Positions 1 to 64,000 of a stretch of 64,000 nt of DNA are shown in pieces. The notes below the pieces were generated by a model. The model saw only the letters and a program-made list of their open reading frames with translations. It searched no databases and was not told the DNA's origin. The stretch is from Bugula neritina (Eukaryota; Bryozoa; Gymnolaemata; Cheilostomatida; Bugulidae). The stretch spans positions 14,322,175-14,386,174 of the forward strand of contig OZ037768.1 of NCBI GenBank assembly GCA_964035545.1, read 5' to 3'. Both the position numbers and the translations under genes were made by a program. Positions within the stretch are counted from its first letter, which is position 1. Each line of letters begins with the position of its first letter.

Positions 1-341
1 AGGATATTTAGGTGCCACTGTGTCTGCAGGGAAGACATAGTTAAATCTGTTGAAAATGATAGTCAAGCTGTTGCCTAGCAAATATAATAAACAAATACTT
101 TGCTTATTATTATTTTGCTAACAAAGCCCAGTATATCAGAGGTATCATACCATAAAGTAAAAGGGTAAAACTGGGTGTAAAATTTTAAATTATTTATTAG
201 CTTTACCTTAAAAATATCATAGTTTTAACTACTAAAATACCTCACAAAAACTACTGCTGCCAATGAAAATTTCATAAAATAAATGAAAATGTCAAATGCA
301 ACATTATAGAATTTAGGCTGATACTTTAGATGCTTCCTTAC

Positions 342-12298
<11,957 letters not shown>

Positions 12299-12489
12299 TT
12301 CTCAAATTAACCATTGAACAAGCAATATCGCGTGGTTATGGATTTACCTTTTGTATCAGGCCTAATAATCAAAATAGAAACACTAGTAAAATATGGAATA
12401 TATTACACATTACATCACACAATAAAGTATAAGTTGTTGCAAATAAAACGAGTATAGACTTTGGTGTGTGTGCATGTGTATGTATATAT

Positions 12490-12754
12490 ATATATATATA
12501 GTTTCTATATTTAAAAAAAATGAATCAAAAGAACTCAATATTTCAAAAAATAGAGTATTTATATTTGGTACTGATACAATTTTGGATATAAAATAAACTT
12601 ATATATTCATTTTTCGACTACAATATTGTTTCACGTAGTGCAAGCTACGATCATCAGGTCGTTGCCGTAGCTTGCACTACGTGAAACAATATTGTAGTCG
12701 AAAAATGAATATATAAGTTTATTTTATATCCAAAATTGTATCAGTACCAAATAT
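12490..12754. mobile_element. Penelope-like terminal fragment arranged as an inverted repeat
   Basis: The left part (12490-12667) matches 30975-31140 closely by eye. About 90 bp of it (12558-12648) is repeated in inverse orientation at 12665-12754 around a short spacer containing ATCATCAGGTCGTTG. The minus strand of the left arm holds hammerhead-like core words: CTGATGA at 12657-12651 and GAAA at 12632-12629. It is flanked by short TA runs. No coding sequence is attached. Confidence 0.7.
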
Positions 12755-12979
12755 ATATATATATTAATTTGCATATTCTATACTTTTTGCTGTTTGAAAA
12801 AAATATTTCCTCAATGAGTATTCCTTAAAATTAATATATTACTGTTTTTTGCCCCACGGAAATCCGTGAAAAGTGGACTATTATTCCAAATACTTTATAC
12901 TATTCATACTATCCAGATACTATTATAGCTATTAGTATATCAGTTATCTAGCAATCAAAACAACCATTATATACATCAT

Positions 12980-14738
12980 TACGGTATTAAAATAAAAAAT
13001 ATCTTCTAACTGGAAAGCATCTAAGTGGCATAAAACCAATTCATAATCACAATGATAATGATACTAAAAATTATAATATTATTAATAAATAAATCAGTAT
13101 CAAATTCAAAATCAGGAAATTTAAATTGATGAACTTGAACTTAAAAAAATTAAAGTGATATCAGTACCTATCATTATACATAACGATGATTCATATTCAT
13201 CTTGAATGATATTGATATTTTATTTAATTCAGTGAACATAAATATAATAACATAAGCTAAAACATTACCATCGTCAACACAAATATCATAGTGATAATCA
13301 TGATCATTTTTAATTATTGATTATCAATAAATATAATGATTATCACATTAGAATATGAACATCAATATGAATAACTTAGTAGTTAGTATTGCAATATGGC
13401 ATACCATTGAATTATATCAAAATGAATATCGTTATAATTATGGTGTCATCCCAGTTAGACGCTAGGCTAAATTTCTCAGTTAGACGCTATTTTTTATTTT
13501 GGTGCAATGACATATAGTAACATACCTATATAAATGTTGTATTGATTACTAAATAGCTATAGCTTATAATATCTATAATAGCTTATATAAATCATCTGGG
13601 ATAATATTCCAATTTTAATGGGAATGTGTATTGAAAAAAAGCAGTAACACATTAATAATAGATACGATCATTAATGAATACTTATTAACAAAATATCTTT
13701 TCAAACAACAAGAAGTATATAGAAAATGCAAAATTAATAAGTCAATGCAGATCAAAGGAATTTATTTACGTGCTAAATAACAAGCAATTGATCTAATTTT
13801 ATTTAAATATGCATACATTTCAATAATATTCAAATAAATTGCACATAGAATATATATTGTACCAAAATAAATAAATAGCGTCTAACTGGGATGACACCAT
13901 AATTATCAGACTAATACCTATGGACAATGATTATACTTATAGTTATAGTATTAGTTATACTTCATCTTATACTTAGAGCTAATCTTAATGTTATAACAAT
14001 AATTTTAACAGTTAAATTTAGTACCTTAGTAGTAATACTAGCAATACTAATCAGTAATGAGTAATGTAATATTCATAGTGAGTACTATACTTTTATCCAT
14101 ACGAATTATCATGATAGTCATAGTTGTTCACTTTTAGTCATACTCATACCGATACTGAGTATGGTAGTCATGCTGATACTCAGCGATATTATGACAATTA
14201 TTCATATTGACGTTTAATCTTATAATTATACTAATAGTAATACTGGTAGTGATGCTCACTCATTATACTTATTACCTATAACTGACTGAGTGAGTATCAC
14301 TATAAAGAACAAAGATTAACTTTAAGTATAACACATTAACTCCAAATTAAACTTAATGTCTTTATCTTATACTTATAGGAACAGTCAGTTATACTTATAG
14401 TTATTAACTTTGAGTTATAAACTTATATTTAATCTTATATGCTTATAGTATTAGTGAATACTTAAAGTTAATAGTAATACAAATACTAATAGCAATAATT
14501 ATTACTAATAGTAATATTAATACTAACAGTAATACTAATACTTAAGTAATACTAATACTCAGTATTAGTAATACTAATACTAATATTAATAGTCAGGTTA
14601 TACTTATAGTATAAGTATTAGTAATACCAATAATATCAGTATTATTATTACTATTAGTAGGCCTATTAGTAATGTATGCTGTTAATGCTGTAGTTATACA
14701 GTATCATGTATGAGTATGAGTATACTACATTACTTAGT
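12980..14738. repeat. Quasi-simple triplet-word DNA, interrupted by a MITE
   Basis: Long stretches built from variants of AGT, ATA, ACT and TAATAC words on both strands, not a clean tandem array. Strongest at about 13,900-14,700. A GGTGTC MITE (13442-13898) is inserted in it and a LINE tail starts at about 14,739. No coding signal. Confidence 0.7.
13442..13898. mobile_element. GGTGTC-ended MITE, copy 1, 457 bp
   Basis: The inverted ends read GGTGTCATCCCAGTTAGACG at the left and its complement at the right. An 8-bp direct repeat ATAATTAT flanks it at 13434-13441 and 13899-13906. CAGTTAGACGCTA is repeated just inside the left end. No ORF. The same family is at 18019-18522. An 8-bp duplication is compatible with hAT or Merlin; the GG start fits Merlin better, but the superfamily is not settled. 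Confidence 0.8.
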
Positions 14739-15165
14739 GTGTTTGGAGCCGCTTGATCTAAGGAGGAAAAACCGACGCATCAGCCTTCTCCTAAAAATAT
14801 TGTCTAAGGAAGAACTACATCCAACTCTGAGTGCTGCCTATGATGATTTTCTAGATCAGCGGACCACAAGCACTGTACAGACTCGGTCTCAGGTTGCAAG
14901 ATTTCCCAGATCAGTGAGAGTGAACAAGAATAGGTATCTTTACAGTTTTCTCCCAAGAACAATAAGAGATATGAGGATCAGCACTGATCACACACAGACA
15001 GGCTAGTTAGCCTGTTAAGTTAATCTGCACAAGAATGTTAACACTTTTTAGATTACTGTCCAAGTACTGACAACTTAGTTTTTTATATGAGGCACATCCC
15101 TTCTTCCCTCTAGGGAGGTCCAGTGTGAAAATAACATCGACAGGTATCGACAGGTATCGACAAGT
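14739..15165 (+). mobile_element. 3' tail of a LINE (reverse transcriptase C-terminus)
   Basis: An open frame ending at 15006 contains LDLRRKNRRISLLLKIL, HPTLSAAYDDFLDQRTTST and FLPRTIRDMRI, typical of the extreme C-terminus of non-LTR retrotransposon ORF2 proteins. A short UTR follows and ends in three copies of a 10-bp unit ATCGACAGGT (15136-15165), a tail type seen in some LINEs. The rest is missing, as expected of 5' truncation. Clade not assigned. Confidence 0.75.
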
Positions 15166-15530
15166 CTTATAGTTATACTTTAAGTTTATACTTTATAATA
15201 ATAATTATACTTATAGTTATAGTGATAGACATACTCATAGTGATATTCGGATAGTGACTCACAGTGACACTGACAGTAACTAACACTCAGTCTGAGTGTC
15301 ACAGTCACTGACCATCACGATGAGTGTGAGCATGACCACGAGTATCACAACCAGTGAATCACTATCAGTGAGTATCTGTATCAGTATGAGTTAGGCCTAG
15401 GAGTAGGATATCACTATCAGTATGAGTATCAGTGAAGTGAGAATCACTATGACTATGACAGTATCAGTGAAACTGACTATTACTATTAGTATTACTATTA
15501 CTAATAATAATATTAATATACTATGCCACA
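15166..15530. repeat. Quasi-simple triplet-word DNA
   Basis: Continues the style of 13.9-14.7 kb but with more G and C: repeated GAGTATCAC, CAGTGAC and TATCAGTG words on both strands. No coding potential. Confidence 0.65.
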
Positions 15531-16330
15531 TCATATTCGTTATATAATTATATGGTCAGCTACGGCAGTTACCAATCGACGCAAATTATGTAACGCTACG
15601 GCCTTCCTTGCCTACAGTTATAGCTATATAACTGTAATATAAATATAAGCAGCAATTCATCTCGCGTAGTCGGTCTAACTTTGCGAAGCTAACACCATTT
15701 TGGTTTTACTGCATACTATTTGTATTGAGGTTCGTTTTGCTGTCGCAGATCTACGTAGAAAGTCGAAGTCTCGGCATTCAGCAATTTGGTAAGATAACTC
15801 TATTAATTGAAACGCCCTCTTGCATGTCACGGTCTTAGAAAAGATTAATATTTCAGTAAAATTAAAGTTAGTGCTCTAACTCTAACTTGGTTACAACTAT
15901 TCACACTCTGGCGACATTGCATTAGTTCACACAGGTACTAGCTTACTATACAAATTAATAGGCCAAATAGTAAGTTATTGTTATGTTTTTCAGTTTTGGG
16001 TTGATATGCAATCCACAGAGTCTATTTGCTTGCTAGAGAACTTCACCAGAATAAGTCGAGTTAATACGAGTATATTTTACCCACAAGAATACATCACAAA
16101 ACTATACAAATACATTCAGTAAATCTACACACCTATATAATTCAGCACTCTATCTTCGACTAACTAACAGCGGAAAACTAACTACTGCTACTAACTATCA
16201 GTGTCGCTAATTGGCTGTCCATTGTTCTGGGTCAATTACGTGACCCCGTGCTGTATTAGAGGGGGAATTAGTATTTCCCCGTATTACGCTGCTGGTAGCT
16301 CCACGAGCCACCACATTATTATCAAAATAT
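15531..16330. promoter_or_regulatory. Candidate promoter region, possibly bidirectional
   Basis: A relatively CpG-rich patch in AT-rich surroundings. It has an inverted CCAAT box (ATTGG near 16211) and a TTACGTGACC word near 16237. A plus-strand splice-donor-like CAATTTG|GTAAGA lies near 15788 and a minus-strand donor-like GATTG|GTAACT near 15573. It could hold the 5' non-coding exon of LENG8, whose ATG exon has an acceptor-like TTATTAG upstream (about 12362). No transcript evidence. Confidence 0.25.
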
Positions 16331-18010
16331 TATAGTATTATATATAACACAACATAATCAAACATATAGGCAATATAATATAATATGAGTATAATATAAT
16401 ATTTGATTTAAGCATTTTATCCTTGGCAAAATTAACAACTCTAAACCAAAACTTTAAAAATGTCATGTGACAAAATTATGTCCGCCTTTTGCCGAACACA
16501 TTGGAATATTGATATCACTGCGAACTAGAGGGTTTTTAATTATTAAGGAATTTTGTATAAGGCGTGATAGAAAAATATAAATAATTATAGTAAAAATTTA
16601 ATGTTATAAATTTTAGAATAGCCCATTGCATACTGTATGTGAATTTTACTTTTTTTAAGTATGCAACTCAGTTACAATGGTTTAGGCCTTAGGGCTTTTA
16701 GTCTAGAAGTAACCTCTAATTATCTTTCACTCATTACACTCAGAGGGGTGGCCACGCAAATTTTTTTAGAAATGGAGAGTTTCAAGGGTCCTAAATAATC
16801 TGTGAAAACTCTAGACTGTTCTGTGCACCCAGTTAGCCACAAAAGCGCTTCAAACTTTTAAAATGAATCAGGAGTTGTCTTCTCTCAACATTTTTTGTGA
16901 ATTGGCTAAATATCTTGGAATTATTAAAGCTAATTTATTTTAAATGAGCAAGATAATTTTGCTGATAATTATAGATACTCTTTTCACTTTTCTGTTATGA
17001 GAGCTTTAAATTTTTCTGTCCTCCCAGCTAGTCACAAAAGCTCATTAAACTTTTACAAGAGTTGTTTCCCCACAACTTTGTCCAAATCTGTCGAGTGTTA
17101 TCTTGAAATTATTGAAACTAGTTTATTATGTATACAAGCAAAAACTTTTGCAGATAATCATACTATATGTATTTTTCACTTCTCTGAGTTTTATTCTAAC
17201 GATTTTCTTCTGAAAACATATGAAAAAAGTGGACTATATGGACGAAAACAAGCAAAGGAATGGGTTTTTTAGTTATAAGGCAAACTTTATTATTGATCAG
17301 AAATCTGTGTCTGAGAATGATTTTCTTCACGATTTTTATTATAATGACTACTTTTACAAAAAAAGTAATGAGAAGCATGAGCAGGTTGGTCTGGACTCTG
17401 GAAGATAATATTTTAAATGTGTACGATTGTGCTTTCCCAATAAATTTAAGCTGAACTATATATACATAAGCAATTTGGTTTTTAAAACAATGCTATTGGT
17501 TAAAATGCATATTTTTATACTATTTTAATATAATGACTCTAGAGTCAATTTAGCTCAGTTAAAGTAACAGAAGAAATACCTTAAAGCTTTCCTATAATTT
17601 AAAATATATATCGTTATATTTAAGCCACCCATTAGAAAGATGATCTTGGGCTGCCTTGTTCAAAGATCATAGGCATGTAGTTTTTTCATGTGTGCCATTT
17701 GTCACAAAAATAATGATTTTTTATTAGCAAATAAAACAAGCTGCTTTTGAGACTGGTGCGTTTTTGTGTGAAACATGGAGTAAAAATACTTTAGAGAATA
17801 ATATTGTTATTATAGTTGTTGCATACCAAAAAAAAATTGCATTCAGTTAGAGTTTTTCAAACAGAACTCAAATGCTTACAATTAGATCACGAGGAAGCAG
17901 GTACACAAAATTTTTTACATGCAGAATTTCTTTTGAACATCATAAGCCCAAGTGAAATAATCATTTGCAAAACATTACCTTCTTACCAATTATGTTTTTT
18001 CACGGGTGTG
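16331..18010. other. Gene-free stretch with an ancient tandem duplication
   Basis: About 185 bp at 16,818-17,010 recurs diverged at 17,011-17,190 (shared words include CACAAAAGC, CAAACTTTT/TAAACTTTT and GATAATTAT/GATAATCAT). Short ORFs here are not conserved-looking. Nothing else recognised. Confidence 0.5.
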
Positions 18011-18018
18011 GTAATCAT

Positions 18019-18522
18019 GGTGTCATCCCAGATGGAGGCTAGGCTAAGTTTTTTACTTAAACGCTAGTTATTTATTTTGGTACCAAAAATTTATTTTTAT
18101 GTGCAATTTATTTTAATATTACTGAAATATATGTATATTTAAATAAACTTGGATCAATGGCTTGCTATTTAGCACGTGCTAAATAGCAAGCAGTTGATCA
18201 AAGAAATTTAATTATGTACATAAATAAATTCCTTTGATCTGCATTAACTTATTAATTTTTATATTTTATACATCTTGCATGTTGTTTGAAAAGATATTTT
18301 GTTAATAAGTATCCGTTAAAGAAAGTGTCTATTACTAATGTATTACTGCTTTTTGTCTCACACAAATTCATAAAAATAATTGAATATTATTCTAGATAAT
18401 TTATGTTAACTACTATAGCTATTAGCCTATTAGCTATTTAGCAATCAATACAACAGTTATATAGGTAATATTAATATATATGGTAACAAAATAAAAATAG
18501 CGTCTATATCTGGGAGGAAACC
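18019..18522. mobile_element. GGTGTC-ended MITE, copy 2, 504 bp
   Basis: Same family as 13442-13898: left end GGTGTCATCCCAGATGG, right end complementary with some changes (CTGGGAGGAAACC). The flanks are GTAATCAT (18011-18018) and ATAATCAT (18523-18530), 7 of 8 identical. A perfect 30-bp palindrome lies at 18161-18190. No ORF. Confidence 0.75.
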
Positions 18523-18619
18523 ATAATCATATTAGGTATTTAGATGTCAACATTGCAGCAAATAAATCCGGACCGTAGTTGTGTACAGCACTTATAACTA
18601 TATGATCTCATGCTTTAAC

Positions 18620-19300
18620 AGGTTGTGCTTCGACTATAGTGCTTTTTATGCACAGCCTACTCTCTTTTGAGAAAATATTCAGAATGTATGAGAAGCTTTG
18701 AACACCTTGGGAAGTATTTCAAGCTGCCAGCCATTACAGTGGCTGAAGTAGAACAATTTGTCTATAAACTTTATGGAGCAGGAAATTCAAATATAGATGA
18801 TGTCCGATACATTGTATTTTGTTCACCGTCTAAAATAACTCAATACAGTTTGCCTCCAACAAAAGATGAATTAAATTTGCACCTAAAAAAAATTATCAGG
18901 CAGCCAATTGGAGAAGGGTGATAACAGCCTATATTGATGCACCACCTCCAGAACACCATAGAAGGATTGTTGAGAATCATGGCAGCATAAATATAAAGTG
19001 GATGATTCAAGCTTCGACCCGCACCTGAACATGTATATTGCAAAGTTTAAACTGCTCCTATAAGACCGGCTGTAACACACCAACATGTGCACAGTGCATG
19101 TTAGAAGTCTCAAATGATGTTTGTCAATGTAAGGATTGTCTGAAAAGAAGCGCTATATTGGGGAAGAAGCTGATGAGACTGACGACAGTGACAATGATGG
19201 CGAGAATACTTTTTCATAATAAAGCACTATTTTTAGACATTTGTTATATATTTTGCTGCAACCAATTTGATTTTGATCATTGCTCATACTTCTGTTTCTC
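18620..19300 (+). pseudogene. Broken transposon-associated gene with a Cys-rich tail
   Basis: An open stretch at 18667-18921 has LPPTKDELNLHLKKIIRQ. The reading then shifts by +1 near 18,898 into a frame reading ANWRRVITAYIDAP and INIKWMIQ, which soon meets a stop. A third segment at about 19,055-19,140 reads TGCNTPTCAQCMLEV...CQCKDC. From memory this order (LPPT..AL..H..RA/RQ, W-M motif, Cys-rich end) is that of a large family of uncharacterised invertebrate proteins often linked to DNA transposons. Frame breaks and stops mark it as a relic. Function unknown. Confidence 0.5.
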
Positions 19301-20053
19301 TAAATAATTTTACTGAATCTTGTTTATTTTTGCAGATGTTTAACGGCTACTGACATACTAGCAAACGATTCACCTGGGCTGTGCTCAAAAGATTTCAATA
19401 TTTATTCATTTCAACATCATTTCAACATTTATTTTGTGCTATAATTTTATAAATATAGTTTTTTCACACATCAGCATGATTTTGTTTTTATTTTTGTATA
19501 AATAGCTTGGTCATAGAATTATTCTGCATGCTTATGCTGCATGCAATATGTCGATTCATAGCAAACATATATTATGTTTATATAAACAACTTGGTTTTAA
19601 TTTGAGATAGTATCTTGAAGTCTTTAAATTCAGTATCAACATAGAATTCTAAGTAAGAGGCAATCATTTTTGGTATTTCAGCAAATATTTTTTCTTCAAG
19701 ATAGCTTGGTAAAATTGGATACTATTTTGCACAATCAACAAATTCTTTTTATCACGCATTCAATTTTTAATTTGTTTTTTTGCAATAACTTTAGTTTGGG
19801 CAGAGATAGAATTCTAGAGTTTGTAGATTCAGAATCAGCACAAAATTCTGATTTAGAAACAACTTCTTTTAAGTGGCCACCTAGTAAAGTGTAATAAGCC
19901 AATTTTTTGAGCATTTTTTGAGAAGTTATTTCTAGACTATTTAGGCTGTAGACCCTCAAGTATGTTTTCTCACAGAGATAATTCTCTTGGAGTGTATATT
20001 TCACTACAAATAAAATTAAATAGGGGGAGGGGAAGAGGGGAAGGGGGGGAGAG

Positions 20054-20990
<937 letters not shown>

Positions 20991-20992
20991 AT

Positions 20993-23687
20993 CTAATAAC
21001 GAGAGTAGTAATGGCGCGGTGAGTTTCCATACGTGATCGGAGGAGGTTGCATCATACGAGGGTACTCTCTAGTGGGTTCCAAAGATCTCCTGAATAATGA
21101 ATGTCCAGGGTACTCAGGGGGAAAATAAGAAATAAGAGAAGCTTTCAGTTGACCAAAATGACTACTTTTTGGTGGATGTTTATTCTTGATTTGCTGGAAA
21201 AAAATAACGTACATTCCTATGTTGTTGCAAATGCAGCTGCTTCAAAACAAAATATTATGAAATAAGTGACATGAGTTTCAACTCTTAAATGCAATCTAAA
21301 ATGAACACAATGTTTAAGATAAGCCAACATGATTATCCTTATGGATATTCAGACTTAAACCACCTGTGAATAGTGAATGTGCAAAAATTGAGGTTTAGAG
21401 TTGAAGTAGTATATCAGAAAATTTTATTAAGAAATTAACTAGAAAATCTTATTAAATGAAACTTGCGAATGACACTCATTTACTTTAAAATATTTTAATA
21501 TCGTAATATCATATGTGTGTGTGGTGTGTGAACTAGCAACATCATGACTGTTCTTTAGTTTCTTAATTAATCTTACAGACAACTAGTTTTAAAAACTTAT
21601 GAAAATATTGAGACAAAATAGGCACCAGTTTGGCCAGCATTGGTCATTAAAACCGCTATAATTTAAAAGAAAATTGTATACATACATAACAATCTCCGGC
21701 AATAGCAAATCCCAGCAAGAGTAGCAACACTATGGCAATAATGCTCCAGCAAACTATTTTTGACACAACCATACCCTGCAAACTGTAAAATTCTGCAGAA
21801 TAAAAGCCTTTACTAATAATAATATATTGATAGTTTATTCTGTATTACAATTAAAGTAAATGGTCAACTTGAGTGAATGAAAATTTTGCATATACACTGC
21901 CAAATTTGATAAAACAATAATAAGCACCAGTTATATTAGATTGTCACTGAAAGTATAAAGCTTTACATGCCATGCCATAAGACACTATATAACATTTGTG
22001 TATTCTGAGCACTTACAGTGAGCCAACTGCTACATAGTAACCTAAAATACCAAACGCATAGCCTTCGTACACGAGGAAGCCTATAGCAGACATCAGAGCC
22101 AGGCTACTCATTACAGTAAGAGTAATGTACTAAAATAGAAAAACCGTGGTTAGCATGATCTCCATTTGATTGATTTCTAGGAGCCAGTCAAAGACAAAAC
22201 TTGCTAAAAACTTAAGAAAAGCTAGAGAAATGTATGCATAAGAACCACACCAGAAAAAAAGACAAAACAAAAGTACATAAACAAGAAGATCTGTTAAACA
22301 AGAAATAAAGGCCAATATATTAGTACACATTGCAAATCATTTTATTGGAAGGTGAGTGGATAGCAAAGTAATAAGAATACCATTTACTTACCACACCTCT
22401 ATGCCTGCTCATTGCAGCTGCAAAACTTAACCAAATTGTAGGCATCAACAGCTACAATAAAAAAAACTCAAATAGACTTTAGTGCAGTGAACAAAATTTT
22501 AAAAAACTCTATTAATTTCAAGGCTAAATTATGTCATAAGCCCATTAATTTTGAAAAAACTTGCTTTGGTTGTCAAGGTTACAAGAATGTTAAGCAGTAG
22601 GAAGCAACAATAGAAGTTGTGTTCACTTTTGGATCTTGAATTACCATTTTAGCACCATCACAGGCTCAATTCACAAATACTATAGTTTACAAATGTTTAA
22701 TTTCAAACTGATATTGTTGCTAGGTAATTGTGCATATAAAGTTGTTGTAAAAGGGATCAAACCCACTGTTATTTTACTGTTACTTGCTAACACTAGAAAT
22801 GAACAACTTACTACAGATATGCAAACAAACTCAAAGGAGGAGTTGATGGTTAATCCCAGCAGTATGTTGGCAGCTGCAGTGAGGCCCACCTGTGCAAGAG
22901 CTGAAACAGATCAAAATTGTAAACAATGGTCATTCTTGCAAGTATCATGACTAGATTTATATTAAAACAAATGAATAGTTGCCGGTTGTGTTCATAAATT
23001 ATAGAGATATGAAATCAATAACAAATATTACTCAGATCTGTTGTACTGAGCTGTCGACGCTAACCCTTCATTCCCACTTTGCCGTATCGTAGGCTGTATC
23101 GTATCGTAAAATGTCAGCCATTTTTAATGTGTCTGAGCTCAAGTTGGATACGCCTCATTGGACATTTCATTCAATGAATTGACGTGAATGTCTTCCTGTC
23201 CAATAGGAGCCCGTCGAAACTTGTTTGAATTAAGCAGTGCTTGATCCTAACGTGCCGCAATGCCGTACAGGAAGCTCAGACATTTGTAAAAATGGCTGAT
23301 ATTTTACATTACGACCTACGATATGGCAAAGTGTGAATGAGGGTAATAAAACTCGAAATTTTATTTGATAACAATTAATCTATGCAAGTTCCTACAAACA
23401 GAATTGTTTAAGCATATCCTGGAACTACATTCCACCAAGATAGAGGATGCAAAGCAGAGGTGGAGAAAAGAATAGTAAAGGCATTGGGCAAGTGGAGAGA
23501 ACTAACTGGCGTTTGTGTGACAGGAAAGTTTCAATAAGACTGAAGATGTTGATGTACAAAGTGTACATCAGATGTATTCCTTGCAATTAACTCTGATGAA
23601 AGAGCAAATTAGGTACTTACCAAAAATTTTCAGCACTACTGCACTGGCAATAACGCTGTTTCTAATCCATGGTTTGGCAACAGCCAT
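20993..23687 (-). CDS. Four-span membrane protein, 208 aa, not recognised
   Basis: Six exons join in frame with GT-AG ends: 23687-23621, 22900-22812, 22451-22392, 22129-22017, 21782-21686, 21193-20993; 627 nt including the stop. The start is the first ATG (MAVAKPWIRNSVIAS). Hydrophobic spans are visible near residues 10-38 (SVIASAVVLKIFALAQVGLT onward), 45-65, 75-95 and 115-140 (IVCWSIIAIVLLLLLGFAIA). A cytoplasmic-looking C-terminal tail follows (IKNKHPPKSSHFGQ, PRMMQPPPITYGN, ending YYSRY). The layout resembles tetraspan or MARVEL-like proteins, but I see no signature such as a CCG loop, so no family is named. The consistent splice phases make it a real gene rather than chance ORFs. A PIF-like MITE sits in its first intron. 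Confidence 0.75.
23064..23343. mobile_element. PIF/Harbinger-like MITE, 280 bp
   Basis: Inverted arms about 23064-23150 and 23258-23343 (left CCCTTCATTCCCACTTTGCC, right reads CCCTCATTCACACTTTGCC on the other strand) are flanked by TAA on both sides (23061-23063 and 23344-23346). A TWA-type 3-bp duplication suggests PIF/Harbinger. It lies in intron 1 of the four-span gene. No ORF. Confidence 0.65.
23405..23585 (+). mobile_element. LINE reverse-transcriptase fragment (relic)
   Basis: Conceptual translation contains KAEVEKRIVKALGKWRELTG and, after a frame change, MYKVYIR, which match the region after the RT core in many non-LTR elements. It is frame-broken and lies in intron 1 of the four-span gene. 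Confidence 0.65.
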
Positions 23688-26410
23688 TCTTCTTATTAGA
23701 TATATCTGTCAGAACAAAATTACAAAGTAAATGGGAGGTGGCCAGAGCATCTGACCTAGATACCAGTGAATGAGCCTACAGCTATGGAAAGAATGAGTGA
23801 ATGTAATAACAACTGCACAGCTTTAGACACATTGGTTATTGACACAAAAGACTCACATGTCAGCAAACTAAAAGGCATACAATTTAAAGTAAAGAATTTG
23901 CAGCAAATTCAATAGATCTATTATTGGCTTTACTCATTTACTGACTGGATTTTTCTACTAGAGAATTTAGATAGGCCTTAAACTGCTAGCTTTATGTTTG
24001 GAAACAGTTGCATGGAATGTGGTTACAACCATAAGCTCATGCAAACCGCAACCACAAACTCATCCGTATGAGTATCCATTCAAGTAATGTAGTGATGCGG
24101 AGTATTGGGAACACGTGCTGTTAAGCCAGTCAAGGCAAGCAAAATATGTAATATGCTGGGATTAAATCTTTTAGTTAACAATACCACAACACATTCAAGA
24201 GTTTCAATACATTTGAGTGTTTCAACTTTTATGGTATAAATGACTTTATGTCCACAAATAAGCGACACCTAAACAATTTCAAACAAGTTGCTACCTTCCA
24301 AACACCAGCAGGCAAGGTTCTTCTAAGACTGATTCTTGGCAGTAGTGATAGCAAAAAGAATTGTCTGCCCTTGAAGTAATGCAAACTGACTCTCCCACAC
24401 AACAAATAAACATGTGAAAAAGAAGCTGAAGGCCATTTCTAGCTTAGTATAATTGCTTAAAACTATAAGATGTGGTTAGCTAAACCATATTCTAAAGTCT
24501 AAACTCTAAAGCATTATATAGTATAAAAAAATGATATTATAAAATTTAATAAAGTTGTCAATGTTGAAATTTCAATGAAAGTACAACCAGCTTCAGAAAA
24601 GTTTTGTTATATTTCTTTCAATATTTAAAAAATGAGTAGCCAGAACATCATACCTTCATTACAGTTATAACCCAGTTGAAAATAAAAATAACTTTTGTAA
24701 TTTTGGATAAACGAGTAGCAGAATAAAAGTAATAAATTGCATTTCAATCAAGAAATGCTGTAGGTTGTAGCTAGACAAGATATGACAATAATAAACCTTA
24801 CTTCAAGTTTTCTTTTCTTACCCACAACTTCATATAATATGTATAATTGGTATGTATACATACTCTACATATAAACTGTTGGTATTTTTAGACAGCAATT
24901 TTATTTTTTGAAAAGAAAGTAGCTTTGATCCTAGACTAAATACCCACAGTTACTTTTTAAGGACTACGTAAGATCAAACGGATGATGCAAAAATGAAATG
25001 ATAGCAGACATCAAGCTGAGGTCAACTTGATGTAAATACATAGAACAGTGGTGAATGCACAAATTATTAGGGCTCCCTCTTTCAGGTTGGTAGTTCATGC
25101 CGGTGTTAGGTACTGCAAGCATTCAAACATGCACATAGCATAAAGTGAAACGACAGGTATGTAGTTTGTCCGAGATTAGTTGAGATACTATACAAGCCAG
25201 GGCCTACCTGTCTTTGGGTCGTTATCAAAAGATGAGTAGCAGTCTGCAGTAAATATTAATATGGATTACAGTCACTCAGCCACAGCTAATCAATCATGCC
25301 ACAGAAACTTTAAGGTAGATGCAAGATCATTATATAGCAGGAAAATTGGAATTATGTACATACACAACACTGGGTGTACATAATTAATTGAAAATATGAG
25401 GTAGGTGGAGAATCAAAGTTTATCGGAGTAGCACTAGTTTTATTTGAATTTGATAACACTAGAAGTTGTCGTCATACTCCGATTCCTGAGAGCGAAACTA
25501 AAAAGTAGAAATTCACGCTATACCTAAATCTCTGCATCAAGACATAACAAACATTGAGTGACTAAAAGATGTGATATTGTTTAACCAACAGGAATAATTA
25601 TGAGGTAAAATATTTAGTATATTGAAACTGTCATAAGTATAAACCATAATTATATAGTGCTAGAAGCAATGAAATGTAGATAAATTATGAAAAACTCAGC
25701 AAATCTACAAAGAATTAGCATAAGGAACTAATTTATTTATTCGCACGTACATTTGGTGATCATAAATAGCAGATCCATTTCTGATAGTGAAGTGACCATC
25801 TGAATAAGCTATATCCGTTTTTTATATGCATGCAAAAAGAATACATCGGCTTGTCATCTGACAAAAACCTGGGTACACTGAGATGTGTGGTCATTTTTTG
25901 ACTGCTAGTTGACCAGTTTTAGTATCTTCAAGTTGTGTGGATATTCCAATTGGCAAATTATTAAGCTTGCTCTGTGACAGAAACTGAACTTGTCAAGCTG
26001 ATTGAGCCCACAAAAGCAGCCCTTCAACTGGCAGCTCCCAACATGAATAGGGGTAGTAGCCAGTGGAAATGCTAATTTTGTGCTTTCTAAAAGATTGTTT
26101 CGAAAAATATAGCATCGAGAATGAATCTAAAACATATATAGCTTATAAAAACAAAAAGTAAGTGAATTAGAGCAAAAACACTCCATACATCATCTCTTAA
26201 ACAGAAGGAATTAAAAGAACACAGTTTTGGAAATAAAAAGAAGTGATTACACTAAAAAAAAATTTTTTAAAAAGATTTAGGGCCAACAGGATAAAAATTT
26301 TGTACAAAGAACACAGTAATTTTATGTTTTTTAATTATTATATTAAGTTTTGAGATGTATGATTGATGTCATTCAACACTATTTTTAACAAATAGGGTGA
26401 AGTAGAGGAT
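23688..26410. other. Gene-free stretch
   Basis: No coding exon recognised. A segment at about 23,996-24,105 is similar to 27,673-27,782 (shared CAAACCGCAACCACAAA), a dispersed repeat pair near LINE fragments. A weak hairpin with ATCGGAGTA arms lies at about 25,420-25,485. Confidence 0.4.
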
Positions 26411-26414
26411 GGCC

Positions 26415-26670
26415 AACAGTGAGTAAAATTGCGAACAACCACACTATCACAGATTGGAAACTTGCAAATGTGTGAAAACCATCACAAAACCTAGCAATGT
26501 GATGCTAAAAGCCAAAAACCTCAAGAATAAAATATCCTTGCTGGGGGCAATCAGGATTTAGAGAAGGGAAAAGCATCACTGAACTAATCTCTAGACTGGT
26601 AATACTAATGGAGAAGTACCAGGAGCACCAACAAAAATTGTACTATGTTTTTATACACGTCATTTCTATA
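26415..26670 (+). mobile_element. LINE reverse-transcriptase fragment (relic)
   Basis: Frame-broken translation gives PSNVMLKAKNLKNKISLL then a segment reading GKSITELISRLVILMEKYQE and HQQKLYYVFI. The latter is the region ahead of RT motif A (normally followed by DFKKAFD) of non-LTR elements. Stops and shifts show it is dead. Same strand as the fragments at 23.4 and 27.9 kb. Confidence 0.7.
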
Positions 26671-27014
26671 CTTCGAATTAGGCAAATGAAATTACCATTT
26701 GGTAATGGGGACAAGGTCATTTCAAGAAACAATCGTGGTTTCATGCACAAAAATAAATTTTATTGGAAGGGTTTATAACTATCTCTTAAAAGTTATAGCC
26801 TACGTCTCAAGTGCAGCTTAATTTATAAAAAATTAATTAAACCATTTCCTTTATTATACGAGTATTTAATTATCATCTCTAACAATGACTAACCATTTTG
26901 AATCTATCTAACTTTTCTGTAACCTAAAGGATCAGAAAGCTCATGATAAATTGACAGCTATCTCTATTTTGAAAATTGCAATCAAGTTTTCTTATGCATC
27001 ATAAAATTATTCAA

Positions 27015-27255
27015 GCTCTTCACCTCTCTTCACTCCCCTACACCTCTCTACATTCCCCATACACCTCTCTATAATCCCCAACACCTCTCTATATTCCCTT
27101 ACACCTCTCTATGCTCCCCTACACCTCTCTATACTCCAATGCATCTCACTATACTCCCCTACATCTCTCTACACTCCCTTACACCTCTCTATACTCCCCT
27201 ACATCTCTCTATACTCCCATGCATCTCGCTATACTCCCCTTTACCTCTCTATACT
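27015..27255. repeat. 20-bp minisatellite, about 11-12 copies
   Basis: Unit approximately TCCCCTACACCTCTCTATAC with scattered changes. On the plus strand it reads as a periodic peptide (LPYTSLYS...), which explains the open frame there; there is no reason to think it is translated. Confidence 0.9.
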
Positions 27256-27879
27256 GTTCAATTTCAAAAATGAGCAACTCTGAGCTTGATTATCTGACAA
27301 ATTGAATTTAGCAAAAAGAACAAGGTAGATTAAGTGTTTATCAACATTGACCATGTTTGTTTACATTATTAGGCAGCACCACTGAATGCATTTATGGCTG
27401 GAAAAGTTAAAAGGTGGAGTAACTTCAAATTGTCTATTTTCAAGAGAGGACAATTTTGTATGAATTAACTATTTAACACACTTGAAGCATAAAAACACAG
27501 TGATGAAATTTGAGAAGGCTTGATGAGATGGCACAGAGCACAATGTGCCACAATGAACACTTACAATACCAGCGGTAGTCTCATCAACATAATGGATATT
27601 TTCTATGAAAAAGCTGAAGGTACAAATTTCATCAATAGAATAGAAGACTGGCTTCGAAGGCTTTTTCCTTAAATGTTTGGAAATGGTTTCATCGAATGAA
27701 ACCACAACTATAAGTTCATACAAACCGCAACCACAAATTCATTCACATAAGCATCCATTTGCATAATGCAATGTAATAGACATGCAGTGATTGTTGTGCA
27801 TTGCTATGCATGCATTGTGGACTCTCACAGCTAAATTTCATAGAAAAATAAAAACTTTCGATAATGAGGTGCTCGTGAA

Positions 27880-28090
27880 ACATCTTTGACATTGCATGCA
27901 AAGACTACGTAACAAATGAAGTTCCAACAACTCTGGGAGAGCTATTGAATGCCATGAGGAACTCCTCGCCATTGTTGAATTATGCAAACTGAAATGGTAT
28001 GAGTATATTGCATAGCATAGCAAAGATGATTATGAAAGGCGGTACCAGGAAGCTAAAGACAAGGAAAATGTAAAAAAAACAATGAAAAAA
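27880..28090 (+). mobile_element. LINE ORF2 C-terminal fragment (relic)
   Basis: Frames across this stretch read DYVTNEV and, shifted, ECHEELLAIVELCKLKWYEYI, matching the YKDHVTNEEV and KRKLKWYGH blocks found near the end of some LINE ORF2 proteins. An in-frame stop follows. Probably the same decayed element family as at 26.4 kb. Confidence 0.6.
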
Positions 28091-28620
28091 TAACATTTAG
28101 AAATGCACCGGCTTGCCCCTCAACACTATATTGAGAAAAGCGAAAGACTAAGATTCATGGTGCCCCTAAAGCCTCTAAAGGGCTACACGACTCAAGTTAA
28201 AGGATCCCTAGACTTAAGAATCGTTGGCACACTTCATTTATGCAGTATTAAAATGTTCATATATATTTTAGCTATCATCTACAGAATGTTTGAGGGTTGT
28301 AGACTCCAATACTTTTGTTTTATAATAAATGTATTGAATTAACTGAAACTTTTTAATTGCTCGCTAGTGTCGTTTCCAGTCAGCCCAAAAGTCTATGGTA
28401 TTATAAGCTAACAGTTATATTGCTGACTTTCACTGCATGCTCTCCTTAGCTGTTGCAACACACAGCTTAATCACTGGGTTGGCTTGAAACCAGTCCATTA
28501 TTGAGCTTGCAATATAATTAATTATAAATATTAATAAATAACCATAAATCAACATTATGATGCTGATCATTAAATTGGATGATTGTATTTCAAAGACAAA
28601 TGTTAATGCTATACTTAAAC
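28091..28620. other. Gene-free stretch
   Basis: A 79-codon open frame at 28103-28342 has no recognisable domain. Otherwise AT-rich DNA with nothing seen. Confidence 0.4.
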
Positions 28621-29139
28621 ATATTTAATTTTATACTTATAGACTGCAGCAAATTATTATAGGTATTCAATATTCATTATATTTATTCTATTGCTGTTAC
28701 TGTTAGTATTATTACTTTTAGTTATTCAATTTCATACTGATTCTTTTTGTTATTTATATTCATATTGTATGATCTATAATTATAAATACTAGTTATAAAT
28801 AATAATTGCATTTACTATTAGAATTACATTTACAATATTAGTAATACTACTAATGATAATACTAATTACTAATAGTAATAATAATACTAATAATTATAAT
28901 ATTAATAGCAATACTATTACTATTAGCATTACCTACTATTAGCATTACTATTACTATTAGTACAAGTATTAATATTACTGTTGGACATAGTATTACAATT
29001 ACTATTACTATTAGTATTACTATTAGTATAACTATAACTAATAGTAATAGTATTACATTTACTTACTACTTAGACTTGGAGTTAGTTATACTTATAGTAA
29101 TACTTACTCTTAGTACTACTCTACTACTACTACTACTAC

Positions 29140-29183
<44 letters not shown>

Positions 29184-29292
29184 TACTACTAGTATTACTC
29201 TACTACTAGTAGTGGTGTACCACCAGTAGTAGTACTACTACCACTACTACTGAGTACTAGTACTACTACTACTACGTCTACTAGTAGTAGTG

Positions 29293-29337
<45 letters not shown>

Positions 29338-29520
29338 CTAGTACTACTGCAAGCCTTAGGAGTAGGTCTAGTCACTGTCAGTAGACGTAGTACTAGTTGT
29401 AGCCAACACTTACACTGATACTGATTATCATTATGACTATAACTATAAGTATAAATATAATCATAATGATAATGATTACCTAAGGCTAAAGTAAAAGTAA
29501 AAGCAATTAGTAAATCTGAT
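28620..29520. repeat. Quasi-simple triplet DNA with a (TAG/CTA)n core
   Basis: ATT/ACT/TAGTAT words grade into long runs of ACT and TAG trinucleotides (about 29,105-29,345). The two run types are complementary, so each strand can fold back on itself. It then grades into GATTATCATTATG words. No coding signal. Confidence 0.8.
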
Positions 29521-30290
29521 GTTTAGGAGTACCAATGCAACAGTTTTGATCTAGTTGTAAGCGTTTCTTTTTTAATAATTTATGAGCTATAGCAGTTACT
29601 TGAACTACTTCTACTAATACTAAAAGTAGTCCTTGCCCTTCACGTCGTCATTGTGCTCGGAGATCAGTAAAAATTGAGGTGTTTTAGGAACACGCTTTTC
29701 AGGCGTGTTTGTGTTTATACGAAAGTAGCAGCCTGTGAGAGTAAGTTTAGTCGCTTACAACTAGTTTCCATACGCCTTTGTGGATGACAAACTAAGAGAA
29801 TTTTTAGCCATCCCGAAATTAGATGTTTTCGATGATGGAGCAAAGGCTCGGCTGGTACAACACGCTTATTGAGCATGACAGGTACATTTTTTGACCTGAT
29901 GTTTTGCTCTTAGAGTTATCTCTCCTGACGGCATTGCTGTAATATTTCTCGAAAGTTTTTTGCTCTTTAGTTGGGAATGTCGATGAAAGAAAATTGAAGC
30001 TTAACATACGGTCACTCCAGGTTTAAATTGTAGGTAGAATTAATATATACAATTACAGATATAACTATAACTTTACACTATAATTGCCAGACCCATAAGT
30101 TACGTATCAAATTTGAATTGTAACAACTGATAATTGAGCATACATTATGTTTTAATTCAATGCAAGTAACATATCAATTAATACGCAGTGAATAAATAAA
30201 TTCTAAAACAATTTCATCTGCACACATAAATCAATGGTCTGAAAATCAAGATTTTTTTAGTTTTATATATTATAGAAGTTTAGTTTGGTT
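29521..30290. other. Gene-free stretch
   Basis: Intergenic sequence with somewhat higher GC at 29,620-29,980. No exon or repeat recognised; a 62-codon minus-strand frame here looks fortuitous. Confidence 0.35.
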
Positions 30291-30350
30291 ATATATATAG
30301 AAGTTTAGTTATGTATATAAGTATATAAGTATATATATACATATATATAT

Positions 30351-30405
30351 ATCTCATTCTGTGGACAGCAGCTGTTTCGGGATTTGTCCCCTCATCAGCA
30401 CAGAA
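30351..30405 (-). ncRNA. Hammerhead ribozyme, retrozyme copy 1
   Basis: Read on the minus strand: stem I 5' arm TTCTGTG (30405-30399), core CTGATGA (30398-30392), stem II GGGG/TCCC with loop ACAAA, core GAAA (30378-30375), stem III ACAG/CTGT closed by a 3-nt loop, cleavage triplet GTC, stem I 3' arm CACAGAA (7 bp). All conserved core positions are present and the 10.1-11.1 pair is G-C. Predicted cleavage is between 30364 and 30363. The short closed stem III and open stem I give a type I topology, usual for metazoan retrozymes. Confidence 0.88.
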
Positions 30406-30621
30406 CAGAGTACCATGGCCCACACCTTCGCAATAGTAAAACTTCTAGTTTTACTAAAGCATATTTAAAAGGTGTGTAAACTCAAACCAGAGTGCTCAAG
30501 TGACTCTAGGGGTCACCTAGGAGTCACGAGCATTGCAAAATGCTAGCAGCTTGAGTTTGTGACCATGGTGAGAGTGCTCAATCATTTAATGTCATTGCTG
30601 AGCATTAAATGAGAGCGTAAT

Positions 30622-30676
30622 ATCTCAATCTGTGGACAGCAGCTGTTTCGGGATTTGTCCCCTCATCAGCACAGAA
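30622..30676 (-). ncRNA. Hammerhead ribozyme, retrozyme copy 2
   Basis: Same core as copy 1 displaced by 271 bp: CTGATGA at 30669-30663, GAAA at 30649-30646, cleavage predicted between 30635 and 30634. One base differs at the outer end of stem I (CACAGAT), leaving 6 pairs. It sits at the internal junction of the dimer. Confidence 0.88.
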
Positions 30677-30888
30677 CAGAGTACCATGGCCCACACCTTC
30701 GCAATAGTAAAACTTCTAGTTTTACTAAAGCATATTTAAAAGGTGTGTAAACTCAAACCAGAGTGCTCAAGTGACTCTAGGGGTCACCTAGGAGTCACGA
30801 GCATTGCAAAATGCTAGCAGCTTGAGTTTGTGACCATGGTGAGAGTGCTCAATCATTTAATGTCATTGCTGAGCATTAAATGAGAGCG

Positions 30889-30890
<2 letters not shown>

Positions 30891-30974
<84 letters not shown>
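30891..30974. repeat. (TA)n microsatellite
   Basis: Separates the retrozyme dimer from the Penelope terminal fragment; one GTA interruption. Confidence 0.95.
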
Positions 30975-30979
<5 letters not shown>

Positions 30980-31140
30980 TTCTATAATCAAAAATGAATC
31001 AAAAGAACTCAATATTTCGAGAAATAGAGTATTTATATTTGGTACTAATACAATTTTGGATATAAAAATAAATTTAGATCTTCATTTATTGACTACAATA
31101 ATATTGTTTCACGTAGTGCGAGATACGATCATCAGGTCGT
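30975..31140 (-). mobile_element. Penelope-like terminal fragment with hammerhead-like motif
   Basis: Same family as 12490-12667. On the minus strand: CTGATGA (31135-31129), a stem II of about 5 bp, GAAA (31110-31107), an ACAAT.../...ATTGT stem III, and GTA before GTC (31093-31091). Stem I is only 3 bp and pair 10.1-11.1 is U-U, so activity is doubtful. It is joined head-on to a plus-strand endonuclease fragment at 31140, an inverted arrangement common in Penelope-like insertions. Confidence 0.6.
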
Positions 31141-31141
31141 T

Positions 31142-31504
31142 GTGTGTACTGTGGAAACTACCGAAAACGAGCCTGCAACATACATTGGCCTAAGTGAAGG
31201 ACCGTTCAAACTAAGATACGCAAACCACAGATCATCATTTAAAAACAAGGAGAAAGCAAATCAAACAGAACTTAGCAAACACATTTGGCAACTAACTAAC
31301 AAAAACATTAAGCACAACATAAGCTGGAAAATATTAAGAAAAGCGAAACCATACAACACAACTACTAAAAGGTGTAATTTATGCCTATGGGAATGTTTCT
31401 TTATTTTATACAAACCTAACATGTGTACTTTAAACAAGCAAAATGAACTCTTATCAACCTGCCGACACTCAAAAAAATTCTTACTGTGCAACCACAAAAC
31501 CTAG
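31142..31504 (+). pseudogene. GIY-YIG endonuclease end of a Penelope-like element (5'-truncated)
   Basis: A 120-codon frame holds ATYIGLSEGPFKLRYANHRS, TELSKHIWQL and RCNLCLWECFFILY...LNKQNELLSTCRH. This pattern is that of the C-terminal GIY-YIG endonuclease domain of Penelope-like retroelements (from memory), with the tyrosine of YIG and a downstream arginine present. The first ATG is not a real start; RT and N-terminal parts are absent. It differs in sequence from the endonuclease of the minus-strand element at 32.4-34.1 kb, so two families are present. A plus-strand hammerhead follows 250 bp downstream. Confidence 0.75.
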
Positions 31505-31756
31505 AAACTCTGTAGCCTATTTATATTTTAAGTACTATAGTAAATAATATACAAATACCCATAGAGAATAGTCACCCAACAAAAACTTCATGCATCTACT
31601 ATAAATTATGTTTTTACATTACATTAGGGTTTTTTTTATATATTAATTTACACCTACAAACCTATATAACAATACAGCCACTGTTATGTCTTCGTTACGT
31701 TTTACCTTGTGTTTAGCATTTTGATTTTCTTAATGTAAAAATTTAAATTCGTCAAT

Positions 31757-31805
31757 ATTGTGCCTGAGGAGTGCTAAAGAGGCATGAAACTATTAGTAGT
31801 ACAAT
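31757..31805 (+). ncRNA. Hammerhead ribozyme at the 3' end of a Penelope-like fragment
   Basis: Stem I 5' arm ATTGTGC (31757-31763), core CTGAGGA (position 7 of the core is not conserved, so this is allowed), stem II GTGC/GCAT with one G-U pair, core GAAA (31786-31789), stem III ACT/AGT closed by a small loop, triplet GTA with cleavage expected after 31798, stem I 3' arm GTACAAT (7 bp including one G-U). All required core bases are there. Penelope-like elements are known to carry hammerheads in their terminal repeats. Confidence 0.7.
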
Positions 31806-31841
31806 AAAACAACATCTATATAATTAAATTGCTCTTTTCCT

Positions 31842-32030
<189 letters not shown>

Positions 32031-34107
32031 CTTTACGAGCTATCAATTTGATTATAAATAGGTATACGAGAAACATTGTTGATTTATTACTTTATTAGGT
32101 AAAGTAATTACACTGATACTTCGGGTACCACTGTACCCATCTTCAGAAAAGCAATGAATGAAATTCAAAAATTATTATGTTACATTAGACGTTATGCATG
32201 ACACAAAGAATAGAGAGTGGCAGTTATTGTAAATTATTGAAACTTAGGGAGATAATCTTATTTTATATATTACGCAGGTCAAAAATTATACTGATTTTTT
32301 TTTTGCATAAAAAATAAATTAGAGTTGACAAAAAAAAAAATAGATATCTAAATATAAAAACAGCAAGAATTAGTGAAACTATGTGAGAGTTGAGTAGTGT
32401 GGAGCTATTGATATAGTTTTAGTGGTATGGAGTAATTTTGTTTATTGAGTTGCGGTTTTATTTGTTTAATGTAGAGAGCTTCGGCTACTTTTCGATGGTG
32501 GATTCCTTTAAATGAATGATTTAAAACTGTTACATTGTCTATTGATATGTTTCCATGATTAGTGGTGGAGATGTGTTGATAAATTTTGGAATTGATGTCA
32601 TGGCAGTGTTCATGTATCCTGTGTGATAGGCGATGTCCGGTTTCGCCTACATATGTTTGTTGACAGGTAGCTTCAGCGCAGGTTATTTTGTAGACTAGGT
32701 TGTGAATGTGTTCTTTATTGGTTTTATCTTTGAGATTAAAATGTGAACTTAAGGGGGTTCCTTTAAATAAAATCCGGGCATTGAGTTCATTTGAAAAAGA
32801 GTCTGTAATTAATTTATTGAGGGAGCGGATTAGTTTTTCTCCTGTTACTCCTTTATAAGGCAGCTGGAGTAAAATGTGTTTCCTGTTGTCTTTTTCACTG
32901 AATAGTCCGTCACCAATGTTGTTAATAGTTTTCTCTATTACATATTTAGGGTAACCATTTTTATGTTCAAAAACATTTCGAATATAGTTTAGTTCTTGGG
33001 TCTTAAGTGCTGGAGTAGAACAGATTTTATTAGCCCTTAATACTAGTGACTTGAGTGTGCTTAGCTTCCACGTTTTTAGTGAGAAAGAGTTCCAATGTAA
33101 ATATGTATCGTTATGTGTTGGTTTGCGGAATACTGTGGTTTCCACTGAGCTATTGTGTCGCAAAACTGTAACATCCAGAAAAGAAAGTGATTTATTGGTT
33201 TCTAGTTCGTGAGTAAATTTTATGTTAGGATGAAAATTATTAAGTGTGTTGAGTGTTGTGTTAATATAATCAGGGTCTATTGTTGCAAATGCGTCATCTA
33301 TGTATCTCACCCAAGGTGACATTGAATTCAATTTTGGTATTACTTTCTGTTTTAGTTTTGTCATGAATATATTCGCAATAATTGGTCCTAGAGGAGATCC
33401 CATAGCAACACCATCCGTCTGTGTATAAATGATGTCGTTGAAAGTAAAGTGAACTTGTTTTGTACAAAGGTTGAGTAAGTTTATCATTTTCTTCTTTGGT
33501 ATAGTTGTTTGGATTCGTTGTTTCTCATAAATATCATTTATGATTGCTGAAATCGTGTAGTCAAGTGGTACAGAAGTAAAGAGGGAAACAACATCAAATG
33601 ATATCAGTTGATGGTTTGCTGGAATATGAAGTTGCCGGATATAATATGTAAGAAAACTATCGGTTGATTCGATATTACTTTCAGATTCACTAAGTGGTTT
33701 TAGCATTTTGGCCAGGTATTTCGCAAGTTGGTATGATGCAGTGCCTATGTTAGAAATTATTGGTCGCATTTGTAGCTTCTCTAGACCATCTCCTTGTTTG
33801 AGTTTGTGTATTTTGGCCATCCCGTAAAATTTTCCAGGTGCTGAACCTGTTGGATATATCCTTTTGTAGTCAGTGTCAGAAAAATGCTTTTTTGATACTA
33901 CGTAATTCTAATTGTATTCGATTTTCAATAGTTTTTGTTAGATCTGTGGAACATGTTGAAAATTTTGGTGTATTTAGTATTTCTAAACATTTGTTGATGT
34001 AATCCTTCTTATTCATGACAACAGTACCTTTTCCTTTGTCTTGTTTAATTAATGCGATATCCTTATTATTTTTCAATTTCTTTAGAGCATCATCAAAATA
34101 TTTTGGC

Positions 34108-34110
<3 letters not shown>
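32031..34110 (-). mobile_element. Penelope-like retroelement, 5'-truncated
   Basis: Contains the RT/endonuclease coding region (separate entry), an A-rich 3' UTR (about 32,160-32,400) and a terminal segment near 32,060-32,150. That segment reads CTGAAGA, a 6-bp GGGTAC/GTACCC hairpin, then GAAG on the minus strand. Both flanks are (TA)n arrays (31847-32030 and 34108-34280). The N-terminal coding part is missing beyond the right TA array. Confidence 0.8.
32405..34110 (-). pseudogene. Penelope-like RT plus GIY-YIG endonuclease, one frameshift
   Basis: The long open part (33820-32405, 471 codons, extendable upstream to about 33,880) has RT motifs in order: LISFDVVSLFTSVP (A), DGVAMGSPLGPIIANIF (B), RYIDDAFATI with the YIDD catalytic box (C) and KSLSFLDVTVLR. 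A GIY-YIG endonuclease follows at the C-terminus (HNLVYKITC, TYVGETG, HRIHEH). Upstream, 34110-33876 encodes [20 protein letters not shown], the conserved pre-RT block, but in another frame. The two frames meet at a run of six A near 33,885-33,895, consistent with a single-base length change. Everything else is open, so the copy is young. RT residues look intact; the element is inactive as it stands because of the shift and truncation. Confidence 0.85.
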
Positions 34111-34283
<173 letters not shown>

Positions 34284-34310
34284 GAGATGCAGTCTGCAAT
34301 GCAATGCAAT

Positions 34311-36591
34311 GCTGCAATGATAATTTTTATTATATTAAACATAACCATTAGAGTGTTTCTTAAGACACCATGAACCATGGATCTGATTTTGAGGACTATG
34401 TTAAAAAGTGTAGACTAAATTTATGCAAATTATTTCAGTTTAAAACTTTAAAATATTTGTTACATTATGTGTCTTTATATTTTTTTTTGTTTTTATGCTA
34501 AGTTTTATAATTTATATGCTTCATAAGTAGAAGCAGCTTTTCACTGATTGCATATATATTATATGCTCACTCGTGGTGCGTGCGGTGCGTGTGTGCAAGT
34601 GTGTGTGTGCTTTCAGGGACTTGCTGAGTTATAGTATGCAACATGAGTTCCATAATATTGATTTGTCAGTAGTATGACTGCTGGGGCACTGAAATCATGT
34701 CAAACAAGTTAAACTACAAAATTAACCAGTTTTTTAAATATTTCGCTCTAGTGCTTGTAATAGCCCTTGAGTAGAATTCTCTCATTGTGTAATTTACTAT
34801 GTGTTCAAACTGCGGAGAAAGTTAGTTCTGTTTGAACGAAGCCACAACCAGTGAATGGACTTAGTTCAATGGAGACATGTAATAAAATAGGCTTAGAACT
34901 TGTATCATATAACTGAGGTCTTTATTGTCTAAAATCCACATATAATAGTAAATCTTGCATAATAGATATTTTATAGTATCAGCCTAAATAATTTATTTGC
35001 TGATACCCTGAACTTTTTATGCTTATATTTTACACCAAAATATGTTTGATTTACTAAGCTAGTTATTTCAGCCTGCTATGCAGTTATGTCGTAATGTATT
35101 GGGAGCCAAAAAGTTGAGAAAAGCTATAAACTAACATCAGCTCGGAAGACAGTTATATTTTTAATTTGACCAACACCTGCTACTAAAGAGACAAGTATAC
35201 CTAAATAAAATATGTTATTCAAAAGTGCATATAACTGGTTCTTGAACACACATAAGTTATATAAACATGCATCATAAATATACATTGTCCAGCTCATGCA
35301 ACTATTGATGCATTCTTATACAATGATGTCACATCAACAAGAAACTTGTTGCAAAATAATAGACATGAGTTAGTGGTGCTAGTTTGCAGCAACTGTAAGT
35401 TGCTGGTGGCCAAGATGCAAGTTTTATAGTTTTACAAACCAGCATTTTATTGCTTTAATAGGTAACATATCCTGACAGTGCTAAGACTAGAGGGTGTAGG
35501 ACTTCATCAACAATAATGATTATACCTTATGGCTTACACAAATATCAGAAGAAAACTTTGCAATTGTTTTTAAATTATGAGTTAGTCTATCTAACAAATA
35601 ATTAATGATGAGTAATTTTTACATTATGTAATTATATTTTTCGGTAAAGAAGCTGTAGATTTTTTTTGTGCATATATGAGAAGTTGCTATAAACAGTACA
35701 AATAAAAGTTCGTCTATATACAAGGTAAAATATCGTTGTAATAAGAAAACCTTATTTTCTAAAGAATTTGCAGCAGTAACTTGCAAATAAAAAAATACAT
35801 CAAAAATCTAAAAAACATCACCAATTATTTATTGCAACATTGGAGCTGATAAAAAGTCAAGTTATTAATCGTTAAAGAGATCACAAACATAATAATTGTC
35901 ATATGCTTACATGTTCCAATGTTTTATAGAAAACAAAAGAGTTATTTTAGAGGATAGTACAGTCCATAGTTTATACATTGTGGTCTAATACAGTTGAAAT
36001 ATGTGTTTACAGTGTAATATACTGCACATTTATAAAGCTTTAATCAATAGCATTTATGAAATATTTGCAAGAAAGTACAGAACAAATTGCAGTAGATTGA
36101 CACCAATATTTTAGTGATAGAATATTATTCCCAGCTCAACACGATACAGCTATAATGGCAAATCAATTTACTTTTATTGTTAGCTAAACAAAGCATGAAT
36201 GTGTTCTTAAATTAAAACAAAAATACATGTTTTGACAATAGTAGCATTGCTATGATGCATAATAGGCTGAGTTGTTTTCCTCGTTGAAATTCAGTCAAGT
36301 TTGAGAAAAGGAATGATAACTCCACAAGCCAATGTTAAACTTTGTAATCACTGATCTTGACATAAACAATTATTATTAAGAGGCTAAAAGCTGTTAGTAC
36401 ACATAATTTTGATGGAGGAGATTATTAATTATAAAACCAAAGGAACAAAATTAGTAAACCAAGTAAAGTTCTGCTTGCAAACAAGATTGCAACAATAATA
36501 TATATTTTTTAAATGTACACAAAGTCTGTATCAAGCAACATAGATTGCTAATGTTTTTTGCTATACTGATACAAATTCAATAAACAAAAAG
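34311..36591. other. Gene-free stretch downstream of Alx
   Basis: AT-rich, with a short GT-rich run near 34,575-34,610. No exon, repeat family or RNA gene recognised. May include the Alx 3' UTR at its right end (AATAAA-type words on the minus strand are frequent and not diagnostic). Confidence 0.4.
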
Positions 36592-39500
36592 TTATTTGCC
36601 ATATGGGCTGAAGATCCCACCAAGACCCATTGAAGAAACATTGTGAGCCTTTAATCTCAGTGATGCTATACTCGAGGTACGTAGGTCATTGCATACATCG
36701 CTGCCTGAAATTACAGAAATAAAAATGATTTGCAATAAAACAGCATCTGCCACATCTAGTTCAATGGTAAAGCTGATCATTCTAGACATTAAATACTGTT
36801 AACTAAGTCATGTTAGTTTTAGTAATTGCAACAAAGAGCTTCATTTACTTATTCTATTCACTTCAACTTTTAACACCACAACATGATTTTAAAAGTGAAT
36901 TAAATTGAATGAACTTCCAGTGACTGTTAAGTAATTTACAGTGCAATTGCCATCCTATCTCACATTGTATTCTAATGAAAGACTCTCCTCAATACTTGTT
37001 TCACAAAACAACATGGAGGTCAGCTAACTTTATACAAAAAGAGACAAGGCAAAATGTTCACACCTGTACTTTACCTCCTAGTGTGTTATCCGGAACACAT
37101 TGCCCGGCAGCTGGAGCTCCCATGTTAATCATTTGCTGTGTTGTTGCTAGGTTATTTAATGGAGGGATATGTTGTGAAAAGGACATGAAGTTAGGCATAG
37201 CTCCCGATGAAGGGGTCATACAGTTCTGACTGGTTAGAGGCATGTAGGACTGAGGGTTTGGGTTTGGTGCAGTCCAACCTGGGAAACCCTGTTGAAAATC
37301 AAAGCATATTATATTCGAATTTATTGTACAAACAAAGTTTATACATATGCAGTGTTAAATCAATTTGATTTGTTTATAAATATGTACGAGAAAGTTTAAC
37401 AGTGCTAGCAATAATTTAATTGAAATTAATTTCCACAAAAACCTATTTGCACATTTTAAAGTGCCAAATAATTAGCTAGCAACTAGTATCTAAACATCCT
37501 ACAAGGTAAAAGCCTACTCCAACAAGGTAAATATTTTAAAAAATGGCTAGTTACAAAAGTTAGAGTAGCACCCAAGATCACTGATTGTAGTGGAATGCAC
37601 CATCTCACTAAAGACTATAATCTATATAGTGTAACGTACCATGTGGGGCAAATCATGAGGAGAATACTCAGGACGACTCATGCTATTTATATCATATGAT
37701 GAAGGTACAGAGCCAGTGTTATTAGCTATTGGTCTGCCCATATTAGACATTGGTGTGAATCGTTCTCTTTTCCTCCATTTAGCGCGTCTATTTTGAAACC
37801 ACACCTAACAAAGCAAACATTGATTTTAACTAATTCGGAGTAGTTAGAACTTTTCAAAATTGTGTGTGCGTGTGTGTGTGTGTGGGTGTCCGTCAGTCCC
37901 GTTGCCAATAGTCTTAAAGTATGAAGTTTTAACATACAAGCACAGTTCTGAAAAAATAAGGATAAAGTCTTGCTCTAATGTATTCATACATAAAACTTGT
38001 GGGAATTGAAGCTCAGACTAGGCTTTCTTGAAGTTTATTAAAGTCAAAATGACTTGCAAAAAGGCCACCAAAATATCTACAAATACTAAACAAGATATAT
38101 TTATAGAAACTTCACAGGCCATCTATTTAATGCAGCTAACTCAATTATACCATTTGTTGTTTTGTTAACACTATTACAAAACTTTCAAAAAGTGTGCCAA
38201 ATGTATTAATTACTTTCTCATTAAATTAGTATGTTTAAGGATTTTGCCAAGATACTCATCAACACCATTTATAACTGATTAAAAGCAATATGGTTCCCAC
38301 TAGCTATACTGCGCTGCTTGACTTTGACACTGCTGACTAAAGCCCTCAGTACTAATTAGAAACATAAAGTTAGCCAGCTTCATTGTTTGAATGCCATGTT
38401 GCTGCCTACAGGCATAAAATGTCAGTTGTGGGACTGCAGCGATTTCTGAAATTTGATACTTCTTGAACGGTGTGTGAATCATAAACTACATAATTCAAAG
38501 CATAAAGAGGCAAAACAGAGCTGTGCAACTTATAACATTTAACATTATAATAATTATTTATCTAGCATATTTTCTATTATATGTACTTGTGATATCAAGC
38601 ATATCCTTCTAAATTATGAATATAATATATTTCAAATATAAATAATGTAAGGGTTTTGGCTTACATTGAAAATAATTTTTCAGTCCAGACAGTTTAAATT
38701 TAAAAAGCTATTTATGGTTTAGTAGGCTGATGGATTGCTTTAACTTTGTATAGAGTATAGATTGTACAGTCCATGTACAAGACATTAGGAATATATTGTA
38801 AAAGTTCTTCAAGTTTTGTAAGCTTTATCTGGTTATTTGAATTTGCTATTCTGTTTAAATATTATATCCATAACTGAATATCATGTCAGTTTCTATCTTG
38901 ATATCAAACATAAACATTTTGCTGTCAGAGAATGATGCTAGGCTGTCAGTCCGACATATTCAAGTAAAGATTACAAGAGATCAGTTCTTCTATTTCATAG
39001 CCTCAGAACCTATTTCTTGAGTTCATACAGCTTTACCATAGACACTTTCAAGTATAGGTCTAGACCTAAGGCACAAAAATGAACTACAGTTGATGGCTGT
39101 TGTTTATCAGCCCACCAGGAACCATATTAGGTGTACTAGTTTATTGTTAAGTATCTGCATGCAATAACATACAAGCCTCTTTGTTTTCATGAAAGATGTA
39201 CTGATAGCCAACATATTTGCTGTAAATTACAAATACTGTTTTTAGTTGCTGTATACTGTACAAGTTATACTAATACAGCTTCAAAATTTCGAGTCAATTG
39301 TAAGGTATTTATAAATTGTTGGGCAAAAATTATTATTAGAAGTTTTTAATTTTTCATCTCCAATTTTCAACATTGACTTTGCATTGCTTTTTGCTTGTAT
39401 CAGTTCAACTGATATCAGTTCAAATAAAGCACCCATAAAACTGAGAGCACTAAGTATTTCCTCACCTATCCCGCTCTGTCCTGTTCCGGTAGCTACTAGG

Positions 39501-42500
39501 TGTTTGAAACGTTTTAATTTGCCGGCAGTTTCAGTTTATATATTTTCAATGTGTAACTTGAATATATTTTGGCTTGTCTCTAATTCTATATGCTTGGAAG
39601 GTTTGTTTTGTTTTGGCTTACAAATAATTAATGTATATTTTAGGGAGATTATTGCATGAATATTTTGATTTCTTTATAAAAAGTAATGGAAATTGTACAA
39701 ACTAGAACCAATTTTGTATCAATAGATTCTTTGAAGTAGAATTTTTAGCTTAACTTTTCAACTGTGACAGAAAGTAATAAGCCTGTATCAGTAACTCCAT
39801 CAACATTCTTTTACATACATATCATATTGGCAGGAATTTTAATTTCCATATGAACTAAAAAACTTTAGGCTAAAAATCATGCATATTTTTTATAAAATAA
39901 AATAATTAGGTGAAAGTTGACTATACTAAAATATTATTGTGAAATCCAAATAAAACTGCATGTGCAAGTAATTATATAGCAAAGTTCCTCAGACTTTTAA
40001 AATTTGTTTTTAGTAGCTAGGTTAAAGTTGTTAAAAACAAAAAAATTGCTCAACAATTATTCAATGAATTTTCATGGAACAAGGTTTAATAAATTTCATT
40101 TTCTGAAGTTTGTGCTAATTATAGATACACTGTTTGCCAGGCTTGCTCTTGTTTATAAAGCTATAGTTATATAGAAACTTACAGTATAGGAGATTTGCAG
40201 TAGTAATAGTAATCTAATTGTCTTTGATTAATTTATTTAATTAGAGTTAGGTAAGTCAAGATGTTAATAATTGCTATGGTCAATATACTGAAATGTGATG
40301 ATTATACAAATTAGTGATAATGAATTTTTATCAAGTTTGATTGATAACCATAACGCAATTAGAGTTGGGGAAGCCCTTCCTAAAGAATACACACTAGGAA
40401 GCTTTTCGCTATGACTATAACTTAAGTAGCTTTTGAATCGTATCTAAAGTTGATGCACTTTGAAGCAAGTAGATGGCATTAACTGACACACAATACTACT
40501 GACTTGAATGTTTTCTATCTGATAAAAATGCTGCCGTCCTATCTCAGATTCCTCCTATTTCGATTGTATCAAGTCAAGTTTCATTTACAGGCAGTGATTT
40601 TGAGCACTTACAACAGCTGCTAGCTTTTATTTGAGTATGAGGAGCCAATACTTAGCATGAAACCATTTCAGACAGAGCTCAAGCTTTTGACTCCAATTAA
40701 ACCACAAAAGCATCAACAAGCCATCAACAGCAGCCCACGACCTACTATCAATTTACACAATTTCCTCTGAATTGCAAACCAGTCCAGATATTTTTGTTCA
40801 ATGTAATAAAAAATACAGAGCTGGGAAGGATACACTTAATTTTCTTACTATCAAGCATATATTGCAAAGATTTCTTAGCCAAATATATTAAATAAGTAGA
40901 AATGTAGGAAAAGCTTGTATTGATAAAAATATTGTTAATGGGAAGAACAGCTGATATGAAATTAATGTATTTGTAACCAGGAAATTTAATTGCATCTCAC
41001 ACTCATGGTTTAACATTGATTAGCTCTTCATTATTGCAATTGACCTTTAATTAAGCTGTTTTACAAGCAGTAATTTACACTACCTATAATACACAGGCCT
41101 CAGTGACTACCCACAAACCTTTATGTTCAAACTTTAGGTAATCTATGAAAATAGCTGCATGATGTGACCTAAGGGATGTGTGGCAAAAATACGGTATGTA
41201 TTGTGAACATTTTATTCTTCTGCACATAATCTTTGCATAAAGCTATCAACTAATATACATGTCTAACTCACTGTAATTATTAATGAATTTTTGGTCGTAT
41301 TCCCATAATAACCATTTTAATTGATATATGCAACTATCCAGTTATAACATTATTATTAAATTAATAATAATAAGGCTGTTAATCTCATAACCATCACATC
41401 TGGATAGATAGATAACTGGCTAATCTTACAGCTATAATATTATTACACTTTTACTGACTATAATTATAATCAAAATGAAAATGACACTTCTAAATAAGCT
41501 GTTATGTAAGAGATGGGAAGCCTCTACTGCCAGTAGTTCAAGTATAGATTGCAGTTTGTTAGACAAACTTTATATTAAGGTATCCTCTCAATTATTGTAA
41601 GCTACAAGTTAGCAATAGGTAGATTCATCAACAATTGCAATATTAAACACAAATTATATACATAAAATATTGACTTCTCATGAAAAATCAAATTCGTTGG
41701 AGAATAAATAAATTTATTTGCAAATTATTCCTTTAACCCAAACGCCTAACCTAAATTTTTGTACTTCGAATAACTAGGTAATATTCATGTAATATATTAT
41801 AAGTTTATATATAAACAGTACTCTACCTGCACTCTCGCCTCAGTGAGATCACACCTCATTGCTAGCTGTTCTCTGGCATAGACATCTGGATAGTGAGTCT
41901 TCTGGAATATCCTTTCCATCTCCTCTAATTGGTAACTGGTAAATGTTGTTCTATTTCTTCGTTTCTTTCTTTTGCTTGAATCTCCTGCATTGCTGTCTTC
42001 ACTACCATGACCCTCACCCCCACTTAGATTTCCTGTGGGTGTTTCAGGTGGTGTTTGCATGCTATTTGTGGTATCATTCTCAATGGCAGATTTTGCGCTG
42101 GGATAATATGGTTCAGGTGATCCTATAAAAGGAATGAAGAGGGCTTGAGTTATTAAGAATATTTATAAATTAATATACTCCTAGTACTAGTAAAATATGT
42201 ATATTGATGATATAGTATAATGATATATCAGTCATTATGAATCCAATATATAAAAAGCTTTTGTGTTTAATAATACTAAAAGTTGAACATGTTTTTTATA
42301 TATTTTATATTATAATAATAAACAGCTGTTTAAATTCTGTTATTTTGTGCTTTTTTACAGTTTGTCTCAACAGGTGGCTTTTAATGATCAAGGAAAATGT
42401 TCATGTCTCAGAAATGATGTCATGCATCTGCAGTTTGACATGATTTTCCCCTAAGGTTAAATCTGCGTGTGCTTTACTGCTGTGCATATCAACTTAAGGC

Positions 42501-45179
42501 TCACATTTTTTTAAATCTACCACAACAGTCTATAAACTTTAAGTTTGGTGACAGTAGTTTTAGCAAACTAATGGACGGCATAGTTAGATGAAAACCAATG
42601 AAGTAAAGACAGCAAGGAGTAATGCGTCGAGGAAGATAGGACTAAGGAAGGCAGCAGTGAAATACTTCAATTTAATAGACTTTGTGGTTCTATTTGATAA
42701 ATGTGTCATACTTTGGAAAGCAAGACTAGTAGTGGCGCCAACTCAACTTCACTTACAGTGTTTGAGGTTAGATTGGGGCACCGATGTTACAGTAAGAATC
42801 AACAGAGAAGTAATTGAGACGAGAGTGTGGAGTTACCTCTTGTATTGCATTTCAAACAAAGCAAGAAACCTATTCAAGGCAGTATTAATGTTCTTTTTCA
42901 TCAAACTGTTCAGCAGCATACATTTTAAAGGCAGTAATAAAAATGGAATGCGGTTTGACTACACTGGATTAATTGTATCCTCTATAATGTGAAAGAGTTT
43001 ACCAGGGGCTTCAACTCATTCATCTACCAGCAAAATAATATCGATTTATAGTCATTAAGCTGTTGAAGCAATGATTTAAATGCATTGATAAAAAATTAAA
43101 AGTAGTAGTCTACTCAAAATAAAAAACTTAAATATATTTAAAATAAAACAAATATGCATACTAAAATACAATAAAATTGCAATTGGTTATATTACTCTTT
43201 TTAGTATATGCCATAAATCTGTGTATTACCAAGACGCATAACAACATTCTCTCAAAATTGTATCAATACAGCAGGAGGCCAACTACAAGCAAATATTTTA
43301 TTTGTTTGTGTTTGGCTGGCTGCAGCAGCAAATGAATCAAAGTTATCAAACTACTGCACTATATTAAAAGGCAGGAAGTATTGTGAGATTCTATGGAGCC
43401 AACTAACATGTGTTTAGTTTTTGTTCGAATGAATCATACAGACTATCGTTGAATTAGCCAGCTGGTATTAGTCTGGTAAAAGCTTGACTAGCTTTATCAG
43501 TGACCAAGATTAGCATTTTCCACCTAAAAAGTCTATGGTTAGTTTACCTACATGCATATATGCTCTGTGCAAAGCTACCAAAACTACAAAGGAATGTATA
43601 ACCTAAAATTTGTACTCAAAACAAAGATGAATGCTAGTGTAGATTGAAGTAGGCTGGCAGCTCCTGTCATAAATCTTACATATGATTCGATAAATGATTC
43701 TTTGATGTACATTGAAGTTCAGCATTCTGCAAGGTCTCTAAGCTCAAATATTCAATTAAATATTATTCATTTTCAACTAAAATGGGTAATTACAGTTTTA
43801 TTGACGAATTCATGAAATATGTTGATATTATTTTTTCCAGCTTTTCTAAATATAGCTTACTTGATAAACACAGTACCTGCTTAAGCTTAACCAAATGAGT
43901 TACACTGGTGAGCTATTGTTTGCTGTTTACTCAAGTTGAGCAACCATAGCCTACTGCCTATAGACATAAAATCATTAATGGGATCACATGTGTCTCAAAT
44001 TACTCCATAACAGTTGTGAACCAATTGTCTAATTATAAACATAAAAATTATCCCAGAAATTATTTTAATTATTGTAAATGGCCATTTCAGGAAAATAACA
44101 AGAAATTGCTTACATTAATGGTGGTTAATTGCTCAAAGAATTATGGCTTCTAAAAAGAAAAATATAATAGCAATGTTATGTTTATATTTTAATGTACTTT
44201 TTAGTTTCATTAACCTATATATGTTTGAATAACAAGATATGATATATCTACTTGATTCATTGAAAAAACAACTAATTAATGCTTATCAAAATTTAAAAAT
44301 CAGCTATGTAGAATCACACAATTGAGTTATTTCAAGTTATCCACAATTCTACTGGTTTTAAAAAAATCAGCTAGAAATATGATGTGGGGCAAACTTGATA
44401 AATGATGCAGATGCAATCTATAATTGCATGAATAAAATATTTCAATTAATTCATAATTGTGATAATCGATTATGAGTAAATTACATATACTTTTAAGCCG
44501 TATTTATATTAGTCTTGCACCTACTGTGAAACTCTTCAAGGTTTATAACCTTTAGTGTAAGAGACAATGGCAGAAAAGAAATATTTTCTTATGCAACAAT
44601 GTGCTTAAACTTTATACAGATTTTGCAGTATTTTAAAATTCTGTAAAAATGTACTAGCATATTGATATTTACAAAATGAAAATATAATTATCAATAAATA
44701 GTTGATTATTACAAGTAGATGTTGAGAACACAGAATATTCAATATTGCTAGTATATAGTATGCTTTTATAAGTAACATTTATATTATGGAAGTTTATAAA
44801 TATAAGTATAAGTAAGAGTGATGAGATCTTTCTTTTAATGAACACTATCAATAAAAAGGTGTCTATATGAAGCCACATGGACTAATACTGCAGTTCACCT
44901 TGTAGGCTTCTATGCACTGAAACTAGTGAAATAAGCAGTAATATGTACATACAATTACATACCTGGACCTGGTTTTGCAGTATTAAGTATATCATTAATA
45001 CTATGTTGTGGTGCTTTGGTATCTATATTATGGGTATTTGGTGATTCAGTAGCTTGCATAAAGCCATGAGGTCTTCGTGATGCTGTGTGATTGTAACTTG
45101 GCGGATCTCCTTTGCTAATATATTGTAAACTCATTTCAGCTACGCTTTTACAACTATTGTTGTATTCTATACCCAGCAT
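36592..45179 (-). CDS. Alx: Alx (aristaless-like) PRD-class homeobox transcription factor, 334 aa
   Basis: Five exons: 45179-44963, 42122-41827, 37804-37640, 37288-37075, 36704-36592 (1005 nt including the stop, all in phase). The start is ATG CTG GGT. An octapeptide/eh1-like repressor motif HSINDILN lies at residues 59-66. The homeodomain occupies about 126-185: [60 protein letters not shown], with Gln at position 50. The intron after codon 171 falls between homeodomain positions 46 and 47, a classic PRD-class site. The C-terminus has an OAR motif [14 protein letters not shown] (about 305-318). The [17 protein letters not shown] and KWRKRERF signatures point to Alx rather than Arx, Rax or Pax3/7. 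Expected to be a nuclear DNA-binding factor in mesenchyme/skeletal or craniofacial-type development. Length is close to vertebrate ALX1. Confidence 0.93.
37805..41826. other. Large intron 2 of Alx
   Basis: About 4 kb between the two halves of the homeodomain. A 91-codon plus-strand frame (39384-39659) has no recognisable domain. A GT run is at about 37,862-37,884. Regulatory elements are plausible but none can be pointed to. Confidence 0.5.
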
Positions 45180-46625
45180 TACACACACTCTCCCTTACAG
45201 TCTGATGTCAGGAAGGATAGGTTCAGGGTTTATCTACTGCCTAGGCTCTGCTAATGTCAGGAAATCTGGTAGAGCGGTGGGTGAGCTAGGTTATAAATTA
45301 GAAGCTGTAATGTTCAACAAGTTTTCCACTCTGAGTCTACTCCCTGTTAGTATATATGCCTGATGCCAAATGAATTCATTGTACCTCAACGCTAGATAGC
45401 GCCTAGTATATCAGTGTACATCAGCCTATCATGTGGTTACCATAGCAACTGGGCAGCACTGTAGTAACTGCAGACATGTGCTGCCTTTGTTTGAGTTAGA
45501 AAACCTCCTACTGTGTTGTGGCTACTCATATTGTATTCACTGCACAACAGGCTATCCTAAACACAAAAATAACAACAAATAACATTTAATACTTAGGCAT
45601 GAGAGTTTTAGCAAATTTCCATCTACTCCGTAATTTTGGTTTACTAGCAGCGTTTGAGTACCCAAATATTTCTACAAGCTAATATAATTCACAAACCAGC
45701 CTATTGATGCATATAACAAAAAATGCAATATTATACTTATTATACTATATTTACTGTAATATTACTTTGTTAGTCATTCAAATGATCAGCCATGTATTTA
45801 ATGTGTTGGTGCATAGCATTATTGTAAATAGAAATATTAGTTGATGCAAGTAGTTTGTATAAACCGAGTTTTACTCATCAAATTGTATTATTTAACTACA
45901 ATATGTTTTTATCTCAATTGCCAACATAGATCGGCTTCAACAGTGCAAACTTGAAAGTTGCACTTGGGTTAATGATCAGCTATTTTATTTTATGTACTTT
46001 ATAATATTTTCTCTAGCTTAGATGGCCATGTGAAAATGACACAAAGCCATCAGAACTTTTAGCAAATATTATGTATATAATATTACATCGAATTTTACAA
46101 ACCATCTAAAGATATGCTATATAATATTTGTTGCATGTTCACTTATAGCTATAGACTTAACAATGTAGCTATTATTGCAGTATATAAAATTCATTTCCTT
46201 ACTAGCCAAGTGAAGAATATATTTAAATAAACTTTTGTGCGTTTATCAATATAGTATGTAGTGCAAAATTTATTAGGTTTGTTTCAATAATATAACTCAT
46301 TGCATTTATTTATCTAAGATATATAACAGGTACTATCTTAGCTAAGTTAAGTGCTTATTAAGGGCATATTAAAACTCTAAGTTTCTTTCCATATCGCGAT
46401 ATTATCATATTTTTGCCTTAATAGGATAATATTAAAAAAATGCACCTTTTGACATTGAGCTTTTTAATTTAGTTGAACTTTATTAATAGATTTGGAATTG
46501 TTGGAATTACAAATATTGTACACTTTGAAATCCACATTACTGAATTGTTCACCACCAACTCTATTAAAATATGAATTTGTATCACATACAACAAGATGAT
46601 TAAATTAAATTTATGACAATAAGCA

Positions 46626-46671
<46 letters not shown>
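46626..46671. repeat. (TA)n microsatellite
   Basis: About 46 bp of pure TA in gene-free DNA. Confidence 0.95.
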
Positions 46672-46676
<5 letters not shown>

Positions 46677-48035
46677 ATTAATAATTAAACTAACAATGGA
46701 GTACGCTAAAATACTTCTTGTTAAGAAACCATTTACATTATACTAGCATAATATCATTTTCATAAAGTTGTAAATTATTTTATATGTTTGAGTGCAGATT
46801 TTACACCAACGATGGGTATTAATGGCTAAATTAATGGCTGTCATTTCTTTTTCTTGCTAAAATATTTGTTGAGATATTTGGATAACCTGATAATATTTTT
46901 CCATATCTGCATTAATATCCTGAAAATATCAAAGATGAAATGTTAAAATATAGCAGAATACTTAACCTTTTTCTAAGATATTTCTAGCTTTTATTTGTAT
47001 TAGATTAGCTCAGATGCTAATATGCAAAAATTGATAACACATTTTTCACAACACTTAGGAGAGATGCTAACTGAGTGGAAAAACTAGCTAACATCTGCAA
47101 TAAATTACGACTATAGCTTTATTTTATAAAACAATATGCTAGTACATACCTAATCAATTATAATACGAGCCTATATGGAAACATCAAATAGGCAATGCTT
47201 CTTTGAAATGCTCTATACAAAAAATCATGATTCAGGGCTTTCCGTTGTGGTGGCGTCAGTAGAGTAGGAATGAGCTCCGAACCAGCAACAGTATCATAGC
47301 CTTCTTAGTCTGTGTTTCAACTAACTGTACAAGCAACAAATTCAAACTCTTGATTTTAATCGCATTGTGTTTTTAAAAGCGGAACTCATATGTAAAGACA
47401 TTTGTAGGGCTAAACTGCAAATATGCTGGCGATATTTGCAAATTTCATCATATTTAAATGTACCCAATTTTAGCCAAAAAGTGTAGTTATAAATCATACT
47501 TTTGCTAAATCCACTGATGTCATGTATGTATATCACTGGCAAATTACTTACTAGCAGCCAAAGCAAGTTTATATATTTCTATTAATAATTAGCTTGAAGG
47601 ATTCTCAAATTATTATTTATAAGGCTAGGCTAAAAGGAAAATATATATAAAAAATTATATTTCTTTGTAAAAATTTAAATTTTGACTATTTTTAAACTGC
47701 TACATGGGTCAAAGCATATAAACAGTAAGTATATTATCTCTAAGGGTTTAAAGAATCTGGTTTGCACACAGCATTTTTCCATATATGTCATAGAAGGAAA
47801 TAAGTGTGAAAATATTATATTCCTGTAATGAATTAGCTGACAATTTGCTTTTGCAATGGCACTAAGCTGTTAGAATGATGACATGACATGACTGCTACTG
47901 TTGCAGAAAAGCCCAGAGATTGACCTTGTACAGAACACAATTACAAAATTTAATTTAATAAATGTGATCTCAGCTGGAGATTTTACAATTATAATTGACA
48001 GAAAAGTGAAATGAAGAAACACCATCAATAACCTA

Positions 48036-48223
<188 letters not shown>

Positions 48224-49550
48224 TCTCCATATACACATAACTAAGCTAGAAAACCGTGATCTAAACCCCCTTATGGAGGGAGCACTGTATGTATCTAACA
48301 TAAACATGAAAACCTTGAAACCACATTAAAAGGAATAAACCTATAAATCTTCCACTAGTGTGTAGCAGAAAAATTAACAATTTACATTTATAGTTACACA
48401 GAAATTCGATTTACCAGTGGGTTATAATTGTACATAATTGCAAGTAATATCTGAATTTATAATAATACTTGGAATAGATTGAGTCATGTGTGTGATATAT
48501 AAAACATTTTTCATTAGTTGTTGCAATTTTTATTCACTTTTGCTCTTTTAATGAAACAGTTAGCTGACTAGAAACCTTATCAATTCTATTTTTCCCAACA
48601 ACTACTCAATGGATTGATATAATCAATAATTGCATAAATTATGGACAGGCATTGTGTTGACAGCTTCTCCTTGACATTGGGAACTATAATGCAATCATGA
48701 TTTTTCAATTCATAGAATTGATTAATAGAAGCATTAAAAACACATGCTAGCATAAAGTTTCAGTATTAAAAATGAAAAGTTTTGGTTTTCTAGTTTGAGG
48801 AGCTAATTTTGAGTTTGTCATTCAAACAATCTATTTGCTGCATCTCTAAATTTTTTTCAGTCTACCTGCCATGGTACTATAATAAGTATCATAAAAATAA
48901 AATACTGCAAAACCAAAAATAATTTGAGCAAAACTGGTGACTTCAAAATAAAGAGGTATTAAAAAATGTAGCAATGGAAGTGATGATGTGCTTATTTGCT
49001 TATAAACTGAATTTCAATATTGTAAGTTTTACTGCATATACACATTTTGTATTGAGATACATGTACTGTACAATATAAATTCTTTGTGTATGTACATGTA
49101 ATAAATAATATTATTACTTAATTCATAAAATTTTAATCCCACAATGCAATGGTTCTTTCATTAGTTTAAATTATTTCAATTGATTTTTTAAATTATTTTT
49201 AAGCAAGATGTAATATAAAATGATTTCAACTAAGCATTTGAAATAAAAGTATCGACTATAATTACAACTTGCATACAAATTCTAAGATACTAAACTTGAT
49301 ATATATTGTAGAAAGATAGTGGGCATGGAAAAAAATGCAGCATTGCATTTTCTGTAATATATTAATCAAATTAAGGATAATTTTTGTAACATGACATGAA
49401 ACTCATACTTGTGTATTATTATAAGACTAATAAAATGTGCTGATCAATCAAATTGTGCAATCTCATTAATTTGATATAATATGCAGGCAAAGCATGAAAC
49501 ATACAATTTTTTTTAAAAATATATGACTTTTATTTCTAGTTTTGAATTGG

Positions 49551-49625
49551 CAATATCATACCTGTAGTTGGTTTGCAACATCATACCTGTAGTTGGTTGG
49601 CAATATCATACTTGTAGTTGGCTCG
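49551..49625. repeat. 25-bp tandem repeat, three copies
   Basis: CAATATCATACCTGTAGTTG plus five bases, repeated at 49551, 49576 and 49601 with a few substitutions. Confidence 0.9.
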
Positions 49626-51201
49626 GAACAGGAATTGAGAAACCTGGCAAATCTGATAAAACTGTTACCTAGTGTTGCTGAGTTTTGAGCTTACAATCTT
49701 GCTGTGGCCAAAACATTAAAAACCTGTAGGTAGCTGCTATCAATCTTTTAAGTAAAATATGAGCTTCAGCGTTAATAAAGACAATTAATTTCTTAAGTCA
49801 TGATTAGTTAGGCAAGTTAAGGGTTATAAAAACTTGAATGGACTCTAGCAGTTTCAAGTATTCTTAAGGTCTGCCTACATCATGATATCTTTTTGCTACA
49901 ACACCAGTGACATTTTAAACATGGCATGCTATGCATGCTTAGATAAGTAAAGGCCTTTTAAACCGGCGCTTATACTGATCGTAGCTTAGAAATTATGCAA
50001 TTACTCACAAGAAAACACATTTGTTTACAACACTCACTGTATAAACATAATTTCAAAAGTGACACTGCAAGTTTATAATCTATTGCTAATGAGGCTTTTG
50101 TCAACAAAAACACACTCATACTAAAAAATTGCCATCTCAATGTATCTGTACATTCTAGTGAGAGTGAGACTTCAACAGTCATGTTATATTTTTCACAAGA
50201 ACTTTTCAATGTGAACAGATCACCTTGAGTTAACACATTCCAAGGTTAATGGGGCTATAAACCCAGCAGCTCAGCAATGAGTCCTCTTTAGCAGTAAGCA
50301 CAAGCAGCTATCTAAAAATCCTATTTGGTGCATGAAATATTTCAAACTATCTTAATATTATTTTTTCTATATTGAAACATTCTCACTGCCACATAAATAA
50401 TTACGAGTTATAATGGAGCAAAAGCAAGGTGGCCCATCTTGATAGAGGAAACAAAAACAACATTCTTTGTTTAACAGACTTATCAAAGTTTAAGGAGTAA
50501 AAGTGATGTTGGTAAATAAAATATTCAAATTACTTTGTTGCAACTTCCATCTCCAATTGCTTCTCAGACTTACCAGAATGGGAAAACAGTTTCCAAATTT
50601 GTTAAACTCAACAGCTGTGACTGCCAAATCTCACTTAAAGCATAACACATTGCATTTTGCTAATATTTCATCTTGGTTTTTGATTTGTTGTAGAGTTCTA
50701 CTCTCTACAGTTGATTTAAAAATAAAAATATTACAACCAGCGTTTTATTTGTAAATTTCTTGTATCGCAATCTAAGAATGAGCACCATTGAACAAATCTA
50801 GGCAAGTCTACAATATATTGATAGAGAAGACCACTCCGCACATATATTGAATACTTATATCTTTGAAACTAGGATTGAATGACGTCTTCATTTCAATTGA
50901 GTGTTTGTTTAACAATTTCAGTTTACATATCATTGACCATGCTGACTGAGTATATTTCGCCAACTCCATAATTATCATTTGTTTCTGCTCCGCCACACGT
51001 ACTCTGAAACACAAATAGTAAAATACATTTAATTTCATATTTCAAAGTTTTTGGGGCATCAGCATGTCTGTAAAAACACGCGCTTAAAAGATTACCATAT
51101 ACCAGGGTATGGGTAATACCTATCCTATATCTAATATTCATATTAATATGATAATTAAAGTTAAACTTAAGCACTCAACACTCACACTGACATTTTGACT
51201 T

Positions 51202-51548
51202 AGCCTAGGGCCACACTGTGCGTATTTTCGCATGCGAAAATTAAAATCACGAGTAGCAAAGGTGTCCACTGTAGCGTCAGTGATGCGTGATAAATAAAGC
51301 TTTCATTTTTAAATCGCACTCGCTTTCAATAAAACGCAATTTACTGGAATTTAGCGATAAATAAAGAACTTGGGCTCGCTTAATAACTACCAGCCAATTA
51401 GGTGACGACGACAGAGACGATTCGCACTTGCGTTGAAAATGCAGAGCGACAAGTGCGAAAGTTTTCTCAACGCGCACAGTGGACACCTTTGCTACTCGTG
51501 ATTTCAATTTTCGCATGCGAAAATACGCGCCGTGTGGCCCTAGGCTTA
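51202..51548. mobile_element. CpG-rich foldback MITE, about 347 bp
   Basis: Arms of about 70 bp (51202-51275 and 51475-51548) are near-perfect inverted copies starting AGCCTAGGGCCACAC. Each arm contains the 18-bp palindrome ATTTTCGCATGCGAAAAT. The element is rich in CpG compared with its surroundings. No ORF; no clear target duplication, so the superfamily is open. Confidence 0.7.
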
Positions 51549-52800
51549 CACTTACTATTAGAGTATTACTATTAGACTTAGTATTCGTATTACTATTAGA
51601 CTTAGTATTCGTATTACTATTAGAGTCTTAAACTTACAATTAGTGAGTTACTAATACTTTTACTTTTAGACTTACTCTTAATCTTGTTCTTAGTTATAGA
51701 TGATAGTGTTACTGGTAGTGTTACTATTAGTATTACTATAATAGTGAAGTTACAGTTTGAGTTACTTGCACTTGCAGTGACGGTGACTGAGTGAGTCAGT
51801 GTCGGTGTGACTTAGTCTTACAGTTACTCTTATTTTTACTCTTAGTCTTACACTCACAGTCTTAGTTACTGTCTTAGTCTACACTTACAGTTACACCAAC
51901 ACTTAGAGTCGCTGTTGCTGTTACTGTTAGTCTTACACAGTAACACCGACAGTAAAAGTTCCACTCACAGTTTGAGTTTGACTTTGAGTTATCATCACGC
52001 TGACTATCAGTATCATTATGATAATCATGTTTATGTTGTAACTGTCACAGTGAGTGTGGCAGTGGCATTATCATTCTGATTCTCGGTGTGAAAGTGAATC
52101 ACTGTGAGTCATGGGGTCAAGTGTGACACTGACTGTCTCAGAGTCAGAGTGCGAGTCTAGCTGACTTCTAGTTTCAGTTTCAAATTGAATGACGGAACCA
52201 AATTATATGTCGAAGTTAAAGTCAAACTCAATGTCAGTGTGTATAATATTGACTGTGTCACTATCAGCTTTCAATTTTTCCCTTTTAAATTTAACTAAAA
52301 CTTCAAGTGCCAGTCTGAGTAAATCTTTTACACTACGAGTATAAGTATCAGTATAACTTTCACGATTGATTATAGTATTGACCGTGCCATAGTCATAGTC
52401 ATACTGTATCAGTATGAGTATGACTCATATGAGTATGGGTATTCGTGACCGTTTGACTAATGCTAATAGATAATGGTAGCTGTAATAGTAATACAATAAT
52501 AGTAATACTTATTACTATAAGTATAACATTAAATTTAACTATTACTGACAGTGACACTATCATAATCATAATGATATTATTAGTAATACCAATATTATTA
52601 CTAATAGGAATAAGATTTAGTAATCAGTCTTAATGCCCTGGGCTCATAACAATCATTATCAATAACAACTCTTAATCAAGTATTTCAACACAGTGAGAGC
52701 CATTAATACAATATTAGCTAGGTATGGCCATTACTAACAATTAGCTTTTAAGAATTACATTTTGATTTTGATTTACTATTAGTGTTAGTGTTGGTGATTA
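51549..52800. repeat. Quasi-simple triplet-word DNA
   Basis: TTACTATTAGACTTAGTATT-type words, CAGTGTGAC words and GAGTATGAC words in irregular order, like the stretches near 14, 15.3 and 29 kb. No coding signal. Confidence 0.7.
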
Positions 52801-54611
52801 GACTCAGTGGTCAGTAGTCATAGGTTTATAACTTATAAATCTAATATGAATTTCAATTAGATTAGTTGAGATTTAATCATAGTGGTTGACTTTTATGACT
52901 TGCTCTTGACTTACTGTTGACTTCTATGACTTATATATTAGTTATTACTTGTTTACTATAAGTATAATTTGAAATATAAAACTGAGTCAAAGTGTAAGAG
53001 TGGGAGAAATCGTAGATGAGTTTTGATATTTAAATATGAAAAAATACTTGGAACAATTATGGTTATCGCATTAATTTTCAGCAAAAAGGTACCTTCTTAA
53101 CTTTAGTTATAAAAGTCGTTTAACAATAGCTCATTGTAATAGTAAGATACTCTTTCTTTACTATTTTTCCCTAATGTCAATAGGTCGTAGCTGTAATATT
53201 GCTGCGACTGACAATGTTGCCAAATAATGTGACTGACTGTTTGGTTCAACTGTATGTTTAAACCATGAAACCCTAATCTTTATCACCAAAACACAGTCTA
53301 GGGTCAATCAAGTGACTGCATACTAGTAGAAATCGTAAATCTTGTTTGAAGATGCTTATGCTGAGGCTGACTGCCACAATGATGTGACTACCATTTTTAA
53401 ATTCAGTAAAAAAGCATCTTTTACCAACTATGATAATCTTGTATTCATATTCTGCAAAAATGTGGAATATAGCTGCTTATTTTTTCAAAAATGCTAATAA
53501 TTACTGTCCGTAATGATTGTAATTTATGAAACTGATACACAAAATTTTCCATCCTACAACTCTCAGTGTTGAAATCAACATTTTTGTTTGTTCAACAATT
53601 TTGTCGTTTTAAGCTATTTATTTTTGCACAAGCGAACATTAGAGGAGTTTTTCATTAGAATCAAGTTAATCTTAGTCTGCAACTGAGATTTGGTACCCAT
53701 TTTAAATTCTCAAGTTGTTAAAATATTTAGATTACGGTTGCGTTCTACCATCTTTAAAAGTAGATAGTAGATTAGTAGATAGTAAAATTGTTTTGCTATA
53801 TTTTTTTAATTTTCTCTTTCAAAAGTAAATGTTTTTGTTGATTTCACATTTTTAAGTTAAAAATTTTGTTGTGAATTTTTCTTTTGAAGCATAAAAATAA
53901 GAGTTTAGATTGGAGGAAATTGTTATTATGCGTTAAAGAACATAACTGAGAATAAAATTGTGTTTATACCTTCACGGTTTTCTGTCAAAAATTCAATTTA
54001 GCCTAGTTGAAAGTTCACTGAGTTGCATTGCATTGTAAATGTCACTCGTCAAAATTTTTGTACTGTGATGACTTAATCGACCGAGTTCAGAATAATAATA
54101 AAATGAAATAATGACTCCTTGTAAATATTTGTAATTAATTATGACTTTGGCGATTAGATGATGTACTTATGTGTTTATAATTATATATCGGCAAGCTTTC
54201 TCAATTATCGCTTTTATGCTGTCAACTTTACTAATTCATGGCATTTTCAAAGGGCACTAAATAGCGATTAAAAGAGTCATATTTCACTATTGAAAAATAA
54301 GCTTCTGCATCAATATGATTTCACTGAGTTTCAGTAAAACTGTAAAGGAGTACTCGGGCGAGTGTTATTAACTGAAATTCGGTACTTTTTTCAGCAGAGG
54401 TATAAACGCAACTTGAGAGTTTCGCTCTAATTTGTTACCTCATCACATTAAATCGTTATAGCCAATGTAATTGCTTAAACATATGCGTTCATCAAATTAG
54501 TAGTTGTTGGGACATGTTGGTGTTATGAACCCAAGCTGCCAAAGATACATCACATTTAAATTTTTACAATTAGAATTGTTAGAATATTTTATTTAATTTT
54601 AATTAGTTACA
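52801..54611. other. Bystin upstream region
   Basis: AT-rich intergenic DNA. No TATA box or initiator can be assigned. No other gene seen. Confidence 0.4.
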
Positions 54612-57600
54612 ATGGGGAAGTTTAAATCAAAAAAGAATCAGGATCGAAATGATCCATTTCTCATCCAGTTGACTGAAGACAGATCAGTAAGAGGGAAGCC
54701 TAGACAGAAAGATCCTCGAAGTGGTTCTCTTACAGAGCAAGCAACTGGCGAGGTACTTACTTGGCTGCTAACAGAGCATTTTTGACATAAATATTTACTG
54801 CTTTGCATTTAGTTTGCTATGTTTTAAGTTCATATTTTAGCAAATGGTTGTATTTGCTTCCCAGTTGCATGTAATATATTTTTAATTTATTTTTTTAATA
54901 GCTTGTGCTTTACCACAAACTGAAATCAATTATTTGTTCACAATGTAAATGACTGAAGTTCACACCTTTGATAGTCCAGTGGAATATTTGAATGATTATA
55001 GTTACTTGTTTTTAGTATGTAGAATCTAAATTATCTAAAAAGATTTTGGAGCAAGCCCGACTTCAGCAAGTGGAACTAGAAGATGAGCACACTTCTGGTT
55101 CCTCACAAACCGGGTATGTAGAGCTATGGCTAAATATGTATGTTTCTTATCAAAGTAAAATTTCTGCAACTTATATGACTAAATAGAAATAGTATAATAA
55201 TTATTTCTAATTCCTGTAGGAAATCTGCAAGATTTGTTTCTAATGTTCAATCTGATGATGCCTCTGAAGCTGAAGTATCTGATGAAGAGACTGGTGTGCA
55301 TTATGACGCAGATGTCATTACTATAGACCCTGAGGAGGAGCGGCAAATCAATCAGTTCATGTCTAGTAACCCACTGGAGAGAAGGACTTTGGCTGATATA
55401 ATCCAGGAAAAACTTACAGAAAAACGAACTGAAATACAGAGCCAAATGTCTGGTAATGTTAATAATATACATTAAAATTAGTACACTAAATATCCATTTA
55501 GTTCTTAATTTTTCACCAATGTATATTTTGGTATGGAATTTTTCATACAGTTTATAGCTAAAGCATGAACATTCATCTGATTTTTTGATTGTGGGTCTTT
55601 TTATTTGCCGACTTCAATTATAAATGAACTGTTGCTACTATATTCCAACACCAAAATATTGATATTCAGATGCAACAAATGTTAAGGATTTGGATGAGAG
55701 AGTTGTGGCAATGTATCGTCAAGTTGGCCTTGTTCTGAGAAAATATAGAAGCGGAAAAATTCCTAAGGCTTTCAAAGTACTTCCCTCACTGAGCAGCTGG
55801 GAACAAGTAATTATGTTCATTTTGCTACATGTGGTTTTAGACTTGTATGCGATTTGTCTTGTGATCTTCATTTATTTTTATGCCAAAGAAATTCATATTT
55901 CTGAAAAAAATGTTTTTAGAAATATGTACTAAAAGCATATATAATTTTATTTGAAATATCAAAAAGTACTTTTAGTGCAACTGGTTATTAGACTATTAAT
56001 CTGGAGTAGTCTAAATTAATCAAACTCTTCTACCAGCATACTGAAATTCTAAATTAATAAAAGTTTAATTTAGTGATCTTACAAAACTTTTAAAAATAGC
56101 AGTTCTAGTTGTGGCAATGTATTATGCATCCGATGTATTGTGGTAATGCAGTTGATGTGTTTTTTATTTCTTGCTGTGTTTATAATATGGCAGATCTTGT
56201 TTCTTATGGAACCAGACAGCTGGAGTGCAGCCTCCATCTATCAAGCGACACGGATATTCTGTTCAAACTCCAGTAATAAGATATCACAGAGGTGAGACTG
56301 GTAGTACTTCATTACAACCAGCAATGGCTCTCTTTTAGCACACTGCTATGGGTATGCAAGTTGGTAATCAAGTCCAAATACTATTTTTAACTTTTCCTTT
56401 CTTCGTTCTTTTATGATTACACAGTGGTGTGGCAAATGTAAGGGCCATGTCAAAGATTTATAAAACTAAAATTCGAGGTTTCCACTATAGGCCTAGTTGT
56501 TTTTTTAAGTAAGTCAAATATTCTAAAATCTCTTTTATAAACATTGAATTAGTAGCTGATTTTTTTGTGATTTGTTAACAAGTGGAAGAGTGGTGCATGA
56601 TCTTCAACTGACAATTTGTGAGGCCACTGGTTATTAATGCAAATTAATTCTTTCTTTTTCTAGGTTTTTTAATTTAATTCTGTTACCCAGAGTTCGTGAT
56701 GACATAGCAGAATACAAAAAGCTAAATTTTCATTTATACATGGCAGTGAGTAAAAGTCTGTACAAGGCTGGAGCTTTTTTCAAAGGTTTTCTTCTTCCTT
56801 TGTGTGAGGTAAGCAGCCAAGTGCTTGTGAAATCCACTATTACAATCTCGCAAGTTTGCCTGCCTTAGAAATACATTTTCTTGTATGTCCTGCACCCATT
56901 AGACGATTCCTGTTAGTAGATGTGTATTAGTTTTATTTCTGTATTAGAAGAGAAGTTCTACATCAAATGTTAATGTTTAACCAGTCACCAGTTAAGATCC
57001 TCCCAGTGTTTATTATTTAGTGCATACTTTCTACGTTGCTTGCTACACAAGTTGTAGTTAATTATTTTATATAATATAGTATATTAGTTGTTGTAGTAGC
57101 ACAGCTAGTGATAATTAATACACAAAACCTTTTTGTTTAAAAGTTTACTAATTGATTTCTTAAAAATTTTAAATCAAGTAAATTGATTGATCTATGATGT
57201 TTTTATAATCATTAGACTTGGTACCACTATATTTGTACAATTCCATAGGTATTCCTATTGATTACTTGAACTAGGTTAAGCTGTATAAGATCATATAAAT
57301 AAAGCTTTAGCTCTGATGAATTTTATAATTCTATGCAAACGAAACACTGTTTTATTATCTTAAAATGCTTGATGGATTGTTCTCCTGTGTAAATTACTAA
57401 TTAAAAATGACCAATCATAAAAGTGTCTTTTAAGCTAAAACTGAGTTTGATTTACCTTCACTGTAAATCTTGATCGAATTGATCCTTAACCAACTCTACT
57501 AGCCTTTGTTTTACCATTCAGTGAATATTGTTCAGCACCAATCCGTATTTGTGTGAATGAGCTGTTGATGTTGTTCAGCCTACACTTTGATTCCATTACA

Positions 57601-58557
57601 ATGGTTGAAGTAGCTATTGTGTACGATATGATCACTTCAAACACCCATCCTAAAAACTGTGTATATTATGAACTAAACTCTAAAGTATCACTTGGCCAGT
57701 TCGGTTTTACCACCTGCTACGCTTAAGATTTCCATATTTAAAGCTTTTTTTCTAATGAATTATTTCTTTCACACAGGAATAAGTAATTGCACCCAAAAGA
57801 ATAACTAATGGCAATATTAATTGTAGTCAGGCACATGTACTCTGAGAGAAGCTGTCATTATAGCTGGTGTTCTTCATAAAGCCTCTATACCTATGCTGCA
57901 CTCTGCAGCAGCCATGCTCAAGTTAGCTGAGATGAACTATAATGGAGCATGCAGTGTATTTCTCAGAACTTTGCTAGACAAGAAGTATGCATTACCATAC
58001 AGAGTTGTTGATGCTGTAGTCTATCATTTCCTTGGGTGAGTTGAACATCTACCAACAGTTTATATCTTGATATATATTTTTATTTAGAACATGTATGGAT
58101 CTTCTCAGCAGCTATTCTGGTAAAGTCTGATTAGAATTTGATTCCTCTAATGAGGTAAATGTGCAGTTTTTCAATTTATTCCGCTTTCATACAATGTTGA
58201 TATTTTTCATTTAAGATTGCTAAAACAAAGCAATTTCAAAATACAATTGCAAAATGTGCACCTATTCACCCTTCTGCTCACTAATGCAAAATATTGCATT
58301 ATCTTTATTGCAATTTCAATGTTGCATCTTATTGCAATAGCTCAAATTCTTCTAGGTTTATGACTGATGAGCGACGACTCCCCGTACTATGGCACCAATG
58401 TCTGTTGATATTTGTGCAGAGGTATAAGCAAGACATGTCAAGCGAACAGAGGGATGCAGTGTATGAGCTCATGAAAAAACACAACCATGAGCAAATAACT
58501 CCTGACATTAGAAGAGAACTCGCAGGCTCTAAATGTAGAGATGCTGCCACGCAGTGA
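54612..58557 (+). CDS. BYSL: Bystin (Enp1 homologue), 420 aa, eight exons
   Basis: Exons: 54612-54752, 55016-55113, 55220-55452, 55670-55806, 56194-56291, 56664-56808, 57827-58035, 58356-58557; 1263 nt including TGA, all GT-AG and in phase. The start is ATG GGG AAG TTT AAA ([11 protein letters not shown]), like the basic bystin N-terminus. Conserved blocks in order: [144 protein letters not shown]. Length is near the human protein (437 aa, from memory). Bystin/Enp1 is a nucleolar-to-cytoplasmic assembly factor on pre-40S ribosomal subunits, required for 18S rRNA maturation. The acidic linker (SDEETG...) is variable in the family. Convergent with FAM91A1, 575 bp away. Confidence 0.97.
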
Positions 58558-59132
58558 TTTCACAAAAAACACACTTTTGTATTGCTTATGAGCTTATGTA
58601 TTATATATCTTTTCAATTCACCAACAGTTTAACGAATAATAATATATTATTATGGAACAGAGAATGATATATGACTAGAACCAATTGCTGCTATTATGGA
58701 ACAGAGCACCCAACATGAATATACCATAAAACACATTATGGTAATGGCAAATATAGGAATGTTGAATTTCTAGACTGAATATTTTAGAAAAAGATATTAA
58801 TTTTTACAGTACTCCATGAACCAACACATTACAACAAGTATGAAAATCATTGGAATAATACAAAAGGGAGCTTGATTCCAGTTATAGAAGCATAAAAATA
58901 TATAAATTAGAAAGATAGTATATAGTTTTCTAGCAATTGCTGTTTGTACAAACTTAGTGCAATAAGCCCAGTGTGTTGTCACATCTCATGAACAGTTATG
59001 GGAAGTTAAATGCCCATCAATACCTTGGCCATCTAGCATCACATGCCAATAAAAAAGCTAAACTGAATGTGATTGTCGGAAGTGGGAGGGGTCTAAAGAG
59101 GAAATCCATCTGTGCGGGATAACTACGCACTC
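58558..59132. other. Convergent intergenic spacer between bystin and FAM91A1
   Basis: 575 bp that must hold both 3' UTRs and both poly(A) sites. Minus-strand short ORFs here are chance. Confidence 0.6.
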
Positions 59133-62100
59133 TTATTCTATACTTTTGCCATTGAAATACAGAAGCCTGGTTGGCAATGGAATTCCTTGATCTGGCTTTG
59201 ATGAGTTGGGTAGCATACTTCCTTCAGCCACTGAATCACCGGATATAGCTAAATCCTGTGAAATGAACAATAAAAAAGCTTAAAACAACGATGTGGTGTG
59301 CTATGCAAATAAACTTGATGTGCTGATAGAATAATTGCAGCCAAACCTGGTGAAATGATATAAACTCCAATAAATCTAATGAGAGTCTTCTGTTGGATCG
59401 GAGAAGTTGGGATAGGCTACAAAAATATTAAAACTTTACCCAGAATGAACACTTCTTTCACAACTAGAATTTCAATCATTGCATGTGGGCACAAAAATAC
59501 AGAACGATGATTAAAACTAAACTAAAGTAGCTTGTTTAGAGTTTTGTTGATCAGAACAGCAAGTTGCACAATAATATAATATTTGTAGTGGTGAAGGCTC
59601 AATTTATTTGGAGTTGTCTTTTTTTGAGAGAAGCATGATTTGACCATACAGAAAAGTGTGATTTTTATTCTTACAACTAATCTCAATAATATGAGAGATT
59701 TAAATAATTTTTTAGCCTAAAACTTGGCCAATATTACCTACTTTGCATATCAAATGAACTATTTACAACATACGTATACTTTACCTGCTGGAATTTAGGA
59801 GGTCGTGACTGAGAATCCTATCACATATCTCTTTGTTAAGCTTTGATTCAAACAGTGGAATGCCAAAGCAGCAGTCAAACAGTACCCAGTTATCAAAATC
59901 TGTTGGCATATTTTTAGTATTATCTGGCTGCGAAGAGTTGGCCTGGAAAATTAAATCAGTAAAAAGTTATGTTCCAACATTAAAGTTGCCGAGTACTAAA
60001 ATAATTGACGTGCATTCAAATATGTAATAAATTTTATCATTATGTACAGGCCTATTATGAAAATATGATAAAATACCATGCTTTAAGTTTTCTAATAGAA
60101 GAAAGAATACAGTGAATATTTGAGGTTTTATTATTGCACAAAGGAGAAAAATTGAAAAGTATTGGCTTATTCCCATGTATGATTGTCAGCTAAGGAAAGC
60201 CAAAATTTCAGGCGAACTAAGTAAAAAATGATATAAATGCATTTAAAAACCAACACCTTTTGTACTATTTTGATTTAGCACAACTTAAAATGGTATAGCT
60301 ACACTTTTTCACCTGGTCAGATTGGATCTCTTCACCAATTTCATCACTGTAGAGTTTCGGGCTTATGTGGCTACTGTTCAGCAATGTGATGTATCCACAC
60401 ACAGTAGTCAAATCTACCTTCTCCGATAGCGATTTAACAGCAGGGTGTAAAGTCATTGGGTCATCTGTCATACCATTTACAATTTTTCTCAACAGCATGC
60501 CATTGTAAGACATTAGAATTTACCACAGCAATTACTAACTGAAAGATAAAGTAAAACTACAGCATCCGACACTGCCAACTACACACACACGAATTTAGTT
60601 GTTGGAGTCCTTTGGCTTAGACAAGTGAGAGCGAGCACATGCCATGTAACCATTAATTAGATATATAATTGCATCAACAAAAATACTTCTACAGACTAAA
60701 AGTCATACTCCAAACTTCACTTCATTTGAGACAAGCAATGCATGTAAAAGTAGCAGAGAGATATGAGAGCAAGTTAGTCCATACCATCACTAAATGGGAA
60801 AGAGAGATGCAACAGAGTGCCTGCATGAAAAGCTCGAGAATAGGTCTGAACCATCACAGCTGAGTGAGACAAGCAGTCTTGTAATGTCCACAATAGATTG
60901 GATGTAGGTAGGATACTAGGGTCATGACCCCAGGAGGTTATCTGGCACCGCTCGTAACTCTATAACAAACTAATAAATTGAAGCAGGGCTCTCTGGCTAC
61001 ATCTATGCAGCATTTAAAATCTAAGAAATACTTTAGCTGTCAGCAAAATATAACTTCACAATAATTTACATAAGAAAATTGGGTTATATTAAATTTTGTT
61101 CACACATGTCTTTGACGAATTTAAATTGAGTATGCAATAATCAAAATTATTATTGTTATTATTGATATGGTAACTTTTGCATCTAATTACACTTACTTTG
61201 ATAATCAAGTATAATCATAATGTAAATATAAAGTGATCAGTATCAGTACGAATACAAATACTACAATAATGATTTACTATTATTTAATTAGCCACCATAA
61301 AAATTAATTAAAGTTGACAAATTGGTGTTTTTTGGCAATACAAATTATTAAAATAGTTATTATTTAATAATTTACCACAATAACTAAAACCCATTGGACT
61401 TTAATCATAACACTTGTTTGTTATTAGTTGAATAACCTGAGATTGAATAGACACATTAAAAAGGGGTCTGCAATTGGCTTGAACAACAAAAACAAAGCTA
61501 AATGTTAGGCTAAATATAGCTTCTCCCAACAAAATCTCACTATCAGATTGTACAGGCTGATGGGAATTAAATGCAACATCAAATAAATTTGGCTGAATAC
61601 AAAACTCTAAAGCTGCATTCAAGTTGCAACCAAACAATTTTGACGATTTCCACACTAAATAAATGCAATTAAGCAATTCTACTTTAATTAAAAATAAAAT
61701 TAGCTTTGCAAGAAAATGGGATTTAAAATTTTTTTTGTAAGTTTTTTGTTGAAAAAGTTTGAATAATTGATGTCAGCCAATCAGCCAACTCTAAGCAGTA
61801 CTGTGAGCCGTGTGGTGATGTGATGCCAAGCTCTTCAGGCTTGTAACCAACAGAGCAGCTAAACTACAGACTACACTTGAAGCGGATTTTTGATTATCAG
61901 AATATGGCGGATACCCAAGTGAAAAGTTGAAACAAACTATTGCAACTGAAACTGCGAAATACCTGAAAAATAGGAGGCAGTTTCCGGACTTTGGAGCCCT
62001 TTGGAAGCAGTAAAGTGGCAGGCCCACTTTGTGTCAGATGATATATATAAAGTTTGAACCACATTGAGCTAACCTGTAACCAGACGACTTGTAGGATTCA

Positions 62101-63687
62101 GATATGTGAAAGTATGTAGCATATCAAAGCTATACATAACATAGCATTTAAGAAAAGTGATGGGAGGCACATATATTGTAACTTTTACCAAATAATCATT
62201 ATATAGGCTGCAAAGGCATATTAATATAGTTTGGCAAATTCTAGTTGGAATGGTTTACATCCAACAGAAGACAAGGCATAACAAGCTACAAAATCTCTTG
62301 GAATTTACCTGACAGAACTTCATTTTAGAATAATTTCTATTGAAAAAAATTGGGTCTTTTTATTCCAATGCTTATAATTACTCTGAGTGGAATGTGTTGG
62401 TAATAATGGAATATAATGTAACAGCTTACCTCCGGAATAGCTGGGCCTAAATGTTGTGGCACACAACTGGATATACTTCTGATTTCATTGCTTAGAGGGG
62501 CCATAGAGATGAGAATTCTGCAACAGTGTACATGTGCCCATTCAACGCTAGATTTATGGACTTATATAAAATAATAATGGCTACTCCTGTATACTCTGAA
62601 CTATTGTATAGCAAAAGTCAGCACTTTTCAACACAAAGTTACATCAGCAGACTAAATAGCAACACTAGCATGGTGAACGCTAGAATAGAGAAATTCCCAA
62701 CATATGTTAATGGGTCAGATTAAGAGAAAAATAATTTGATTACTCTCATCATAAAAAATATTAATTTTATTAGTTTCTGAAGCACAAGTGATTGCATTAT
62801 AATTGAAGACTGAAAAAATTAACACTAATTCAGCTTACTCATAATTTTTATTGAGAAGTTTTCGACAAACTTGAGGGTCAAGACCAAGCAAACTCTCACA
62901 GCGTATGAGATCAAGACCAAGGTCCCCATTAGATGGTGAGAAGTTTGAGTTATGTCTAAGGAAGAGAACAGTTTCTCGTAAAGTCACTGCATGATCAAAG
63001 TACCTCTGTGCCTCCCCCTCTGCATCACTCCCTACCTATTATATGTGAAAAAGTGTTTAGAACTTAGGTGAACATAAACACACTACCTAACACAAAACGA
63101 GGTCTTACCGGGATATATACAATTATTTCTTAAACAAAACAAGTGTAAGAGCTGATTAATAGAATATACCTGCACATAAATGTTGAAGCATGATGAATAA
63201 AAAATTAATATATATGATGAGTTATGTAACACAAGTTGCACTTTTAGGTTTTTGGTTTGACAAATGCCAATATTGCCATTTAGAATGGTAATGAACTTGC
63301 CTTTTCTAATTCAGTAATAAAGCTGTCCATTGTTTCATCACTCAACTTTCCCACTTCAAACATAGTCACTGCATGATTTTTCAGCCCCTTCAAGTATAAC
63401 AAAAATACTTCAACCAGCATAGAAAGACACCAACAGAAATAATTGCCATGTTTTCGATTTTGTTTTCTTACCTCCCACACACGTACACATACACACAGGT
63501 ACACACACATGCACACACACAGAACCGACAAGGAAGCTAGTAGTAGCAGCATCGTTACTTACAGGAGAAAGATTCCCCATCATAAGGAAAGCAGTGAGAG
63601 TTGAGTCAAAAAGAAATGCTATTCGTTTACTGTGATTTATAGATTGAGTCATTTGACTAGCAGAATGCACCAACGTGGCTCCATCAT
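59133..63687 (-). CDS. FAM91A1: FAM91A1, C-terminal ten exons (5' part beyond the window)
   Basis: Exons: 63687-63563, 63387-63301, 63035-62839, 62517-62430, 62073-61963, 60959-60785, 60464-60313, 59942-59785, 59416-59347, 59255-59133; about 428 codons, all in phase. Diagnostic blocks: [124 protein letters not shown], and the end [20 protein letters not shown]91A1 is a trans-Golgi adaptor reported to bind TBC1D23 and the WDR11 complex for capture of endosome-derived carriers. The intron after 63301 uses a GC donor (AAG|GCAAGT). The acceptor at 60465 (ATGACAG) is weak but is the only one keeping frame and homology. About half of the family's usual length is present. Confidence 0.95.
60960..61962. 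other. FAM91A1 intron, nothing recognised
   Basis: About 1 kb of AT-rich intron between the [11 protein letters not shown] and [11 protein letters not shown] exons. Minus-strand open frames (61401-61676 and the intronic part of 61791-62027) show no conserved features. Confidence 0.5.
63475..63522. repeat. Interrupted (CA)n tract
   Basis: CACACGTACACATACACACA-type repeat in the intron between the first two FAM91A1 exons seen. Confidence 0.85.
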
Positions 63688-63790
63688 CTACATATAAATA
63701 AGATTATTAGATTTGGTGACTGGCTTTCTAAGCTTTCCAGAAATGTGACATAAACACACAAAATTTCTTCCATATAAAGTAAATGAACAA

Positions 63791-64000
63791 CACAGAGAGC
63801 AGCCGTGGTCCAGCAGTTAGAGCGCTTGGTTAATAAGTATGAAGTCATAGGTTTGAGCCTCCGACAAAGACCATTGGTGATGTTAGAAAGAGCATCCAGT
63901 CATAATTGCTCCTGTGCCCCTTCCCTTGTGAGAAAACCCCATCCATTAGGGGTTTTTTCACAGAGATGGTGACTATAAACTTGCGTGAGTTTTTTCTCCC
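63791..64000 (+). mobile_element. tRNA-derived SINE (5' part, cut by the window edge)
   Basis: An internal RNA polymerase III promoter is visible: A box TGGTCCAGCAGTTAGAGCG (63806-63824) and B box GGTTTGAGCC (63850-63859), spaced as in a tRNA gene and preceded by a tRNA-like head (GCAGCCGTGG). The body continues AAAGAGCATCCAGTCAT, reminiscent of the AAGGGCATCCGG motif in several animal SINEs (from memory), and then a CCCC/GGGG hairpin near 63,936-63,955. The tail is outside the window. It lies in or near an upstream FAM91A1 intron. It is not a functional tRNA: the cloverleaf cannot be completed. Confidence 0.75.

Follow-up and report, generated by a model that had tools for sequence, protein, structure and literature searches.

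Insertion junctions of a hammerhead retrozyme family at (AT)n microsatellites in the bryozoan Bugula neritina

How does a short ribozyme-bearing repeat come to stand in a genome as a tandem dimer, and where does its copying begin? The question is raised by a 64,000-nucleotide stretch of the Bugula neritina genome (hereafter the window, C4:14322175-14386174), for which an earlier note had proposed a tandem-dimer retrozyme with canonical hammerhead ribozymes on the minus strand. We analysed this locus and searched the host assembly (215.8 Mb, 295 contigs) for further copies. Beyond the single locus of that note we found an (AT)n target, a fixed 3' junction, many 5'-truncated copies, and neighbouring elements with the same 3' layout.

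A dimeric unit with type I hammerhead motifs

Tandem Repeats Finder, run on the window, places a single array at 30349-30894 with a period of 271, 2.0 copies and a 99% match. The near-identity of two 271-bp units reported in the earlier note holds on direct comparison, with 0 differences over the 256 compared positions (unit positions 16-271), the sole mismatch between the copies' terminal 15 nt being at unit position 7. Aligned to the unit, the minus-strand insertion (30349..30894, 2.01 units) comprises unit positions 12-271 (30894-30635), 1-271 (30634-30364) and 1-15 (30363-30349). An AT-rich flank, readable in the sequence as an interrupted TA repeat, adjoins its 3' side (30315..30348), and an (AT)n array detected by Tandem Repeats Finder lies on its 5' side (30891..30974). 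In the genome the ~270-bp unit occurs both singly and in tandem.

Each unit carries a minus-strand hammerhead motif found by the descriptor scan, at 30629..30675 in the first unit (which also has sub-threshold Rfam matches) and at 30358..30404 in the second. Both have the full conserved core that had been claimed for them: CUGAUGA ... GAA, A15.1-U16.1 and C17 are all present. Stem I has 6 bp (8 in one copy according to the descriptor scan), stem II has 4 bp (three G-C and one G-U) with the loop ACAAA, and stem III pairs ACAG with CUGU around a 3-nt loop. The open helix is stem I, which makes the motifs type I and not the type III of plant LTR retrozymes. With such a core, both motifs would be expected to cleave, at predicted cuts 30635/30634 and 30364/30363, and to release 271 nt, in agreement with the sites and product predicted earlier. 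By eye only, a possible internal loop can be seen beside stem I; mussel retrozymes are described as lacking most conserved loop contacts in the accessible text of PMC7229834. A search for a Pol III B box gave no match within 2 mismatches.

The descriptor, which requires CTGANGA, GAA, a stem II of at least 4 bp, a stem III of at least 3 and a stem I of at least 4, matches the window 3 times (2 in the dimer, 1 at 31764 on the plus strand), compared with 0 matches in 60 dinucleotide-shuffled windows. Over 328 kb of nuclear loci, selected for containing these repeats, it gives 72 matches against 0 in 5 shuffles; 63 of these are labelled retrozyme, and one of the 9 others (L009, 706) is a diverged retrozyme. 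The covariance-model check that the note had recommended came out divided: hammerhead families rank first on the motif, but all score well under the Rfam cut-offs. On the 61-nt stretch that contains the motif, RAGATH-1-hammerhead leads with 19.1 bits (E 0.14), where the cut-off is 56.3; Hammerhead_3 comes next with 12.8 bits (E 1.6) against a cut-off of 48.5. No Rfam family reached its gathering score in the 64-kb window, and a search of 801 bases at E<=5 returned no hammerhead family, its matches being mostly AT-repeat. Over the genome, Hammerhead_1 gives one sub-cut-off match (25.4 bits, cut-off 34, E 0.06), which overlaps a copy of the hammerhead motif of element D (see below) and alone means little, since this search gives sub-cut-off matches in 11 of 14 control genomes too.

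The high self-complementarity attributed to the unit is confirmed by folding: its minimum free energy is -103.1 kcal/mol as a linear molecule (z -8.0; 0/200 shuffles equal it) and -97.2 kcal/mol as a circle (z -7.1; 0/100). For the motif region taken alone (56 nt), stability does not exceed that of shuffles (z -0.89). An alternative pairing is preferred to the hammerhead, both in the motif alone (-12.2 kcal/mol folded freely, -9.3 with the hammerhead forced) and, similarly by ~3-4 kcal/mol, in the circle, where forcing the hammerhead gives -93.5 kcal/mol. Hammerhead-like cores (CCTGATGATCG...TACGTGAAAC) of another repeat lie on the minus strand at 31079-31145 and at 12657; the descriptor finds neither, and the first, matched at 31135, was rejected for its weak fold (z 0.23 against shuffles).

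A dispersed family with a fixed 3' end

Searching the genome with the unit gave 71 matches in 40 loci (40 of 660 candidates scored). Pattern searches allowing up to 3 mismatches found 527 matches to a 35-mer of the core, 457 in which the cut site and tail are followed by (AT)n, and 121 in which they are followed by the next unit (the junction), while each reversed pattern gave 0; mismatch tolerance differs by place, so that the three counts are not strictly additive, and diverged subfamilies may be missed. The further copies that the earlier note had suggested looking for are present as a family of hundreds of dispersed copies, and by these counts most insertions lack an internal junction and tandem arrays are a minority.

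These properties place the element among known retrozymes. Animal non-LTR retrozymes (Cervera and de la Peña 2020) are portrayed, in the accessible text of PMC7229834, as dispersed, self-paired units of ~170-400 nt with a type I hammerhead and low GC, occurring as monomers to multimers in hosts that also have hammerhead-bearing Penelope-like elements. In Bugula we likewise find a type I hammerhead per unit, a unit of matching size and low GC, tandem arrays of up to 4.02 units, strong self-pairing, multicopy dispersal and resident Penelope-like elements with a hammerhead or hammerhead-like motif. We regard the window element as almost certainly a retrozyme, and the original reading is upheld: a dispersed, strongly self-paired unit that bears a type I hammerhead and occurs both alone and in arrays is the object to which these authors give that name. 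Differences are that Bryozoa are not named as hosts in that accessible text, and that it holds no description, for the published animal retrozymes, of the strict (AT)n setting and single fixed 3' junction seen in Bugula, where most copies, unlike the elements as portrayed there, are 5'-truncated monomers. Plant LTR retrozymes, as the same source presents them, are also hammerhead-processed and non-autonomous with circular RNA, as we would predict for the Bugula unit; they differ in having type III hammerheads within LTRs, circles of ~600-800 nt, a primer-binding site and a presumed Gypsy helper.

To locate the ends of insertions, all 40 unit-search loci (the window and 39 others, a list that favours complete units) were aligned to repeated units. 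In 37 of the 40 the insertion has its 3' end at position 15 of the unit, shortly beyond the predicted cut, the exceptions being L032 (position 4), L046 (position 7) and L047 (position 12). The 24 bases that follow alternate between A and T in 38/40 loci (not in L032 and L040). In the window, such a run follows 1.1% of all positions, and 0.56% of them once 30200-34400 is set aside. In the window, the AUAU of unit positions 12-15 (30349..30352, minus strand), which we take as the likely start of reverse transcription, is continuous with the flanking AT repeat. The 5' flank alternates in 29/40 loci and 5' starts vary, with 25 different ones among the 40 loci, 7 of which start at position 12. Insertions are 1.01-4.02 units long, in 25/40 the excess over one unit is above 20 nt, and odd lengths of 1.28, 1.37, 1.48 and 1.79 units keep the same 3' end.

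We added 16 loci, the first on contig C1 outside this list. They were chosen through their 3' end alone, by a pattern extending into the (AT)n, and are informative on 5' ends, not on target. Their starts range from 12 to 243 (3/16 at 12), and 13/16 are shorter than a full turn (44-257 nt). A start at unit position 1 or 2 occurs in 0 of the 56 loci (one, L025, was placed at 271 in one alignment but not in a recount), and all insertions seen cross the cut site or end at it.

A fixed 3' end combined with variable 5' ends is the mark of target-primed reverse transcription, and very probably synthesis starts in this manner, within (AT)n. The junctions give start point, target and copying direction. 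They also constrain the template: because insertions cross the cut site, the bond there must have been intact or resealed; because many exceed one unit, a circular or multimeric template is needed; and because starts do not pile up at position 1, cleaved linear RNA is unlikely to be the usual template. The starts of several loci at positions 4-12, near one full turn, may reflect a second encounter of the new strand with AT sequence.

Units within an array resemble one another as descendants of a single monomer would. Across 40 unit pairs from 22 arrays (pairs of one array are not independent), 55/7232 cells differ within arrays (0.76%) compared with 1.46% between loci, and 0/1000 permutations were as low. 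Over the pairs, both units carry the same non-majority variant 23 times, where 1000 permutations gave 0.11 on average and never more than 3; the two units of the window share such variants at positions 149 and 190. The 55 cells with a variant in one unit only indicate that the copies are not all fresh. Several rounds of copying one circle would give shared variants directly; some of them may also stem from gene conversion.

Resident Penelope-like elements with a similar 3' layout

Beyond the dimer, at higher coordinates, the window contains two elements whose 3' ends face each other across an (AT)n array (31847..32030, Tandem Repeats Finder): element D on the plus strand and element A on the minus strand. 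Element D is represented by a fragment with a GIY-YIG-like open frame (31049..31504, plus), whose relatives, 51-55% identical, are named GIY-YIG by their source; the frame has no Pfam match, and the fragment probably belongs to a Penelope-like element. At 31756..31806 (plus) the descriptor finds a complete type I hammerhead, whose stems I/II/III have 8/5/3 bp and whose predicted cut follows the A at 31798. From there a 48-nt tail, recognised from its sequence and genome copies, extends to the (AT)n (31799..31846, plus). The end of the motif with the tail has 111 genome copies and the tail running into (AT)n has 92, both with 0 for the reversed pattern.

Element A, by its sequence, is a Penelope-like element. 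The window copy is 5'-truncated (32013..34109, minus; assigned from RVT_1, its genome family and its relatives) and lies between two (AT)n arrays, the second at 34108..34281 on its 5' side (Tandem Repeats Finder). Its reverse transcriptase frame (32405-33907, minus) matches Pfam RVT_1 at E 1.6e-10. One database protein, 809 aa long, shares 96% identity with it across 99% of the query; other relatives are 37-50% identical, and RVT_1 is present in nearly all of the 120 listed. PF01541 appears in 1 of these 120 (P0135, 45% identical, 99% query cover); in element A itself GIY-YIG has no Pfam match at E<=10, a candidate motif being read by eye, and in the PDB the best match to its reverse transcriptase stands at E 0.067. 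In the 3' UTR there is an incomplete hammerhead-like core (32120..32146, minus; CTGAAGA ... GAA), found from the sequence and missed by the descriptor, with an extra base at 10.1 and, by eye, no good stem I.

Element A matched the genome 89 times, with 86 scored among 288 candidates. Fifty-two matches in the 30 top-ranking loci extend to the 3' end, and one of these runs off its locus. What follows the other 51 is (AT)n in 38 cases, a tandem join to the element's own 5' part in 6, forming the pseudo-LTR arrangement of Penelope-like elements, and other sequence in 7, 5 of which open with a short or imperfect AT repeat. The 5' truncation is variable and the 3' ends are fixed; element A uses two of them, ~40 nt apart, which recall the optional tail of an Anolis element (PMC11167929).

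Three further repeats extend this picture. Two hammerhead-like repeats with the same order of motif, tail and (AT)n occur at few loci (L039 and L044; L064 and L069). A third hammerhead family, CTGACGAGTGCAG..., occurs at L033 and L074 (C7:9233800-9236200 and around C3:11419889), lies 137-141 nt from the nearest (AT)n, and has a paired change in stem II, C-G in one and T-A in the other. We saw no coding region in any of the three, and that they are Penelope-like is a guess. Hammerheads in Penelope-like elements were reportedly described by Cervera in 2014 and Lunse in 2017. In Bugula, the 3' layout of the resident Penelope-like elements resembles that of the retrozyme: a hammerhead or hammerhead-like motif, a short tail and (AT)n. 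The retrozyme unit itself shows only chance-level matches to the sequence of element A (best E 0.19).

Proposed copying of the retrozyme into (AT)n

We consider it likely that circular retrozyme RNA is copied by a Penelope-like enzyme at (AT)n, the best explanation of these observations as a whole, and suggest that a type of retrotransposon already living in this genome writes circles of the element's RNA back into its DNA. Hammerheads would first cut multimeric minus-strand transcripts into 271-nt RNAs, which a host ligase would close into circles. A Penelope-like reverse transcriptase/endonuclease would then open an (AT)n microsatellite, whose (TA)n end would pair with the AUAU at unit positions 12-15, so that cDNA starts where the junctions place it. 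Synthesis would pass the restored cut site and mostly stop before one turn, leaving 5'-truncated monomers, and sometimes continue for one to four turns, leaving tandem arrays; lengths and ends here are those observed, and the order of events is our conjecture. The new strand would finally join the other side of the AT repeat. On this scheme the window dimer is probably the 2.01-turn product of a single insertion of an animal non-LTR retrozyme.

A Penelope-like enzyme is the rather likely helper, since the resident elements end alike in hammerhead or hammerhead-like motif, short tail and (AT)n, and the resident enzyme is the best candidate. That circles are copied from a primer, and that Penelope-like elements are strong candidates for the helper, was put forward earlier by the authors who described animal retrozymes (PMC7229834), and a 2020 review states that animal retrozymes have no conserved motif pointing to a helper retrotransposon (PMC7761336). 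In Anolis, the Penelope-like enzyme begins synthesis at an internal site and cleaves DNA that is AT-rich; according to the accessible text of PMC11167929, that element has in common with ours a start near the hammerhead, an AT-rich target, 5' truncation and alternative 3' ends (the 'tail'), and differs in that the retrozyme shows no protein and has a start site that matches the target repeat. Terminons are a possible precedent, by analogy, for priming next to a ribozyme: in the accessible text of PMC12477314, they carry target-complementary repeats beside a hammerhead at the template 3' end, which pair with target DNA, although, unlike the retrozyme, they are giant coding elements at telomeric G-rich repeats.

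Several observations count against this scheme. The hammerhead fold competes with another pairing and the Rfam matches are below significance; the hammerhead is incomplete in element A, the one element in which we saw a reverse transcriptase; the retrozyme unit has no sequence similarity to element A; and the internal start of the Anolis enzyme is not homologous to the cut DNA and was made on uncut RNA in vitro (PMC11167929, accessible text).

That last result lends some weight to the alternative that an existing array is transcribed into a multimer which, without being cut, serves as the template. Priming would then occur at an AUAU inside it or on its AU-rich 3' flank, and the hammerhead would be idle in insertion. 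Since the Anolis enzyme starts without homology and on unprocessed RNA, and since the junctions do not separate an uncut bond from a resealed one, we keep this reading as unlikely but credible. Against it, arrays carry their own variants, which the transcript of an older array would explain only if that array were uniform, and long templates would be scarce when most copies lack an internal junction (457 ends against 121 junctions). We accordingly favour a circular template as probable.

Satellite-like arrays often grow by unequal crossing-over or slippage, with gene conversion evening out their units. If only monomers were inserted and arrays grew later in this way, the sharing of variants would follow too; crossing-over, however, requires more than one unit at the outset, and the 25/40 loci more than 20 nt over one unit have odd lengths with the same 3' end, which makes this quite improbable. 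A free viroid-like or satellite circular RNA that entered the genome by accident would account for a compact, strongly paired, ribozyme-bearing unit, but a hammerhead was found on one strand only, the core has no exact match in the viral contigs searched (which may omit records near the genome of the window), and hundreds of genomic copies share one DNA-side junction, so we give it very little credence. A chance motif in an ordinary minisatellite fits the sub-cut-off Rfam scores and is next to impossible given the shuffled windows and the 527 genome cores against 0 reversed, even though copies of one repeat are not independent.

Preferring the copying of circles by a Penelope-like enzyme, we tentatively raise a broader idea, that animal retrozymes may stand to Penelope-like elements as SINEs do to LINEs. 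The hammerhead would make the circle and, by its cut, set the short tail; nicked (TA)n would prime at the AUAU of the tail; the enzyme would copy from a fraction of a turn to several turns; and hammerhead plus tail would be a priming and recognition module common to both classes. If true, this would explain the persistence of hammerheads in Penelope-like elements. The resident Penelope-like elements share both target and 3' layout with the retrozyme, and the helper question becomes testable at the bench, since template and target are defined and the ends of the product can be predicted.

New here are a bryozoan member of the animal non-LTR retrozymes and junction evidence on where and how copying starts. 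In the literature we found no paper joining bryozoa and hammerhead ribozymes, and, among publications on retrozymes, Penelope-like elements and microsatellite targets, no title or abstract describing such junctions (subscription journals being mostly outside this scope); none of the words Penelope, hammerhead and retrozyme occurs in an article on the genome of another bryozoan (PMC13326412).

Some further features of the assembly and window were recorded in passing. The host mitochondrial COX1 lies on contig C295 (invertebrate code) and matches that of Bugula neritina at 100% identity along the entire query, the other bryozoans recognised by name among the 120 matches listed standing at 78-87%. 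Further COX1 genes occur on C17, C65 and C196, which may be symbiont or contaminant contigs, the C17 copy having no internal TGA. A second full-length COX1-like stretch with 9 TGA (C6:11174072-11175412) is perhaps a nuclear copy of mitochondrial DNA. The window also contains an exon-like frame with a homeodomain (41797-42162, minus; Pfam E 7.6e-16) and, from Tandem Repeats Finder, a perfect (GA)59 run (20056-20173) and a 20-bp minisatellite of 11.7 copies (27021-27255).
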